Of a DNA stretch of 64,000 nucleotides, positions 1 to 64,000 are shown in pieces. Where the stretch lies: NCBI RefSeq assembly GCF_902833145.1, contig NZ_CADFEN010000005.1:434001-498000 (forward strand). The letters run 5' to 3'. The stretch comes from Burkholderia sp. BCC0506. Lineage in GTDB: Bacteria > Pseudomonadota > Gammaproteobacteria > Burkholderiales > Burkholderiaceae. Each line of letters starts with the position of its first letter. Position 1 is the stretch's first letter. The notes beneath the pieces are model-generated. The model saw only the letters and a program-made list of their open reading frames with translations, was not told the origin of the DNA and ran no database searches. A program made the translations under genes and the position numbers.

Positions 1-342
1 TGAACGCCGCGGCGCGCTTGCCGAATCCGGCTGCGCTCGCGTGAATGCCGATGCGCGCGGGCCGGCATTCGGCAGGCCCGCGCGTCGCCGGTTCGCTGGA
101 ACCGGTTCATGCGCAGGTCGTTGCGCACGCAACCGGAAAAAATGCCCGCCTCGCGTTTCGAAACGCGACCGAATCGGCAAGATCGTTACGTATCGGGAAT
201 CGAATAATAAAAAGAAGAACACCTAAATTCCCTATTCGACGCGAATCCTCCAAGATAGGCACGCCGCAGACGGGGCGCGTGCCTGCCCGATCGGTGGCGA
301 TACGCCGGCCAGCGTATCCCTCTTCCACTTGGAGAACACAGA
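1..342. other. Intergenic region upstream of the chitinase gene
   Basis: No convincing gene is visible in this stretch; the overlapping open frames are arginine-rich GC shadows. Positions about 190-235 are locally AT-rich, unlike the rest, and are the likeliest place for the chitinase promoter. A GGAGA ribosome-binding site lies just before the ATG at 343. The left edge of the window may cut a neighbouring gene, which cannot be judged from here. Confidence 0.4.
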
Positions 343-1698
343 ATGAACAACAATGTGTTGCCGCGTTTCGTTCCGCGTACGTTCGCCGCGGGTTGTCTGC
401 TCGCGATGGCGAGCGTGTCGCACGGTGCCGGCGTCTATGCACCCTATGTCGACGTGACGCTCTATCCGACGCCGCTGGTCGACCAGATCGGCGTGCGCCA
501 GGGTATCCAGCAGTTCACGCTCGCGTTCGTGGTCGCGGGCAACGGCTGCGTGCCGTCGTGGGGCGGCGTGCAGCCGATCGGCAACGGCGCGAGCGGCGGC
601 TTGCTGACCGCGCTGTCCACGTCGATCGCGAGCTACCGCGCGAAAGGCGGCGAAGTCGCCGTGTCGTTCGGCGGCGCGAACGGCACGCCGCTGATGCAGG
701 CGTGCTCGACGGTCCCCGCGCTGAAGACCGCGTACCAGACGGTGATCGACACGTACGGCCTCACGCATATCGACTTCGACATCGAAGGCGCATCGCAGAC
801 GGACACCGCGGCGGTCGCGCGCAACTTCCAGGCGGTCGCGCAACTGCAGGCCGACTACGCGGCGAAGGGCAAGCCGCTGCACGTGACGCTGACGCTGCCG
901 ACGATGCCGACCGGGCTCACGCAGGACGGCGTGAACGTCGTCAACGCGGCGATCGCGAACAAGACCGCGTTCGACGCGGTGAACGTGATGGCGATGGATT
1001 ACGGCCCGGCGAACCTCGACATGGGCGCCGCCGCGATCAGCGCCGCGCAGGCGCTCTACTCGCAGCTCGACACGGCGTTCAAGTCGGCCGGCCAGCCGAA
1101 GACCCACGCGCAGCTGTGGCAGATGGTCGGCGTCACGCCGATGATCGGCGTCAATGACGTGCAGGGCGAAACGTTCACGCTCGCGAATGCGCAGGCCGTG
1201 CTGAACGCGGCAGTCGCGAACGGCTACGGTTTCTTCGGCAACTGGTCGGTCGGCCGCGATCAGGCGTGCCCGTCCGGCGGCACGTACGCGTCGCCGACCT
1301 GCTCGGGCGTCGCGCAGCAGCCGTACGCGTTCGCGTCGATCTTCAGGAAGCTCGACGGCAAGTGGGGCGCGGGCGTCACGCAGGACCCGAACTACGGCGG
1401 CGGCTCGGGCGGCGGCACGCCGCAGCCGGGCGCGCCGTGGGCGGCCGGCCAGGTCTATACGGCCGGCGCGACGGTCACCTACCAGGGCACGACGTATCAG
1501 GCGCAATGGTGGACGCAGGGCGACGTGCCCGGCCAGGCGGCCGTGTGGAAGCCGATCGGCGGCGGCACGCCCGCGTGGTCGGCGACGACGGCCTACCAGG
1601 GCGGCACGTGCGTGACGTACCAGGGCGCGAAGTATTGCGCGAAATGGTGGACACAGGGCGACAACCCGAGCGCGGGCGGCGTGTGGGTGAAGTCGTGA
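343..1698 (+). CDS. Secreted GH18-family chitinase with two C-terminal chitin-binding modules
   Basis: The predicted 451-residue protein starts with a Sec signal peptide (about residues 1-29, ending SHGA). It continues as a glycoside hydrolase family 18 barrel with the signature HIDFDIEG near residues 142-149; the Glu at about 148 would be the catalytic acid. After a Gly-rich linker (GGGSGGGTP) come two short CBM5/12-type modules, each with the aromatic motif WWTQGD near residues 388 and 433. Family knowledge says such enzymes hydrolyse chitin outside the cell, and the two binding modules fit secretion onto insoluble chitin. The start is supported by a GGAGA site 8 bases upstream. The gene converges with the IclR regulator gene. 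Exo- versus endo-activity cannot be told from sequence. Confidence 0.9.
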   Translation: MNNNVLPRFVPRTFAAGCLLAMASVSHGAGVYAPYVDVTLYPTPLVDQIGVRQGIQQFTLAFVVAGNGCVPSWGGVQPIGNGASGGLLTALSTSIASYRAKGGEVAVSFGGANGTPLMQACSTVPALKTAYQTVIDTYGLTHIDFDIEGASQTDTAAVARNFQAVAQLQADYAAKGKPLHVTLTLPTMPTGLTQDGVNVVNAAIANKTAFDAVNVMAMDYGPANLDMGAAAISAAQALYSQLDTAFKSAGQPKTHAQLWQMVGVTPMIGVNDVQGETFTLANAQAVLNAAVANGYGFFGNWSVGRDQACPSGGTYASPTCSGVAQQPYAFASIFRKLDGKWGAGVTQDPNYGGGSGGGTPQPGAPWAAGQVYTAGATVTYQGTTYQAQWWTQGDVPGQAAVWKPIGGGTPAWSATTAYQGGTCVTYQGAKYCAKWWTQGDNPSAGGVWVKS

Positions 1699-1720
1699 TG
1701 CCGTAATGCCGTAATGCGCG

Positions 1721-1766
1721 GCGGGTCGTCTCCGGCCTGAAGAACCGAACGCCGGCGACGCCCCGC
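1721..1766. terminator. Candidate terminator hairpin between convergent genes
   Basis: The arms 1721-1736 and 1751-1766 are complementary at 14 of 16 positions around a 14-base loop, between the 3' ends of the chitinase and IclR genes. There is no long T-tract, so intrinsic termination is only suggested. Confidence 0.35.
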
Positions 1767-1792
1767 TTCCGATGCCGGCGCGCGCCGCCGCC

Positions 1793-2536
1793 CTACCCGC
1801 GCGCGTGCTCGGCCAGCAGCCGCGCCTTCGCGTCGACGAGCAGCGCCGCATGCGTGTCGCGATGCTGGCGAATCCGCTCGGTCGGCCCGACCACCGACAG
1901 CCCGTACCAGTCGCCGTCGAGCGTCAGCGCAACCGCGATCGCCGACAGCTCGGGCGCGCTTTCGCCGAAGTTCTCCGCCCAACCGAGTTCGCGAAACCGC
2001 GCGGTCTGCGCGACGAGCGCCGGCAGATCGGCTACCGTCGCATCGGTGAAGCGTTCGAACGTCAGTTGCGCGCCGAGCGCCTGCTGCGCATCGCTCGCGA
2101 GTTCCGCGAAGATCGCCTTGCCGATCGAGTTCGCGTGCAGCGGGCGCAGCTCGCCCGGCTCGCGCGTATAGCGGATCGCCTGTTCCGATTCGACGACGTC
2201 GAGGTACGTGACCGACGCGCCCTGGATCTTGCCGAGCACGGCGGTTTCGCGGCTCGCGTCGCGCAGCGCGACGAGGTGCGGATGCACGATGTCGACGACC
2301 GGATCGGGCGCGTCGATCGCGGCGGCGACCGTCTGCAGGCGCCGCGTCGGGTAGTAGCCGCCGCGCTTGCGCACTTCGTACAGGTAGCCGCGGCTCACGA
2401 GCGTGCGCGCCATCGCGAGGCAGCTCGACGCCGGCACGTTGAGCAGGCGCGCGAGTTCGGTGAGCGGCAGCGGCCGCCGTTCGGCGGCGAACAGCTCGAA
2501 CAGGTCGAGCGTGCGGGCAACGAGTTTGACGTCCAT
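1793..2536 (-). CDS. IclR-family transcriptional regulator
   Basis: The 247-residue protein begins MDVKLVARTLDLFELFA and has the IclR-type N-terminal winged helix-turn-helix (about residues 20-50, with LTELARLLNVPASS). A C-terminal IclR effector-binding domain follows (AVLGKIQGASVTYLD, RYTREPGELRPLHANSIGKA). The longer upstream open frame is a shadow of the dehydrogenase gene. It is the last gene of a minus-strand series: CoA-transferase, transporter, acyl-CoA dehydrogenase, regulator. The gap to the dehydrogenase is about 59 bases. IclR regulators usually control adjacent catabolic genes, so it probably responds to the substrate or CoA ester handled by this operon. The perfect dyad at 6503-6518 in the operon promoter is a candidate target. 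Confidence 0.88.
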   Translation of the reverse strand: MDVKLVARTLDLFELFAAERRPLPLTELARLLNVPASSCLAMARTLVSRGYLYEVRKRGGYYPTRRLQTVAAAIDAPDPVVDIVHPHLVALRDASRETAVLGKIQGASVTYLDVVESEQAIRYTREPGELRPLHANSIGKAIFAELASDAQQALGAQLTFERFTDATVADLPALVAQTARFRELGWAENFGESAPELSAIAVALTLDGDWYGLSVVGPTERIRQHRDTHAALLVDAKARLLAEHARG

Positions 2537-2595
2537 GACGAGCGCTTGATTCGAAACGGGAAGCCGCGCGCCGGGCGGGCCGCCGGTCGGTACGG

Positions 2596-3762
2596 TCAGT
2601 ACGACTTCGGCAGCCCGAGCACCTTCTCCGCGATGTAGCACAGGATCAGTTGCGGGCTCACGGGCGCGAGCCTCGGAATCATACACTCGCGCAGGTAGCG
2701 CTCGACGTGGTATTCCTTCGCGTAGCCCATCCCGCCGTGCGTCGCGATCGCCGTCTGACAGGCCTGGAACGCGGCTTCCGCGCCGAGGTATTTCGCGGCG
2801 TTCGCCTCCGCGCCGCACGACTGGCCCGCGTCGTAGCGCGTCGCGGCCTTCATCACCATCAGCCACGCGGCCTCGAGCTGCATCCATGCGTGCGCGAGCG
2901 GATGCTGGATCGACTGGTTCTGCCCGATCGGCCGGCCGAACACCACGCGCTCGCACGCATACTGCGTCGCGCGGCGCAGCGCGGCCTGCCCGAGCCCGAT
3001 CGCCTCCGCGGCGATCAGGATCCGTTCGGGGTTCAGCCCGTGCAGCAGGTAGCGGAAGCCGTCGCCTTCGTGGCCGATCAGGTCGTCGCGCGACACGCGC
3101 AGGTTGTCGATGAACAGCATGTTCGAATCGACCGCCTTGCGGCCCATCTTCTCGATTTCGCGCACCTCGACGCGCGAACGGTCGAGGTCGGTATAGAACA
3201 GGCTCAGCCCGTCGGTCGGCTTCGCGACCTGGTCGAGCGGCGTCGTGCGCGCGATGATCAGCATCTTGTTCGCCACCTGCGCGGTCGAGATCCAGATCTT
3301 GCGCCCGCTCAGCACGTAATGATCGCCGTCGCGGCGCGCCTGCGTGCTCAGGTGCGTGGTGTCGAGCCCGGCGTCGGGTTCGGTCACCGCGAAGCATGCC
3401 TTGTCGCGCCCGGCGATCAGCGGCGGCAGGAAGCGCGCCTTCTGCGCATCGTTGCCGAACACCTGCACCGGGTTCAACCCGAAGATGTTCATGTGGACGG
3501 CCGACGCGCCGGACAGTCCCGCGCCCGACGCGCTGATCGTGCGCATCATCAGCGCCGCCTCGGTCATCCCGAGCCCGGCGCCGCCGTAGGCCGGGTCCAT
3601 CGCGATGCCCAGCCAGCCGGCCTCGGCGAGCGCCGCGTGGAAGTCGGCCGGAAACCCGCCCGCGCGATCGCGTTCGAGCCAGTAGTCGTCGCCGAAGCGT
3701 TCGCAGATTTTCTCGATCGCGCTTTCGATCGCGCGCTGGTCGTCGGTCAGGTCGAACCGCAT
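2596..3762 (-). CDS. Acyl-CoA dehydrogenase family protein
   Basis: This 388-residue flavoprotein has the usual acyl-CoA dehydrogenase order. An N-terminal helical domain (LTDDQRAIESAIEKICERFG) is followed by the FAD/substrate beta domain with CFAVTEPDAGLDTT near residue 125. The C-terminal domain carries ATQYACERVVFGRPIGQNQSIQ and then THGGMGYAKEYHVERYLRE, the region that holds the catalytic Glu in many family members. The enzyme would introduce an alpha-beta double bond into a CoA thioester and pass electrons to ETF. The start at 3762 (MRFDLT) has a GGGAGAG site upstream. It sits 37 bases after the citrate-type transporter and shares the operon with a class III CoA-transferase, so its substrate may be the CoA ester of an imported carboxylate. 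The exact substrate is not visible. Confidence 0.88.
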   Translation of the reverse strand: MRFDLTDDQRAIESAIEKICERFGDDYWLERDRAGGFPADFHAALAEAGWLGIAMDPAYGGAGLGMTEAALMMRTISASGAGLSGASAVHMNIFGLNPVQVFGNDAQKARFLPPLIAGRDKACFAVTEPDAGLDTTHLSTQARRDGDHYVLSGRKIWISTAQVANKMLIIARTTPLDQVAKPTDGLSLFYTDLDRSRVEVREIEKMGRKAVDSNMLFIDNLRVSRDDLIGHEGDGFRYLLHGLNPERILIAAEAIGLGQAALRRATQYACERVVFGRPIGQNQSIQHPLAHAWMQLEAAWLMVMKAATRYDAGQSCGAEANAAKYLGAEAAFQACQTAIATHGGMGYAKEYHVERYLRECMIPRLAPVSPQLILCYIAEKVLGLPKSY

Positions 3763-3799
3763 GGACTGCTCTCCCGGCAAGCGTGAACGGTCGCGCCGC

Positions 3800-5101
3800 T
3801 CACAATGGAAACACGCCCGTCGCGACCGCGGCGAAGACCATCAGCACGGTGGCGGCGAACAGGAACGGAATCGTGAATTTCTGGTGCTCGGCGAGCTCGA
3901 CGCCCGTCAGCCCGACGATCAGGAACGTCGCGGGCGTGAGCGGGCTCACCGGAAAGCCCGTCGTCATCTGGCCGAGCAGCGCGGCCTGCGCCATCTGGAT
4001 CGGCGGCACGCCGAGCAGCTTGCCGCTCTCCGCGAGCACCGGCAGCACGCCGAAGTAGAACGAATCGGGATCGAACAGCAGGCTGAGCGGCATCGACAGC
4101 AGCCCGAGCACGAACGGCATGTGGCGCGCGTGTTCGACCGGCACGTGCGCGACGACGACCTCGGCCATCGCCTTCAGCATTCCGGTGCCGGACATGATGC
4201 CGGTGAACGCGCCGGCCGCGAGCAGCACGCTCGCCATCATCAGCGCGGCCTTCGCATGCGCGTCGATCCGCTCGCGCTGGGCCTGCACGTCCGGGTAATT
4301 GATCACGAGCGCGGCGACCGTGCCGAGCATGAACATCACCATCGGGTCGACGATGCCCGATACCAGCGTGACGAGCACGACGAGCGTCAGCGCGACGTTG
4401 ATGCCGAAGCGGTTCGGCCGGCGCAACGCGCGTTCGGCGTCGGTCAGCTCGCGCGGCGCGATCGCGAGCGAGGCCGCGCCGGCGCGGTCGAGCCCGAGCC
4501 GTTTCGCCTCGCGCACGCCGAGCACCCAGGCGGTGCCGAACACGAACGCGAGCCCGACGATCTGCACCGGGATCATTGGCGTGAAGATCGCCGAACCGGG
4601 AATGTGCAGCGCGGCCGACGCGCGCAGCATCGGCCCCACCCACGGCAGGAAGTTGACGCCGGCCGCCATCGACGCGACGCACGCGAGGATGCGGCGATCC
4701 ATCCCGAGCCGCGTGTAGAGCGGCATCATCGCGGGCAGCGTGACGAGAAACGTGACGGCGCCCGAGCCGTCGAGATGGATCAGCAGCGCGAGCAGCGCCG
4801 AGCCCGTCACGATGCGCGGCGGATGACAGCCGATCACGCGCAGCACGCCGGCGATGATCGGGTCGAGCATCCCCGCATCGGTGAGGACCCCGAAAAACAG
4901 AATCGCAAAAACGAACATCCCGGCGATCGGGCCGATGTTCTGTACGCCGTGCACGACGAACTTGCCGGTCTGCAGCCCGAAACCGGCCGCGAGCGACGCG
5001 GCCACCGGCACGACGATCAGCGCGACGAGCGGCGACAACCGCTTCGTGATGATCAGGCCGAACAGCGCGACGATGGCGGCCGCGCCGATCCATGCGAGCA
5101 T
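3800..5101 (-). CDS. CitMHS-family citrate/carboxylate:H+ symporter
   Basis: The predicted 433-residue protein is almost wholly hydrophobic, with about twelve membrane segments. It opens MLAWIGAAAIVALFGLIITK and continues with SPLVALIVVPVAAS, characteristic of the CitMHS (CitM/CitH) transporters of citrate, usually as a metal complex, with protons. Mid-protein motifs such as HLDGSGAVTFLV and LLFDPDSFYFGVLPVL also fit this family. The ATG at 5101 has an AGGAG site 7 bases upstream, which rules out the longer arginine-rich N-terminal extension. It lies between the CoA-transferase and the acyl-CoA dehydrogenase genes, so it probably imports the operon's substrate, which need not be citrate; a related tricarboxylate or dicarboxylate is possible. 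Confidence 0.87.
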   Translation of the reverse strand: MLAWIGAAAIVALFGLIITKRLSPLVALIVVPVAASLAAGFGLQTGKFVVHGVQNIGPIAGMFVFAILFFGVLTDAGMLDPIIAGVLRVIGCHPPRIVTGSALLALLIHLDGSGAVTFLVTLPAMMPLYTRLGMDRRILACVASMAAGVNFLPWVGPMLRASAALHIPGSAIFTPMIPVQIVGLAFVFGTAWVLGVREAKRLGLDRAGAASLAIAPRELTDAERALRRPNRFGINVALTLVVLVTLVSGIVDPMVMFMLGTVAALVINYPDVQAQRERIDAHAKAALMMASVLLAAGAFTGIMSGTGMLKAMAEVVVAHVPVEHARHMPFVLGLLSMPLSLLFDPDSFYFGVLPVLAESGKLLGVPPIQMAQAALLGQMTTGFPVSPLTPATFLIVGLTGVELAEHQKFTIPFLFAATVLMVFAAVATGVFPL

Positions 5102-5236
5102 GATGCGTCTCCTCTTCGGCCGGCGCGCATCGGGTGCGTGTCGATGCGCGGGCCGGCGTGATGTCCGAATGATGGTGTGCGCGACCGCGCACGGCCGTGC
5201 GCCGCGGAGCGGCACGGCCGGTGGCCGCGCTGCCGG

Positions 5237-6406
5237 TCAGGTTCGGCGGTCGCCGTGGTGGTCGTCGTCGTGCTCGTCCGCGAACACCTGCGCCGCATGT
5301 TCGTTCAGCGCGGGCGGCGGCCGCCGATAGGTGGCCGGCGTGCGGCCGAGCTTGATCGGCGACGCGATGCCGCGATGCCGGCCCAGCTCGACCTTCATCT
5401 GCCGATGCGCGACATGCGGATGGTCGAGCGCCGCATCGAGCCCGAGCACGGGCGCGCACGGCACGCCGCGGCGCATCAGTTGCTCGGCGAGCGTCGCGCC
5501 GTCGTGCGCGGCCAGCGCCGTTTCGAGCAGCGTGCGCAGCGCGGCGCGGTTCCGGCTGCGCGCGCGGTTATCCGCGAAACGCGGATCGTCGAGCCAGTCG
5601 CGCGTGCCGAGCACGTCGCACAGCGCGGCGAACTGCCCGTTGTTGCCCACCGCCAGAAAGATGTCGGCGCCCGCCGTCGGAAAACTGTCGTACGGCGTGA
5701 TGTTCGGATGCGCGTTGCCGGTGCGCACGGGCGCCTGGCCCGAATGGAAGAAGTTCGGCGTATGCGGATGCAGGATCGACAGCGCGCAGTCGAACAGCGT
5801 CGATTCGACGAACTGGCCGCGGCCGCTCGCGTCGCGTTCGCGCAGCGCCATCAGCACGCCGAGCGCCGCGTTCAGCCCCGTGACGAGATCGACGATCGGC
5901 ACGCCGATGCGCAGCGGCGCACCGCCGGCTTCGCCGTTGACGCTCATCAGCCCCGCGAGCGCCTGCACGGCCGCGTCGTAGCCCGGCAGCCCGCCGAGCG
6001 GGCCGTCCGCGCCGAAGCCCGACACGCGGCAATGAACGAGGCGCGGAAACCGCGCATGCAGCGCGTCGAACCCGAGCCCCCAGCGCTCCATCGTGCCGAT
6101 CTTGAAGTTCTCGACGAGTGCGTCCGCGTGTTCGAGCAGGCCGAGCAGCCGTTCGCGATCGGCCGGCTGCGTCAGGTCGAGCGCGATGCCGAGCTTGTTG
6201 CGGTTCACGCCGAGGAAGTACGACGCGGTGTCGCCGTCGAACGGCGGGCCCCACGTGCGCGTCTCGTCGCCCGACGGCGGTTCGACCTTGATCACCTCCG
6301 CGCCGTGATCGGCGAGGATCTGGGTTGCGTACGGGCCGCCCAGCACCCGCGACAGATCGACGATGCGCAATCCCGCCAGCGCGCCCTGCTGCTCGTATTC
6401 CGCCAT
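5237..6406 (-). CDS. Class III (CaiB/BaiF) CoA-transferase
   Basis: This 389-residue protein begins MAEYEQQGALAGLRIVDLSRV and has the family III CoA-transferase pattern: GGPYATQILADHGAEVIKVEPP near residues 23-45, NRNKLGIALDLTQP, an Asp-containing LVENFKIGTMERWGLG segment and GYDAAVQALAGLMS. These enzymes move CoA between carboxylic acids through a glutamyl or aspartyl thioester. AGGAG is placed 8 bases before the ATG. It is the first gene of the minus-strand operon, followed by a CitMHS transporter, an acyl-CoA dehydrogenase and an IclR regulator. Import, CoA activation and dehydrogenation of one organic acid is the simplest reading. The CoA donor and acceptor cannot be assigned. Confidence 0.88.
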   Translation of the reverse strand: MAEYEQQGALAGLRIVDLSRVLGGPYATQILADHGAEVIKVEPPSGDETRTWGPPFDGDTASYFLGVNRNKLGIALDLTQPADRERLLGLLEHADALVENFKIGTMERWGLGFDALHARFPRLVHCRVSGFGADGPLGGLPGYDAAVQALAGLMSVNGEAGGAPLRIGVPIVDLVTGLNAALGVLMALRERDASGRGQFVESTLFDCALSILHPHTPNFFHSGQAPVRTGNAHPNITPYDSFPTAGADIFLAVGNNGQFAALCDVLGTRDWLDDPRFADNRARSRNRAALRTLLETALAAHDGATLAEQLMRRGVPCAPVLGLDAALDHPHVAHRQMKVELGRHRGIASPIKLGRTPATYRRPPPALNEHAAQVFADEHDDDHHGDRRT

Positions 6407-6502
6407 GCGTCTCGCTCCTGGTTCCGGTTGATCGGACTGCCCGTTCCGGACGCCCCGCCGCTCGCGCGCGGCTTCTCCGGATTCGGCGAATAATTCTTGT
6501 AT

Positions 6503-6539
6503 GTGAATTTATATTCACGCACGGGAATTTTATTGTCAA
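6503..6539 (-). promoter_or_regulatory. Promoter of the CoA-transferase operon with an overlapping palindromic operator
   Basis: On the minus strand a perfect TTGACA lies at 6539-6534 and TATAAA at 6513-6508. The spacing is 20 bases, longer than optimal; a weaker GAATAT gives 17. The -10 region lies inside a perfect dyad, GTGAAT-TTAT-ATTCAC, at 6503-6518. A dyad over the -10 element is typical of a repressor site, and the operon's own IclR regulator is the obvious candidate. This is inferred, not shown. Confidence 0.55.
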
Positions 6540-6684
6540 GCCCGGATGGACCCGGCTGCCGCGCTCACGACATCGTCATGCGTCATCGGGGACGACACGG
6601 AACACGGGCCGGTTGCGGTGGCGCCCCGCCATTGGCTAAGCTGGCGGGCAACGTTCATCCCGAAAAATACGAGGCGGAATATCC

Positions 6685-6945
6685 ATGAAACGGTTGTGGC
6701 TGGCGGCCTTCGTGCTGGCGTCGACGCTGGGCGTCGCACACGCGCAAAAACAGACGTTCCACTTCGGCGAAGGACAAACCGGGATGCCGGGCGTCGCGCC
6801 GCACACTGCCGCGCCGGCAGCCCGTCCGGCGCCCGCCCGCCGGCACGTGACCGCGCCGTCGCCTCATCACCGGCGGGCGGTTCACAAACGCCGCCATTCG
6901 CGGCGCGCGAAGCCGGCGCGCAGCGGGATCTATACGCACGCGTAA
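6685..6945 (+). CDS. Small secreted His/Arg-rich protein, function unknown
   Basis: The 86-residue protein has a clear Sec signal peptide (MKRLWLAAFVLASTLGVAHA, cleavage after about residue 20). The mature part is rich in Ala and Pro, then strongly basic with His and Arg clusters (PHHRRAVHKRRHSRRAK). I do not recognise a family. The basic tail would be positively charged in the periplasm and could bind polyanions or metals, but this is only a description. A GAGG site lies upstream of the ATG, and the gene is expressed away from the CoA-transferase operon. No partner gene is evident. Confidence 0.6.
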   Translation: MKRLWLAAFVLASTLGVAHAQKQTFHFGEGQTGMPGVAPHTAAPAARPAPARRHVTAPSPHHRRAVHKRRHSRRAKPARSGIYTHA

Positions 6946-7098
6946 GCCGTGGTCCGTGGCGCGACCGCGGTGCACGGAACTGTCACGAACGGCCGGTACC
7001 ATCGGCGCGGCGGCTTGCATGCCGTCGCCGCCTGCTGCCGCGCCCCGCGTGGCCGGCGCGCGCTTTTCTCCACGCTTCAGCACCTGTTTCGCCAGAAC

Positions 7099-7521
7099 AT
7101 GAGCACCGGGCCGGATACCCTCGCCGTCATCAAGGAACGCGCCACGATCGTGTGCCGACGCAGCAGCAGCGTGCTGCTGGTCGCCCGCACTGCCGCGCGC
7201 TGGTCGCTGCCCGGCGGCACGATCCGGGGCGGCGAGACGCCGCTCGAAGCCGCGCAGCGGGAGCTCGCGGAGGAAACGCGGCTGGAGGGGCTCGCGCTCG
7301 ACTACGCGGTGCAGTTCGGCGGGCTGACGAAGCTGCATCACGTGTTCGTGGCCGACGTGCCCGCGCACCTGACGCCGCGCGCGAGCAACGAGATCGCCCG
7401 CTGCAAGTGGTTCGCCGTCGACCGGCTCGACACGCTGCGCGCGAGCGTGCCGACCCGCAAGATCATCGAGCTGCTGCGGCTCGACTGTTTTGCCGCGTTC
7501 GTGCGCGAGCCGCTTCGCTGA
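7099..7521 (+). CDS. Nudix-family hydrolase
   Basis: This is a 140-residue protein if it begins at MSTGPDTLAVIKERAT. The Nudix box (GX5EX7REUXEEXGU) is visible near residues 42-64 as GGTIRGGETPLEAAQ followed by RELAEETRLEG, with the metal-binding Glu residues in place. Nudix enzymes hydrolyse nucleoside diphosphates linked to another moiety, often as housecleaning. The substrate cannot be read from the sequence. The upstream in-frame extension to 6949 is low-complexity and lacks a better start, so the shorter form is preferred. The gene converges with the LMW-phosphatase-like gene. Confidence 0.82.
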   Translation: MSTGPDTLAVIKERATIVCRRSSSVLLVARTAARWSLPGGTIRGGETPLEAAQRELAEETRLEGLALDYAVQFGGLTKLHHVFVADVPAHLTPRASNEIARCKWFAVDRLDTLRASVPTRKIIELLRLDCFAAFVREPLR

Positions 7522-7554
7522 GGCCGACGCGGGCGCGCGCCCCGCTTGCCGCGA

Positions 7555-7881
7555 TCACGCGCGCAGGAACGGGCCGGCCTTGCGTTCGAGCAGCGCGACG
7601 AGTTCGGGCTGCATGAACGCGTAGCGATCGGGGATGTCGAGGCAGACGATCTTCCGGTGCTTCAGGTGCGCGCCGAATTGCGCCGACAGTCGCGCCTTGT
7701 GTGCGCGCTCCATGACGAACACGATGTCCGCCCAGTCGAGTTGCTCGGCGGACAGCCGCACGTCGGCATCGGGCGCGAGGCACGCGGAATCGGTTTCGAT
7801 GCCGGGCCATGCGCCGAACACCGCTTCGGCCGTCGGGCTGCGCAGCCGGTTGCGGCTGCAGATGAACAGTGCCCGTGTCAT
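7555..7881 (-). CDS. Low-molecular-weight protein tyrosine phosphatase-like protein
   Basis: The 108-residue protein begins MTRALFICSRNRLRSPTAEAVF. The segment CSRNRLRS matches the shape of the LMW-PTP P-loop (C-x5-R-S) but differs from the classical CxGNxCRS. This short subgroup is widespread as a predicted tyrosine phosphatase-like family of unproven activity. The later segment LDIPDRYAFMQPELV contains an Asp in DIPD, near where the general acid lies in the true enzymes. The protein is shorter than canonical LMW-PTPs (about 150 residues). It is not obviously in an operon, and its cellular role is unknown. Confidence 0.8.
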   Translation of the reverse strand: MTRALFICSRNRLRSPTAEAVFGAWPGIETDSACLAPDADVRLSAEQLDWADIVFVMERAHKARLSAQFGAHLKHRKIVCLDIPDRYAFMQPELVALLERKAGPFLRA

Positions 7882-7909
7882 GTCGTTTCGCGGCCCCTCG
7901 GCGGCCGAG

Positions 7910-8482
7910 TCAACCTTGCGGAATCGTGCCCGGCCGCACGTACGCGAGCATGTGCGGCACGTAATCGGCCTTGCCGAGCTCGACGCCGTGGTGGCGCAGG
8001 ATCGCGTACGCGGCGATCGCGTGAAAGTAGAACTGCGGCAGCGCCCAGTCGCGCATGTACTGTTCGCCCGTCATGTCGAACGCGATGCCGTTCGGCAGTT
8101 CGAGGCCGATCGGCAGCGCCGCGCCGCCGTCGAGCGCATCGGGTGCGAGTTCGCCGAGAAAGGCGAGCGTGCCGGCGATGATCGCCTGCGCGTCGGCCGG
8201 CGAACCAGGCTGGGCATCCGCGTTCCAGCCGGCTTCGCGCAAGGCCAGCAATGCAGCCGGCAGCGGCTCGCCGCGCAGCCGGTGAACCGGCTCCATCGCC
8301 TGGAAACACGAGAAGCGCACCTGGGCGGCGAGCGGATACATGTCGGGCGCGAGCCTCAGCATCATCGCCGCATCGGGCTCCTCGCCCGCGGCCTGCCGGT
8401 GCGCGACGGCCTTGTCGAGCCACGCGGACTGCGCACGCAGCATCTGGGTGTAGGTCGGAACGAGAAGTTGGGTCGGTGACAC
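7910..8482 (-). CDS. DUF1993 family protein
   Basis: The 190-residue protein begins at a GTG codon giving MSPTQLLVPTYTQMLRAQSAWL. An AGGAG site about 8 bases upstream supports this start. The pattern YTQMLRAQSAWLDKA, then RFSCFQAMEPVHRL and a C-terminal FYFHAIAAYAILRHHGVELGK matches the DUF1993 family. This is a helical, DinB-like fold family with conserved His residues and no assigned function. It is a stand-alone gene between the phosphatase-like and YaiI/DUF188 genes on the same strand, with about 28 bases to the former. Confidence 0.78.
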   Translation of the reverse strand: MSPTQLLVPTYTQMLRAQSAWLDKAVAHRQAAGEEPDAAMMLRLAPDMYPLAAQVRFSCFQAMEPVHRLRGEPLPAALLALREAGWNADAQPGSPADAQAIIAGTLAFLGELAPDALDGGAALPIGLELPNGIAFDMTGEQYMRDWALPQFYFHAIAAYAILRHHGVELGKADYVPHMLAYVRPGTIPQG

Positions 8483-8568
8483 GTGCGCGCTCCTGTGCTG
8501 GGGGTTCGCGCCACACGATAGCAGCGTCGGCGCGAACCTGCATCCTGGCCGGGGCGCCGACGGGAGCG

Positions 8569-9021
8569 TTACGGCTTGCCGTGCCGCGCCAGGAACCGGT
8601 CGAGCTGCGACGCGAACGTCTTGCCGTCGCGCGCGCTGAACGGCGCCGGGCCGCCCGTATCGATGCCCGCGCTGCGCAACTGGTCCATCATCGCGCGCGT
8701 CGACAGGCGTTCCTCGATGTTCTCGCGGCTGAACCAGTTGCCGCGCGGGTCGAGCGCATGCGCGCCCTTGTCGAGCACCGCGGCGGCCAGCGGGATGTCG
8801 GCGGTGATCACGAGGTCGCCGGCTTCCGCCAGCTCGACGATGCGCGCATCGGCCACGTCGAAGCCGGCCGGCACCTGCACGGCCTTGATGAACGGCGACG
8901 GCGGCGTGCGCAGAAACTGGTTCGCGACCAGCGTCACGCAGATTTCGGCACGACGCGCAGCGCGAAACAGCATGTCCTTGATGACGGCGGGACACGCGTC
9001 GGCATCGACCAGTACTTGCAT
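8569..9021 (-). CDS. YaiI/YqxD (DUF188, UPF0178) family protein
   Basis: The 150-residue protein begins MQVLVDADACPAVIKDMLFRAA. It has the conserved family features: an N-terminal VDADACP motif, VANQFLRTP, GDLVITADIPLA and the C-terminal GGPAPFSARDGKTFASQLD. The Asp-rich pattern resembles PIN-like or NYN-like nuclease folds, but no biochemical function is established for the family. Length is typical. It lies just downstream, in transcription order, of the cobaltochelatase VWA frame (60 bases), but it is not a cobalamin gene elsewhere, so the proximity is probably incidental. Confidence 0.85.
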   Translation of the reverse strand: MQVLVDADACPAVIKDMLFRAARRAEICVTLVANQFLRTPPSPFIKAVQVPAGFDVADARIVELAEAGDLVITADIPLAAAVLDKGAHALDPRGNWFSRENIEERLSTRAMMDQLRSAGIDTGGPAPFSARDGKTFASQLDRFLARHGKP

Positions 9022-9081
9022 GGCGGGGGTTCCAGTGGGCGGAAGCAGAAGCGGCGATCATAGCGCACCGCCGGCCGGCCA

Positions 9082-9765
9082 TCAGCCGGCGAGGTCCGTG
9101 CGCAGCGCGTCGGCCGTCACCCATTGCGCGCCCCACGCCGCGGCGAGCCGCGCACCCTGCCCGATCCGCACGGCCGTATCGTCGAAGTCGACGAACACGA
9201 CGTGGTCGGCCGCCGCGGGTTTCGCCGGCATGTCGCGCGTTCGGCCGTCGGACAGCACCCACAGCCAGCGTGCCTTGCCGGGCGCGCGGCGAGCAGCACG
9301 GGCAAGCAACTGGGCGGCGGCCGCGATGCCGTGCGCAAGCGGCGTGCCGCCACCGCCTTCGACCGGTTCGAGCCAGCGCGCGTTCCACCAGCGCGGCACC
9401 GCCGGGCCGAAGCGCCGCGCGGCGCCGTGGCCGCCGAAGCAGACCAGCGCGGTTTCGACGCGTGCGCGCGCGGCCTGATCGAAATACGCGACGATCAGCC
9501 CCTTCGCGAGCGCGAGCCGCTCATTCGTCAGCATCGACGCCGAACAGTCGAGCACGAAGCAATGCAGCGCGTGCGGCGTGCCCGCGCGCTTTGCGAAACG
9601 CAGATGATCGCGATGCAGCGGGCTGCCGCGTTTCGCGGCGAGCGTCGCCGGCCACGCGACAGCCGTGCCCGCGCGCACCGTGCCCGGCACGCGCGCAGCG
9701 GCGCCTGACTGCCATCGAGGACCGCGAATGGCGTTCGCGGCGGCGCCGGCTCGATGGCTCAGCGT
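9082..9765 (-). CDS. chlD: VWA-domain extension of cobaltochelatase subunit ChlD, reached by -1 frameshift
   Basis: This frame encodes about 227 residues and contains a von Willebrand A domain with an intact MIDAS motif DCSAS (in CFVLDCSASMLTNERLAL). A distal LWVLSDGRTRDMP and VVFVDFDDT follow. There is no ATG or good ribosome-binding site in this frame near its beginning. The first codons directly overlap the end of the AAA+ frame at a run of seven A (9765-9771). Reading through by -1 slippage gives a continuous protein of about 587 residues with the order AAA+ domain, acidic/Pro-rich linker, VWA domain, which is the order of ChlD/BchD. ChlD works with ChlI as the ATP-driven motor that drives metal insertion by CobN. 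Independent initiation at a GTG in the 9690-9715 area is the alternative. Confidence 0.8.
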   Translation of the reverse strand, partial: TLSHRAGAAANAIRGPRWQSGAAARVPGTVRAGTAVAWPATLAAKRGSPLHRDHLRFAKRAGTPHALHCFVLDCSASMLTNERLALAKGLIVAYFDQAARARVETALVCFGGHGAARRFGPAVPRWWNARWLEPVEGGGGTPLAHGIAAAAQLLARAARRAPGKARWLWVLSDGRTRDMPAKPAAADHVVFVDFDDTAVRIGQGARLAAAWGAQWVTADALRTDLAG

Positions 9766-9771
9766 TTTTTT
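9711..9771 (-). promoter_or_regulatory. Programmed -1 ribosomal frameshift signal (slippery A7 plus stem-loop)
   Basis: On the minus strand the zero frame reads CTA AAA AAA CGC TGA, so a heptamer A-AAA-AAA (9771-9765) sits just before the stop at 9759-9761. After a 6-base spacer (CGCTGA) begins a perfect 9-bp inverted repeat, GCCATCGAG (9758-9750) with CTCGATGGC (9719-9711). The loop holds a second perfect hairpin, arms 9722-9728 and 9734-9740, 5-base loop. The downstream VWA frame is exactly the -1 frame. Such signals have been reported for chlD genes of cobalamin clusters, where they yield ChlI (termination) and ChlD (shift) from one gene. Confidence 0.82.
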
Positions 9772-10844
9772 AGCGGCAGCGGCACCACGCCTTTCACGTC
9801 GCGCAGCCCGGCCGGTTCGGGCGGCAGGTAGCCCCAGTCGCCCTGCGACGCGGACGTGTCGGACTTGGTGTCGCCGGTCTCGCCCGGTCGGCCGTCGGGC
9901 CGTTGGTGCGGCTCCGGCGGCGAACGATCGTCGCCGAAGCCGTCGTGTCGCGACGACGGATGCGACGGCGGCGCCGCCGCATGGCGCCGATGCCGCAGCA
10001 CGGCCTCGGCCACGCGCTCGACATGCGACACCGTCACCGCCTCCGCTTGCTCCAGCGCGGCAAGCGCACGCGCGGCGCGCAGCATCACGAGATCGGCCCG
10101 CAACCCGTCGACGGCCGCGTCGATGCACAGCGCGCTGACGCGCGCATGGACCGCATCGCCAAAATCCAGCGCCGGCAGCCGCGCGCGCGCCGCATGAATC
10201 CGCTCCGCGAGCACCCGCTGGGCAGCCGCATGACGCGCGCGAAACGCATCCGGATCGAGATCGAACGCAAGCCGCGCCTTCACGATCCGCTCGCGCTGGG
10301 CGGCGTCGAAGCAGTTCTCCAGTTCGACCATCAGCCCGAAGCGGTCGAGCAATTGCGGACGCAACTCGCCCTCTTCGGGATTCATCGTGCCGACCAGCAC
10401 GAAGCGCGCGTCGTGCGCGTGCGACACGCCGTCGCGCTCGACGATGTTCACGCCGCTCGCGGCGACGTCGAGCAGCGTATCGACGAGCCCGTCGGCGAGC
10501 AGGTTCACTTCGTCGACGTACAGCACGCCGAGATGCGCGCGCGCCAGCAGGCCGGGCCGGAAGCGCACGCCGTTTTCGGCGAGCGCATGCGCGAGATCGA
10601 GCGTGCCGGTCACCTGCTCGTCGCTCGCCGACAGCGGCAGCGTGACGAACTGCCCTTGCGGCAGCAGCTCCGCGAGGCCGCGCGCGGCGGTCGATTTCGC
10701 GGTGCCGCGCGGGCCGCTGACGAGCACGCCGCCGAGCGACGGGTCGATCGCGGCAAGCAGCAGCGCCTGCTGCAACGCGTCCTGCGCGACGAGCGCCGCA
10801 AACGGAAAAACCGCGCGGGCGCGGGGCGTCGTCGGATCGGTCAT
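9759..10844 (-). CDS. chlI: Cobaltochelatase AAA+ ATPase subunit (ChlI/BchI-like), zero-frame product
   Basis: The 361-residue zero-frame protein is a magnesium/cobalt chelatase AAA+ ATPase. It has Walker A GPRGTAKST near residues 45-53, Walker B with LGVLYVDEVNLL near 110-121 and the conserved VLVGTMNPEEGELRPQLLDRFGL stretch in two parts. The last 70 residues are a Pro, Asp and Gly-rich linker (DDRSPPEPHQRPDG), unusual at the end of a ChlI but normal in the middle of a ChlD, where it joins AAA+ to VWA. The ATG overlaps the cobN stop as ATGA. The frame ends directly after a slippery A7, and the VWA domain follows in the -1 frame. Both a short ChlI and a fused ChlD are therefore expected. Confidence 0.9.
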   Translation of the reverse strand: MTDPTTPRARAVFPFAALVAQDALQQALLLAAIDPSLGGVLVSGPRGTAKSTAARGLAELLPQGQFVTLPLSASDEQVTGTLDLAHALAENGVRFRPGLLARAHLGVLYVDEVNLLADGLVDTLLDVAASGVNIVERDGVSHAHDARFVLVGTMNPEEGELRPQLLDRFGLMVELENCFDAAQRERIVKARLAFDLDPDAFRARHAAAQRVLAERIHAARARLPALDFGDAVHARVSALCIDAAVDGLRADLVMLRAARALAALEQAEAVTVSHVERVAEAVLRHRRHAAAPPSHPSSRHDGFGDDRSPPEPHQRPDGRPGETGDTKSDTSASQGDWGYLPPEPAGLRDVKGVVPLPLKKR

Positions 10845-13800
10845 CGCCGTCCTCCTTCCTGACGTTGTTCGCTGGCGAGCCAGAGCGCTTCGATCCGCTC
10901 GCGATAGTGGCCCGGCTGCTGCCACAGCCCGCGCTGCATCGCTTCGACGAAGCGTTCGCAGATGCCGTGCAGCGCCTTCGGGTTGTGCCGTTCGAGGAAC
11001 GCGCGGATGGCGTCGTCGAACAGGTACGCGTCGGCGACGAGCGCGTACTGGTGATCGGACAGCACGCGCGCGGTCGCGTCATAGCCGTACAGGTAGTCGA
11101 CGGTCGCCGCGAGTTCGGCCGCGCCCTTGTAACCGTGACGCTTCACGCCGTCGAGCCATTTCGGGTTGACGACGCGCGAGCGGATCACGCGGGCGATTTC
11201 CTCGCGCAGCGTGCGCATCTTCGGCGCGACCGGGTTCGCATGGTCGCCGTGGTAGATGCTCGGCTGCTGCCCGGACAGGTGCCGCACGGCCGCCGTCATC
11301 CCGCCCTGGAACTGGTAGTAGTCGTTCGAATCGAGGATGTCGTGCTCGCGGCTGTCCTGGTTCTGCACGACGACGTCGATCGTCGCGAGCCGCTCGCCGA
11401 ACACGTCGGCCGCCGCGTCGCCCGCGCTGTTCTGCGCGTACGCATGGCCGCCCCATTGACGGTAGGCGTCCGCGAGATCGGCGTCGGTCTGCCAGCGGCG
11501 CTGGTCGATCAGGTCCTGCAGGCCCGCGCCGTAGCTGCCCGGCCGCGCGCCGAACACGCGCCAGCCGGCGCGACGCCGCGCTTCGTCGGGCGCCACGCCC
11601 TGCGCGATCCACTTCTCGCGTTCGCGCTCGATGCGCGCGCGGATCGGGTTCAGCGCCTCGGGCTCGTCGAGCGCGGCAACCGCCTGCACGGCCGCGTCGA
11701 ACAGGTGCATCAGGTTCGGGAACGCGTCGCGGAAGAAGCCCGACACGCGCAGCGTCACGTCGATGCGCGGCCGGTCGAAGATCTCGATCGGCAGGATCTC
11801 GAAGTCGGTCACGCGATGGCTCCCATGCGCCCATTTCGGGCGCACGCCGATCAGCGCGAACGCCTGCGCGATGTCGTCGCCGCCGGTGCGCATCGTGGCC
11901 GTGCCCCAGACCGACAGCCCGATCGCGCGCGGATAGTCGCCGTGATCCTGCAGATGGCGCTCGATCAGTTGCTGCGCGGATTTCAGGCCGAGCGACCACG
12001 CGGCCTGCGTCGGCACCGCACGCGTATCGACCGAGTAGAAGTTGCGGCCAGTGGGCAGCACGTCGGGGCGGCCGCGCGACGGCGAACCGCTCGGCCCCGG
12101 CGGCACGAAGCGGCCGTCGAGCCCACGCAGCAGTTGACGCATTTCCTCGCCGCCGCACGCGTCGAGTGCGGGCAACAGCGTCGAACGCACGCGTTCGATC
12201 ACCGCGCGCGTATGCGGCCATTCGCCGGGCGGCGGCATGTCGATGCCGGGATCTTCCGAAGCGGTTCCGCACACCGCGTTCAGCCAGTGCTGCGCGAGCC
12301 GTTCGAGCCGCTCGCGCGTATCGCCCGCATGCCGCCACGGCGACGCGTCGAGCCGCTGCAGCACAACCGGCCGCGGCCCGGTCCACGGCGCGGCCCAGTC
12401 GGCCGCGAGCGGATCGAACGCGTCGCCGAGCGCGAGATCGCGCGCGAGCGCGCCGATCAGCCCGGCGCGTTCGCCCTTGCCGTCGCCGACCGGAAAGCGT
12501 GCGAGCGCGAGCAGCGTGTCGCGCCGCTGGCGCGCGAGCGGCGACGCGCCGAACACGTGCAGCCCGTCGCGGATCTGCGCTTCCTTCAACTCGCACAGCC
12601 ACGCGTCGACCCGCGTGAGCAGCGCATCCTCGTCGCCCGCATCGCGCGGCGGCGACACGCTCAGCTCGTCGTGCAGGCGATGCTCGGCGATCGTCGCGAG
12701 GATCGTCTTGCGCAGCAGCTTCGCGCGCCGCGCATCGACCATCAGCGCTTCGTAGTATTCGTCGACCTGCCGCTCGAGATCCTGCAGCGGGCCGTAGTTT
12801 TCCGCGCGCGTGAGCGGCGGCATCAAGTGATCGACGATCACGGCCTGCGCGCGGCGCTTCGCCTGGCTGCCCTCGCCCGGATCGTTGACGATGAACGGAT
12901 ACAGGTGCGGCAGCGGCCCGAGCGTCAGGTCGGGCCAGCACGCGTCGGACAGCGCGACGCTCTTGCCCGGCAGCCATTCGAGATTGCCGTGCTTGCCGAG
13001 ATGGATGACCGCGTCGACGCGATACGCATCGCGCAGCCAGAAATAGAACGCGAGATACGCATGCGGCGGCACGAGGTCCGCATCGTGGTAGCTCGCGTAG
13101 TCGTTCTCGTCGCGCGAGCGCGACGGCTGGATGCCGACGAACACGTTGCCCGCGCGCCAGCCGGCGATCGTGAAACGCTGCTGCCGCAGCGTCGGGTCGG
13201 CTTCGGGCGGCCCCCAGCGTGCGTTCAGCGCATCGCGCACGGCGGCCGGCAGCCGCGCGAAACGCGCGACGTAGTCGGCCAGCGCATAACTCTGGAACGC
13301 GGGCCGCAGCGTGCGCACGGCGGGATCGTTGGTCACGCCTTCGGTGAGTCGCGCGATCAGCGCGTCGCCGTCGGGCGGCAGGTCGGCCACCGTATAGCCC
13401 GCGTCGCGCAGCGCCGCGAGCACGCGCAGCGCGGACGCCGGCGTGTCGAGCCCGACGCCGTTGCCGATCCGCCCCTCGCTTTGCGGATAGTTCGCGAGAA
13501 TCAGCGCGATGCGCTTGTCGACGTTGTCCAGCGTGCGCAGCCGGCACCAGCCGCGCGCGAGCGCCGCGACGAACGCGATCCGCTCGGCATCCGGCTGGTA
13601 GCGCACGACGTCGACCTCGGTATGCGGGCAACGATACGCGAGCCCCTTGAAGCTCACCGCGCGCGTGACGATGCGCCCGTCGACCTCGGGCAGCGCGACA
13701 TGCATCGCGATGTCGCGTGCATGCAGGCCCTGGTTGTCGGTCACCCACGCGTCGCGATTGCCGCCGGACAGGATCACCTGCAGCACCGGTGCGTCGCCGG

Positions 13801-14650
13801 CCAGCACGTCGTGCTCGGGGCTGTCGATCGCGCCGGCCGCGAACGCGGTGGTATTCAGCACGAGCGCGACGCCGTGCGCGTCGCAGAGCCGCGCGATGAC
13901 CTCGCGGCTCACCGCGTCCTTCAGCGACGTCACCGCGATCGGCAGCGGATTCAGCCCTTCGTCGACGAGCGCGTCGGCCAGCGCGTCGAACACGGCCGTG
14001 TTCGCGGCCTGCCAGTGCGCGCGATAGAACAGGATCGCGACGACCGGCGCGCCGGGCGTCCAGCGCGGCCGCCAGTCGTCGACGCTCGCGCGGTCGCGCG
14101 CCGGGTGATACAGCGCGGCGGCCGGCAGCGGGCGCGGCGGTTCGGGTTCGTCGCCGAACCCGAACGTGTGAAACGCGATGCTGCGCAGCAGCGCGTCGGC
14201 GTTGTGCACGCCGCCTTCGCGCAGATAGCGCCACCACAGCCGGCACAGCTCGGGCCTGACCGTGCTCTTCGCGACGAGGTTCGGGTCCTCCTGCAGGTCG
14301 CCCGAGAACATCGCGAGCTGCTGCCCGCGCTTCGACGCGAGCGACACGGCCTGCTCGATTCCGTACGGCCAGTACGCTTCGCCGCCAAGATGATCGATCA
14401 CGACCGTCTTCGCGTGGCGCAGCACGTCGTCGACGTAGAAATCGACCGACGCCGGCTGTCGCAGGAACGTGACGTTCGCGAGCCGTACGCTCGGGAACCC
14501 GGCCGGCAAGTGCGGCACGACGCTCGCGAGCAGCGACAGCGTCGTGTCGGCCGAACTCAGGATCACGATGTCGGCCGGCTGCTGGTCGATCCGGACGACG
14601 CCCTGCGTATCGTCGACGAAGCCGCCCGGCGTGGTGCGCAGCAGATGCAT
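10841..14650 (-). CDS. cobN: Aerobic cobaltochelatase large subunit CobN
   Basis: The protein has 1269 residues, the usual length for CobN and ChlH-type chelatase subunits. It begins MHLLRTTPGGFVDD and carries the family hallmarks: VAILFYRAHW, VLQVILSGGNRDAWV, IALILANYPQSEGRIGNGVG, VIHLGKHGNLEWLPGKS and, near the C-terminus, DSNDYYQFQGGMTAAVRHL. CobN binds hydrogenobyrinic acid a,c-diamide and inserts cobalt in the oxygen-dependent cobalamin pathway, driven by an ATPase motor complex. Here that motor is the ChlI/ChlD-type gene downstream (4-base ATGA overlap) rather than CobS/CobT. cobW lies only 6 bases upstream, and the set follows a B12 riboswitch, so repression by adenosylcobalamin is expected. 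Confidence 0.95.
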   Translation of the reverse strand: MHLLRTTPGGFVDDTQGVVRIDQQPADIVILSSADTTLSLLASVVPHLPAGFPSVRLANVTFLRQPASVDFYVDDVLRHAKTVVIDHLGGEAYWPYGIEQAVSLASKRGQQLAMFSGDLQEDPNLVAKSTVRPELCRLWWRYLREGGVHNADALLRSIAFHTFGFGDEPEPPRPLPAAALYHPARDRASVDDWRPRWTPGAPVVAILFYRAHWQAANTAVFDALADALVDEGLNPLPIAVTSLKDAVSREVIARLCDAHGVALVLNTTAFAAGAIDSPEHDVLAGDAPVLQVILSGGNRDAWVTDNQGLHARDIAMHVALPEVDGRIVTRAVSFKGLAYRCPHTEVDVVRYQPDAERIAFVAALARGWCRLRTLDNVDKRIALILANYPQSEGRIGNGVGLDTPASALRVLAALRDAGYTVADLPPDGDALIARLTEGVTNDPAVRTLRPAFQSYALADYVARFARLPAAVRDALNARWGPPEADPTLRQQRFTIAGWRAGNVFVGIQPSRSRDENDYASYHDADLVPPHAYLAFYFWLRDAYRVDAVIHLGKHGNLEWLPGKSVALSDACWPDLTLGPLPHLYPFIVNDPGEGSQAKRRAQAVIVDHLMPPLTRAENYGPLQDLERQVDEYYEALMVDARRAKLLRKTILATIAEHRLHDELSVSPPRDAGDEDALLTRVDAWLCELKEAQIRDGLHVFGASPLARQRRDTLLALARFPVGDGKGERAGLIGALARDLALGDAFDPLAADWAAPWTGPRPVVLQRLDASPWRHAGDTRERLERLAQHWLNAVCGTASEDPGIDMPPPGEWPHTRAVIERVRSTLLPALDACGGEEMRQLLRGLDGRFVPPGPSGSPSRGRPDVLPTGRNFYSVDTRAVPTQAAWSLGLKSAQQLIERHLQDHGDYPRAIGLSVWGTATMRTGGDDIAQAFALIGVRPKWAHGSHRVTDFEILPIEIFDRPRIDVTLRVSGFFRDAFPNLMHLFDAAVQAVAALDEPEALNPIRARIEREREKWIAQGVAPDEARRRAGWRVFGARPGSYGAGLQDLIDQRRWQTDADLADAYRQWGGHAYAQNSAGDAAADVFGERLATIDVVVQNQDSREHDILDSNDYYQFQGGMTAAVRHLSGQQPSIYHGDHANPVAPKMRTLREEIARVIRSRVVNPKWLDGVKRHGYKGAAELAATVDYLYGYDATARVLSDHQYALVADAYLFDDAIRAFLERHNPKALHGICERFVEAMQRGLWQQPGHYRERIEALWLASEQRQEGGRR

Positions 14651-14656
14651 CGTGCG

Positions 14657-15745
14657 TTACGCCTGTTGCGGCTCGGCCGCGCACGCGGCGTCGAACGCGC
14701 GTTGCAGCGCGGCCGCGTCGAGGTCCTCGCCGATCAGCACGAAGCGGCTCGCGCGCGTTTCGCCGTCTTGCCAGCGGCGGTCGAAATAGCTGTCGAAGCG
14801 GCGGCCGACGCCCTGGATCACGAGCCGCATCGGCGCGCCGGGCAGCGCGGCGAAGCCTTTCGCGCGGTAGATCGTGTGCGCTTCGACGACACGCTGCAGC
14901 GCGGCGATCGTCGCGTCGCGCGAGCCCGCGTCGCCCGACACCACGACCGAATCGAAATCGTCGTGATGGTGATCGTGATCGCCGTCGTCGGCCGAGCCGT
15001 GATGGTCGTGCCGCAGATGGATCGTTTCCTCGGACGCCGATTCGAGGCCGAGCAGCATCGCCAGATCGAGCTCGCCGCGCGTCGCGCGCACGATCTTCAC
15101 CTGCGGCGGGATTTCGTCGCGGATCGCGGTTTCGATCCGCGCGAATTCGGCGTCGGCGACGAGGTCGGCCTTGTTCACGATCACGAGATCGGCGGACGAC
15201 AGTTGATCGGCGAACAGTTCGTGCAGCGGCGACTCGTGGTCGAGGTTCGGATCGGCGCGCCGCTGCGCGTCGACGGCCTGCGGGTTTTCCGCGAACTGGC
15301 CGCTCGCGGCGGCCGGGCCGTCGACGACGGTCACGACCGCGTCCACCGTGAAGCTGTTGCGGATCGTCGGCCAGTTGAACGCCTGCACGAGCGGCTTCGG
15401 CAGCGCGAGGCCCGACGTCTCGATCAGCACGTGGTCGATATCCGCGCGGCGCTCGACGAGCGCTTCCATCACCGGATAGAACTCTTCCTGCACGGTGCAG
15501 CACAGGCAGCCGTTCGCGAGTTCGTACAACTGGCCCGACGCTTCGCCCTGCGTGCCGTCGGCATCGTCGCAGCCGATGCCGCAGCCCTTGAGGATTTCGC
15601 CGTCGATGCCGAGCTCGCCGAATTCGTTGACGATCACCGCGATGCGGCGGCCCTCGGCGTGCTGCAGGATATGGCGCATCAGCGTCGTCTTGCCGCTGCC
15701 GAGAAAGCCCGTGACGATCGTGACGGGCAGCTTGCGTAGGGTCAT
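14657..15745 (-). CDS. cobW: CobW, GTPase metal chaperone of cobalamin synthesis
   Basis: The 362-residue protein begins MTLRKLPVTIVTGFLGSGKT, with a P-loop GFLGSGKTT near residues 13-21. It has the G3E-family metal-binding motif GCLCC (in ELANGCLCCTVQEE), the ETSGLALP switch and the NKADL guanine motif. A His/Asp-rich stretch (RHDHHGSADDGDHDHHHDD) around residues 245-268 is typical for metal delivery. CobW proteins are G3E GTPases thought to supply cobalt to CobN, which is encoded 6 bases downstream. A B12 riboswitch lies in the leader, about 340 bases before the start. Zinc-handling COG0523 paralogues are the alternative, but the gene order makes CobW clear. Confidence 0.95.
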   Translation of the reverse strand: MTLRKLPVTIVTGFLGSGKTTLMRHILQHAEGRRIAVIVNEFGELGIDGEILKGCGIGCDDADGTQGEASGQLYELANGCLCCTVQEEFYPVMEALVERRADIDHVLIETSGLALPKPLVQAFNWPTIRNSFTVDAVVTVVDGPAAASGQFAENPQAVDAQRRADPNLDHESPLHELFADQLSSADLVIVNKADLVADAEFARIETAIRDEIPPQVKIVRATRGELDLAMLLGLESASEETIHLRHDHHGSADDGDHDHHHDDFDSVVVSGDAGSRDATIAALQRVVEAHTIYRAKGFAALPGAPMRLVIQGVGRRFDSYFDRRWQDGETRASRFVLIGEDLDAAALQRAFDAACAAEPQQA

Positions 15746-15770
15746 GGTAGGTCCTGTGACGAGTATGGAA

Positions 15771-15887
15771 TCAGGCCGGGATCGTCGCGTCGGCGGCGGC
15801 GTGGCGATTCAGCGGGCGAAGCGCGGGAACAGGGCCGCGCGATCCGGCCGGACTGCCGCAGGACGGGCGGAACAACGAATCGGGCAT
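15771..15887 (-). CDS. Possible small ORF (38 aa) between riboswitch and cobW
   Basis: An ATG at 15887 preceded by a good GGAAG site opens a 38-residue frame starting MPDSLFRPSCGSPAG and ending 25 bases before cobW. The composition is low-complexity and no family is recognised. It may be a translated leader peptide, a tiny cobalamin-associated protein, or chance. The placement in the cobW leader is the only support beyond the ribosome-binding site. Confidence 0.25.
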   Translation of the reverse strand: MPDSLFRPSCGSPAGSRGPVPALRPLNRHAAADATIPA

Positions 15888-16049
15888 GGTGCTTCCTTGC
15901 GAACGGTCGACATCGTGAATGCCAACACGGCTGCCGCGGCCTCGCCCGCGCCGCCTGCCGTGCGTCGCGCGGAGCCCGCGCAGGCGCGGGCGGATCGGCG
16001 GAGACAGCGGGACATACCGGGCGTCGGGCCTGCTGCGGCCGTGGACGAT

Positions 16050-16069
16050 GCGCCGCCTCCCCGCGGCGC
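16050..16069 (-). promoter_or_regulatory. Leader hairpin just after the cobW riboswitch
   Basis: A 7-bp perfect GC stem (16050-16056 with 16063-16069) encloses the loop GGGGAG on the minus strand, shortly after the riboswitch's last conserved segment. It is a plausible part of the expression platform, but has no T-tract and no adjacent gene start. Confidence 0.3.
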
Positions 16070-16083
16070 TGAACCCCAACGTT

Positions 16084-16322
16084 TCGGCCGGTATCCGGGC
16101 TGACGAACACGCCGCTTCGCCTTCCCGGATACGCGCGGCATCCAGTGGCGGTCGTCCGCATGCGCACGGCATGCGGCGAAGCGGCGCTGCGTGGCGCTTG
16201 CGCGCGACGCGTTCGCTTACCGTTGCGGGGGCAGCACAGGTTGGCTCGACTGCGGTGCAGGCAGGCTCCCTGTTTCCCGTTTAACTGCGCACGCCGGAGC
16301 GGCGCGCGCGAGCACCAAAACG
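16084..16322 (-). promoter_or_regulatory. Cobalamin (B12) riboswitch upstream of cobW-cobN-chlD
   Basis: Read on the minus strand, the conserved cobalamin-riboswitch elements appear in order. GTTAAACGGGAAACAGGGAG comes first, then TGCTGCCCCCGCAACGG (about 16232-16220), GCCACTGG (16149-16142), GGGAAGGCGAAGC and the closing AGCCCGGATACCGGCC (16101-16086). A matching element lies at 18706-18915 on the other strand. Binding of adenosylcobalamin is expected to reduce expression of cobW, cobN and chlI/chlD. The transcript should start almost exactly at its 5' edge (promoter at 16329-16357). Confidence 0.93.
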
Positions 16323-16328
16323 CGTGCG

Positions 16329-16357
16329 AGTGTAGGCGGCGGTGCAAGGAGCGTCAA
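16329..16357 (-). promoter_or_regulatory. Sigma-70-type promoter for the cobW operon
   Basis: Minus strand TTGACG (16357-16352), 17-base spacer, TACACT (16334-16329), placing the start near 16322 at the 5' edge of the B12 riboswitch. Confidence 0.7.
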
Positions 16358-16378
16358 GGCGAGCGGCCGGCCGCAAAC

Positions 16379-16415
16379 GCGAATGATTGTCGTTTTCAAC
16401 TGATCGAGATAAACT
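16379..16415 (+). promoter_or_regulatory. Fur-box promoter of the TonB receptor gene
   Basis: The 19-mer at 16379-16397 (GCGAATGATTGTCGTTTTC) matches the classical Fur consensus at 13 of 19 positions. It overlaps a promoter with TTGTCG at 16387-16392, a 17-base spacer and TAAACT at 16410-16415. The receptor ATG follows at 16487. This points to iron repression of the receptor. Confidence 0.6.
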
Positions 16416-16486
16416 TCGCCCCACAACAATCCAGACGACCGCGCAACGGCAAGGTGAGGCAATCACTCAGTCATCCTTAAATTTCA

Positions 16487-18625
16487 ATGTCGAAACGACA
16501 GATATCCGGGCGGTGCTTTCCTGCGCTGGCCCTGTCGCTGTGCTCGATCGCGGGCGTGGCTTCCTGCCCTGCCGCGGCGGCCGAGTTCGACGACGAGCTG
16601 CCCGCGCTCGAGGTGCGCAGCCGCCGTCATCCGAACGATCCGCGCGCCGAAAGCGTCAGCACGGCGACCCGCACCGCGAGCGATCCGCGCGACGTCCCGC
16701 AAACCGTCGACAGCGTCGCCGTCGAGGAAACGCTGTCCTATGGCGGCCGCACGCTGGCCGACGCGCTGGCCGGCGTGCCCGGTGTTTCCAATACGTCGGA
16801 CACGCGCTTCGATGCGTTCCGCATTCGCGGCTTTTCCGGCGCGGGCGACCTGCTGCTCGACGGCATGCGCGACGATGCGCAGTACGTGCGCAGTCTCGGC
16901 AACATCGAACGCGTCGAAGTGCTGAAGGGGCCGGCGGCGGCGCTGTACGGGCGCGGCAGCGGCGGCGGCGTCATCAACCGGATCACCAAGCAGCCGCTGC
17001 CGGAAAACTTCGGGCATGTGTCGGCTACGACCGGCAGTGAGGGACGGCTCGGCGCGTCGGTCGATCTCAACCGGATGCTGTCGAGGGCGTGGAGCATGCG
17101 GCTCAATGCCGGACGCGAACACGCACGCAGCTTCCGCGATCACGTCGACGGCACGCGCCAATACGTCGCGCCGTCGATCAAATGGCAGGACGCGCGGCGC
17201 AGCTGGCTGCTGCAGTTCGAATACGACGTGTACCGGCGCGTGCCCGATCGCGGCATGCCGGCGCCGGTCGCCGCGGTCGATGCGGCCGGCAAGCCGGTCG
17301 CGTTCTCGCTGCCGTCCGCGCCACGGGCGACCTTCTTCGGCGCGCCGGGCCGCGACACCATCCGCGACGAGAACCTGAATTGGCGCTCGGTCTTCACGCA
17401 CGCGCTCGGCGGCGACTGGGAATTGCGCCATACGCTCGCCGTGCTCGACTTGCGCAGCACCTTCGACAATACCTACGTCACGCAAGGCTACGTCGCGAAG
17501 CCGCGCGACTACCGGCGCGTGCAACGGGCACGCTACCTGCAGGACATGACGCATCTCAACGTGCAGACCGGCGTCGAACTGAGCGGCAAGGTCGCGACCG
17601 GGCCGGGCCTGCATCACCTGCTGTTCGGCATCGAATACGGCTGGCAGAAACGCGCGCCGACGCTCCGGCAGGCCGACGCGGCGCCGATTCCGATCAGCGG
17701 ACCGGATCGTTTCGCACTGGCCGGCTCGACGCCGCGCCCATACGCGACGAACCGCCACTGCGTCAGCGACTATGCGATCTTCGCGCAGGACCGCATCGAC
17801 CTCGGGCGCGCGTGGAAACTGCTCGGCGGCCTGCGCGCGGAGCGTTTCGACGTCGATTCGACCAACGTGCTGAACAACCTGCGTTCGCGGCGCGCGACGA
17901 CGGCATGGAGCCCGCGGCTCGGTGTCGTGTGGTCGCCGGTCGGCGCGCACAGCCTGTATGCGTCATACAGCAAGAACTTCGCGCCGGTCGGCGGCGACCT
18001 GATCGGCATCACGCCCGACGCGCGCGGCAACGCCAACGATCTCGGCCCGCAATACACGCGCCAATACGAGATCGGCGTGAAAAGCGACTGGCGCGACGGC
18101 GCGCTGAGCACGACGCTCGCGCTGTTTCAGCTCGATCTGTACAACCGCCGCGTGGCCGACCCGGTTCGGCCGGGGTTTTTCGACCTCACCGGTCTCGAAC
18201 GCAATCGCGGCCTGGAACTGGGCGTCGCCGGCCGGCTCGCGGGCGACTGGTTCGTCCGCGGCGGCATCGGCTGGCAACACGCACGAGTGGTCGACGCCGA
18301 ACCGAAGTACGCGGGCAAGCGGTCGTCGGGCGTGTCGGCGTCGAACGGCAGCCTGTTCGTCGGCCATGCGCCGCTGCGCGGATTGTTCGCCGAACTCGGG
18401 GTCGTGTACGAAGGTGCGCGTTACGCCGATCGCGACAACCTGCTCGAACTGCCCGCCTACGTGCGCTGGGACGGCAAGGCCGGATATCGGACGCGCGACC
18501 TGGAGGTGACGCTGGCGGTCGTCAACCTGACCGATCGCGACTACTACGCGAATGCGACGAGCGTCGCGCAGATCATGCCCGGCGCGCCACGCACGTTCAC
18601 GCTGACGGCGACGTACAAGTTCTGA
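16487..18625 (+). CDS. TonB-dependent siderophore-type receptor
   Basis: The 712-residue outer-membrane protein has an N-terminal signal peptide ending near AAAAEF. A plug domain follows (DVPQTVDSVAVEE, ADALAGVPGVSN, VEVLKGPAAALYGRGSGGGV), then a 22-strand-type barrel ending in the aromatic TFTLTATYKF. The plug motif resembles ferric-siderophore (hydroxamate/catecholate) receptors more than BtuB. The short N-terminus has no STN signalling domain. It lies between two divergent cobalamin operons but has no B12 riboswitch of its own. Instead a Fur-like box overlaps its promoter, which supports iron-siderophore import. The ligand cannot be named from sequence. No good ribosome-binding site is visible before the ATG. 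Confidence 0.85.
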   Translation: MSKRQISGRCFPALALSLCSIAGVASCPAAAAEFDDELPALEVRSRRHPNDPRAESVSTATRTASDPRDVPQTVDSVAVEETLSYGGRTLADALAGVPGVSNTSDTRFDAFRIRGFSGAGDLLLDGMRDDAQYVRSLGNIERVEVLKGPAAALYGRGSGGGVINRITKQPLPENFGHVSATTGSEGRLGASVDLNRMLSRAWSMRLNAGREHARSFRDHVDGTRQYVAPSIKWQDARRSWLLQFEYDVYRRVPDRGMPAPVAAVDAAGKPVAFSLPSAPRATFFGAPGRDTIRDENLNWRSVFTHALGGDWELRHTLAVLDLRSTFDNTYVTQGYVAKPRDYRRVQRARYLQDMTHLNVQTGVELSGKVATGPGLHHLLFGIEYGWQKRAPTLRQADAAPIPISGPDRFALAGSTPRPYATNRHCVSDYAIFAQDRIDLGRAWKLLGGLRAERFDVDSTNVLNNLRSRRATTAWSPRLGVVWSPVGAHSLYASYSKNFAPVGGDLIGITPDARGNANDLGPQYTRQYEIGVKSDWRDGALSTTLALFQLDLYNRRVADPVRPGFFDLTGLERNRGLELGVAGRLAGDWFVRGGIGWQHARVVDAEPKYAGKRSSGVSASNGSLFVGHAPLRGLFAELGVVYEGARYADRDNLLELPAYVRWDGKAGYRTRDLEVTLAVVNLTDRDYYANATSVAQIMPGAPRTFTLTATYKF

Positions 18626-18693
18626 CCGGGCGCGTGGTCCCGACCCCGGCGCAGCCGGCCCGCCGGGGCCGCTCGTGCGTTGCATGCGTGTGC

Positions 18694-18699
18694 TATCGT
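18694..18699 (+). promoter_or_regulatory. Extended -10 promoter for the cobA operon
   Basis: TGCTATCGT at 18691-18699 is an extended -10 element (TGn-TATCGT). It would start transcription near 18706, just at the 5' edge of the B12 riboswitch. No strong -35 is seen. Confidence 0.45.
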
Positions 18700-18705
18700 A
18701 TGCGC

Positions 18706-18915
18706 CGCGTTCGGTGCTCGCATGCGCATTCCGCGCATGCAGTTAAACGGGAAACAGGAGGCGGATCGCCGCCCGGCCTGTGCTGTCCCCGCAACGGTAC
18801 GCCGCCCGCGCATCGCGCTTTCCCGCGCGTGCGCCCAGGCCGCCCGCGATGCCACTGCCCGTCAACGGGCGGGAAGGCTGCGGCCTGGCAAGCGGCCAGC
18901 CCGGATACCGGCCGA
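18706..18915 (+). promoter_or_regulatory. Cobalamin (B12) riboswitch upstream of cobA-cobE-cobO-cobB
   Basis: Conserved elements appear in order: GTTAAACGGGAAACAGGAGG (18733 on), CTGTCCCCGCAACGG (about 18783-18797), GCCACTGCC (18851 on), GGGAAGGC and AGCCCGGATACCGGCC (18898-18913). Downstream, before cobA, GCGAGC-GCGAT-GCTCGC forms a small hairpin that may belong to the expression platform. Repression of the cobA operon by adenosylcobalamin is expected. Confidence 0.93.
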
Positions 18916-19101
18916 CGCAAGGGGCGAGCGCGATGCTCGCCGAACGCCCGATCCGCGGGGGACGGATGGGGTGCGCATTCCACCCGCGTTCGCGCAGGTT
19001 TCGTCCGATCCGCCCATGCACTGCCTGCCCGCCGGCCGCCGATGTGCCGTCCGCCTGCCCCGTTCCATCGTTTCGACACGGTGCGCGCCGTGCCGCGCGC
19101 G

Positions 19102-19851
19102 ATGAGCCGCGCGTGGCTCGTCGGTGCCGGCCCGGGCGACGCCGACCTGCTGACGCTCAAGGCCGTGCGCGCGATCGGCACGGCCGACGTGCTGCTCGTC
19201 GACGATCTCGTGAACCCCGACGTGCTGCGCCATGCCCGTGCCGATGCGCTGATCGAGCACGTCGGCAAGCGTGGCGGCCATGCATCGACGCCGCAGGAGA
19301 CGATCGTCGCCGCGATGCTCGCGCACCTGCGCGCGGGCCGCAGCGTCGCGCGGCTCAAGGGCGGCGATCCGTTCGTGTTCGGCCGCGGCGGCGAGGAACT
19401 GGTCGCGCTCGGCGCGGCGGGCTTTCCGGTGGAAGTCGTCAACGGCATTACCGCGGGCATCGCCGCGCCGGCCGCGCTCGGCATTCCGGTCACGCACCGC
19501 GGCGACGCGCAGGGCGTGATCTTCGTCACCGGCCACGGCGCGGGGGCCGACGAGCCCGACTGGCGCGCGCTCGCGGCCACCCGCATGACGATCGTGATCT
19601 ACATGGGCATCCGCCGGCTCGACGCGATTGCCGCCGCGCTGCGCGACGGCGGCCTGCCCGGCGACACGCCGTGCGCGGCGATCGAGAACGCCACGCGCCC
19701 CGCCCAGCGCCACGTACGCGCGACGCTCGATACGCTCGTCGCGCGCGTCGGCGAGACCGGTATCGGCTCGCCGGCGATCGTCGTGATCGGCCGCGTCGCC
19801 GCGCTCGCCGACGATCCGGCAGTGCGTGCGGCGCTCGGCGGCCGCGCATGA
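19102..19851 (+). CDS. cobA: Uroporphyrinogen-III C-methyltransferase (CobA/SUMT)
   Basis: The 249-residue protein begins MSRAWLVGAGPGDADLLTLK, the typical SUMT N-terminus with the SAM-binding GAGPGD loop. It also has RLKGGDPFVFGRGGEE near residues 83-98, VVNGITAGIAAPAALGIPVTHR and a YMGIRRLD segment. It would methylate uroporphyrinogen III at C2 and C7 to precorrin-2, the entry step to cobalamin and sirohaem. No CysG-type dehydrogenase/chelatase domain is fused. The ATG at 19102 fits the family N-terminus, although no clear ribosome-binding site precedes it; an in-frame ATG 60 bases upstream is the alternative. The gene follows the plus-strand B12 riboswitch and overlaps cobE by ATGA. Confidence 0.93.
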   Translation: MSRAWLVGAGPGDADLLTLKAVRAIGTADVLLVDDLVNPDVLRHARADALIEHVGKRGGHASTPQETIVAAMLAHLRAGRSVARLKGGDPFVFGRGGEELVALGAAGFPVEVVNGITAGIAAPAALGIPVTHRGDAQGVIFVTGHGAGADEPDWRALAATRMTIVIYMGIRRLDAIAAALRDGGLPGDTPCAAIENATRPAQRHVRATLDTLVARVGETGIGSPAIVVIGRVAALADDPAVRAALGGRA

Positions 19852-20225
19852 TGCGCGTCGCGCTCGGTATCGGCTTTCGCGCGGGCGTCACGGCCGCGCA
19901 ACTCGATGCCGCGATCCGCGCCGCGCTCGCCCGCTACCCGGGCGCCGAGCCGGCGCTCGTCGCGACGCTCGCCGCCAAGGCACGCGCCCGCGCGCTGCGC
20001 ACGCTGTGCGCGCGCCGTGGCTGGCCGCTCGTCGCGTTCGACGCGGCGCAACTCGCGAGCCGTCCGGAACTGGCCGCGAGCGGCCCGTCGGAGGCCGCGC
20101 TCGCCCGCTTCGGCATCGCGGGCGTGGCCGAGCCGTGCGCGCAGCTCGCGGCGCCGCACGGCCGGTTGCTCGGCCCCAAATCCATCCGGGACGGCGTGAC
20201 GGTCGCGCTCGCCGGCCCGCTTTGA
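19848..20225 (+). CDS. cobE: Cobalamin biosynthesis protein CobE (CbiG C-terminal-like)
   Basis: This 125-residue protein begins MMRVALGIGFRAGVTAAQLD and corresponds to the CobE family, which equals the C-terminal domain of CbiG. Visible family features are GIGFRAGV, a central LVAFDAAQLAS and the C-terminal SIRDGVTVALA. In the aerobic pathway CobE is needed for cobalamin synthesis, but its exact reaction is not settled. The start overlaps the cobA stop (ATGA), which indicates translational coupling, and cobO follows after 34 bases. Confidence 0.85.
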   Translation: MMRVALGIGFRAGVTAAQLDAAIRAALARYPGAEPALVATLAAKARARALRTLCARRGWPLVAFDAAQLASRPELAASGPSEAALARFGIAGVAEPCAQLAAPHGRLLGPKSIRDGVTVALAGPL

Positions 20226-20259
20226 ACCCGTTGTTTCGCTTTCGACAGGACGATTCCCG

Positions 20260-20862
20260 ATGAAGACCGATTCCGAATCCCATCAGCGGATGGCCGAACG
20301 CCGCCGCGCCGGCCACGAGAAGAAGCAGGCCGCCGCCACGCAGGAAAAGGGCCTGCTGATCGTCCACACCGGTAACGGCAAGGGCAAGAGCACGGCCGCG
20401 TTCGGGATGGCCGTGCGCGTGCTCGGCCACGGCATGCGGCTCGGCGTCGTGCAGTTCATCAAGGGGGCGCTGCATACGTCCGAGCGCGACTTCCTCGGCG
20501 CGGTCGCGCAATGCGATTTCGTGACGATGGGCGACGGCTATACGTGGAACACGCAGAACCGCGACGCCGACATCGCGACCGCGCGCAAGGGCTGGGACGA
20601 GGCGCGCCGGATGATCGACAGCGGCGACTACCGGATGGTGATCCTCGACGAGCTGAACACCGTGCTGAAGTACGAATACCTGCCGCTCGACGAAGTGCTC
20701 GCGACGCTCGTCGCGCGTCCGGCGTCGGTGCACGTCGTCGTCACCGGGCGGCACGCGCCCGATGCGCTGATCGATGCGGCCGATCTCGTCACCGAAATGC
20801 GGCTCGTCAAGCATCCGTACAAGGAGCAAGGCGTGAAGGCGCAGCGCGGCGTGGAGTTCTGA
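20260..20862 (+). CDS. cobO: Cob(I)yrinic acid a,c-diamide adenosyltransferase (CobO/BtuR)
   Basis: The 200-residue protein begins MKTDSESHQRMAERRRAGHE and has the CobA/CobO/BtuR P-loop HTGNGKGKSTAAFG near residues 36-49. GVVQFIKGA, MGDGYTWNTQNRDAD, VILDELNTVLKY (Walker-B-like) and VVVTGRHAPDALIDAADLVTE follow in usual order. It transfers the 5'-deoxyadenosyl group from ATP to the cobalt of corrinoids. Its position between cobE and cobB (2-base gap to cobB) and downstream of a B12 riboswitch supports the role. Length is normal for the family. Confidence 0.95.
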   Translation: MKTDSESHQRMAERRRAGHEKKQAAATQEKGLLIVHTGNGKGKSTAAFGMAVRVLGHGMRLGVVQFIKGALHTSERDFLGAVAQCDFVTMGDGYTWNTQNRDADIATARKGWDEARRMIDSGDYRMVILDELNTVLKYEYLPLDEVLATLVARPASVHVVVTGRHAPDALIDAADLVTEMRLVKHPYKEQGVKAQRGVEF

Positions 20863-20864
20863 GC

Positions 20865-22169
20865 ATGCCGGCCTGCCCCGCGCTGTTCGTCAGCGCGCCC
20901 GCGTCGGGCCAGGGCAAGACGTCGGTGACGGCCGGCCTCGCGCGGCTGCACCGCCGGCTCGGCCGCCGCGTGCGCGTGTTCAAGACCGGGCCCGATTTTC
21001 TCGATCCGATGCTGCTCGAACGCGCGAGCGGCGCACCCGTGCATGCGCTCGACCTCGGGATGGTCGGCGCGGCCGGGTGCCGCGCGCTGCTCGCCGAGGC
21101 CGCGCGCGACGCGGACCTGATCCTGATCGAAGGCGTGATGGGATTGTTCGACGGCACGCCGAGCAGCGCCGATCTCGCGGTCGCGTTCGGCGTGCCGGTC
21201 GTCGCGGTGATTTCGGCGAAGGCGATGGCGCAGACGTTCGCGGCGATCGCGTTCGGGCTCGCGCGGTTCCGGCCCGAGGTGCCGTTTCACGGCGTGCTGG
21301 CCAACCGCGTCGGCTCGGCGCGGCATGCGGAATTGCTGCAACAGGCGCTGCCCGGCGACCTGCGCTGGCTCGGGCACGTGCCGGCCGATGCGGGTATCGC
21401 GTTGCCGGAGCGGCATCTCGGCCTGCATCGGCCGGCCGATATCGACGATCTCGATACGCGGCTCGACCGCGCGGCCGACGTGCTCGCGCAGACGCCGCTG
21501 GCCGAGTTGCCGCCGGCCGTCGCGTTCGCGGAGCCGGACGCGGCCGCGCCGCTGCCGCGCGCGCTGGCCGGCAAGCGGATCGCGGTCGCGCGCGATGCGG
21601 CGTTTTCGTTCATCTATCCGGCGAATCTCGCGTTGCTGGACGCGCTCGGTGCGGCGCTGCGGTTCTTCTCGCCGCTTGCCGACGAACCCGTGCCCGACGA
21701 TTGCGACGCGCTGTTCCTGCCGGGCGGCTATCCGGAACTGCATGCGGCGACACTGGCGGTAAATGCCGTGACCGCACGGACGATTCGTGCGCATGCGGCA
21801 GCCGGCCGGCCGATCGTCGCGGAATGCGGGGGGATGGTGTATCTGGGCGAATCGCTGACCGACGTGGACGGCTCGACGACGCCGATGCTCGGGCTGCTGC
21901 CGGGCCACGCGACGATGCAGCGCCGGTTCGCCGCGCTCGGGATGCAACAGCTCGATACGCGCACCGGGCCGATGCGCGGTCATACGTTTCATTATTCGCG
22001 GCTGGATACGCCGCTGGCGCCGGTCGCGACCGCCGCCCGGCCCGATGGCGAGGCCGGCAGCGGTGAAGCCGTTTATCGCAGCGGCGCGATCGTCGCGACG
22101 TACATGCACATGTACTGGCCGTCGAATCCGGACGCGGTCGTGGCGTTGTTCAGCGGGGAAGCGTTCTGA
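20865..22169 (+). CDS. cobB: Cobyrinic/hydrogenobyrinic acid a,c-diamide synthase (CobB)
   Basis: The 434-residue protein has an N-terminal dethiobiotin-synthetase-like ATP-binding domain (APASGQGKTSVTAGLARL, FKTGPDFLDP, LIEGVMGLFDG). A C-terminal class I glutamine amidotransferase domain follows, with FLPGGYPELH and the nucleophile Cys in VAECGGMVYLGESL near residue 322; a HTFHYSRLDT segment comes later. It amidates the a and c side chains of (hydrogeno)byrinic acid using glutamine and ATP. In the aerobic pathway this precedes CobN cobalt insertion, which fits the neighbouring cobN. It is the last gene of the plus-strand cob operon. Confidence 0.94.
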   Translation: MPACPALFVSAPASGQGKTSVTAGLARLHRRLGRRVRVFKTGPDFLDPMLLERASGAPVHALDLGMVGAAGCRALLAEAARDADLILIEGVMGLFDGTPSSADLAVAFGVPVVAVISAKAMAQTFAAIAFGLARFRPEVPFHGVLANRVGSARHAELLQQALPGDLRWLGHVPADAGIALPERHLGLHRPADIDDLDTRLDRAADVLAQTPLAELPPAVAFAEPDAAAPLPRALAGKRIAVARDAAFSFIYPANLALLDALGAALRFFSPLADEPVPDDCDALFLPGGYPELHAATLAVNAVTARTIRAHAAAGRPIVAECGGMVYLGESLTDVDGSTTPMLGLLPGHATMQRRFAALGMQQLDTRTGPMRGHTFHYSRLDTPLAPVATAARPDGEAGSGEAVYRSGAIVATYMHMYWPSNPDAVVALFSGEAF

Positions 22170-22236
22170 ACGATCGATGTCGTGCGTGCATGACGCGGCA
22201 CAAAGCCTGTCGAGATTGAGCGTTGCCTTGTAGCGA

Positions 22237-22323
22237 CTACAGCTCGGCGGTATAGCGCCAAACGTCTTCAAGGTCGAGTTCAGCCAACGGGGTCGGCCGA
22301 AGTTGCCTGCCTTTAACCGCCAT
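22237..22323 (-). pseudogene. Remnant of a ParE/RelE-type toxin gene
   Basis: A 28-residue frame on the minus strand reads MAVKGRQLRPTPLAELDLED followed by VWRYTAEL and then a stop. This matches the N-terminal helix of ParE-type toxins (usually about 95-100 residues), where a LTPLAExDLEDIWxYT pattern is typical. The rest of the toxin is missing, and no ParD-like antitoxin is recognisable upstream, so this looks like a decayed fragment. The remainder of the 22170-22424 gap between cobB and the amidohydrolase gene shows nothing else I can support. Confidence 0.5.
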
Positions 22324-22424
22324 GCGTTGCCCGCATGCGGGCCAGGATTTGGGTACGTTTCGTATTCGGCCCCGCCGAAGTCGGGCCGATGGTCGGCCCA
22401 GTGCCTCATGTCTCGCCGCCTCCA

Positions 22425-23588
22425 TCACACCAGAAACGCCTCGGTCAGCTTGACCCAGTACGATGCGCCGGTCGGCAATGCCGCGTCGTTGAAGTCGTAG
22501 CCGGGGTTGTGCACCATGCAACCGCCCTCCCCGTCGCCGTTGCCGATGATCAGGTAGCAACCCGGCCGTTTCTCGAGCAGGAACGCAAAATCCTCGCTGC
22601 CGGTGAGCGGCACCATCCCGTCGATCAGATTGGCTTCGCCGACCCATTCGCGCGCGACGCCGCGCGCGAACGCCGTCATCTCCGCGTCGTTGACGAGCAC
22701 CGGATACCGGCGCTGGTAGTCGATCGTCGCACTCGCGCCGAACACGGCCGCCTGCGCATGCACGACCTCCTTGATGCGCGTTTCGAGCAAGTCGCGCACG
22801 TCGGGCTTCAGCGCACGCACCGACAGGCGCATCTGCGCGCGATCGGGAATCACGTTCGGCGCTTCGCCCGCGTGGATCGCACCGACCGTGACGATCGCCA
22901 TGTCGAGCGGCGACACGTTGCGCGACACGATCGTCTGCAGCGCGACGACGATGTGCGCGCACACGACGACCGGATCGATCGCGCGGTGCGGCACCGCGCC
23001 GTGGCCGCCGCGGCCCTGCACGTCGATGACGACCGTATCCGACGACGCCATGAACGGCCCCGGCAGGAAACCGAATGTGCCGGTCGGGAAGCCCGGCATG
23101 TTGTGCATCGCGAAGATCGCGTCACATGGAAATTGCTCGAACAGCCCGTCGTCGAGCATCTTCTTCGCACCGCCGAGCCCTTCCTCGGCCGGCTGGAAAA
23201 TCAGGTTCAGCGTGCCCGAGAAGCGGCGTTCGCGCGCGAGGTGCTTCGCGGCCGCGAGCAGCATCGCCGTGTGGCCGTCGTGGCCGCACGCGTGCATCTT
23301 GCCCGCGATCGTGCTCTGGTACGGCAGGCCCGTGGCTTCGTGGATCGGCAGCGCGTCCATGTCGGCGCGCAGGCCGAGGCGCCGCTGGCCGTCGCCCACT
23401 TTCAACTGCGCGACGACGCCGGTGCCGCCGAGCCCGCGATGCACGGCGTAGCCCCACGACTGCAACTGTTCGGCGACGAGGTCGCTCGTCGCGAATTCCT
23501 CGAAACCCAGTTCGGGGTGAGCATGAATGCGGTGCCGGATCTCGATCATTTCGTCGGCGAGGCCTGCGGGGATCACGCTGTGCGTCAC
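22425..23588 (-). CDS. M20-family amidohydrolase (hippurate hydrolase-like)
   Basis: The 387-residue enzyme most likely starts at GTG 23588 (VTHSVIPAGLADEMIEI read as M), with GGAGA 7 bases upstream. It carries the M20D metal-binding and catalytic motifs in order: LRADMDALPIHE, GKMHACGHDGHTAMLL near residue 100, FQPAEEGLGGAKKML and, near the C-terminus, PLTGSEDFAFLLE. The central lid domain includes the GRGGHGAVPHRAIDP segment. Relatives cleave N-acyl amino acids such as hippurate or indole conjugates. The substrate is not predictable. It converges with cobB and diverges from the AbiE-like pair, with a 324-base gap. Confidence 0.9.
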   Translation of the reverse strand: MTHSVIPAGLADEMIEIRHRIHAHPELGFEEFATSDLVAEQLQSWGYAVHRGLGGTGVVAQLKVGDGQRRLGLRADMDALPIHEATGLPYQSTIAGKMHACGHDGHTAMLLAAAKHLARERRFSGTLNLIFQPAEEGLGGAKKMLDDGLFEQFPCDAIFAMHNMPGFPTGTFGFLPGPFMASSDTVVIDVQGRGGHGAVPHRAIDPVVVCAHIVVALQTIVSRNVSPLDMAIVTVGAIHAGEAPNVIPDRAQMRLSVRALKPDVRDLLETRIKEVVHAQAAVFGASATIDYQRRYPVLVNDAEMTAFARGVAREWVGEANLIDGMVPLTGSEDFAFLLEKRPGCYLIIGNGDGEGGCMVHNPGYDFNDAALPTGASYWVKLTEAFLV

Positions 23589-23912
23589 GGTGTCGTCTCC
23601 TGTTGTCCAGTAGGGAATGTGCAGGCAAGGATAGTTCGTTAAGCGGCAACCGGGCAGACAGAAAGTCGTCGTGGAGACAACCGTTGATTGCCGGTCGAAT
23701 CGCTCTCCCGTCCGGACGACTGCCGCCTCCGTGCGGCACGCGCGACACTGTGCGTTCAGGCTCGAATTTTCACGTGGAGGTGATCGTTGATGGCGGTTCA
23801 GTGCCCCGGAATAATCCCTTTGTATCAACGGCTTGAAAACGTTTGTTCATTTTTTGACGGTTGTACATTTTTTGTGTACGCTGACAAAACAGTGAACAAG
23901 CGACCCTCGGTG
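23589..23912. promoter_or_regulatory. Divergent intergenic region with direct repeats before the AbiE-like pair
   Basis: No gene is supported here. The right half is AT-rich. It holds two near-identical 14-mers, TTGTTCATTTTTTG (23843-23856) and TTGTACATTTTTTG (23861-23874), 18 bases apart and differing at one base. An inverted partner of the first (TGAACAA, 23893-23899) lies further right. This is the expected place for the promoter and the autoregulatory operator of the AbiEi-like gene. Confidence 0.5.
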
Positions 23913-24983
23913 ATGCCTGCGAATGTCCCCCTCCCGATATCGGAACAGCACGTGCTCGACGAAGCGTGTGCCGCGTTCGGCCGCGCGACCCGGCGCTTCG
24001 CCGCGCGGCCCGTGCGCGTGCCGGCGGCGTACCAGGCGCGCGCCGACGCAATGATCCGCTTCGACATCGCCGGGCAGACCTTCGAGATGCCGGCGGCCGT
24101 GAGTGTCGGCGTCGAGTCGCTGCAGGGCGCGCTCGCGGCGCTGCGTCGCCGCGGCGGCACGCCGGCGCCGGGCGAGCGGCCGCTGATGCTGGTCGCGCCT
24201 TATTTTTCCGCCGAACTGGCCGCCCGCCTGACCGAGCACGACATCCCGTTTCTCGATACGGCAGGCAATGCGAGCCTGATCCAGCCGGAGGCCACCCTGA
24301 TGATCTCCGGCCGCCCGAAACCTGCGCGCACGCCGCGCCGTCAGGCGTCGCGCGCGACCACGCCGAAGGGGCTCGCCGTGATGTTCGCGCTCGCGACGCA
24401 ACCGGGCCTCGTCGCGCAGTCGTACCGGGCGATCGCCGCCGCGTCGGGCGTCGCGCTCGGCACGGTCAACCTCGCGATGGACGACCTGATCGCGCGCGGC
24501 CTCGTCGCGCAGCGGCGCAACGGCGAACGGCTGATGCCGGACTGGCCGCGCTTCCTGCAGGAATGGGTCGCGCTGTACCCGAGCCGCCTGCGCGCGAAAC
24601 TGCCGGCCCGGCGGTTTGCCGCGCTCGCCCCCGACTGGTGGCGCGGCTTCGATTTCGCCGCCTTCGATGCGCGGCTCGGCGGCGAAGCGGCGGCCGATCT
24701 GCTCACGCACGACCTGAAGCCGGCGGCGATCACCGTCTATACGCACGGCGCCGTGCCGAACCGCCTGCTGCTGCAAGCCCGCTTGCGCCCGGACGAGCAC
24801 GGCGACGTCGAGCTGCTCGAAGCGTTCTGGCCGCAGTTGCCGACGCCCGACTGGCGCGAGCACGATGTGCCGCTCGTGCCGCCGCTCCTGATCTACGCGG
24901 ATCTCGTCTCGTCCGGAGACAGCCGCAATCTTGCCGCCGCCGAACATATCCATGACCGATACCTCGCCCACCCGCCCGCTTGA
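23913..24983 (+). CDS. AbiEi-family antitoxin/transcriptional regulator of a type IV TA system
   Basis: The 356-residue protein starts MPANVPLPISEQHVLDEACA; an in-frame GTG at 23892 is an alternative, and neither has a clear ribosome-binding site. A central winged helix is suggested by LAVMFALATQPGLVAQSY and AIAAASGVALGTVNLAMDDL (about residues 150-190). The C-terminal part (LTHDLKPAAITVYTHGAVPN, LIYADLVSSGDSRNLAAAE) matches the AbiEi type IV antitoxin/regulator family, which represses its own operon. The 3' end overlaps the nucleotidyltransferase gene by 32 bases, the usual antitoxin-toxin arrangement. Assignment rests on pattern and gene order, and no experimental equivalent is known to me. 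Confidence 0.7.
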   Translation: MPANVPLPISEQHVLDEACAAFGRATRRFAARPVRVPAAYQARADAMIRFDIAGQTFEMPAAVSVGVESLQGALAALRRRGGTPAPGERPLMLVAPYFSAELAARLTEHDIPFLDTAGNASLIQPEATLMISGRPKPARTPRRQASRATTPKGLAVMFALATQPGLVAQSYRAIAAASGVALGTVNLAMDDLIARGLVAQRRNGERLMPDWPRFLQEWVALYPSRLRAKLPARRFAALAPDWWRGFDFAAFDARLGGEAAADLLTHDLKPAAITVYTHGAVPNRLLLQARLRPDEHGDVELLEAFWPQLPTPDWREHDVPLVPPLLIYADLVSSGDSRNLAAAEHIHDRYLAHPPA

Positions 24984-25857
24984 AATCGACGCGCGCCGGC
25001 CGCTCGAGCCGGCGGCGGTCGCGCTGCTGCAGGCGGTCGGCGCGGCCTGCGCGCGGCTCGACGCGGCATTCGTCGTGGCCGGCGCGACCGCGCGCGACAT
25101 CCTGATGTGGCATGTCCACGGCATCCGTCCGGTGCGTGCGACGCGCGACGTCGACGTCGCCGTGTGCGCGGTCAGCTGGCCGTTTCATGAACGGCTCGTC
25201 GATGCACTCGTCGCGACCGGGCAGTTCGCGCGCGCGCCGAAGCATCGGCAAAAGCTGCTGTTCGACAGCGGCTCGCCGGGTTTTCGCACCGAACTCGATC
25301 TGGTGCCGTTCGGGCCGCTCGAAACGCCGCCCGGCGAGATCGCATGGCCGCCGGGCGGCGACTTCGTGCTGAACGTGCTGGGGTTTCAGGAGGCGGTCGA
25401 TACGGCGCTCGCCGTGTCGATCGGCGCCGGCATCACGGTGCCGGTGGCGAGCCTGCCGGCGCTCGCGCTGCTGAAGCTGCTCGCGTGGAAGGACCGGCGC
25501 GCGCGCCAGAACAGCGACGCGTACGACCTGCTGTTCCTGCTCACGCATTTTCACGACGCGGGCAATCGCGAGCGGATCTGGGACGTCGCGCCCGACCTGC
25601 TCGAACGACATGGCTTCCAGCCGGAGCTGGCGGCAGCGGCGCTGCTCGCACGCGACGCGAAGCGGATCGCGTCACCGCACACGCACGACGCCATTCACGC
25701 GCTGTTATCCGACGACGCGACTTACGCGACGCTCGGACAGGATCTGCAGGCCCGCGCGTTCGCGCTGTTGCCCGGTGAATTCAATGACGACGCGGACCGG
25801 TATCTCGATGCGTTCCGCGACGGCTTCCTGGCGGATCCGCTCGTCCATCGGGCGTGA
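24952..25857 (+). CDS. AbiEii-like nucleotidyltransferase, putative type IV toxin
   Basis: This 301-residue protein (start MTDTSPTRPLEID) has the nucleotidyltransferase core. A GATARDILMWHVHG segment near residues 42-55 corresponds to the G-x-DLL region, and RATRDVDVAVCAV (about 61-73) holds the Asp-x-Asp metal pair. SGSPGFRTELDLVPFG supplies a further Asp. LALLKLLAWKDRRARQNSDAYDLLFLL, in two parts, is typical of AbiEii/MenA-like proteins. Such toxins modify RNA (for example tRNA) or other targets and act in phage defence or growth arrest. Overlap with the AbiEi-like gene suggests coupling. Toxicity is inferred only. Confidence 0.7.
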   Translation: MTDTSPTRPLEIDARRPLEPAAVALLQAVGAACARLDAAFVVAGATARDILMWHVHGIRPVRATRDVDVAVCAVSWPFHERLVDALVATGQFARAPKHRQKLLFDSGSPGFRTELDLVPFGPLETPPGEIAWPPGGDFVLNVLGFQEAVDTALAVSIGAGITVPVASLPALALLKLLAWKDRRARQNSDAYDLLFLLTHFHDAGNRERIWDVAPDLLERHGFQPELAAAALLARDAKRIASPHTHDAIHALLSDDATYATLGQDLQARAFALLPGEFNDDADRYLDAFRDGFLADPLVHRA

Positions 25858-25879
25858 CATCACGCCGGTCACGCCGTTT

Positions 25880-26098
25880 TCACCGTCCTGCCCGGGTCGG
25901 CTCGACGACGAAGCCGGAATCGGCGAGCGGCTCGTTTGCAAAGGACAGCCACGTCGGACGTACCGGACCGACCGGACACAGCAGTAACGCGCCACCTTCG
26001 CGGCGGATCTCCAGTTCGGTCACGTCGTTGAATTCAAGGCCCTTCGGAATGCGGACGGCCTGTTGGCCGTCGACCGTCAAGAGGGAAACAGTGCGCAT
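25880..26098 (-). CDS. VapB-type (AbrB/SpoVT domain) antitoxin, apparently without its toxin
   Basis: The 72-residue protein begins MRTVSLLTVDGQQAVRIPKG, the hallmark N-terminal swapped-hairpin DNA-binding domain of VapB/MazE-type antitoxins, followed by LEFNDVTELEIRREGGALLL. ATG 26098 has GGAG 6 bases upstream. An in-frame ATG at 26110 lacks one, so the shorter start is preferred. A vapC (PIN-domain) gene would normally follow directly, but the next gene downstream on this strand is absent and the convergent AbiEii-like gene ends 22 bases away. It is therefore an orphan antitoxin or the remainder of a lost pair. Confidence 0.72.
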   Translation of the reverse strand: MRTVSLLTVDGQQAVRIPKGLEFNDVTELEIRREGGALLLCPVGPVRPTWLSFANEPLADSGFVVEPTRAGR

Positions 26099-26257
26099 GA
26101 ACGACTCCATGTAACGAATACGTTCGCCTACTCGAGGCATCGGCTGACACCTGTCAACACGGGCCGTCGGCTTCCTGTCGCGAATGGCCGATACCCCGGC
26201 CTCCAGCGAGCGGCGCGAAGCATCGTCCGGCCGCACCGACGCCGCGTGCCCGCCCCG

Positions 26258-27274
26258 TCACGGCAACCGGAACGTGTCAAAAAACGTATCGCGCTCGATC
26301 ACCGTGAGCGCCGCGCGCTTGTGCGGGAAATCGAATTCCTTCAGCGTATGGAAGCCGAGCCGGTGCATGTACGCGATATGCCGCACGTGATCGACGCGCG
26401 GTTCGCCGACGAGCCGCTGCGTACGCGGTTCGTCGACGAACATGTAGTGCAGCACCCCGCTCCACCATGCATGCAGCTTGCCGGCGCTCTGGAAGCGCGA
26501 GTCGCCGATCAGCAGGTGCAGCCCGCGATCGTAGTCGTGCGCGTCGTAGAACGGCGCGAGGCGGTCCTCCTTCGCCCAGTAGAACTCGAAATAGCCGAAC
26601 GGCGTGTCGTCGAAATAGCCGATCATCGGGTGCATGTGCGGGTCGGCCAGCCGTTCGGCGAGATACGCCGCATGCTCGTCGCGCGTGCCGCGCTGGTCCC
26701 AGAAATGCGCGACGCGGTCGAGGTTCATCCAGCCGCTGAACAAGTCCGCGTGCGCGTCGATGTCGACGGTGCGCAGGCTGAACGTCATGCCGACCTGCGG
26801 CATGTAGCGCGCATAGATCTCGCCGGCCGGCGACGGCGGCCGCACCGGATGCCGATGGCCGTTCGTGATCGCGTAGCGCAGCGGCATCCCGCCCGACGCG
26901 CTCGCCTTCAGCCACGGCCGCGGATTCTGCCAGAACGTCGTGCGCGACACGGTGAACCGCAGCGTGTCGCCCGCGACCTGCGCGCCGTCGATCACGCCTT
27001 CGCGCACCGCACGCGCGACGTACGCTGCCACGGCCGCTGCGTCGGCGCCGCCAAGGGGCACCGAGATCGTCGCCGCGTCGTGCCGCGTGTCGGTGTTGAA
27101 CAGCGCGACGAACGTCGCGAGCAGCGCGTCCGGCGCGTCGTCGGGCCGCCATGCGTCGAGCGCATGCTCGACGACGGCCGCCGCCTGCCCGCGCGCGGCG
27201 CCGTCGAGCGCGGCGGCCACTTCACCTTCGACGGCATCGGCGGCGCCGGCCGGTTTCGTCAGCGTGTCTTGCAT
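26258..27274 (-). CDS. orbL: OrbL, N5-hydroxyornithine acyltransferase of ornibactin synthesis
   Basis: The 338-residue protein starts MQDTLTKPAGAADAVEGEV, overlapping the pvdF stop (TGATG); an ATG two codons earlier is also possible. The C-terminal half is a GNAT-type siderophore acyltransferase domain of the IucB/AlcB/RhbD kind: HMHPMIGYFDDTPFGYFEFY, AKEDRLAPFYDAHDYDRG, LHLLIGDSRFQS, YMFVDEPRTQRLVGEPRVD. It would acylate N5-hydroxyornithine, position 1 of ornibactin, with a 3-hydroxy fatty acid. It is the last gene of the orbI operon. OrbK upstream is a paralogue with a more divergent C-terminus. Confidence 0.87.
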   Translation of the reverse strand: MQDTLTKPAGAADAVEGEVAAALDGAARGQAAAVVEHALDAWRPDDAPDALLATFVALFNTDTRHDAATISVPLGGADAAAVAAYVARAVREGVIDGAQVAGDTLRFTVSRTTFWQNPRPWLKASASGGMPLRYAITNGHRHPVRPPSPAGEIYARYMPQVGMTFSLRTVDIDAHADLFSGWMNLDRVAHFWDQRGTRDEHAAYLAERLADPHMHPMIGYFDDTPFGYFEFYWAKEDRLAPFYDAHDYDRGLHLLIGDSRFQSAGKLHAWWSGVLHYMFVDEPRTQRLVGEPRVDHVRHIAYMHRLGFHTLKEFDFPHKRAALTVIERDTFFDTFRLP

Positions 27275-28113
27275 CACCATGCTCCCGCGTCGTGACGGTC
27301 GGCGAGGACGTGCAGCCCGCGCTCGAGCGCCGGAAACAGGCTGCGCTGGAAGTTGTTCCAGCGCAGCTCGAGGATCGTGTCGTCCGGTGCGATCGGCGTG
27401 TCGAGCACGTCGTAGATCACCTCGCCGGAATCGATACCGTTGTCGACGTAGTGGAACGACGCGCCCGTCATCGTCACGGGTTCGACGGACGACGTCGCGC
27501 CGGTCGCCCAGTCGACCCGTTCGCCGCGTGCGCCGTGCAGCGCGTCGAGCGTCGCCCACGCGCCGCGCCGCTGGTACGGCGAATCGTCGGCCGTGATGCC
27601 CGGATGGATGTTCGCGATGCGCCGGTGAAAGCGCGCGCCCGGCCGCACGAGTTCGTCGAGGATCACGAGCAGCCCGTCGAGCACGACGATGTCGGCGTCG
27701 AGTTCGAGCAGGCGCTCGAGCAGGCGGCGCTCGAACGCCTGCTTGCCGGCTGCGCGCTCGCGCGCGTCGCGCGGCAGCCGCCGGTACGTCGACGGGATCG
27801 TGCAGAACAGTTCGTCGACCGGCCGGCCCTGCACGGTCAGGCCTTCCGGCAGGATCCACGGACGGCCCGGCGTGCGCGCGAAACCGTAGTCGGCCACTTT
27901 CGCGCGGTCGGCCGGCGAGCCTTCGTCGTCGTCGACGATCACGCCCTGGAGCGTGTAGCGTTCGCCGAGCGGCGAATCGTTCAGGCGTTCGACGAGGAAT
28001 TCGAGCGGCGCCTTCATGTAGCGCGTGCCGCCGCGATAGGCGACCGGCTGGCCGGCGCGATCGGCCGCGCCATTGCGCAGCGACTGGATATAGACGAGAT
28101 TTTTCTTCGGCAT
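27274..28113 (-). CDS. pvdF: PvdF, N5-hydroxyornithine formyltransferase
   Basis: This 279-residue protein starts MPKKNLVYIQSLRNGAADRA. It has the methionyl-tRNA/GAR-formyltransferase fold features: DIVVLDGLLVILDELV, HRRIANIHPGITADDSPYQR with the catalytic-type Asn/His pair, and TGASFHYVDNGIDSGEVIYD. It uses N10-formyl-tetrahydrofolate to formylate N5-hydroxyornithine, the last amino acid of ornibactin. The longer frame beginning at 28155 lacks a better start. It lies between the receptor orbA and orbL in the orbI operon. Confidence 0.9.
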   Translation of the reverse strand: MPKKNLVYIQSLRNGAADRAGQPVAYRGGTRYMKAPLEFLVERLNDSPLGERYTLQGVIVDDDEGSPADRAKVADYGFARTPGRPWILPEGLTVQGRPVDELFCTIPSTYRRLPRDARERAAGKQAFERRLLERLLELDADIVVLDGLLVILDELVRPGARFHRRIANIHPGITADDSPYQRRGAWATLDALHGARGERVDWATGATSSVEPVTMTGASFHYVDNGIDSGEVIYDVLDTPIAPDDTILELRWNNFQRSLFPALERGLHVLADRHDAGAW

Positions 28114-28200
28114 GGATGCGTCGTGGAAAAGCGGAACGAAGGCGCCGCGGTGCACCCGCGCCGGCCACGAAGGCCGGCCGGCGAGCCGCGGCGCGCGACG

Positions 28201-30441
28201 TCACCAGTTGTATTTCGCGGTCGCGATCACCGTGCGGTCGGTCCCGAAAATGCAGACGTTCGTCGACTGGCAACCGCTGATGTAGTGGCGGTTGAACAGG
28301 TTCGTCCCGTTCACGGCGAACCGCCAGTTACGCGTGTCGTAATGCAGGCCCGCGTCGAACAGCGTGACGCTCGATACCGTCAGCGAGTTGTCGGCCGCAC
28401 CGGCCGACGCGCTCTGGTAACGAATGCCGCCGCCCAGGCCGAAGCCGGCGAGCGGCCCCGTGTGCCACGTCCAGTCGGTCCACAGCGACGCCATCTGGCG
28501 CGGGCGCGGAATGTCGACCGGCCAGTTGTTCAGCGAGACGTCGTTGGCCTGCACGTTCTTCACGTCCTGATAGACGTACGACGCGATCACCGACAGGTTC
28601 CGCGTGACCTTGCCGGTCGCGCTCAGCTCGATCCCGCGCGAGCGCACTTCGCCCGTCTGCACCGACTTCGTGCCGGTCGTGTCCTGGCTCGGCAGCGCCG
28701 ACGTGAGCACGTTGGTCTGGTTGATCTGGTAGATCGCCGCGTTCAGCATCAGGTTCTTGCCGGGCGGCTGCCAGCGCAGGCCGGCTTCGATCTGCTTGCC
28801 GCGCGTCGGCTGCGGCAGCCCGCCGCCGACCAGGTTCACGCCGATCAGCGGATTGAACGACGTCGCGTAGCTGACGTACGGCGACAGCCCGTAATCGCCC
28901 TGGTACGTGAGGCCGACGCGGCCGGTGAACGCCGTGACGTCCGCCTTCGTCGACGTGCCGGCCGCACGGTCGTCCTGCCGCATGTTGACCCAGTCCTCGC
29001 GGCCGCCGAGCGTCAGCGTCCACCGGTTCCACTTGATCTGGTCCTGCGCGTACAGGCCGAACGTGTTCATCGTCGTGTACGTGTTGGTGCGGAACGTCGC
29101 GTCGGGCGTGAACACCGCCGTCGTGACGGGCTGGTACACCGGGTTGTAGATATTCAGCCGCGGCGCGGCGGCGAGCCATTCGCTGTCGGTCGCGGTCTGC
29201 CGGTTGTACTGGAAGCCGAGCAGCAGCGTGTGCTGGAGCGGGCCCGTCGCGAAGCGGCCTTCGAGGTTGTTGTCGATGTCGAAGCGGCTGTAGTTCATCT
29301 GGAACACGCCGGCCCAGCGCGACACGTCGGTCGTGCTGCCTTCGACGAAGCCGTTGCCGAACACCGAGCCGTTGTCGAGCGACAGGTGCATCAGGCGCGT
29401 GTTCTGACGGAACGTCCAGGCGGGCGTCAGGTTGCGCTCGAACTGGTAACCGACCGACCACTGCTTCTTGCGGTAGTAGTTGAAGTTGCCGTCGCCTTCG
29501 TAGACGTCCTTGTCGATCTGGCCGTTCGGGTTCGGCAGCACCGTGCCTTGCGCGGGCAGGAAGTTCGACGAGATGTCGCCCCAGTCCTGCAGGTAGGTCG
29601 CGGACAGCGTCAGCGACGTATCCGCGTCCGGGCGCCAGCGGAACGACGGCGCGAGCGCGACGCGCTGGTCGTTGTTCGGGCCCGTCAGCGCGTTGCCGTC
29701 GCGCGCGACGCCGACGAACCGGTACGCATACTTGCCGTCCGGGTCGAGCTTGTCGCCGACGTCGATCATGAACTGCTTGCGCGCGTAGTTGCCGATCTGC
29801 ACACCGGCTTCGCGCACGCGCTCGCCGTCGGCGAGCTTGGTGTGCACGTCGACGATCGCGCCCGGATCGCCCGCGCCGTACAGCACCGAGGTCGGCCCGC
29901 GCAGCACGCTGATGCTGTCGATCATGTACGGATCGACGCGCCAGCTCGCGAGGTTGATCGTGTTCGGCACCTGCAGCCCGTCCACGTAGGCGGTCGGCGT
30001 GAAGCCGCGCAGCGCCGCGTACCAGTCGGAGCGGTTGTCCGACCCGTACGACGAGAAGCCCGGCACGTAGCGCAGCGCCGCGTTCACGTCGGTGGCGCCG
30101 GTCATCTCGATCTGCTGCGCGGTGACGACGTTGATCGTCTGCGGGATCTCGTCGAGCGGCGTGTCGGTCTTGGTGCCGGTCGTGCTGCGCTTGGCGACGA
30201 GCCCGACCGTGCCGTCTCCCGCCGAGGCCGCGTTGACGGTGATCGCCGGCAGCGTGCCGTTTTGCGCGGCGGTCGACGGTTGCGCCGTCGCGCCGCCTGA
30301 TGCACTGCTGGCCGACGCCGCGGCGCCTGCGTTCACGGCCGGCGCCGTCTGGGCGTATGCGTGCCCTGCCGCCGCCATACCGAACGCCACGCTTGCCGCG
30401 GCTGCGATCGCACGCACACGCGTGCCTGTTGCCCACTCCAT
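28201..30441 (-). CDS. orbA: OrbA, ferri-ornibactin TonB-dependent receptor
   Basis: The 746-residue protein starts MEWATGTRVRAIAAAASVAF, preceded by a purine-rich site; a GTG 15 bases upstream is an alternative. A signal peptide ends at HAYAQ near residue 32. The plug domain (TPLDEIPQTINVVTAQQIEM, VNAALRYVPGFSSYGSDNRS, ISVLRGPTSVLYGAGDPGA) is followed by a barrel ending in TVIATAKYNW. There is no N-terminal STN signalling domain, which fits control of OrbS by Fur and not by a receptor/anti-sigma relay. It imports ferric ornibactin across the outer membrane with TonB energy. It sits between pvdA and pvdF in the biosynthetic operon. Confidence 0.93.
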   Translation of the reverse strand: MEWATGTRVRAIAAAASVAFGMAAAGHAYAQTAPAVNAGAAASASSASGGATAQPSTAAQNGTLPAITVNAASAGDGTVGLVAKRSTTGTKTDTPLDEIPQTINVVTAQQIEMTGATDVNAALRYVPGFSSYGSDNRSDWYAALRGFTPTAYVDGLQVPNTINLASWRVDPYMIDSISVLRGPTSVLYGAGDPGAIVDVHTKLADGERVREAGVQIGNYARKQFMIDVGDKLDPDGKYAYRFVGVARDGNALTGPNNDQRVALAPSFRWRPDADTSLTLSATYLQDWGDISSNFLPAQGTVLPNPNGQIDKDVYEGDGNFNYYRKKQWSVGYQFERNLTPAWTFRQNTRLMHLSLDNGSVFGNGFVEGSTTDVSRWAGVFQMNYSRFDIDNNLEGRFATGPLQHTLLLGFQYNRQTATDSEWLAAAPRLNIYNPVYQPVTTAVFTPDATFRTNTYTTMNTFGLYAQDQIKWNRWTLTLGGREDWVNMRQDDRAAGTSTKADVTAFTGRVGLTYQGDYGLSPYVSYATSFNPLIGVNLVGGGLPQPTRGKQIEAGLRWQPPGKNLMLNAAIYQINQTNVLTSALPSQDTTGTKSVQTGEVRSRGIELSATGKVTRNLSVIASYVYQDVKNVQANDVSLNNWPVDIPRPRQMASLWTDWTWHTGPLAGFGLGGGIRYQSASAGAADNSLTVSSVTLFDAGLHYDTRNWRFAVNGTNLFNRHYISGCQSTNVCIFGTDRTVIATAKYNW

Positions 30442-30487
30442 CTTCTTCTGCTCCACTTTTTCGATGCGGTCTCCGACCGCGCCTTTG

Positions 30488-31864
30488 TCAAAGAGCGAAA
30501 GCCATCCGGCCTGCGCTCACCCCGTTGTTCAGTCGTTTTTCATGCGTGGCCCGCGCCGCGCCGTCGTCGTGCGCGGACGCGATGCCGGCTTCGAGCGACG
30601 CGCAGATTTCGTCCGCGCGGCGCGCCAGTACCGACAGCAGCGTGTCGGACAGGCCGTGGCTGTCTTCGCAGCAGCCTTGCAGGTAGATGTGCGGCGTGAA
30701 GTGCTCGGGCGTCGCGAGCCGGTAGTCGCGCGTGACGTCGCCGCGCGTGAGCGCGTCGCCCAGGTGCGGCGCGAGCCCGTCGAGCAGCGCGGAATGCGTG
30801 TCGCGGCGGTAGCCGGTCGCGAGCACGAGCGCGTCGAAACGCTCGACGCGCGTGGCGCCGCTCAGCCGGTCGCGCAGCGTCAGCTCGATGCGGCCGTCGG
30901 CCGCGCGCAGCGCGGCCTCGATCGCGCTGTTCGCGAGCAGCGCGTGACGCGGCGTGCCGTCGATGCGCTGCAGGTACAGCATTTCGTAGATCTGTTCGAT
31001 CAGCGGCCGGTCGACCACCGCGTAGTTCGTGTCGCGATAGCGCTCGAGCAGCGCGCGGCGCGCGTCGTGCGGCTGCGCATAGACGACGTCGGTGAATTCG
31101 GGGCTGAAGATTTCGTTGACGAACGGGCTGTCGTCGGCCGGCTTCAAGGCGCCTGCGCGCATCACGAGGCTCGCGTCGACGTGCGGGAAGCGGCGCGCGA
31201 GGTCGATGAACACCTCGGCCGCGCTCTGTCCCGCCCCGATCACCGCGACGCGGCGCCGCTCGCCGCCGGGCGACGCGACGAGCCGGTCGATGTCGGCCAG
31301 GTACGATGACGAATGAATCACGCGGTCGCGGCCGAGCGCGGCGAACGCATAGGGAATCGCCGGTGTGCCGCCGACGCCCACCGACAACGCACGCGTGACG
31401 CGCTGGCGCTCGTGGCCGGCCGCGTCGCGCGACAGCACGCGCAGCGCGTCGATCTTCGCGCCGTCGCCGCGCACCGGTTCGATCCCCAGCACGGTCTCGC
31501 TGTAATGGACGCGATCGTCGAACGCGTCGGCGACCCAGCTCAGGTAGTCGTGGAATTCGACGCGGGTCGGATAGAAGTTCTTCAGGTTGATGAATTCGTT
31601 CAGGCGGCCGCGTTCGAACAGATAGTTGATGAACGTGTAGCGGCTTTTCGGATCGCGCATCGTGACGAGATCCTTCAGAAACGAGATCTGCATCCGGCAG
31701 TCGTCGAGCAGCATCCCGCGATGCCAGCCGAATTCCGGCTGGCGCTCGATGAAGCAATGGGCGAGCGTGTGCGCGCCGCCGCGCTCCGCGAGGCGCACGG
31801 CCAGCGCCAGATTCGACGGCCCGAAGCCGACGCCGATCAGGTCGAATACGGTTTCTCTCTGCAT
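30488..31864 (-). CDS. pvdA: PvdA, L-ornithine N5-monooxygenase
   Basis: The 458-residue flavoprotein begins MQRETVFDLIGVGFGPSNLA, with the FAD-binding GVGFGPSNLALAV at residues 12-24. It has an NADPH-binding VAVIGAGQSAAEVFIDLA near residue 218 and the C-terminal ALVLATGYRRDTH typical of N-hydroxylating monooxygenases. The FLKDLVTMRDPKSRYTFINY segment is strongly conserved in ornithine and lysine hydroxylases. It makes N5-hydroxyornithine, the precursor of both terminal residues of ornibactin, which OrbL/OrbK and PvdF then modify. It lies 32 bases after orbK and 46 bases before orbA. Confidence 0.96.
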   Translation of the reverse strand: MQRETVFDLIGVGFGPSNLALAVRLAERGGAHTLAHCFIERQPEFGWHRGMLLDDCRMQISFLKDLVTMRDPKSRYTFINYLFERGRLNEFINLKNFYPTRVEFHDYLSWVADAFDDRVHYSETVLGIEPVRGDGAKIDALRVLSRDAAGHERQRVTRALSVGVGGTPAIPYAFAALGRDRVIHSSSYLADIDRLVASPGGERRRVAVIGAGQSAAEVFIDLARRFPHVDASLVMRAGALKPADDSPFVNEIFSPEFTDVVYAQPHDARRALLERYRDTNYAVVDRPLIEQIYEMLYLQRIDGTPRHALLANSAIEAALRAADGRIELTLRDRLSGATRVERFDALVLATGYRRDTHSALLDGLAPHLGDALTRGDVTRDYRLATPEHFTPHIYLQGCCEDSHGLSDTLLSVLARRADEICASLEAGIASAHDDGAARATHEKRLNNGVSAGRMAFAL

Positions 31865-31896
31865 GTCTCAGCTCCCTTGTCGGTGAATCCGGCCCG

Positions 31897-32928
31897 TCAG
31901 ACGTGACGGCCGGAGAAGAACGTCTCGCGCAGCGTGCGCATCCACAGCGGCTGCGCGTCGGCCAGCGCGAGACGGCGCTGCCGCGCGAAGCCATGCCGCG
32001 CGAGATGGTCGGCAACCCGCGTGTGGCCGGCCGGAACGGCACAGCCGACCGCTTCGGTACGCAGGTCGTCGAGAAACAGGTAATGGACGACGGACGGCAG
32101 CCAGCCGGCCACGCGATGCGGGCCGCGCCAATGCGGCTCGCCGACCAGCATCCGCAGCCCGCGGTCGTAGTCGCGCGCCGCGACGTGCGGCGCGAGCGCG
32201 TCCTCCTTCAGCCAGAACGCCTCGAAATACGCGAATGGCTCGCCGTCGAAACAGCCGATGAGCGGCGTCACGTGCGGATCGGCTTGCCACGGGCCTTGCG
32301 CGCCGAGCTGGCGAGGCTGTGCGCCCGGCCAGCCGTCGCGCACGCGCGGCTCGTCGAACCAGCGTGCGAGCCGCTCCGTGTCCTCGGCCGGCTGCCAGCC
32401 GCGCAGCGTGAAGCGCACGCCGAGCGCCGGCAGGTCGCGCGCGTAGACGTCGCCGCGCGGTGCGGGCGGACGGCGCGGATGACGCCGGCCGTCGGTGATC
32501 GTCGGCAGCGTCGCGCACGGCAGAGACGGGCCGACGCACCACAGATCGGCCTGCTGCGCCCAGCCGTCGCGCAGGCAGCGGCCGGCGTCGGCGAGGACGC
32601 CGCTCGCGCGCAGCGCGTCGAGGGCGACCGCCGGCCACGCGGCCGGGTCGAGGCGGATCGCCGCGTGGCGCGCGCTGTCAGAAAACGCCGCGGCGAGCGC
32701 GGCCAGCAGCGCGCGCCGCTGATCCGCCGGCGCCGCGCGATGGTTGTAAGCGACGAGGCGCAGCGCGCCGTCGTCGCCGAGTTGCGCGCGCAGCAACTGC
32801 GCGCCGATGCCGTCGCCCTGCGCGACGCGGATCTGCGCGCCGTCGCGCACGGCGAACAGGCCGTCCGCGAACGCGAGGCGGTAGGTATCGAGCATCGTGA
32901 ACCCGTCCGGACGCACTTCAGCCAGCAT
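31897..32928 (-). CDS. orbK: OrbK, siderophore acyltransferase-like protein
   Basis: The 343-residue protein begins MLAEVRPDGFTMLDTYRLAF; its ATG lies inside the end of orbJ (11-base overlap). The C-terminal half is the same IucB/RhbD-type GNAT domain as OrbL: HVTPLIGCFDGEPFAYFEAF, WLKEDALAPHVAARDYDRGL, YLFLDDLRTEAVGC. It departs from OrbL in the region where OrbL has GEPRVDHVR. It probably takes part in acylating N5-hydroxyornithine, either with different acyl chain lengths or as a helper. Division of labour with OrbL cannot be decided from sequence. Confidence 0.85.
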   Translation of the reverse strand: MLAEVRPDGFTMLDTYRLAFADGLFAVRDGAQIRVAQGDGIGAQLLRAQLGDDGALRLVAYNHRAAPADQRRALLAALAAAFSDSARHAAIRLDPAAWPAVALDALRASGVLADAGRCLRDGWAQQADLWCVGPSLPCATLPTITDGRRHPRRPPAPRGDVYARDLPALGVRFTLRGWQPAEDTERLARWFDEPRVRDGWPGAQPRQLGAQGPWQADPHVTPLIGCFDGEPFAYFEAFWLKEDALAPHVAARDYDRGLRMLVGEPHWRGPHRVAGWLPSVVHYLFLDDLRTEAVGCAVPAGHTRVADHLARHGFARQRRLALADAQPLWMRTLRETFFSGRHV

Positions 32929-35900
32929 GGCGCGCCTCGTGTCCCGTTTCCGCTCGCGCGTCCAGCCGCGCGCCGAGTGCCGCGAGCGTCGGCGTCGCGA
33001 ACACGTCGGCGACCGTCAACGCGTGACCGGCTCGGCCGGCCGCATCGACGAAGCGCACGACGTCGAACGACGTCGCGCCGGCTTCGAACAGGTCCGCATC
33101 GGGCTCGGGCGCGGCCGTCGCGAACGTGTCCGACCACAGCGCGGCGAGCGCGGTAGCGGCATGCGACGGGACGGCGTCGGCGCGTGTGGCCCCGTTGACG
33201 GGTGCGCCGCACGCGGTGTGCATGGCTGCGTGCGCGTCGGGCGCGCCGAGTGCCGCTTCCGACGCACCGGCGAAACGCGCGACTTCGTCGTGATACAGCT
33301 CGACGAGCGCCTCGACGAAATCGCGCGCGAGCAGTTCGTCCGCATACGAGAACGCGGCGCTCACGCGGCCATCCGGGTGCTCGACCACGTCCAGCTCCAG
33401 CGTGAACACGACGCGATGGCGCACGTCGTCGAACTCGGCCAGCGACAGGCCGGCCCAGTCGCGCGCGGCGGCGCCGGTCGGGCGCAGGTAGTTGAACATC
33501 ACCTGGAACAGCGGATTGGCCTGCGCGGCACGCGGTGCACGCAGCGCGGCCACGACGTCGGCGAACGGCACGTCGGCATGCGCATACGCGGCAAGCGCCG
33601 TGTCGCGCACCTGCGCGAGCACGTCCGCGCGGCGTGCGGCCGGGTCGATCCGCGTGCGCACGACGACCGAGTTGATGAACAGGCCGAGCGCGTTGCGGGC
33701 CGCGTCGCCGGTGAGCGCGCGCGTCGACGCGAGCACGCCGACCGGCTGGTCGGCCGCGCCCGTCGCGCGGAACAGCGCGGTATTCAGCGCCGCATGCAGC
33801 AGCATCGGCAGCGTGGCGTGGGAGGCCGACGCGGCGTCGCGCGCGGCGCGAATCAGCTGCGCATCGAATTCGAATGCGATGCGGGCTGCGCGCCATTGCG
33901 GCACGGCCGGCGCATCGGCGCGCAGCGGCAACACGCGCGACGGCAGATCGGCGAGCGCATCGCGCCAGTACGCGACGCGCGCCGGATGGCACGGCGCGGG
34001 CAGCACGAGCTGTTGGCGGGCCGGTTGGACAATTTCATCGGCCGGTGCCGCGCCGCGCCGCACGCGAGCGACATAGCGGGCGCGCACCGCGTCGAGCCAC
34101 AGTTCGATCGATTCGCCATCCGACACGATGTGGTGGATCGTCACCGACAGCACGTGGTCGTGCGCACCGAGCCGCAACAGGCGGGCGCGCCACAGCGGCG
34201 CATCGGCCGCGAGGTCGAACGGCGCGAGCGCGTCCTCGTCGGTCAGCGCGGCCGCGCGAGTCAGCGCATCGGTTTGCGCCGACAGGTCGATCACCGGCAG
34301 GCCGACGGCCACGTCTGCGTCGACGCGCTGGCCCGGCAGCGCGCCGTCGCGGACGACGAGCCGTGCACGCAACGCCGGATGCGCGGCTGCCGCATCCGAA
34401 AACGCGGCGCGCAGCGCATCGACGTCGAGCGGGCCGCGCACGCGCAGCGCGACCGGAATGTTGTACGCGGCGCTATCCGGCTGCGCGCGCCACAGGAACC
34501 ACAGGCCGAGCTGCGCGGGCGACAGCGGCCACACGCCGTGCGCGTCCGGTTTGGCCACCGCGATGCCCGGCGCCGTGGCGCCGGAATGCGCGGCGCGCGG
34601 CGCATCGGCCACCTGCCGCGCATATTGCGCGAGCACGGGCGCCTCGAACAGCGCGCGCACCGGCACGTCGCGGCCGAGCCGCTCGGCCACGCGCGTCGCG
34701 ACACGCACGGCCGCGAGCGAATGACCGCCGAGATCGAAGAAGTGGTCGCCGCGGCCGACCCGCTCGAGGTTCAGCACGTCGCACCAGATCGCGGCCAGCG
34801 CGGCTTCGTCGCCATCGTGCGGCGCCTCGTACGCGCGTTCGACACGCACGGGCGCCGGCAGCCGTGCACGGTCGACCTTGCTGTTCGCGTTGCGCGGCAG
34901 CGCGTCGAGCACGATCAGTTGCGCGGGCACCATGTAGTCGGGCAGCGTGCGGCGCAGGTGTGCGTCGAGCGCCGCGGCTTCGACGGGCTGCGCGGCCGCC
35001 TGCGCATCGGCGGTCAGCTCGACGTACGCGACGAGCTGCGCGAGCGCGCCCTGCCCGTGCACGACCGCGCAGGCTTCGCGCACCGCGTCGTGCGCGGCGA
35101 GCTGCGCTTCGATTTCGCCGAGTTCGATCCGCAGGCCGCGCAGCTTCACCTGATGATCGACACGGCCGATGAAATCGAACACGCCGTCCGCGCGGCGCCG
35201 CACGAGGTCGCCGGTACGGTACAGTCGCGCGCCCGGTGCGCCGTACGGATCGGGCACGAAACGCTCGGCCGTCAGCGCGGGACGGTCGAGATAGCCGCGC
35301 GCGACGCCGATGCCCTCGCCGCCGAGGTACAGTTCGCCGATCACGCCCACCGGCAGCGGATGCAGCCGCGCGTCGAGCACGTGCGCGGTACGCGCGCCGA
35401 CCAGCGTGCCGATCGGCAGGTACGCGGCGTCGCCGAGCGTCGCGAGATCGTCGCCGGGCCGGAACATCCACAGCGTCGGCGTGATCACCGTTTCGGTCGG
35501 GCCGTAGCCATTGACCACGCGCACGTTCGGCAGCGCGCGGCGCAGCATCGCGAACGCCTCGCGCGACGTCGCCTCGCCGCCCACCGTCAGCGAACGCAGC
35601 GTCGGCGGCGCGCCGTGCGCGAGCGCCCATTCGGCGAGCTGGGCCGCGCAGCCGGGCGGCACGTAGGTCATCGTCACGCCGTCGCGAATCATCATCGCGC
35701 AGGTCTGCGCGGGCGGCCACAGCACGTCGGCCGTCACCGACACGGCGGCGCCCGACATGTATTGCGAAAACCAGCCTTCGTGCGCGCCGTCGAAATTGAC
35801 CGACTGGAACAGCAGGAACACGTCGTTCTCGCCCGCGCCGTAGCGCTCGGCGATCGCCGCGCAATGCAGCGCGAACGACGCGTGGTCGACGATCACGCCC

Positions 35901-37906
35901 TTCGGCTTGCCGGTCGAGCCCGACGTGTAGATCGCATAGGCCGCGTGGCCGGGCAGCACGTCCGGCAGCACGACGTGCGCGGCTGCGTCGAGCGCATCGA
36001 TGGCGTCCGCGCGCCAGATGCGCAGTTCGGGCAATTCGGGCAGCGACGCGGCGCTCGCGCCGTCGGTCAGCACGTGCGCGATGTTCGCGTCGCCGACGAT
36101 CTGCGCGAGCCGCTCGCGCGGGTGAGCCGGGTCGAGCGGCACGAACGCGGCGCCCGACTTCAGCACCGCGATCAGCGCGACGAGCAGGTCGACCGAACGC
36201 TGCAGCGCGACGCCGACGCGCATCTCGGGCCGCACGCCGGCCGCCACCAGATGGCGTGCCAGGCGCGCCGCACGCGCATCGACTTCGCCGCGCGTCAACG
36301 CGCGATCGATATCGGCGACGCCGCGTGCGTCCGGCCGCGCCCGCGCGTGGGCGGCGATGCGCGCATGCACCGGCACGAACGGCTCGGCCGCGGTCGCCCC
36401 GGCCGGCGCGTTCCACGCAGCAAGCTGCGCGCGTTCGTCGGCCGGCAGCCAGTCGAGATCGCCGATCGGCAGGCTCGGACGCACGAGCGCATCGGTGAGC
36501 AGCGTGACGAAGCGCGCGGCCAGCCGTGCGATCGCATCCGCGTCGAACAGGTCGAGCGCGTAGATGAAGGCGGCGTCGAAGGTGCCGTCCGGCGTCGCTT
36601 CGACGGACAGCGTCAGGTCGAATTTGGCGGACGGCGTGCCCGACGGCAGCAACGCGGCCGACGCCGCGCCGAGCGCGGGCAGCGCGCGGCGTTCGCCGTA
36701 CGCGGCCATCACCTGGAACAGCGGATGGTGGCTTGCGCTGCGCGGCACGCCGAGCGCGTCGACCACCTGCTCGAACGGCACGTCCTGATGCATCTGCGCA
36801 TCGACGAGCGCGCGCTGCGTGCGTGCGACCAGCGACGAGAAATCGCCGTGCGCGGGTACGTCGACGTCGATCGCCAGCGTGTTGACGAAGAAGCCGATCA
36901 GGCCGGCGACCTCCGCGCGCTCGCGGTTCGCGGCCGGCACGCCGACGCAGATCCGTGCGTCGCCGGTCGCGCGCGCCAGCAGCGCATCGAGCGCGGCGAG
37001 CAGCACCGCGAACGGCGTCGCGCCGGACGCGGCCGCGAATGCGCGCAGCCGTGCGGCGATCCTCGCATCGAGCGAAAACACGTGACGCGCGCCGCGTGCG
37101 CTGCGACGGGCCGGCCGCGCGGCCGCGCCCGGCAGCGTCAGCACGCCGCGCTGCGGATCGAGCCGCTCGCGCCAGAACGCGAGCTGACGGTCGCGCTCGC
37201 CGGCATCGAGCCAGCGGCGCTGCCACAGTGCGTAGTCGGCGTACTGGATCGGCAACGGCGCGAGCGGCACCGGCTCGCCCGACGCATACGCGCGATAGAA
37301 CGCCGCGAGTTCTGCCAGCATCACGCCCGACGACCAGCCGTCCGACACGATGTGATGCACGGTGAGCGCAAGCCAGTGATGCGTCGCGTCGAAGCGAACC
37401 AGATGCGCGCGCACGAGCGGCGCCGTGCCGAGATCGAACGGTTCGGCTTCGTCGGCCGTCGCGACGGCCTCCGCGCGCGGTACACGCTGCGCATCCGGCA
37501 ACGCCTCGAGATCGGTGTCGCGCCACGGGCAGCGCAACGGCGGATGGATCGTTTGCGCGACGCCGTCCGGCGCTTCGTCGAAAGTCGTGCGCAACGCTTC
37601 ATGGCGCGCAATCAGCGCATCGCATGCAAGACGCAGCGCATGCACGTCGAGCGGGCCCGTCAGCGCCAGGCGCTCGGTGATGTGGTACGCGTCCGGCGCA
37701 TCGATCAGCCGCGCGTGCAGCCACAGCCGCGTCTGCGCGAACGACGCCGGCACGCGGTCGCCGCGCGCCGTGCGCGGCGGGATCGGCAGCACGCGAAAGT
37801 CGATGCCGGCCGCGCCGAGCTTGTCGATGAAAACCGCGCGCTGCGCGTCGGGCAGTTGCGCGAAACGCGTCGCGAGCGCCAGCCAGTCGGGTTGAACCTT
37901 CGTCAT
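32918..37906 (-). CDS. orbJ: OrbJ, ornibactin NRPS (C-A-T-C plus a terminal T-like domain)
   Basis: The 1662-residue protein has a condensation domain (HHIVSDGWSSG near residue 185), an adenylation domain (YTSGSTGKPKGV near 665), a carrier domain (FFDLGGHSLAA near 1062) and a second condensation domain (HHIVSDGES near 1265). A further carrier-like segment, DLFEAGATSFDVVRF, lies near 1610. My reading of the A-domain code by alignment to GrsA is D-G-E-Y-T-G-G-I-T, which fits N5-formyl-N5-hydroxyornithine. The internal terminal C domain is expected to release the peptide onto putrescine, which explains the lack of a thioesterase. It is 9 bases downstream of orbI. Confidence 0.95.
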   Translation of the reverse strand: MTKVQPDWLALATRFAQLPDAQRAVFIDKLGAAGIDFRVLPIPPRTARGDRVPASFAQTRLWLHARLIDAPDAYHITERLALTGPLDVHALRLACDALIARHEALRTTFDEAPDGVAQTIHPPLRCPWRDTDLEALPDAQRVPRAEAVATADEAEPFDLGTAPLVRAHLVRFDATHHWLALTVHHIVSDGWSSGVMLAELAAFYRAYASGEPVPLAPLPIQYADYALWQRRWLDAGERDRQLAFWRERLDPQRGVLTLPGAAARPARRSARGARHVFSLDARIAARLRAFAAASGATPFAVLLAALDALLARATGDARICVGVPAANRERAEVAGLIGFFVNTLAIDVDVPAHGDFSSLVARTQRALVDAQMHQDVPFEQVVDALGVPRSASHHPLFQVMAAYGERRALPALGAASAALLPSGTPSAKFDLTLSVEATPDGTFDAAFIYALDLFDADAIARLAARFVTLLTDALVRPSLPIGDLDWLPADERAQLAAWNAPAGATAAEPFVPVHARIAAHARARPDARGVADIDRALTRGEVDARAARLARHLVAAGVRPEMRVGVALQRSVDLLVALIAVLKSGAAFVPLDPAHPRERLAQIVGDANIAHVLTDGASAASLPELPELRIWRADAIDALDAAAHVVLPDVLPGHAAYAIYTSGSTGKPKGVIVDHASFALHCAAIAERYGAGENDVFLLFQSVNFDGAHEGWFSQYMSGAAVSVTADVLWPPAQTCAMMIRDGVTMTYVPPGCAAQLAEWALAHGAPPTLRSLTVGGEATSREAFAMLRRALPNVRVVNGYGPTETVITPTLWMFRPGDDLATLGDAAYLPIGTLVGARTAHVLDARLHPLPVGVIGELYLGGEGIGVARGYLDRPALTAERFVPDPYGAPGARLYRTGDLVRRRADGVFDFIGRVDHQVKLRGLRIELGEIEAQLAAHDAVREACAVVHGQGALAQLVAYVELTADAQAAAQPVEAAALDAHLRRTLPDYMVPAQLIVLDALPRNANSKVDRARLPAPVRVERAYEAPHDGDEAALAAIWCDVLNLERVGRGDHFFDLGGHSLAAVRVATRVAERLGRDVPVRALFEAPVLAQYARQVADAPRAAHSGATAPGIAVAKPDAHGVWPLSPAQLGLWFLWRAQPDSAAYNIPVALRVRGPLDVDALRAAFSDAAAAHPALRARLVVRDGALPGQRVDADVAVGLPVIDLSAQTDALTRAAALTDEDALAPFDLAADAPLWRARLLRLGAHDHVLSVTIHHIVSDGESIELWLDAVRARYVARVRRGAAPADEIVQPARQQLVLPAPCHPARVAYWRDALADLPSRVLPLRADAPAVPQWRAARIAFEFDAQLIRAARDAASASHATLPMLLHAALNTALFRATGAADQPVGVLASTRALTGDAARNALGLFINSVVVRTRIDPAARRADVLAQVRDTALAAYAHADVPFADVVAALRAPRAAQANPLFQVMFNYLRPTGAAARDWAGLSLAEFDDVRHRVVFTLELDVVEHPDGRVSAAFSYADELLARDFVEALVELYHDEVARFAGASEAALGAPDAHAAMHTACGAPVNGATRADAVPSHAATALAALWSDTFATAAPEPDADLFEAGATSFDVVRFVDAAGRAGHALTVADVFATPTLAALGARLDARAETGHEARHAG

Positions 37907-37915
37907 CCGTCGTCC

Positions 37916-40900
37916 TTATTGGGTTTCCAGTTCGCCGAGCAGCGCGTCGATCGCGCTCGCCGCATCGGTCGCGCCGCGTGCCGCGCAGGCTGCGTCGATC
38001 GCTTGCGCGCAGCGCGCCAGCGTGCGCGTGTCGAACAGCGTGCGCAGCGGCAGCGCGAGCCCCCAGTGCAGGTTCGCCTGCGCGTGGGCCTGCGTCGCGA
38101 GCAGCGAGTGGCCGCCGAGCAGGAAGAAATCGCCGTCGCGGCCGATCGCGTCCACGTGCAGCACGCGCTGCCAGATCGCGGCGAGCGCGCGCTCGGTGTC
38201 CGTCGCGAGTTCGACGGCTTCGCTCGCTTCGCGCACCGGCGCGGGCAGCGCATGGCGATCGCACTTGCCGTTCGGCGTGACGGGCAACGCATCGAGCTCG
38301 ATCAGCTGCGACGGCACCATGTATGCCGGCAATTGCGCGCGCAGCGCGTCGAGCAGCGCCGCGCGGTCGAGCGGGCCCGCGTCGCCGCGGGCGACATAGC
38401 CGATCAGTTGCGCGTCGCGCACGATCACGACCGCATCGTTGACGCCCGGCGCCGCGCGCAGCAGCGCCTCGATCTCGCCCGGCTCGATCCGCTGGCCGCG
38501 CAGCTTCACCTGCGTGTCGACACGGCCGAGGTAGTCGAGCGCGCCGTCCGCGCGCCGGCGCGCGAGGTCGCCGGTGCGGTACATGCGGGCGCCCGGCACG
38601 AACGGATCAGGCACGAAGCGCTCGGCGGTCAGCGCCGGTCGGCCGAGATAGCCGCGCGCGAGGCCCGCGCCCGCGAGATACAGTTCGCCGGTCGCGCCGG
38701 CCGGTACCGGCTGCCACGCGGCATCGAGCACGTGCAGTTGCAGGTTCGCGATCGGATGGCCGATCGGCACCGCGACCGCCTGCGCGTCGTCGGGGCCGCA
38801 GGTCCAGTGCGACACGTCGATCGCGGCCTCGGTCGGCCCGTACAGGTTCACGAGCGTCGCGTTCGGCAACAGGCGCGCCATCTTCGCGACGAGTTCGGGC
38901 GCGAGCGCCTCGCCGCTCGCGACGATCAGGCGCACGCTGTCGCATTGCGCGGCGGCCGAGAAATCGTCGAGATGCGCGGCGAACGCGGCGAGCATCGACG
39001 GCACGAAATGCAGCACCGTCACGCCGTGCGCGTGGATCGCGGCGGCCAGACGCGCCGGATCGCGGTGGTCGCCGGGTGCTGCGATCGCGAGCTTCGCGCC
39101 GACCGCGAGCGGCCACACGAATTCCCACACCGACACGTCGAAGCCGAACGGCGTCTTGTGCAGCACGACGTCGTCGCGCGTCAGCCGGTACGCGTGCTGC
39201 ATCCATGCGATCCGGTTCGCGAGCGCGCCGTGCGTGTTGCCGGCGCCCTTCGGCTTGCCGGTCGAGCCGGACGTGTAGATCAGGTACGCGAGCCGCGCGT
39301 CGTCGATCGCGGCGGCGTGATCGTCGATATCGCCCGCTTCGTCGGCCAGCAAATCCGCAACCGTCAGCAGTTGCGTATCGGCGCCCTCGCCCAGCGCGGC
39401 GTCGACCTGCTCGCGCAGATGCGCCTGCGTGATCGCGACGGCCGGCCGCGCGTCGCGCAGCAGGTACGCAATGCGCTCGGCCGGATAGTCGGGATCGACC
39501 GGCAGATACGCGGCGCCGGCCTTCAGCACGCCGACGAGCGCCATCACCATGTCGAACGAGCGCTCGACGCACAGCGCGACCGGCGTGTCGGGCTGCACGC
39601 CGCGCCGGCGCAGCGCGGCGGCGATGCGCGACGTGGCGGCGTCGAGTTCGCGATAGGTCGCGCGCTGCACGCGGCCGTGAGCATCCGCATATTCGAGCGC
39701 GATCGCATCGGGCGTCGCTCGCGCCGCGTCGGCGAATTGCAGGTGCAGCGGCTGCCGTTGTGCGCTCGGCCACACATGGGCGGTGTCCTGCGCGCGGGCC
39801 AGCGCTTCGCGGGTCGCCTCGTCGGCGATCGACAGCGTGCCGAGCAGCGCGTCCGGCGTACGGGCCAGCGCATCGAGTGCGCAAGCGAACGCGCGGTGCC
39901 AGGTCTCGACCTGACGCGCGTCGACGCGCGCGGTGTCGTAGCCGTAGTCGATCGTCAATTGCGCGCCACTCTCGATCACGAGCGTCAGCGCGAAATCGGT
40001 CGCCTCGATGCTGCGCACGCCGCTCAACGCCAGCGCGCGCGGATCGGCGTCGCGCACCGACTCGTCGACCGGATAGTTCTCGAACACGACCAACGTGTCG
40101 AACAGGGCGCCGCCCGAGCCGCGCGCCCAGCGCTGGATGTCGGCAAGCGGCGTGTGCGCGTGCTCGGCGGCAGCGGCGTTCTCGCGCTGCAGCGTTTGCA
40201 GCCAGTCGGCCGCACGTTGCTGCGGCGCGGGCGCGGTGATGACCGGCAGCGTGTTGATGAAGAGGCCGAGCACCGAATCGACGTCCGCGAGCGCATCGGG
40301 ACGGCCGGCGACGGTCGCGCCGAACGCGACGGCCGGCTGGTGCGTCATCCGCTGCAGCGCGAGCGCCCATGCGCCCTGCACCAGCGTGTTGACGGTCAGC
40401 TTCAGCGCGCGGGCGGTCTGCGCGACGCGCGCCGTCGTGTCGGCGTCGAGCGTCGCGCGCCACGCGACCATCTCGGCATCCGCGCGGTCGGCGGTGCGTT
40501 CCGCGATCAGCGTCGGTGCGTCGAGCCGTGCCAGTCGTTCGGTCCAGAAGCGCTCGTCGGCGTCGCGGTCGCGCGTGCCGAGCCACGCGATGAAGTCGCG
40601 ATAGCGCAGCGCCGGGCGGCTCGCGAACGGCGACACGGCGTCCGGGTCGCGATAGTCGCGCAGCACGTCGGCAAGCAGGCGCGCGGTGCTCCAGCCGTCG
40701 AGCAACACGTGGTGGCGCGTCCATACGATGCGCCATGCGTCGTCCGTCACGCGGATCAGCGTGAGCCGCATCAGCGGCGGCTCGCGCCAGTCGAATCCGC
40801 GCGTGCGGTCGGCCGCGAGCCATGCGTCGAAATCGGCGTCGAGCGTGTCGCCGCGCGTGCGCCAGTCGAGCTGCTCGACCGGCATGCGCGCGTGACGATG

Positions 40901-43900
40901 CACGCACTGCAGCGGCGCGGCTTCGTCCGGCATCACGCTCGTGCGCAGGATGTCGTGACGCGCGATGGATGCGTCGAACGCGGCCGCGAGCCGGTCGGCG
41001 TCCAGCGCGGTGGCGGTCGCGACGAGCTGGTTCACGTAGCTCGCGTGGCCGGGCGCGAACAGCGCATGGAACAGGATGCCCTGCTGCATCGGCGACAGCG
41101 GATAGACATCGTCGATCGTGCGCCAGTCGAGCGGCGCGCGTTCGATCGCGGCCTGCGTGAGACCGGCGGCCTGCGCGAGCGGGAAATCGCCCGGCGTCGC
41201 GCCGGCGCCGCGATGCGCGACGCGCGACGTGCATGCGTCGACGAGTTCGCGCAGCGCGGCCGCGAAACGTTCCGCGAACGCGTCGATCGTCGCGCGTTCG
41301 AACTGCGGCGCACCGTAGACCCAGTGCACCTTCAGCGTGCGCGCGCCATCGCCGTCCGTGTCGAGGTACGCATGGATCGCGAGCGTGTTGCCGAGCGGGC
41401 CTCGAGGATCGCGCTCGACGCCGGTACCGCCGAAACGCGGCACGAGCGTCGCATCGCGCGGCGCGTCGAACTGGCCGAGATAGTTGAACGTGACGCGCGG
41501 ACGCGGCACGGCGGCCAGCGCCGCGCGCGTCGCCGCGTCGCCGTAGTGCGCGAGCACGCCGAAGCCGAGCCCCTTGTGCGGCACCGCGCGCAGCGTGTCC
41601 TTGACCGCGCACAGCGTGTCGCGGGCCGTCGCTTCGACCGGCAGCGTCACCGGGTAATGGCTCGTCAGCCAGCCGATCGTGCGGCCGGCATCCGCGTCGT
41701 CGAACAGCGCCTCGCGGCCGTGTCCTTCCAGTTCGACCCGGCACGATGCGGCGCCGCGCGCGCCGGCCAGCGCCAGCGCGAGCGCCGCGCCGAGCAGCTC
41801 GATCGTCTGCGTGCGATAGGCCGCATGCGCGTCGGTCAGCGCGGCGCGGGTCAACGCCGCGTCGATCGTCTGTACGACGACGGCCGCATCGGCGTTCGTC
41901 GCCGCGGCATCGGGGCGGTCGGCCACGATGTCGTCGCCGTGCGCCATGCCGGCCCAGTAGGCGGTTTCGCCCGCGAACGGCGCCGCCGGTTCCGTTGCCG
42001 CGCGGGCGAGCCGTGCGGCCCAGGCGTCCGCGCGCAGGCCCGGCGGCGACAGGCGGATCGGCATGCGTTCGCATGCGGCGCGGTAGGCCGTGTCCAGGTC
42101 GTCGAGCAGGATGCGCCACGACACGCCGTCGACGACCGCGTGGTGAATCGCGAGATACAGCCGCGTCGAACCGTCCGGCAGCCGTGCCGCGCATGCGCAG
42201 GCGAGCGGTCCGCGGCCGAGGTCGAGACGGCGTTGCAGTGCGTCGAAGCGGGCCAATGCGTCGGCTTCGTCGCGTGCGGCGACTTCGACGAACGGCAGCG
42301 CGTCGTACGGCTTCGCCGCCTCGCTCGCCTGCCACGTGCCGTCGGCGCCCTGTGCGAAGCGCTGGCGGAATGCGCCGTGATGCATGAGCAACGCGTCGAA
42401 TGCGCGTGCGAATGCGTCCGCGTCGAAGGCGCCGCGCACGTCGAACGACACCGACTGGTTCCAGTGGCCGCGCTGCGGAATATCGAGCGCGAAGAAGCGC
42501 TGTTGTGCAGGCGTCAGGATCGGCGCGGCAACCGGCGCGGCAGCGGCGGTCATGGCCGCGGCCGCGCTCGCCGGCTGCGCGGCGCCGGCCGTGTCGTCCG
42601 TTTTCGCGATGCGTGCGAGTTCGGCGACGGTCGGCCCGTCGAACAGTTGCTTCGGCGTGAAGCGCACGCCGCGCTTGCGCGCACGGGCGATCACCTGCAA
42701 CACGAGGATCGAATCGCCGCCGAGTTCGAAGAAGTTGTCGTCGCGGCCGACCTTCGGCGCCTTCAGCACGGCCTGCCAGACGTCGGCGAGCACCGTTTCG
42801 ACCGCGCCCCGCGGCGCGGCGCCCGACACGACCGCGGCCGGCACGGCCGCGCATTCGCGCAATGCCGCCCGATCGATCTTGCCGTTCGCCGTCACCGGCA
42901 GGCGCGTCAGTGCGACGAACTGCGCGGGCACCATGTAGTCGGGCAGCGTCGCGGCGAGCGCCGCGCGCAGCGCGGCTTCATCGAACGCCGCGCCGTCGCG
43001 CATCACGACGAACGTCGCGAGCCGCAGGCGGCCTTCGTGCGCGATCGCGAGCGTTTCGGCCTGCGCGATCGGGCCGGCCGCGCGCACGGCCGCGCTCACC
43101 TCGCCCGGCTCGACGCGGTAACCGCGAATCTTCACCTGATCGTCGATACGGCCGAGGAACGCGAGGCGGCCGTCCGCCCGCAACCGCACGCGGTCGCCCG
43201 TGCGATACAGCCGCGCGCCGGGCGTGAACGGATCGGGCACGAAGCGCTCGGCCGTTTGCGCCGGCCGCCCGAGGTAGCCGCGCGCGACGCCCGGCCCGCC
43301 CAGATACAGCTCGCCTGCCGCGCCGGCCGGCACGCAGGCGCCGAACGCGTCGAGCACCAGCGCGCGCGCGTTCGGCAGCGGCAGCCCGAGCGGCACGCCG
43401 CTCGCCGGATCGCGCGCGTCGGCGGCAATCGACGCCGTATCGCACGCGATCGCGCCGACCGTCGCTTCGGTCGGCCCGTAGTGGTTGATCACGCGGCAGG
43501 CCGGCGCGAGCGCGGCCAGCCGCGCGACGAGCGCCCACGTGAGCGTCTCGCCGCCCGTCACGAGCGCGTGGCGCGGCAGCACGTCGGCCGGCACGCGCGC
43601 ATCGAGCAGCGCCTGCAGGTGGCTCGGCACGATCTTCAGCACGCCGACGTCGCGACGGCGCATTTCGTCGGCGAACAGGTCCGGATCGAATGCACACGCG
43701 GCCGGCAGCAGATGCAGCGTACGGCCGGCGCACAACGCGCCGAACAGTGTCGTATGGCCGAGATCGGCCGCGACGGTCGAGACCATCGCGAACGATGCGT
43801 CGGGCGCGAACGCCAGTTCGTCGAGCATCCCCTGCACGTAGTCGGCCAGCGCGCCGTGCGAGACGACGACGCCCTTCGGCGTGCCGGTCGAGCCCGACGT

Positions 43901-46900
43901 ATAGATCAGGTACGCACCCTGTTCCGGATGCGGCGCGACGCGCACACCGCCCGCATGGGCGAGCGTCGCGTCCTGCGCAAGCGCGTCGACGTCGAGCGGC
44001 TGCGCGTCGAGGCCGGCCGGCCACGCGGCCGGCTCAGCGACGAGCGCCCAGCGCGCGCCGCAGTCGGCCGCGGCCGCGGCGAGACGCGCGCCCGGCTGGG
44101 CGGGATCGAGCAGCACGGCCAGCGCACCCGCTTTCAGCGCGCCGAGCAGGCCGACGACGAAACGCGCCGAGCGCTCGATGCAGACGACGACCGCCGCTTC
44201 GGCGGCCACGCCGCGTTGCGTCAGCGCCCGTGCGATGCGGTTCGATGCGTCGTCGAGTTCGGCGAACGTCAGCGCTGCCGATGCGTCGGCAAGCGCGACG
44301 CGATGCGGATACGCGGCGGCCTGCCGTGCGAATGCGGCGACGATGTCGGCATGGTCGACGCGCAGCGCACGGCCGTCGCGCGGCTGGCGCGACGCCGCGG
44401 ATGCATCGCACGGCAGCGCGGCCGTCGGGTGCCGCGGATCGCGTGCGGCCGCGCCGACGAGCGCCGCATAGCTGTCGAGCCAGGCCCGCGCGGTATCGGC
44501 ATCGATGCAGTCGGTCGCATAGGCCGCGACCAGTTCGATCCCGTTCGCGTCGTCGGTGAAATCCAGCGCAAAGTCGAAGCGTGCGGCAAGATCGGGGCCC
44601 GGCGTCGCTACCGCCGTGGCGCCCGGCAGCACGCTGTCGTGCCGCGCGTCGAACTGCTGCGCGAATTTCACGCGCAGCCATTCGTCGCCGCGTTTGACGG
44701 GCGGCTTAACCGCATCGACCACGCGCTCGAACGGCACGTCCTGGTGCGCGACCGCGCCGAGCGCCGCGGTGCGCGCCGCGTCGACGAGCGCGCGGAACGG
44801 CAGCGTCGGCGCCACGCGTACGCGCAGCGCGACCGTATTCAGGAACAGACCCAGCAATGCACGCGTTTCGGGGCGCTGGCGATGCGCGACCGGCACCGCG
44901 ACGACGACGTCCGTTTCACCGGTCAGGCGCGACAGCCACGCGTCGAGCGCGGCCAGCAGCACCGTGAAGACGGTCGCCTGGGCGTCGCGCGCGAGTTGCC
45001 GCACGTCGGCCGCGACCGCATCGGGCAGGCGCACCGACACGCGCGCGCCGTGCAGCGTGCGGACCGCGCCCGGCTGGCGGTCGACCGGCAGCGCGAGCGG
45101 GCCCGGCACGTCGCGCAACGCGCCGCGCCAGTAATCGAGCTGACGCTCGCCCTCGCCGCCGGCCAGCATGTCGCGCTGCCAGTCCGCGTAGTCGGCGTAC
45201 TGGATCGGCAAATCGGGCAGCGACGGCTCGCGCCCTTCGGCATACGCGCGGTACGCGGCCGACAGTTCGTCGAACGCGCAGCGCGAGCTCCAGCCGTCGG
45301 TGATCGCGTGATGCGCGGTCAGCAGCAAGCGATGACGGTCGTCGGCGAGCACGACGAGCGTGGCGCGCAGCAGCGGGCCGCGCGCGAGGTCGAACGGCTC
45401 GGCCGCGTCGCGCTCGGCGAGACGTGCGGCTTGCGCATCGCGGGCCGCCGGCGGCGCGTCGCGCAGGTCGACCGCGGCGATCGACACCGGCAGATGCGCA
45501 TGAATTCGCTGCATCACGACGCCGTCGTCGTTGTCGACGAGCGTCGTGCGCCATGCTTCGTGACGGCCGATCACGTGATCGAGCGCACGCCGCAGCGCGT
45601 CGCGGTCGAGCACGCCGTCGATCGTCCAGTGCGCGGCGATGTGGTACGCCGCGCTTGCGTCACGCGTTTGCGCGAGCACCCAGAAACGTTGCTGGGCGAG
45701 CGATGCCGCGCGATCGACGTACGGCGCACCCGGCGCGGCCGCATCGGCCGGCGCGCGTCGCGCGGCGATCGTGGCGAGCGGTTCGCCGGTCTCGCGCTCC
45801 GCACGGTCGACCGTGTCGGCCAGTTCGGCGAGCGCCGGATCGGCGAACAGCGTATCGAGCCGCAGGTTCACGCGCACCACGGCACGGATCGCGGCCTGCA
45901 ACTGCATCGCGGCGAGCGAATCGGCGCCCAGCGCGAAGAAACGATCGTCGCGCGACGGCACGACGTCGAGGCCCAGCAGCGTCTGCCAGAGGCCCGCGAT
46001 CTGCCGTTCGGTCGGCGTGCGCGGCGCGTCGCCGGCGGCTTGCGCCGTGTCGCGCGCGGCGGCGATCCGCTCGCGCAGCGCGGCACGGTCGAGCTTGCCG
46101 TTCAGCGTGTACGGCAGCGCATCGCAACGCACGAACCGGTGCGGCTGCCACGCGGCCGGCAATTGCGCGGCCACGTGCGCCTTCAATGCGGCATCGTCGG
46201 CCGCCGCGCGCAGCGCGACGCATGCGATCAACCGCGTCGGACCGTTGGCGGCGTCGGCCACCACGGCCGCGTCCGCCACGGCCGGATGCGCGCGCAGGCA
46301 CGCGGCGATTTCCGCCGGTTCCACGCGCACGCCGCGCACCTGGACCTGATCGTCGAGGCGGCCGAGATAGTCGAACGCACCGTCGTCGCGCAGCCGCGCA
46401 AGGTCGCCGGTACGATAGACGCGCGCGCCGGGTTCGCCGTGGGCATCGGGAATGAAACGTTCGGCCGTGAGCGCCGGACGGCCGTGATAACCGCGTGCGA
46501 CGCACACGCCGCCGAGCAGCAGTTCGCCCGCGCCATCGGCTTCGGCGCCGTCGATGCGCGCGACACGCGGGCCGATCACGCGGCCGATCGGCAGCGACGC
46601 GTACGCGTCGTCCGCGGCCAGCACCGGCGTCTCGCCCGGCTCGACCGGCCACAGCATCGGCGAGATCACGGCCTCGGTCGGCCCGTAACCGTTGATCAGG
46701 CGCACGGCCGGAAACGTGCGGCGCACGAATTCGAATGCCTGCTGCGGCAGCGCTTCGCCGCCGAACGCGAGCACGCGCAATGCCGGCGGCACGCCGTCGC
46801 GCGCGGCGACGGCCGCGAATTCGCGCAGGTAAGCCGGCGGAAACGCGGCGACGTTGACCGCTTCGCGCACCATCAGCGCATGCGCGGCGTCCGGCGCGAA

Positions 46901-47587
46901 CGGCTGCGGCGGCGCGACGACGATGCCGGCGCCGACCGCGAGCGGCGCGAGCCAGCATTCGTGCGCGGCGTCGAAGTTGACCGACGCGAAATGCAGCAGA
47001 CGGTCGCCGGCCTCGATCGGCAGCGCGGCCGCGAGCGCGTCGCAATGCGCGGCGAGCGGCCCGTGTTCGACCACCACCGCCTTCGGCGTGCCGGTCGAGC
47101 CCGACGTATAGATCATGTACGCGGCCGCACGCGGGTGCACGGGCACGATGTCGTCGTCGAACGCGTGGTCCTGCGCGACGCCCGGCGCTTGCACCGTCGC
47201 GTCGAACGCGTGTTCGAACCGCGTGCCGAGCGCCGCCCGGCCGGCGGCGTCGACGATGCCGTGCCGCAGTTGCGCATCCTGCACGATCCAGTCGAGGCGC
47301 GCGGCCGGATGGCGCGGATCGAGCGGCACGAACACGCCGCCAGCCTTCAGCACGGCCAGCAGCGCGACGAACAGTTCGCCCGAGCGCTCGACGCACACGC
47401 CGACCCGCACTTCGGCGCCCACGCCCGCCGCGCGCAGTTGCCGGGCGAGGTGCGATGCCCGTGCGTCGAGCGCACCGCGCGACAGGCGCAGGTCGTGCTG
47501 GAAAGGCACCGCGATGGCGGGCGCGTCGGGCGCGAGGCGCGCCAGTTCGCGGATTCGGTGATGCAGCGCAGTCGGGAAACTCGTCAT
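37916..47587 (-). CDS. orbI: OrbI, trimodular ornibactin NRPS (A-T-C-A-T-E-C-A-T)
   Basis: The 3223-residue protein starts MTSFPTALHHRIRELARLAP, with GAAGGA about 12 bases upstream. Core motifs in order are A1 (YTSGSTGTPKAV near 159), T1 (LGADS near 554), C (HHAITDGWSS near 759), A2 (YTSGSTGTPKGV near 1232), T2 (LGGDS near 1624), E (HHAVVDGVSWR near 1819), C (HHVLLDGWS near 2296), A3 (near 2772) and T3 (LGGHS near 3159). Codes read by alignment are A1 D-A-E-A-A-G-G-I-S (hydroxyornithine-like), A2 D-L-T-K-V-G-H-V-G (Asp) and A3 D-V-W-H-V-S-L-I-D (Ser). This gives acyl-OH-Orn, D-Asp, Ser. There is no starter C domain, so the first residue is loaded already acylated. Confidence 0.96.
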   Translation of the reverse strand: MTSFPTALHHRIRELARLAPDAPAIAVPFQHDLRLSRGALDARASHLARQLRAAGVGAEVRVGVCVERSGELFVALLAVLKAGGVFVPLDPRHPAARLDWIVQDAQLRHGIVDAAGRAALGTRFEHAFDATVQAPGVAQDHAFDDDIVPVHPRAAAYMIYTSGSTGTPKAVVVEHGPLAAHCDALAAALPIEAGDRLLHFASVNFDAAHECWLAPLAVGAGIVVAPPQPFAPDAAHALMVREAVNVAAFPPAYLREFAAVAARDGVPPALRVLAFGGEALPQQAFEFVRRTFPAVRLINGYGPTEAVISPMLWPVEPGETPVLAADDAYASLPIGRVIGPRVARIDGAEADGAGELLLGGVCVARGYHGRPALTAERFIPDAHGEPGARVYRTGDLARLRDDGAFDYLGRLDDQVQVRGVRVEPAEIAACLRAHPAVADAAVVADAANGPTRLIACVALRAAADDAALKAHVAAQLPAAWQPHRFVRCDALPYTLNGKLDRAALRERIAAARDTAQAAGDAPRTPTERQIAGLWQTLLGLDVVPSRDDRFFALGADSLAAMQLQAAIRAVVRVNLRLDTLFADPALAELADTVDRAERETGEPLATIAARRAPADAAAPGAPYVDRAASLAQQRFWVLAQTRDASAAYHIAAHWTIDGVLDRDALRRALDHVIGRHEAWRTTLVDNDDGVVMQRIHAHLPVSIAAVDLRDAPPAARDAQAARLAERDAAEPFDLARGPLLRATLVVLADDRHRLLLTAHHAITDGWSSRCAFDELSAAYRAYAEGREPSLPDLPIQYADYADWQRDMLAGGEGERQLDYWRGALRDVPGPLALPVDRQPGAVRTLHGARVSVRLPDAVAADVRQLARDAQATVFTVLLAALDAWLSRLTGETDVVVAVPVAHRQRPETRALLGLFLNTVALRVRVAPTLPFRALVDAARTAALGAVAHQDVPFERVVDAVKPPVKRGDEWLRVKFAQQFDARHDSVLPGATAVATPGPDLAARFDFALDFTDDANGIELVAAYATDCIDADTARAWLDSYAALVGAAARDPRHPTAALPCDASAASRQPRDGRALRVDHADIVAAFARQAAAYPHRVALADASAALTFAELDDASNRIARALTQRGVAAEAAVVVCIERSARFVVGLLGALKAGALAVLLDPAQPGARLAAAAADCGARWALVAEPAAWPAGLDAQPLDVDALAQDATLAHAGGVRVAPHPEQGAYLIYTSGSTGTPKGVVVSHGALADYVQGMLDELAFAPDASFAMVSTVAADLGHTTLFGALCAGRTLHLLPAACAFDPDLFADEMRRRDVGVLKIVPSHLQALLDARVPADVLPRHALVTGGETLTWALVARLAALAPACRVINHYGPTEATVGAIACDTASIAADARDPASGVPLGLPLPNARALVLDAFGACVPAGAAGELYLGGPGVARGYLGRPAQTAERFVPDPFTPGARLYRTGDRVRLRADGRLAFLGRIDDQVKIRGYRVEPGEVSAAVRAAGPIAQAETLAIAHEGRLRLATFVVMRDGAAFDEAALRAALAATLPDYMVPAQFVALTRLPVTANGKIDRAALRECAAVPAAVVSGAAPRGAVETVLADVWQAVLKAPKVGRDDNFFELGGDSILVLQVIARARKRGVRFTPKQLFDGPTVAELARIAKTDDTAGAAQPASAAAAMTAAAAPVAAPILTPAQQRFFALDIPQRGHWNQSVSFDVRGAFDADAFARAFDALLMHHGAFRQRFAQGADGTWQASEAAKPYDALPFVEVAARDEADALARFDALQRRLDLGRGPLACACAARLPDGSTRLYLAIHHAVVDGVSWRILLDDLDTAYRAACERMPIRLSPPGLRADAWAARLARAATEPAAPFAGETAYWAGMAHGDDIVADRPDAAATNADAAVVVQTIDAALTRAALTDAHAAYRTQTIELLGAALALALAGARGAASCRVELEGHGREALFDDADAGRTIGWLTSHYPVTLPVEATARDTLCAVKDTLRAVPHKGLGFGVLAHYGDAATRAALAAVPRPRVTFNYLGQFDAPRDATLVPRFGGTGVERDPRGPLGNTLAIHAYLDTDGDGARTLKVHWVYGAPQFERATIDAFAERFAAALRELVDACTSRVAHRGAGATPGDFPLAQAAGLTQAAIERAPLDWRTIDDVYPLSPMQQGILFHALFAPGHASYVNQLVATATALDADRLAAAFDASIARHDILRTSVMPDEAAPLQCVHRHARMPVEQLDWRTRGDTLDADFDAWLAADRTRGFDWREPPLMRLTLIRVTDDAWRIVWTRHHVLLDGWSTARLLADVLRDYRDPDAVSPFASRPALRYRDFIAWLGTRDRDADERFWTERLARLDAPTLIAERTADRADAEMVAWRATLDADTTARVAQTARALKLTVNTLVQGAWALALQRMTHQPAVAFGATVAGRPDALADVDSVLGLFINTLPVITAPAPQQRAADWLQTLQRENAAAAEHAHTPLADIQRWARGSGGALFDTLVVFENYPVDESVRDADPRALALSGVRSIEATDFALTLVIESGAQLTIDYGYDTARVDARQVETWHRAFACALDALARTPDALLGTLSIADEATREALARAQDTAHVWPSAQRQPLHLQFADAARATPDAIALEYADAHGRVQRATYRELDAATSRIAAALRRRGVQPDTPVALCVERSFDMVMALVGVLKAGAAYLPVDPDYPAERIAYLLRDARPAVAITQAHLREQVDAALGEGADTQLLTVADLLADEAGDIDDHAAAIDDARLAYLIYTSGSTGKPKGAGNTHGALANRIAWMQHAYRLTRDDVVLHKTPFGFDVSVWEFVWPLAVGAKLAIAAPGDHRDPARLAAAIHAHGVTVLHFVPSMLAAFAAHLDDFSAAAQCDSVRLIVASGEALAPELVAKMARLLPNATLVNLYGPTEAAIDVSHWTCGPDDAQAVAVPIGHPIANLQLHVLDAAWQPVPAGATGELYLAGAGLARGYLGRPALTAERFVPDPFVPGARMYRTGDLARRRADGALDYLGRVDTQVKLRGQRIEPGEIEALLRAAPGVNDAVVIVRDAQLIGYVARGDAGPLDRAALLDALRAQLPAYMVPSQLIELDALPVTPNGKCDRHALPAPVREASEAVELATDTERALAAIWQRVLHVDAIGRDGDFFLLGGHSLLATQAHAQANLHWGLALPLRTLFDTRTLARCAQAIDAACAARGATDAASAIDALLGELETQ

Positions 47588-47657
47588 GTGCGTGAAGTCC
47601 TTCGGTCCGGCCGCTTCGGCCAAGTCTCGGGGCCGCTTGGGGCGGCTTCACTGGTGT

Positions 47658-47681
47658 GACGAACGACGCGGCCGATTTTTT
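47658..47681 (-). promoter_or_regulatory. Putative OrbS-dependent promoter of orbI
   Basis: On the minus strand TAAA (47681-47678) and CGTC (47661-47658) are separated by 16 bases, matching the iron-starvation sigma pattern known from PvdS/OrbS promoters. The orbI ATG is 71 bases downstream of the CGTC. Confidence 0.65.
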
Positions 47682-47731
47682 ACCGTTTTGCGCGCAAAGT
47701 GCGTGCGGCCGCTTTTTTTTCACGATGGCGC

Positions 47732-47756
47732 TAAATATTTGCGCGGCCCGTTCGTC
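47732..47756 (+). promoter_or_regulatory. Putative OrbS-dependent promoter of orbE
   Basis: TAAATAT at 47732 and CGTC at 47753-47756 are separated by 17 bases after TAAA. The sequence continues CGTCTATCAG, identical to the orbH promoter's -10 side. It is divergent from the orbI promoter. Confidence 0.7.
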
Positions 47757-47860
47757 TATCAGGGAGGAAAGCCGCAACGGGGCCCGCCCCCGCTCGCCGC
47801 TTTCGCGTCAGATTTGCCGCTTTCGCGTGATTGCCTGCCATCCCTTTACCGACGTTGCCG

Positions 47861-49606
47861 ATGACCGCTGCCCACGAGCCTTCTTCCCCGCCGTCCCTCG
47901 ACGCTTCCCCCGGCCGCCCCGCGGCGCGCCTGATCCTTGCGCTGCTGCGCGAAAGCCGCGTGTCGCTCACGCTGGCGCTCGCCGCGTGCGTGCTGAACGG
48001 CGTCGCGAGCGTGCTGCTCGTCGCGACGCTGAACCGCGCGCTGTCGCAGCCCGGCGCCGCCGACGCGGCGCTCGCGTGGCGCTTCGCGCTGTGCGCGGTG
48101 ATCGCGCTCGTCACGCGGATCGTGTCGGGCACGCTGTTCGCCCGCCTGTCGCAGGACACGATGGCGCGGCTGCGCGTGCATCTGGCGCGGCGCGTCGGCG
48201 CGGCCGAGCTGCGCGACATCGAGCGGATCGGTGCCGCGCCCGTGCAGTCGGTGTTGACCGACGACGCGACCAACGTGTCGATGCTGTTCTTCGCGCTGCC
48301 GAACCTGGTCATGCACGGCTCGATCGTGTTCGGCTGCCTCGGCTATCTGGCATGGCTGTCGTGGCCCGTGTGCCTGCTGGCGCTGGCCGCGATCGTCGCC
48401 GGCTCGCTCGGCTATCACACCGGCGACCGCCGCGCGATCGCGTCGCTCGAAGCCGCCGGCCACGCGCAGGACCGCCTGTTCGGCTATCTCGGCTCGCTGT
48501 TCTCCGGCGCGAAGGAGCTCAAGCTGCACGATGCACGCGCCCGCCAGTTCGTCGACGGCCAGCTCGGCGCCGCGATCGGCGAAGTGCGCGACCACCGCCG
48601 CCGCGCGTTCAGCGCGTATGCGGTCGGGGTCGGCTGGATCATCTTCCTGTTCTACGTGTTCCTCGGCGTTGCGTCGTTCTGGCCGCAGCTCGGCGTGCAT
48701 GCCGACCCGGCCGCGGCCGCCGGCTACGTCGTCGTGTTCCTGTTCATGCTCGTGCCGCTCGACGGCCTGCTGAACAACCTGCCGACCGTCAACGCGGCGC
48801 GCGTGTCGCTCGGGCGGATCGAAGGCGTGATGGCCGAATTCGGCGCGCTGCGCACGGTGCCGCCCGCGGCCGATGCGCCCGACGTGCCGCCGGCCGGCGC
48901 CGTCACGCTGCGCGGCGTCACGCATGCGTATTTCCACGAACGCGACGAACGGATGTTCAGCATCGGGCCGATCGATTTGACGATCAAGCCGGGCGAACTC
49001 GTGTTCATCGTCGGCGGCAACGGCAGCGGCAAGACCACGCTCGCGAAGGTGCTGACGGGGTTGTACGAGCCCGAGCAAGGCACGATCGAGGTCGACGGCC
49101 GCCCGATCGGCTGGCGCGAGCGCGCGGCCTACCGGCAGCGCTTCAGCGCGGTGTTCAACGACTTCCACCTGTTCGATGCGCTGCTCGGCATCGTCGACCC
49201 CGACGATCCGTCCCGCGCGCAAGCCGATGCGCGAGCGAACGCGCTCGTCGCGAAACTCGCGCTCGACCACAAGGTGAAGGTGGTCGACGGCGCGTTCTCG
49301 ACACGCGCACTGTCGACCGGGCAGCGCAAGCGGCTCGCGCTCGTCGTCGCGTACCTCGAAGATCGTCCGTTCTACCTGTTCGACGAATGGGCGGCCGACC
49401 AGGACCCGTCGTTCAAGGCCGTGTTCTACGAGCAACTGCTGCCCGAGCTGCGCGCGCGCGGCAAGGCCGTGATCGTGATCACGCACGACGACCGCTACTT
49501 CGATCTCGCCGATCGTCTGCTGAAGCTCGACAACGGGCGTATCGTCAGCGACACGCAACCGGCGCGCCAGCGTGCGCAGGACGGCGTCGATGCGCTGAGC
49601 GCGTAA
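47861..49606 (+). CDS. orbE: OrbE, PvdE-like ABC exporter of ornibactin or its precursor
   Basis: The 581-residue protein fuses an N-terminal six-helix membrane domain (about residues 30-310) to a C-terminal ATPase. The ATPase has Walker A GGNGSGKTTLAK near residue 389, signature LSTGQRKRLAL near 487 and Walker B FYLFDEWAADQDP near 508. This is the PvdE/SyrD cyclic-peptide exporter type. In siderophore loci it is thought to move the peptide or an acylated precursor to the periplasm. It is the only plus-strand gene of the locus, divergent from orbI and convergent with orbB. The ATG at 47861 fits homologues, though no strong ribosome-binding site is present; a TTG start 30 bases upstream is possible. 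Confidence 0.93.
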   Translation: MTAAHEPSSPPSLDASPGRPAARLILALLRESRVSLTLALAACVLNGVASVLLVATLNRALSQPGAADAALAWRFALCAVIALVTRIVSGTLFARLSQDTMARLRVHLARRVGAAELRDIERIGAAPVQSVLTDDATNVSMLFFALPNLVMHGSIVFGCLGYLAWLSWPVCLLALAAIVAGSLGYHTGDRRAIASLEAAGHAQDRLFGYLGSLFSGAKELKLHDARARQFVDGQLGAAIGEVRDHRRRAFSAYAVGVGWIIFLFYVFLGVASFWPQLGVHADPAAAAGYVVVFLFMLVPLDGLLNNLPTVNAARVSLGRIEGVMAEFGALRTVPPAADAPDVPPAGAVTLRGVTHAYFHERDERMFSIGPIDLTIKPGELVFIVGGNGSGKTTLAKVLTGLYEPEQGTIEVDGRPIGWRERAAYRQRFSAVFNDFHLFDALLGIVDPDDPSRAQADARANALVAKLALDHKVKVVDGAFSTRALSTGQRKRLALVVAYLEDRPFYLFDEWAADQDPSFKAVFYEQLLPELRARGKAVIVITHDDRYFDLADRLLKLDNGRIVSDTQPARQRAQDGVDALSA

Positions 49607-49629
49607 CACGACGACGGTCGATGAGAAAA

Positions 49630-49665
49630 ATCGCCGGCACGCTGCATCGGCAGTGTGTCGGCGAT
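49630..49665 (-). terminator. Intrinsic terminator of the orbH-orbB operon
   Basis: The arms 49630-49644 and 49651-49665 pair over 15 positions (13 Watson-Crick plus two G.U) with a 6-base loop. On the minus strand the stem is followed by TTTTTC. It lies between the convergent orbB and orbE 3' ends. Confidence 0.7.
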
Positions 49666-49796
49666 CGTCGTTTCACCGGGGATTTTTCAAAGGCGGCCGA
49701 CGTGCGGCGAACAGGAAAGACGGACGCGGCGCGTCGTCACGCGGGTTGCAACGCCCTGCCCGCCCGCGCGGCCATCCGCCGATCGACGCGCCGCGC

Positions 49797-50822
49797 TCAC
49801 CGCGCGGCCGGCAGCTTCAGCATCGTATCGGTCATCACGTCGGCCAGCTTCAGCGCCGACATCGGGCCGCCGAACCCCCAGATGTTGCGCTCGATCAGCG
49901 CGATCCGGTGCGCCTTTAGCGCGGGTACGAAACGCCACACCGGCGAATCGAGTTTCGCCGACAGCGGCACGTCCATTCCCGACGCGGTCACGAACAGCAC
50001 GGCGAGGTCACGCTGCCGCAGCAGATCGGCCGACGTCACGTACAGCGTGCCTTCCCGCGTCGGCTTCTTCGGCCACGGATCGAGCCCGAGCGCCCGTGCG
50101 AGCCCCGCCGACGTGCTGTTGCCCGTATAGGCCCAGTAACGGTCGGGCAAGCCGAGATCCTGCAGCAGCGCGACGCGCTCGCCGTGGCGGCCCGCGGCCG
50201 CGAGCCGCGCCGCATTGCGCGCGATGCCGGCGTCGAGTTGCGCTTCGACCGCCTGCGCGCGCGCGTCGCGCCCCGTCACCGCGCCGATCGTCCGGAAAAT
50301 CTGCCGCATCCAGTCGAGCTGCGTGACCGGCACGCCGCCTTCGGACACGTTCGGGCTGAACTGGAACAGGATCGTCGGCGCGATCCGGTCGAGCGCGTCG
50401 AAGATCGGCGCGTGCCGGAAGCCGACGCCGATGATCAGGTCCGGCTTGACCGCCGCGATCGCCTCGAGCCCCGGCTCCTGCCGCGAGCCGATGTCGGTCA
50501 CGTGCGCGAGCTGCTCGCTCCGGTAGCCGAGCCAGCCCGGGTAGAACGCCGTATCGGCCATCCCGACCGGTACGATGTCGAGCGCGATCACGCTTTCCGC
50601 GAACATGAAGTCGAGCGCGACCACGCGCTGCGGCCGCACCGGCATCGTCGCGCTGGCCTGCGACACGACGGGGTTGCCGGCCGGCGACACGGCGGCCGGT
50701 GTGCCACGTGCGTCGGCGGCGACGCAAGCCGCGGCGGCCGATACGGAGAACCCGCCACAGCACGCGGCACCGAGCGCCGCCGCGAGCGTGCCGAGCGCAT
50801 GCCGGCGGCCGGCATGCGTCAC
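49797..50822 (-). CDS. orbB: OrbB, periplasmic ferri-ornibactin-binding protein
   Basis: The 341-residue protein most likely starts at GTG 50822 (read as [20 protein letters not shown]), overlapping the orbF stop as GTGA. The N-terminus is an Arg-containing signal peptide with a hydrophobic core ([20 protein letters not shown]). The mature part is a class III siderophore-binding protein of the FhuD/FepB type: [60 protein letters not shown] and [17 protein letters not shown]. It hands ferric ornibactin to the OrbD permease. It is the last gene of the OrbS-driven import operon. Confidence 0.92.
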
Positions 50823-51619
50823 CGGATCGCGTCCTGCTCGGCCAGCGCCGCGTCGTCCATCGTCAGTAGCAGGGGGCAGCTTCCACACAGTTGCGTTTCT
50901 CCAGGAATTTCGTAGCGCAGGCAGCACACGCGACGCGCACGGAACGGCGTGGGCAGCAGCGGCGAGCGCGGCACCGCATCGCGTACGGGCTGGCGCAGCG
51001 GATTGGATTCGCCGCGAAAGCAGGTCGAACCGAACAGCCAGTGCGCATCGCGAACGGCGTCCGCCGCGCACGGCAGCGAACGATACGTATCGAGCAGATA
51101 GTCGAGCAGGTTGCCCGCGTTGCTCCACAGCACGCGCGGCGTGACGCGGCCCATCGCCGCGAGCAGGTCGATCACCGCGCCGAGATGCGCGATCAGCCCG
51201 CCATAGCGCGGTGCGGGATCGTCGCACGGCGCGCCGAGCGCATCCGCCGCGAAATACAGTGCGGCCGGCATTCCGTCGTCGAGCGCGACGAACGTGCGCT
51301 CGGGCGTCATGTCGAGCGGCCGGCCGAGCGTGAGCGCGGCGACGACGCCGGCCGGCGCCGCGCGGCCGAAATAGTATTTGCTCCATTGCGACATCAGCGC
51401 GCGCGCATGCTGCGCCGGATCGCCGCCGTAATGGTCGACCATCGCGCCGAGCACCGCGTCGCGGTGCGCGGGCAACGCGCTGACCGGCACGACGATGCGG
51501 CCCGACACGTGTGCATCGTCGGGCATGCCGAGCCAGACGACGTCGAGGTGTTCGGCGAACGGTTGCGGCGCGAACGCCGAAAAGCGCGTGGCGCGCGCGC
51601 CGTCGAGCGCCGGCGTCAT
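50819..51619 (-). CDS. orbF: OrbF, FhuF-like ferric siderophore reductase
   Basis: The 266-residue protein begins [20 protein letters not shown]. It resembles the FhuF family, whose signature is a C-terminal four-Cys [2Fe-2S] site. Here it appears as [19 protein letters not shown] near residues 235-253 (C-C-x10-C-x2-C). An upstream segment LLWHNAG-like [20 protein letters not shown] is also typical. It probably reduces ferric ornibactin in the cytoplasm to free the iron. The ATG overlaps the orbD stop as ATGA and the stop overlaps orbB, so translation is coupled through the importer genes. Confidence 0.9.
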
Positions 51620-53706
51620 CGCCCCGCGCGCCGGGCGCGGCGCCCCTCGAGAATCAGCAGGCCGAGCAGGTACGGCGCGCCGATCAGCGCGGTCAGCACG
51701 CCGGCCGGCACTTCGCGCGGCGCGACGACCGTGCGCGCCGCGAGATCCGCGGCCCCGAGGATCAACGCACCGCACGCCGCCGCGAGCCACAGCCGCGTGC
51801 GATGCCGGCGCGCGCCGAGCATCGTCGCGACGTGCGGCGCCATCAGCCCGATGAAACCGACCGGCCCGACCGCCGCGACGGCCGCGCATGCGGCGAGCGT
51901 CGCGATCGTCAGCGCGAGCGGCCGCAGCGCGGCCACCGGCAGGCCGAGCGCGGCCGCCTGGTCGTCGCCGAGCGCGAGCATGTCGAGCGGCTTCGCGAGC
52001 CACGCGAACACCGGCACCGCGAGCACGCACCACGGCAGCAGCATCGACACCTCGCCCCAGCTGCGGCCATACGTGCCGCCGACGAGCCACACGACGAAGC
52101 GCGCGGGCTGCACGCTTTCCTGCGTGATCAGCCATTGCGCGAGCGTGGTCCACAATGCGCCGATCACGATGCCGGTCAGCGCGACCGCGAGCGGCGCGTA
52201 GCGATGCCGGTGATTCAGTGCGAGCGTGATCGCGAGCGACAGCGCGCCGCCGATCAGCGCGGCGGCGGCCTGCGTCACATGGCCCATCAGCGGCCACGTC
52301 GACAATGCGAACAGCGTGACGAGCCCCGCGCCCTGCGTGACGCCGAGCACTTCGGGACCCGCGAGCGGATTGCGCACGACGCTTTGCATCGCGACGCCGC
52401 TGACGGCGAGCAGCGCGCCGGCGAGCAGCGCGCACAGCAGGCGCGGCAGGCGCAGGTCGATCAGCATGCGCGCGAGCGCATCGTGACCGGACAGCGCGGC
52501 CGACCAGCGCGCGGGCGACAGCCACTCGGGGCCGGCCGACACGCCGACGAAGATCGCCAGCGCGCCCGCCGCGACGAACAGCGCGGTGCGCAGCGGCCAG
52601 CCGAGCCGTTCGAGCCAGCCGACGAGCCGCGTCGCGCCGCCGCCCGCCGCGCGTTCGGCATCCGCATGCAGCACGCCCGACCACGCGGCGCCGCGCCGGA
52701 TCATCGCGAGCATCAGCGGCGTGCCGACCAGCGCGATCGCGACGCCGGTCGACAGCGTCGCGTCGAGGCCCGACGCGAGCACCGCGCTGTCGGTGACGAG
52801 CACGAGCGCACCGCCCGCGAGCGCCGACAGCGGCACCAGCACGCCGAGCCGGGCCGCGCGTGCGCCGCGCACCTGGCGCAGCAGGTTCGGTGCGACGAGG
52901 CCGACGTACGACAGCGGGCCCGCGATGCTGACGGCCACGCTCGTGAACGCGACCGCGACGATCGTCGCCGCGAGCCGCGTCGCATCGACGCGCACGCCGG
53001 CCGCGGCCGCCGCGTCGTCGCCGAGCGTGAGCGGATTCAGCGGCCGGATCACGAACGGCAGCGCGACGAGCGGCACGACGAGCCAGCGCGCGGCAAGCGC
53101 GAGGCCCGTCGCGCCCGGCTGGTACAGGCTGCCGTTGGTCCACAGCGCGGCGCCCGCGATGTTCTGCTCGAAGAACGCGAGCACGAGCGTCGACAGCGCG
53201 GCGAACAGCAGCATGCAGACACTGCCCGCGAGCACGAGCCGCAACGGCGTCGCGCGCCAGCCGCCCGCCGCGACGATCGCGCACGCGGCCGCGGCGAGCC
53301 CGCACACGAACAGCAGCGGCACCGACGCGACGCCCGCCAGCGCCGGCACCAGCATCGCCGCGAGCAGGCCGAGCTGGGCGCCGCCCGTCACGCCGAGCAG
53401 GTCGGGCGACGCGAGCGGATTGCGCGTGAGCGACTGGAACAGCGCGCCGGCGATGCCGAGGCAGCCGCCCGCGACGAGCGCGGCCGCGACGCGCGGCAGC
53501 TCGAGGTCGAACAGGAACACGTGCGCGAGCGACGCGGCATCGCTGCCGGGCGCCGCGTCCCACCACACGCGCAGGTCGGGAGCAATCCGCAGCGCCGCGA
53601 GGAGCGCGATCAGCGCGACGAGGCCGAACGCGATCGCGCCCGAACGCCCGTTGGCCGCGCCCTTGCCCGTTGCTGCAAGGCGCTTGCGCATCGCGAACGT
53701 CGTCAT
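51616..53706 (-). CDS. orbD: OrbD, fused FecCD-type permease for ferri-ornibactin
   Basis: The 696-residue protein is a tandem fusion of two iron-siderophore permease halves, as in FhuB. The first half (residues about 1-345) contains [20 protein letters not shown] and [18 protein letters not shown]. The second (about 350-696) contains the parallel [20 protein letters not shown] and [18 protein letters not shown]. About 20 membrane segments are expected. It forms the inner-membrane channel with the OrbC ATPase and receives cargo from OrbB. Start and stop overlap orbC and orbF by four bases each. Confidence 0.94.
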
Positions 53707-54551
53707 ACGGCGAGGTCCCGGTCGAACACGCCGGCCGCCTGCGGCGCGGCGCCGGTCGACGGCCCGTAGGCCGGCACGCACATCGGCGCGCCCGTCTGCG
53801 GATGCGCGAGCTTCAGCATCTCGACGCCGAACGCCGCGCGCAGCCGCGCCGGATCGAGCATCGCGTCGGGCGTGCCCTGCGCGACGACGCGGCCCGCGCG
53901 CATCAGCACGATCTCGTCGCTGTACGCGGCCGCCTGGTTCAGGTCGTGCAGCACCCACACGATCGTCAGCCCGCGCGTGCGGTTCAGCGCACGCAGCGCA
54001 TCGAGGATGTCGAGCTGGTGATGAATGTCGAGATAAGTCGTCGGTTCGTCGAGCAGCACGATCGGCGCTTGCTGCGCGAGCGCCATCGCGATCCACGCGC
54101 GCTGGCGTTCGCCGCCCGACAGCGCGCCGACGTCGCGCTCCGCGTCGCCGGCGAGGCCGCTGGTCTCGAGCGCCTCGTCGATTGCCGCATGATCGACCCG
54201 CGACAGGCCGCGCAGGAAACCGCCGTACGCATAGCGCCCGTACGCGACGAGCTCGCGCACCGTGAGGCCCGACGGGATCTGGTTGAACTGCGCGAGCATC
54301 GTCAGCTCGCGCGCGAGCGCGCGACGGCGGAACGACGCGAGCGGCTTGCCGTTCACGTCGACATGGCCGGCTCGCGCGGGCTGCAGACCCGCCAGCGTGC
54401 GCAGCAGCGTGCTCTTGCCGCAGCCGTTCGGTCCGCACAGCGCGGTCACGCGGCCGGCCGCGATCGACAGGTCCAGCCCGTCGATCACGACATGGTCGCG
54501 ATAGCCCACCGACAGCCCGCGCGCGGCAAGCGCGGCGGTACGACGCGTCAT
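53703..54551 (-). CDS. orbC: OrbC, ATPase of the ferri-ornibactin importer
   Basis: The 282-residue protein starts MTRRTAALAARGLSVGYRDH, its ATG overlapping the orbG stop (TGATG). It has Walker A GPNGCGKSTLLRTL near residue 41, the signature LSGGERQRAWIA near 143, Walker B PIVLLDEPTTYLD near 163 and the switch His in VLHDLNQAA. Order and length match FecE/FhuC-type ATPases. It powers the OrbD permease. The longer open frame upstream is a shadow of orbG. Confidence 0.95.
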   Translation of the reverse strand: MTRRTAALAARGLSVGYRDHVVIDGLDLSIAAGRVTALCGPNGCGKSTLLRTLAGLQPARAGHVDVNGKPLASFRRRALARELTMLAQFNQIPSGLTVRELVAYGRYAYGGFLRGLSRVDHAAIDEALETSGLAGDAERDVGALSGGERQRAWIAMALAQQAPIVLLDEPTTYLDIHHQLDILDALRALNRTRGLTIVWVLHDLNQAAAYSDEIVLMRAGRVVAQGTPDAMLDPARLRAAFGVEMLKLAHPQTGAPMCVPAYGPSTGAAPQAAGVFDRDLAV

Positions 54552-55558
54552 CAATCCTCCGTTCGGTCGCGCGGGACCGTGTAACTCTGCGCCATCGCGA
54601 CGACGACCTTGCGCGGCCCCTCGAACGGGTCGCGCGCATGCGCGGTCAGCATGTTGTCGAGCATCAGCACGTCGCCGGTGCGCCACGGGAACACGATGCG
54701 CTGCTGGTCGAGCACGCCGCGGATTTCCGCGAGCGCGTCGGCTTCCAGCGGCTCGCCGTCGCCGTAATACACGTTGCGCGGCACGTTCTCGAGCCCGACC
54801 GCGTCGACGAGCGCGTCCTGCATGTCGTCGTCGAGCGCCGACAGGTGAAACAGGTTCGCCTGGTTGAACCACACGCGCTCGCCCGTGCGCGGATGACGCG
54901 CGACGGCCTGGCAGCGTTCGCGCGTGCGCAGCAGCAGCTCGCCGTCGTCGTCGGTGCGCCACGCGCATTCGATGCCGCGCGCCGCGCACATCCGCTCGAC
55001 CTCGGCCGGCTCGTCGGTGCCGAACGACTGCTGCCACGGCAGGTCGAGCCCCTGCCCGAAATTGCGCACGTACAGCAGCTCGCGCTGCTCGAAACGCGCG
55101 ACGAGCGCGGGATCGAGCGCGCGGTACACGGCGCGGCTGTCCGCGATCGGCGTCGCGCCGCCCTGCGGCGCGGCAAGCGCGCAGTGGAACCAGATCCGCA
55201 GCGGCCATTCGCGCGTGTACGACTGCTCGTTGTGCAGCGGAATCGCGCGGTGCGGCGGGTATTCGGTCGACGTGTAGACCGCGCCTTCGACCTGGCTGCG
55301 CGGCGTCGACGCGTATTCATAGCCGATCAGCGGATCGCCGAACGATGCCGCGAATTGCTGGAACGCATCGATCGACGGCACGTGAAAGCCCGTGAACAGC
55401 ACGCCGCCCGCCCGTTCGAGCGTGTCGGCCGCGATCTCGCGCGCAAGCGGCGCGACGTCGTCGATCGACATCCCGTCGCCGCCGCGCGGCGACACGACGG
55501 TGGGCAGCCCCGGCTCGATACGCAGGTCGTCGAGCGTCGGCAACGAAAGCAGGGTCAT
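54551..55558 (-). CDS. orbG: OrbG, TauD/SyrP-like aspartate beta-hydroxylase
   Basis: The 335-residue protein begins MTLLSLPTLDDLRIEPGLPT and belongs to the Fe(II)/2-oxoglutarate TauD/TfdA superfamily. The metal site is seen as IPLHNEQSY (His plus Glu, an HxE variant) near residues 106-114 and a distal His in VLMLDNMLTAHARDPFEG near 305, followed by the 2OG-binding Arg region. In siderophore loci such proteins hydroxylate Asp at the beta carbon, here the D-threo-beta-hydroxy-Asp of ornibactin, probably on the OrbI carrier. It lies 45 bases after orbH. Confidence 0.9.
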   Translation of the reverse strand: MTLLSLPTLDDLRIEPGLPTVVSPRGGDGMSIDDVAPLAREIAADTLERAGGVLFTGFHVPSIDAFQQFAASFGDPLIGYEYASTPRSQVEGAVYTSTEYPPHRAIPLHNEQSYTREWPLRIWFHCALAAPQGGATPIADSRAVYRALDPALVARFEQRELLYVRNFGQGLDLPWQQSFGTDEPAEVERMCAARGIECAWRTDDDGELLLRTRERCQAVARHPRTGERVWFNQANLFHLSALDDDMQDALVDAVGLENVPRNVYYGDGEPLEADALAEIRGVLDQQRIVFPWRTGDVLMLDNMLTAHARDPFEGPRKVVVAMAQSYTVPRDRTED

Positions 55559-55603
55559 GCAACGTCCTCTTCAGGTGGCGCGCCGCACACGCGGCGCAAC
55601 GGG

Positions 55604-55846
55604 TCACGACGCGCGCGTCGCGCGCTCGCCGTCCATCGCGCGGCGCAGGCTCGCGGGGCGCATGTCGGTCCAGACGGTCTCGATGTGCGCGAGGCAGTCC
55701 GCCTTCGGGCCGCTCACGCCCACTTCGCGCCAGCCGGCCGGCACGGGCCGGAACGTCGGCCAGATCGAATACTGTTCTTCGTCGTTGATGACGACCGTAT
55801 AGACGAGATCGTCGATGTCGGCGGAAGGCGTCGGGGCTTGCGTCAT
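55604..55846 (-). CDS. orbH: OrbH, MbtH-like NRPS partner
   Basis: The 80-residue protein starts [20 protein letters not shown]. It carries the MbtH signature in two parts: [20 protein letters not shown] followed by WREVGVSG, and then [17 protein letters not shown], with the conserved Trp residues. MbtH-like proteins bind NRPS adenylation domains and are often needed for their folding or activity; OrbI and OrbJ are the obvious clients. It is the first gene of the OrbS-dependent import operon. The leader shows no strong ribosome-binding site. Confidence 0.93.
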
Positions 55847-55910
55847 GATCGGAAAATCGCTGGGCGGTTGAAGGAGGCGAAGCGGCGGATTCGGCCGCTC
55901 CTGTCTGATA

Positions 55911-55935
55911 GACGGTTGGCCGGCGTGTTTTTTTA
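55911..55935 (-). promoter_or_regulatory. Putative OrbS-dependent promoter of orbH operon
   Basis: Minus strand TAAA (55935-55932), 17 bases, CGTC (55914-55911), continuing CGTCTATCAG exactly as at orbE. The TAAA uses the TAA stop codon of orbS (55935-55933), so the -35 element is embedded in the end of the sigma factor gene. Confidence 0.7.
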
Positions 55936-56601
55936 CCGCCGCCGCGCGCGGCCGCCCAGGAACACCGGGCAGGCGACGCCGCGATGGCATGCGTCGAGGC
56001 ATTCCGCGCAGTGGCGCTCCGCGTCGCGCACCATGAAATGCACGAGCGTCTGCGACACGTTCAGCGCGCGCGCCGCGCTCTGCAGCGTCTCCTCGCGCAG
56101 CCGCACCATCTCGAATGCCGCGCGGCTGCGCGCCGGCAGGTCGTCGAGCGCGGCCCACACGCGCCGCAGCGTATCGCGCGTCATCAGCGCGGCTTCCGGC
56201 GTCGGCTCGGGCGACGGCACGTCGAAGCCATCATCCTCTTCCGTGTGATAGACGTTTTCGAGACTTTGCCGACGGCAGGCATCGATCGACGCATTGCGCA
56301 CCATCCGCGTCACGTACGCGACCGGCTGGCGCACCGCGTCCTGGTTCGGGAATTCGACGAGCTTCACGAACACGTCGTGCACGACGTCTTCCGCGCGGCT
56401 CGCGCAACCGACGAAGCCGCGCGCGACGTTGACGAGCATCGCGCGGTGGGCGATCAGCACGTCGAGCAATGCACCCTGCGCACGGGGCTCGGACGCCCGG
56501 CGCGCACGCGGCGCGGCGCGCGGCGGCAGGTCCGGATAACTGCCGAGAAACGGGTTTGCCGCTGTCGCCGCCGGTCGGTCGAGCACTTCCGCCATGGCCA
56601 T
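55933..56601 (-). CDS. orbS: OrbS, ECF iron-starvation sigma factor
   Basis: The 222-residue protein has sigma region 2 ([55 protein letters not shown]) and region 4 ([40 protein letters not shown]). The C-terminal tail is unusual, with Cys at 198, 201, 205 and 211 plus nearby His. As I recall, such C-terminal Cys have been linked to iron-dependent control of OrbS activity. No anti-sigma gene is adjacent. It directs RNA polymerase to the TAAA/CGTC promoters of the locus. GGAG lies 8 bases before the ATG, and a Fur box overlaps its promoter. Confidence 0.95.
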
Positions 56602-56632
56602 CGATCTGCTCCGTCAAATTCCGAGATAGCGC

Positions 56633-56664
56633 AATTTAACGTAAACGCAAATCATTCTCAATCC
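56633..56664 (-). promoter_or_regulatory. Fur-controlled sigma-70 promoter of orbS
   Basis: Minus strand TTGAGA (56661-56656), 17-base spacer, TAAATT (56638-56633). A Fur-box-like 19-mer, GGATTGAGAATGATTTGCG, covers 56664-56646 and overlaps the -35. This fits Fur repression of orbS in iron-rich cells. Confidence 0.75.
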
Positions 56665-56893
56665 GATTACGAGATGACCCTTCCGGTTGTCTGGATTTGT
56701 CTGAACAATCGCCGGAATCGTCGCCGGTGCGGACCGGTACACGTCTGCGCCGCACGGGCTCCCTTCATTTCTCCGACGCATGCTTTCACATTCATGACGA
56801 ATGCCTGCACGTGTCATCGGCGGTAGCAACTTCTTACCGCGTGAAATTTTGAGGGCTCGTGCGATCGACATGCCGTTCCCAACGGAGAACGAC

Positions 56894-57133
56894 ATGACGT
56901 CCATCGTGTTATCCGCCGTCATGGTGGGCGCGCGGTCGAGCGTGATGCTCACCGGCTGCGTCGCCTACCCTGGCCCGGCCGAAGTCACGATCGGCTGGCA
57001 TGGCGATCGTGACTGGGACGGAAATCGCTACTGGGAGCGCCGCGACTGGGAAGTCCGGCATGCCGGCCCGCGTGACGATCGCCGGGACGACTACCGGGAC
57101 GACCGCCGCGACGAACGACGGCCGCAGTGGTGA
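56894..57133 (+). CDS. Small lipoprotein, function unknown
   Basis: The 79-residue product starts MTSIVLSAVMVGARSSVMLT, with GGAG 8 bases before the ATG. The lipobox is MLTGC, which would make Cys near residue 21 the lipidated residue. The mature part contains many Trp, Asp and Arg residues, with the tail DRRDDYRDDRRDERRPQW highly charged. I do not recognise a family. It lies 46 bases upstream of another tiny secreted protein and both precede a strong terminator, so they may be co-transcribed. Confidence 0.6.
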   Translation: MTSIVLSAVMVGARSSVMLTGCVAYPGPAEVTIGWHGDRDWDGNRYWERRDWEVRHAGPRDDRRDDYRDDRRDERRPQW

Positions 57134-57179
57134 TGCCGCTGCGCTCACGTCATCCATCACTCAACGACAGGACCTCGAC

Positions 57180-57317
57180 ATGAAGATGCTACTGACAACC
57201 CTCACCGCCGCCGCCGTGGCCGCTGCCGTGCTCGTGCCGGCCATCGCCGAAGCGCATCCGCACCGCGTGTGTCACTTCGAGCATCACCATCACCGGGTGT
57301 GTCACTGGGTGCGGTAA
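57180..57317 (+). CDS. Tiny secreted His/Cys-rich peptide
   Basis: The 45-residue product starts MKMLLTTLTAAAVAAAVLVP, with a signal peptide ending AEA near residue 24. The mature part is only about 21 residues, HPHRVCHFEHHHHRVCHWVR, with two RVCH repeats around an HHHH core. This could chelate a metal (Zn, Cu or Ni) or haem, but no function is known. It ends just before a 13-bp terminator stem. An AGGA element about 8-9 bases upstream could serve as the ribosome-binding site. Confidence 0.6.
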   Translation: MKMLLTTLTAAAVAAAVLVPAIAEAHPHRVCHFEHHHHRVCHWVR

Positions 57318-57320
57318 ACG

Positions 57321-57351
57321 AAACGAGGCGCCGCAAACCGGCGCCTCGTTT
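57321..57351. terminator. Strong hairpin terminator, possibly bidirectional
   Basis: A perfect 13-bp stem (57321-57333 with 57339-57351) with a 5-base loop CAAAC ends in TTT on the plus strand and has AAA at its start, giving TTT on the minus strand too. It closes the two small plus-strand genes and may also stop the fimbrial operon reading from the other side. The following 57352-57549 stretch holds only a GCCGGC hairpin and no supported gene. Confidence 0.8.
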
Positions 57352-57549
57352 CATCGCTTCACCTGCACGCGACCATGCTCGCTAGCGCATGGCCGGCAAC
57401 AACAGCCGGCACGACGCGAGCCGTGCCGGGATGACGGGCATGCGGCAGACGCTTCGCCGCATCGCCGCCTTCTCCTGCGTCGGTACACCAATGAAAATCC
57501 CGTGCGGGCAGCATGTTGCGCGGCGCACGCCGCTCATGCCGCACCGCGC

Positions 57550-58577
57550 TCAGTACAGGAAAATCCGGATCGTCGCCGACGCGTTGAACGGCCCGATCTT
57601 CGGCGGTCCGAACGACTTCAGCACCGCGTCGAGCATCACGCTCTGATTGGCGACGTTGGCCGGAAACTGCGTGAGCGTGAACTGCTTGTTGAATTCCATC
57701 GGCTTGCCCTGGCTGTCTTCCAGGCCGATGCCGAAGTTGCTGTTGCTTTCAGGCACCAGCAAGCCGTTCTGCACGGTGCCCTTCGTCGCTTCGAAGTAAC
57801 CGTCGACGCGCACCGGAATGCTGCATTTCTTCGTCAGCGACAGCGAGAACCGCTTGCGCGGCACGGCCGGCAGGAAGCCGTTGCCGGACGTCTGCACCTG
57901 CCCGAAATTCACGATGCCCGTCTCGGGCGTGACCAGCACGTCGACCGTGCACGGCGTCGGCTTGAGCTTTTGCAGCCCGCTCAGGAAGTAGCGGAAACTC
58001 CCGCTGCTGTTCAGCCCGCGTTCGCCGTCGAACTGGAACACCGCGTAGACGTCCGACGGCGGCGTCACCCACGTTCCGCGCTTGCGCACGACAATCTGAT
58101 ACGTGATGCTGATCGGTACCTTGGGGCACCCCCTTGCGCGACCTCCCGATCGCTCATATGGCACACGCCCACGGAGCTGCCCGTATCGATGCGATCGCCC
58201 TGCAGGCTGCCGCGCCCGTAATGGTCTTCGCCACCGTAGCGAATGCCGATTTCGAGCCCCCATGCAGCCGGATTCTGCATCGCCGGATTCGCGTAGAAGT
58301 AAACCTGCTCGGGGAAGTTCTGCAGCCTGGGGACGTCCTTGTAGCAATAGCCGGTCGTCGTGCGCGGAGGCGAGACCCAGATCACATAGCCGTCCGGCGC
58401 GTCGGTCGGATACGACGCGACGTTGCCGATCGATTCGGTCAGCGACATGCCGCTGCCGTTCGCGACACATTTCAACGCCCATGCCGGCTGCGCAAGCGCG
58501 ACGAACAGCGCGAGCACGCACCACCGGAGCCACCCCGGCATCCGCGCCGCCGCCCCGCTTCGCATGCCCGCGCTCAT
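57550..58577 (-). pseudogene. Fimbrial tip adhesin-like gene, reading frame broken at a G5 run
   Basis: The start at 58577 (MSAGMRSGAAARMPGWLRWC, a signal peptide ending near PAWA) overlaps the chaperone stop as ATGA. The frame runs through a secreted N-terminal domain (SLTESIGNVASYPTD, PPRTTTGYCYKDVPRL) to about residue 149. The remainder, a C-terminal pilin-like domain (VTPETGIVNFGQVQTSGNGF, PFNASATIRIFLY), lies in the -1 frame. The switch falls at five Gs (plus-strand C at 58129-58133). One added G (or removal of two) joins both halves into about 342 residues, a normal two-domain adhesin length. A true mutation, slipped-strand phase variation or a base-count error would all explain this. 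Confidence 0.75.
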
Positions 58578-59317
58578 TTCTTCACGCTCTTGCACGCGCC
58601 CGCGTCGCACGCATACTCGACCGCGACCTGGCCGCCGTAGTCGTCGATATGCGTGACGAACAACGTCGCGCCCACCGCGCCCTTGAACGGCACGTCCGCG
58701 GTGCTCATCGGGCTCACCATCACCGGATCGGGCAGCACCGGCGTCTTCTGTGCGCCCGCCGCCACGTCGACCACCGTCACATGGAACGGCGTCGGGTTGT
58801 CGAACACGAGCTTGTGCGCGGCGGCGTCGACGCGCAGCGTCATCGGCAGCGTCGGATCCTCGTCGCGCGACGGCTGCACGCCCTTCGGCCGGTAGAACAG
58901 CTTCATCTGCGTGTGCAGCGCGATCTGCAGCGCGTTCGGCGTGTCCGTCTTCGGCGGCACCTCGCGGATGTTCAGGTAGAACACCGTCTCGCGATCGGCC
59001 GGCAGCGCGGTGCCCGGCAGCTTCGCGATCCGCAGCACGTTGCGCTCGTTCGCCTCGACGCGCTGCAGCGGCGGCACGACCATCAGCGGCGACGTGATCT
59101 TGTTGCCCTTCGCGTCCTCGAGCCACGACTGCACGAGGTACGGATAGGTCGCGCTCTTGTTCGTGATCGTCACGATCGCCGCCTGTTCGCCTTCATTGAA
59201 GATCACGCGCGTGCGATCGGGCACGATCGACGCGTGCGCGGCGCCCGCCAGCAGCGTGCCGAAGGTCGCGAGCGCGCAGACCGCGCGCCGCGGGAAAAGA
59301 GGAGTAAACAGTTTCAT
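58574..59317 (-). CDS. Periplasmic fimbrial chaperone (FimC/PapD-like)
   Basis: The 247-residue protein starts MKLFTPLFPRRAVCALATFG, with a signal peptide ending AHA near residue 30. It shows the PapD-type donor-strand chaperone pattern: SIVPDRTRVIFNEGEQAAIV, NKSATYPYLVQSWLED, PLMVVPPLQRVEANERNVLR (with the conserved subunit-anchoring basic residue), LPADRETVFYLNIREVPPK and QIALHTQMKLFYRP. It folds pilin subunits in the periplasm and delivers them to the usher. Its ATG overlaps the usher stop and its stop overlaps the adhesin start. Confidence 0.94.
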   Translation of the reverse strand: MKLFTPLFPRRAVCALATFGTLLAGAAHASIVPDRTRVIFNEGEQAAIVTITNKSATYPYLVQSWLEDAKGNKITSPLMVVPPLQRVEANERNVLRIAKLPGTALPADRETVFYLNIREVPPKTDTPNALQIALHTQMKLFYRPKGVQPSRDEDPTLPMTLRVDAAAHKLVFDNPTPFHVTVVDVAAGAQKTPVLPDPVMVSPMSTADVPFKGAVGATLFVTHIDDYGGQVAVEYACDAGACKSVKK

Positions 59318-61821
59318 CGCAAGGTCCGTTGATTCATCGTTCGGTCCGGCGCGGTCGCCGCATGCGACGCGCCGGGCGGCTGGCACGTCACCGGAATCGG
59401 CGTGCCTTCGAGTTGGAGCTGGTCCGGCAGCACGTCGAGCGTGCACAGCGTGCGTTCGCCCGCGCGCACCACCAGCGACGATTTCGGCTGGACCTGGGTC
59501 AGGTACGCGGCGCCGTCCTCGCCGACGATGCCGAGCTCCTTGCCGTTCGCCGCGTCCTGCACCGACGCGCCGAACGGCAGCGCCCGGCCCCCCGTATCCG
59601 ACAGCGTCAGGTACAGGTTGCGGCCGTGCGCGGCGGAGAACTTGACGAAGCCGATCGCGCCGTCGGTCAGCACCAGCCGCTGGATCGGGTTCGACACCTG
59701 GGTTTCGAGCGGCAGCTTCTCGACGTTGACCGCCGCGTCGTACACGTTGTACGGCGAGATGCTGTCGAGCACCGCGTAGCCGCGCGCATTGGTGCGCGAC
59801 AGCGAGCCGGACAGCGGCACGTCCGGCACGCCGTCGGTCGACACCAGCAGGCGCGCGTCGCCCGCGTTGCCGTTCGCGTGCGCGGCGAGTCCGTATTGCG
59901 TCGCGACCAGCGAGCCGTCGACTTCGAGCGACGCGGCCGCGTACGAATTCGCGACCGTCGACGCCTGCGCGGTGAGCTGGTACGACGACGCGCGCTGGCG
60001 GAAGCTCGCGTTCGCCGACGCGCGGCCCGCGGTCGAGCCGGCGGAAACCTGGTAGGTGCGGCCGGCCGGATCGTCGTAGATGTAGCCGGCGCTCGCGCTC
60101 GTGCTGCCGCCGCCGGTCGTCACGCTCGACGTGGCGGTCTGGCGGTCTCCGATCGGCAGCGTCGCCGTCACCGAGAACTGGTTGCCGCTGCCGCCCGCGC
60201 CGAGCGTGCGGAACGCGGACAGGCTGACGTTGACACGGCGCAGCGCGCCGAGCGAGAACGCGCGCGTGAGCGTGAGGCCGATGCGCTGGTCGGACGGCCG
60301 CGCCCAGTAGGTCGTCTGGTCGTACGAGAAATAGGTCGAGGTTTCGCCGAAGCGCTTCGACAGCGTCGCCGAATAGCGCTGCTTGCTGTTCGCGAGGCCA
60401 TACGCGCTCGGGTCGCCCGAGAACTGCGAGAAGTTCGTGTAGTCGCGCTCGGAGAAGCGGTAGCCGAAGAAGCGCACGTCCGCGTCGAGCGAATCGAAGT
60501 GCTTCGAATAGTTGAAACGGTACGAGTTGCCGTTGCGCGTCGTGCCGTTCCACCACAGCCGCGCGCTCGCATGCGTGACGTCGGCGGACACCGCGCCGAA
60601 CCGGCCGAGGTCGCGCCCGACGCCGAACGCGATCGACGTATAGCCGGACGCGGCGATGAAGCCGCCGTACACGGTCACGTCGAACGGCAAACCGTACGCC
60701 GCCTCGGCGAAGCCGAAGAACGGCGTGATGCCGGCGCCGCCGAACAGGCGCGGCTTGCCGACCGCCGCCTTGTAGCGCAGTTGCCCCTGGCGCGCGAGGA
60801 ACGGCACCGACGCGGTCGTCACCTGGAAGCGCTGCACCGAGCCGTCCTCTTCGTCGACCGCGACGTCGAGCGTGCCCTGCACGCTCGTGTTGATGTTCTG
60901 CAGCGCGAATGCGCCCGGCGACACGCGCGTCACGTACAGCACGCGGCCTTGCTGCGATACCGTCACGGTCGCGTTGGTGCGCGCGACGCCCGAGATCAGC
61001 GGCGCATAGCCGCGCATCGACGGCGGCAGCATGCGGTCGTCGCTGCGGATCGTCGCGCCCGTCAGCGCGAACGTGTCGAAGATGTCCGAGGTCAGGTAGT
61101 CGTCGCCGAACGACACCGTCGATTCGATCGACGGCAGCGCGCGAAACGCGTAGAGCCGGCTGAAGCGGAACGTGCGGTCCGCGTAGACCGTGTTGCCGGC
61201 GTTCGATTGCGCCTGATAGTCGCCGCGAAAGCGCCATGCGCCCCAGTTCGCGCCGATCGTCCCGTAGGCCTGCACGGCATTCGTCTGGCCGCCCGCCGAG
61301 CCGAAGTTGCGGTTGGTGTTCGCGATCACGCGGTAGTCGAGCAGCACGCCCGGGATGCCGTCGGTCCAGCGCTCCGGCGGCAGGTAGTACGCGTCCGTGT
61401 ATTCGAGCGCCGCCTGCGGAATCGAGATCTTCAGGCGTCCGTCGCCCTTCAGGTAGCGCACGGTCACGCCTTCGATCGCGGCGAGATCGACGCAGCGGCC
61501 GCCCTGGAAGCGCGGCAGGTCCTTCGCGAGCGACGGCTTCAGGCCGAACTGCGCGACGAGTTCCGGAGGCAGGCAAGGCCGCCCCGCGCCCGACGCGTCC
61601 CCGGCGACGAACTCGATCGTCTGCAGGCCGAGGAACGCGTCGTTGACCTGCACTTCGAGCAGATACTCGCCCGGCAGCGTGAAATCGGCCTGCGAGAACT
61701 GCGACAGGTCGACGTTGCTCGCACCGTCGATGTTCAGGAACGAAGCATTGAATTCCGTCGCATGGCTCTGGCTGCCGACGGCCAGCACGGAGGCGCAGAG
61801 GATGGAATGTCTGATTCGCAC
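59314..61821 (-). CDS. Outer-membrane fimbrial usher (FimD/PapC-like)
   Basis: The 835-residue protein starts MRIRHSILCASVLAVGSQSH. The usher N-terminal domain is seen as FNASFLNIDGASNVDLSQFS. A middle plug/barrel region includes RGYAPLISGVARTNATVTVS and VSPGAFALQNINTSVQGTLD. The C-terminal domains contain LPFGASVQDAANGKELGIVG and ERTLCTLDVLPDQLQLE, with the Cys pair typical of the last domain. It forms the assembly pore for the fimbria. It lies between the pilin and chaperone genes, the usual chaperone-usher order. Confidence 0.95.
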   Translation of the reverse strand: MRIRHSILCASVLAVGSQSHATEFNASFLNIDGASNVDLSQFSQADFTLPGEYLLEVQVNDAFLGLQTIEFVAGDASGAGRPCLPPELVAQFGLKPSLAKDLPRFQGGRCVDLAAIEGVTVRYLKGDGRLKISIPQAALEYTDAYYLPPERWTDGIPGVLLDYRVIANTNRNFGSAGGQTNAVQAYGTIGANWGAWRFRGDYQAQSNAGNTVYADRTFRFSRLYAFRALPSIESTVSFGDDYLTSDIFDTFALTGATIRSDDRMLPPSMRGYAPLISGVARTNATVTVSQQGRVLYVTRVSPGAFALQNINTSVQGTLDVAVDEEDGSVQRFQVTTASVPFLARQGQLRYKAAVGKPRLFGGAGITPFFGFAEAAYGLPFDVTVYGGFIAASGYTSIAFGVGRDLGRFGAVSADVTHASARLWWNGTTRNGNSYRFNYSKHFDSLDADVRFFGYRFSERDYTNFSQFSGDPSAYGLANSKQRYSATLSKRFGETSTYFSYDQTTYWARPSDQRIGLTLTRAFSLGALRRVNVSLSAFRTLGAGGSGNQFSVTATLPIGDRQTATSSVTTGGGSTSASAGYIYDDPAGRTYQVSAGSTAGRASANASFRQRASSYQLTAQASTVANSYAAASLEVDGSLVATQYGLAAHANGNAGDARLLVSTDGVPDVPLSGSLSRTNARGYAVLDSISPYNVYDAAVNVEKLPLETQVSNPIQRLVLTDGAIGFVKFSAAHGRNLYLTLSDTGGRALPFGASVQDAANGKELGIVGEDGAAYLTQVQPKSSLVVRAGERTLCTLDVLPDQLQLEGTPIPVTCQPPGASHAATAPDRTMNQRTLR

Positions 61822-61906
61822 GAGAGGCTACCGGGGTTCCTGGACAGGGCGGGAAACAGAAAAGACACGAGGAAGGGGCACGCCCCCTTCCCCGCGAGGC
61901 GGATGC

Positions 61907-62419
61907 TTACTGGTAGCGGACCGTGAAGTTCGCGACGCCGTCGGCGGTGCCCGGCGTCACGCCGGCTGCCGTCGCTTCGTACATCGCCGCGAAGCGCGCG
62001 ACGTTCGTGCCGTTCTGCAGCACGACCGGCGCCTTCTGCTCGGCGCCGTTGTCGAGGTATTCGCCCGACGAGGCTTGCAGGCGGATGCCGACGTTGGTCG
62101 CCGAGCCGACGGTCGCGATCAGCTTCGGCTGCGTCGCGTTCGACGAGCCCGTGAACGTGAAGAACGCGTTCTTCGCGATGCTGGTGTCGCAGTCGGTCAG
62201 CTTGATGTCGAAGTTGGTCGGCGTGGACTTGTCGCCGGCCTGCTTGAACACGTTCGTCGGCACGAAGCCGAGACGCACGGTCTGGTCGACCGAACCCGCA
62301 TCGATGCCGCATGCGCCCGCGACGATCTCGCCCGTGAAGTTGATCGTGCCGGTGCCCGCCGCGAACGCCGAGGTGGACAGGGCCGCGAGTGCGACAGCGG
62401 TCAGGATGGATTTTTTCAT
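61907..62419 (-). CDS. Major fimbrial subunit (type 1-like pilin)
   Basis: The 170-residue protein starts MKKSILTAVALAALSTSAFA, with a signal peptide cleaved after about residue 21. The mature pilin has the donor-strand N-terminal region GTINFTGEIVAGACGIDAGS with the first disulfide Cys, the second Cys in KLTDCDTSIAKN, and the pilin C-terminal beta-strand pattern DGVANFTVRYQ. This is the FimA/type-1 chaperone-usher fold. It is the first gene of the operon, 85 bases ahead of the usher. It probably has its own promoter in the AT-rich upstream region (a TTGACA is present on the minus strand near 62545-62555). Confidence 0.93.
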   Translation of the reverse strand: MKKSILTAVALAALSTSAFAAGTGTINFTGEIVAGACGIDAGSVDQTVRLGFVPTNVFKQAGDKSTPTNFDIKLTDCDTSIAKNAFFTFTGSSNATQPKLIATVGSATNVGIRLQASSGEYLDNGAEQKAPVVLQNGTNVARFAAMYEATAAGVTPGTADGVANFTVRYQ

Positions 62420-63218
62420 GACGTTTCCCGTAAGGAATGCAAGTGGAATAGACGACGTGGCGGACACAAACGGCAGCGCATGGCGGCTCCCGTCCGACAC
62501 GAGGCGGCATTATCGAGATAACCGTGAAAGATTTTTGTAAATCATTGTCAAATGGTTCTGACAATGTTCGATTCAGCCCTCTAAAGCCTCACCCCTTCCC
62601 TTCGATTTTCAATCTTGCGATTTTTTGTCCGCAGTCCTTTTTTATTTTTCGGAACCAATTGAAGATTAAGGGAATTTCTTTCCGATAATCGTCACGACCC
62701 CGCCTCCCCTTCCCCACGTTGACTTGCGCTTTACTCCCCACTCAAAAGACAAAATATTGTCCAATGCCGCCACCGTTGCTCGATTGCAACGCGAATATCC
62801 AATCATTTTCAACCGACATGAAATAAAGACCACATTCAATCAATATGGATTTATCGCGCAAACGATTGCGAAATGCAGACAAACGTTTTGCTGCGACATT
62901 TTGCCGCCACCATTCATTCCAATATGTTGATTAATTCGATCGTCAATTACAAATCGGGAATCGCATGCATGCGCGGCCGCCGGAATGCGGCTGACATGCC
63001 GGACTAAGCGAGCGCAAAAAAGAGGAAGCGGCGCGGCATACGTTTGCGCCGCCGGATCGGAAAGTGAGGAGAAGATGTGCGCGGGACAGCGAAGGGAAGC
63101 GCCGATGACGATCGGCGGTACGACGGGCAGCATGGCCTGTCGAAGTAGCGGCCGCACGATCGTACGGCCGCCCGTCATGCCACCCGACACGCCGCGGTGT
63201 CGGGCGACGAATCGCACG
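62420..63218. other. AT-rich gene-free region upstream of the fimbrial operon
   Basis: About 800 bases without a supportable gene. From about 62520 to 62960 the sequence is markedly AT-rich compared with the rest of the window, with T-rich runs and no consistent coding frame. A TTG-initiated 68-codon frame at 62724-62930 has no ribosome-binding site. The region likely holds the pilin promoter and control sites. Near 63146-63172 lies an imperfect palindrome (22 of 24 positions) that may mark the end of the efflux gene. Confidence 0.5.
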
Positions 63219-64000
63219 TCACGCGGAAGCCGCGGCCTGCGTCGATGCCGGCGCCCAGCCGCCGCCGAGCGCACGGTACAGCGCGATCGCATTCTCGAGT
63301 CTGAGCTGCCTGAGCCGGATCAGCGCCTGCCCGGACTCGTACGTGCTGCGCTGCGCATCGAGCAGTTCGAGATAGGTCGCGACACCGCCCGCATAGCGAC
63401 GCTCGGCGAGCTTCAGGCGCGCGCCGTCCGCCGCATACACGTCCTGCTGCGCGGCAAGTTGCCGGTCGATCCAGTCGCGCGCGGCGAACGCATCGGCCAC
63501 TTCGCGAAACGCGGTCTGCACCGCCTTCTCGTATTCGGCCACCGCGATGTCCTTGCGCGCGTGCGCGACGTCGAGATTCGCGCGATTGCGGCCGCCCGCG
63601 AAGATCGGCAGCGTGATGCGCGGCGCGAACGTCCACACGCTCGTACCGGCCCTGAACAGGCTCGAGAACGCATCGCTCACCGAGCCGTAGTCGGTCGTCA
63701 ACGCGATGCGCGGGAAGAACGCCGCGCGCGCCGCGCCGATGTTCGCGTTCGCGGCCTTCAGCCGTGCCTCCGCCTGCCGAATGTCCGGCCGCCGTTCGAG
63801 CAAGTCGCTCGGCGCGCCTGGCGCCACGGGCGCGATCGACAGCGTGTCGAGCGCGGTCGCGTCGTCGGGCACGGTGCGCGCGAAATCGCCCGCCAGCAAC
63901 TGCAGCGCCCGTACGGCCTGCGCATGCTCGCGCTGCAGCGCGGCGTGCGACGCGCGCGCGGACGCCACCAGCATCTCGGCCGAGCGCAGTTCGATCGCGT
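63219..64000 (-). CDS. RND efflux outer-membrane lipoprotein (OprM/NodT-like), C-terminal part
   Basis: The open frame continues past the right edge, so only about 260 C-terminal residues are visible. They contain the NodT-family pattern: SDLLERRPDIRQAEARLKAA, NANIGAARAAFFPRIALTTD, WTFAPRITLPIFAGGRNRAN and RYAGGVATYLELLDAQRSTY. The last is the conserved periplasmic helix motif of TolC-like outer-membrane factors. The protein forms the outer-membrane channel of a tripartite drug efflux pump, and the pump and fusion protein genes should lie beyond the window. The C-terminus is GWAPASTQAAASA. Confidence 0.92.
   Translation of the reverse strand, partial: AIELRSAEMLVASARASHAALQREHAQAVRALQLLAGDFARTVPDDATALDTLSIAPVAPGAPSDLLERRPDIRQAEARLKAANANIGAARAAFFPRIALTTDYGSVSDAFSSLFRAGTSVWTFAPRITLPIFAGGRNRANLDVAHARKDIAVAEYEKAVQTAFREVADAFAARDWIDRQLAAQQDVYAADGARLKLAERRYAGGVATYLELLDAQRSTYESGQALIRLRQLRLENAIALYRALGGGWAPASTQAAASA

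Follow-up and report, generated by a model that had tools for sequence, protein, structure and literature searches.

A conserved slip site and a covarying nested hairpin mark a probable frameshifted chlD gene of cobaltochelatase in Burkholderia and related genera

Our analysis of a 64,000-nucleotide stretch of Burkholderia sp. BCC0506 DNA (the window) indicates that two parts of cobaltochelatase, the enzyme of cobalt insertion in B12 synthesis, are encoded by one gene, very probably through a one-base backward slip of some ribosomes at a fixed position. We are highly confident that this fs-chlD gene yields a ChlI-like and a ChlD-like subunit by -1 ribosomal frameshifting. The original prediction had proposed the same one-gene reading, and it is supported by conservation of the layout, by the sequence A_AAA_AAR in 146/146 genes and by a covarying hairpin. 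The observed layout is real and well explained, and the frameshift in this gene is already known; the comparative RNA evidence points to a published recoding family at work across Burkholderia and genera related to it.

The gene lies on the minus strand next to cobN, and its two parts are read in different frames:

10841..14650, minus strand: cobN, aerobic cobaltochelatase large subunit (TIGR02257, 1585 bits, above the cut-off; PF02514)
9759..10844, minus strand: zero frame, ChlI-type AAA+ small subunit, from ATG 10844 to the stop TGA 9761-9759
9082..9765, minus strand: -1 frame, remaining linker and VWA domain (MIDAS motif DCSAS), ending at the stop 9084-9082

Direct reading of the sequence places cobN immediately upstream of the ChlI-type frame, with ATGA as the overlap. 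Profile searches matched the zero-frame piece to PF01078 and PF17863 above cut-off; TIGR02442, TIGR02030 and TIGR02031 also matched, but under their whole-protein cut-offs, because the piece covers one part of each profile. The VWA piece matched PF13519 at 28.0 bits (cut-off 27) and, taken alone, was likewise under the whole-protein cut-off of TIGR02442 ("putative cobaltochelatase," 641 positions). The best stretch of that profile was 88-346 for the AAA+ piece and 454-585 for the VWA piece; the two match one profile in order and are therefore colinear parts of one ChlD-type protein. Relatives of solved structure, by sequence, were ChlI/BchI and the 60-kDa subunit of Mg-chelatase. The family matches and the adjacent cobN back the ChlI and ChlD labels first given to the two pieces, and the predicted continuation of the -1 frame into a VWA domain with an intact MIDAS was borne out by DCSAS. 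As in fs-chlD, a ChlI-like AAA+ part and a ChlD VWA part thus occupy two frames, the second at -1.

In the surroundings, the minus-strand gene at 14657-15745 is presumably cobW-like, and a CobG match above cut-off was found on the same contig just beyond the window edge. The genome has a single ChlI-type place, and CobT had no match in it, while the positive control matched in Caulobacter; cobN is therefore present with no separate small-subunit gene in searches that covered ChlI-type places and CobT. Directly downstream, on the minus strand at 8569-9021 of the window, is a 150-amino-acid open reading frame that we take to encode a YaiI/UPF0178-like protein.

The two frames meet at a compact signal:

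9765..9771, minus strand: slip site A_AAA_AAA, read from the sequence
9759..9764, minus strand: 6-nucleotide spacer CGC TGA (a sense codon followed by the stop of the zero frame)
9750..9758, minus strand: outer stem, 5' arm, 9/9 pairs with 9719-9711
9711..9719, minus strand: outer stem, 3' arm, 9/9 pairs with 9758-9750
9722..9740, minus strand: inner hairpin with a 5-nucleotide loop, arms 9740-9734 and 9728-9722, 7/7 pairs

The zero frame ends CTA_AAA_AAA_CGC_TGA, with CGC at 9764-9762. Direct reading confirmed the heptamer, the 6-base spacer and the perfect 9-bp stem around a 7-bp hairpin that had been described before; the stop said to come "four bases later" is separated from the heptamer by three bases, its T being the fourth. 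In the mechanism that we propose, the majority of ribosomes would stay in frame at A_AAA_AAA_CGC_TGA and produce the ChlI-like AAA+ small subunit. The nested hairpin, beginning 6 nucleotides downstream, would hold a fraction of them. In these, both lysyl-tRNAs would move back by one base and re-pair with the A run, and translation would continue across the linker and the VWA domain to yield the ChlD-like medium subunit. Both products together with CobN would form the aerobic cobaltochelatase. Judged from sequence, the slip would occur on the ribosome in BCC0506, and its rate would set the ratio of ChlI to ChlD subunits, as the original prediction had also suggested.

The layout proved to be widespread. 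The gene was present in 63/65 Burkholderia genomes (BCC0506 included), with the VWA frame at -1 in 63/63; genome G016 had no match, and G057 (82% complete) had a weak match to another AAA+ gene alone. In the family sample, 123/249 genomes had a homologue at an E value of 1e-40. All 93 homologues outside Burkholderia were fetched, and 83 of them had the -1 layout; the other 10 comprised 3 in one frame with VWA, 5 long open frames without a VWA hit and 2 ChlI-like genes of 310 amino acids. The layout was therefore found in 146 genes from nine genera, with 135 distinct 70-base signal regions, and DxSxS was present in the -1 frame of every gene. Gene decay could also produce such a frame change, as could an A run that had been sequenced wrongly, and some relatives do have the homologue as one long open frame; yet 146 genes share the identical change at one and the same position, with the VWA frame intact, and this refutes the explanation, to which we assign a negligible probability. 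As for those relatives, L190, L191 and L194, from other genera of the family, had the ChlI homologue and VWA detected in the same long open frame, and L186, L187, L192, L193 and L195 were long open frames of 631-705 amino acids with no VWA by tblastn.

The named loci come from species that overlap with the sampled family genomes, so that the two sets are not independent. Among the 80 matches listed, 69 had A_AAA_AAR one codon before the stop and VWA at -1; L230 had the site without a VWA hit, L252 had a run of nine As that lay one codon further away, 8 were fused in one frame and L238 was not judgeable. The A7 layout occurred among the matches listed in Paraburkholderia, Caballeronia, Trinickia, Pandoraea, Chitinasiproducens, Variovorax, Hydrogenophaga and Duganella, and the A_AAA_AAG layout in Pseudomonas, Thauera and Denitromonas. 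The fused loci among the matches listed (L242, L243, L253, L254, L257, L264, L268 and L269) had ChlI and VWA in one frame and no slip site; they belong to the marine gammaproteobacteria Neptuniibacter, Psychromonas, Marinomonas and Motiliproteus and to one Proteobacteria MAG. In Comamonas endophytica (L283; NZ_CP106882.1, 1395-3082), the public record lists an "ATP-binding protein" and a "VWA domain-containing protein," and the A7, the stop and the stem are present. Annotation as two proteins hides the medium subunit of cobaltochelatase.

The slip site itself is strongly conserved. A_AAA_AAR stood one codon before the zero-frame stop in all 146 genes, as AAAAAAA in 143 and AAAAAAG in 3; among the 63 Burkholderia genes, 61 had AAAAAAA and 2 had A_AAA_AAG. 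Across the 111,096 bases of these 63 genes, a run of six As begins at 125 positions, 124 of which the slip sites account for; lysine codons elsewhere in the Burkholderia ChlI frames were divided between AAA (103) and AAG (104). The A7 run would also allow RNA polymerase to slip, giving a mixed mRNA pool that ribosomes read unshifted into the same two products. Genes with only six As and a G (the 3 above, and 30 among the 80 named matches listed, including Pseudomonas) speak against this, and the fixed phase, the constant 6-nucleotide spacing and the covarying stem suit a ribosomal signal better. These features would make the ribosome a likelier site of slippage than the polymerase, and we consider transcriptional slippage very unlikely. 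Against ribosomal frameshifting we count published work from E. coli which, in the portion available, has A_AAA_AAA slipping less than A_AAA_AAG.

Start codons bear on whether the VWA part could instead be a separate protein, made when ribosomes start again after the TGA, whether through re-initiation or translational coupling. The VWA frame had been said to have no start of its own; in BCC0506 there is indeed no ATG from the slip site to the MIDAS, but GTG codons occur at 9690 and 9678, and the -1 frame is open far upstream, by chance. These GTGs, and the annotation of the Comamonas endophytica record as two proteins despite the same A7 and stop, are what a separate start has in its favor. 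However, 14/146 genes had no ATG, GTG or TTG from the slip site up to a point six codons short of the MIDAS, 9 of these 14 (9/146) also had none back to the preceding -1-frame stop, and a Shine-Dalgarno-like motif accompanied 3/284 candidate VWA-frame starts; with these three start codons counted, the frame change is therefore the sole general route to the VWA product. A separate start would, in addition, leave the A7 and the stem unexplained, and we regard it as extremely improbable.

The frameshift signal, as the comparative data describe it, is a structured, covarying element and more than a slippery run. Heptamer, codon and TGA are common alone: AAAAAARNNNTGA occurs 14 times in the BCC0506 genome, versus 12 times for the reversed control pattern. 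The whole element is distinctive in this genome, unlike that short pattern: covariance model R1, built from the BCC0506 site and 56 related sites, scored 92.1 bits (E 3.2e-20) at the site and 20.4 bits (E 0.26) at the next-best place. Rfam, searched at the gathering score over 9000-11200 of the window, gave 0 matches. RNAfold recovered the nested fold, with -24.8 kcal/mol for 9711-9758 (z -2.27; 4/200 shuffles folded as well) and -28.3 kcal/mol for 9705-9764 (z -2.49; 2/200 shuffles as good). Folding of the single sequence is merely mildly unusual, and the weight therefore rests on comparative evidence.

Compensatory changes across Burkholderia, which the original prediction had proposed to look for, were present. 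Alignment A2 comprised 57 ungapped Burkholderia rows (42 distinct; L060-L064 were omitted for their longer inner hairpin), in which 99.1% of cells were paired and both sides had changed in 6/16 pairs, against a shuffled mean of 2.1. One of the five measures was weak, with 11 further pair types versus 9.0 in shuffles and 31/500 shuffles as high. RNAalifold, unaided, gave nearly the same fold from the Burkholderia rows. Family alignment A3 had 85 rows from 86 input loci (22/63 Burkholderia and 64/83 others; L180 was unmatched), and its rows were fitted to the model structure, which favors that structure; 96.2% of cells were paired versus a shuffled mean of 82.4%, both sides had changed in 13/16 pairs versus 7.6 (0/500 shuffles as high), and double changes occurred in 180 cells versus 47.3. 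When the partner was shifted by 1-3 columns in A3, pairing dropped to 20-55%.

Checks that need no alignment agreed, on 145 of the 146 genes (L056, with an N within the stem, was omitted). In 140/145 genes, the nine post-stop bases could form 8 or more pairs with a stretch further downstream, versus 16.5% of random positions in the same genes, and the minimum-energy fold was nested in 141/145; mean fold energy was -27.5 kcal/mol at the signal versus -17.3 kcal/mol in windows of equal length from other parts of the genes. Across 51 ungapped Burkholderia rows, four- to sixfold codons had a majority-codon share of 0.96-0.99 in the four stem arms (8 codons) versus 0.815 downstream (44 codons), and third-base conservation was 0.96-0.98 versus 0.80. 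The A7 and the stem are thus not the poorly conserved sequence, compared with flanking codons, that would have counted against the frameshift. We considered whether the stem is conserved merely for its peptide, with TLSHR encoded by the 5' arm and RW by the 3' arm. Changes that occur in both arms together speak against this, for example, GCCACCGGG with CCCGGTGGC in L053 and CCCGTCGGG with CTCGACGGC in three genes of genus g20, each of which also alters the -1-frame peptide. As read from these sequences, evolution appears to keep the nested hairpin through compensatory changes. Structure and covariation together identify the downstream RNA structure expected of fs-chlD, for which a stimulatory role is predicted.

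Model R1 was less reliable as a detector. Over the family sample it hit 107/249 genomes and 10/25 genera, chance hits among them. One, L196, in a small g12 genome of the family near 1470-1540 on the minus strand, was rejected as a chance look-alike antisense to a gene; it consists of an A run, CGCTGAGCC and a short hairpin, and the gene opposite is presumably lpxH-like. Similar R1 hits of 34-38 nucleotides in four more g12 and g8 genomes, a hit in G264, where no protein match reached 1e-40, and an extra partial hit in G234 were likewise taken for chance. In addition, 12 genes with the layout escaped R1 (G066, G078, G098, G113, G131, G147, G178, G208, G244, G250, G269 and G274). Given these chance hits and misses, our counts rest on gene-by-gene analysis of layout and heptamer.

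That chlD frameshifting had already been reported, as the original prediction stated, is right. This -1 frameshift family is described in the available text of Antonov et al. 2013 (PMC3711429), with 23 genes clustered from six genera including Burkholderia; three members were measured in E. coli and shifted frame at 63, 40 and 10%, falling as the A run shortens from 11 to 9 to 7. According to the available text of Kuznetsov et al. 2022 (PMC9227772), the signal allows both the small and the medium subunit of the chelatase to be made from a single chlD, and Antonov 2020 (doi 10.1093/molbev/msaa081) is cited there for the two-subunit interpretation. Our gene resembles this fs-chlD or "magnesium chelatase" family in gene, -1 direction, A_AAA_AAR, downstream structure and two-subunit reading, and the accessible text of PMC3711429 and PMC9227772 revealed no mechanistic difference. 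Searches for Burkholderia cobalt chelatase or chlD frameshift literature found none under those names; PMC3711429 says "magnesium chelatase."

A further comparison is offered by the Pseudomonas signal, from whose stem a cation-binding triplex was suggested in the Atkins et al. 2016 review (PMC5009743), which, in the part available, describes the structure-forming sequence as not strongly conserved. The Pseudomonas signal is alike in slip site, one codon, stop and a stem 6 nucleotides past the heptamer; it differs in having A_AAA_AAG and a single long purine/pyrimidine-biased hairpin, whereas that of the Burkholderiaceae is nested. The purine fraction of the first nine stem bases was 0.54 in the 146 Burkholderiaceae genes versus 0.33 in 27 Pseudomonas loci. 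Since the Burkholderiaceae element is strongly conserved and its first nine stem bases are mixed, the triplex suggestion is hard to carry over. The covarying nested hairpin and its contrast with the Pseudomonas stem are additions to the available text of PMC3711429, PMC9227772 and PMC5009743; Antonov 2020 may contain both.

We also considered, as an improbable reading, that the two-tier hairpin is a tunable element, distinct from the purine/pyrimidine-biased Pseudomonas stem, whose stability or ligand adjusts ChlI:ChlD to cobalt or cobalamin demand; if so, a hairpin with compensatory changes in nine genera would be more than a passive brake. Under -1 ribosomal frameshifting, the AAA+ module would be identical in the two products, and the frameshift rate would therefore be a direct handle on the subunit stoichiometry of an AAA+ motor. 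The dnaX gene, too, has a downstream hairpin and encodes by itself two subunits that belong to the same complex, as is proposed for fs-chlD. Its shift gives the shorter product and is helped by an upstream Shine-Dalgarno-like element, whereas the shift in fs-chlD would give the longer product, and no such element is visible by eye upstream of the BCC0506 A7. The slip site of fs-chlD is nevertheless of the same type as that of E. coli dnaX, whose A_AAA_AAG is, in the source text available, the classic ribosomal slip site.
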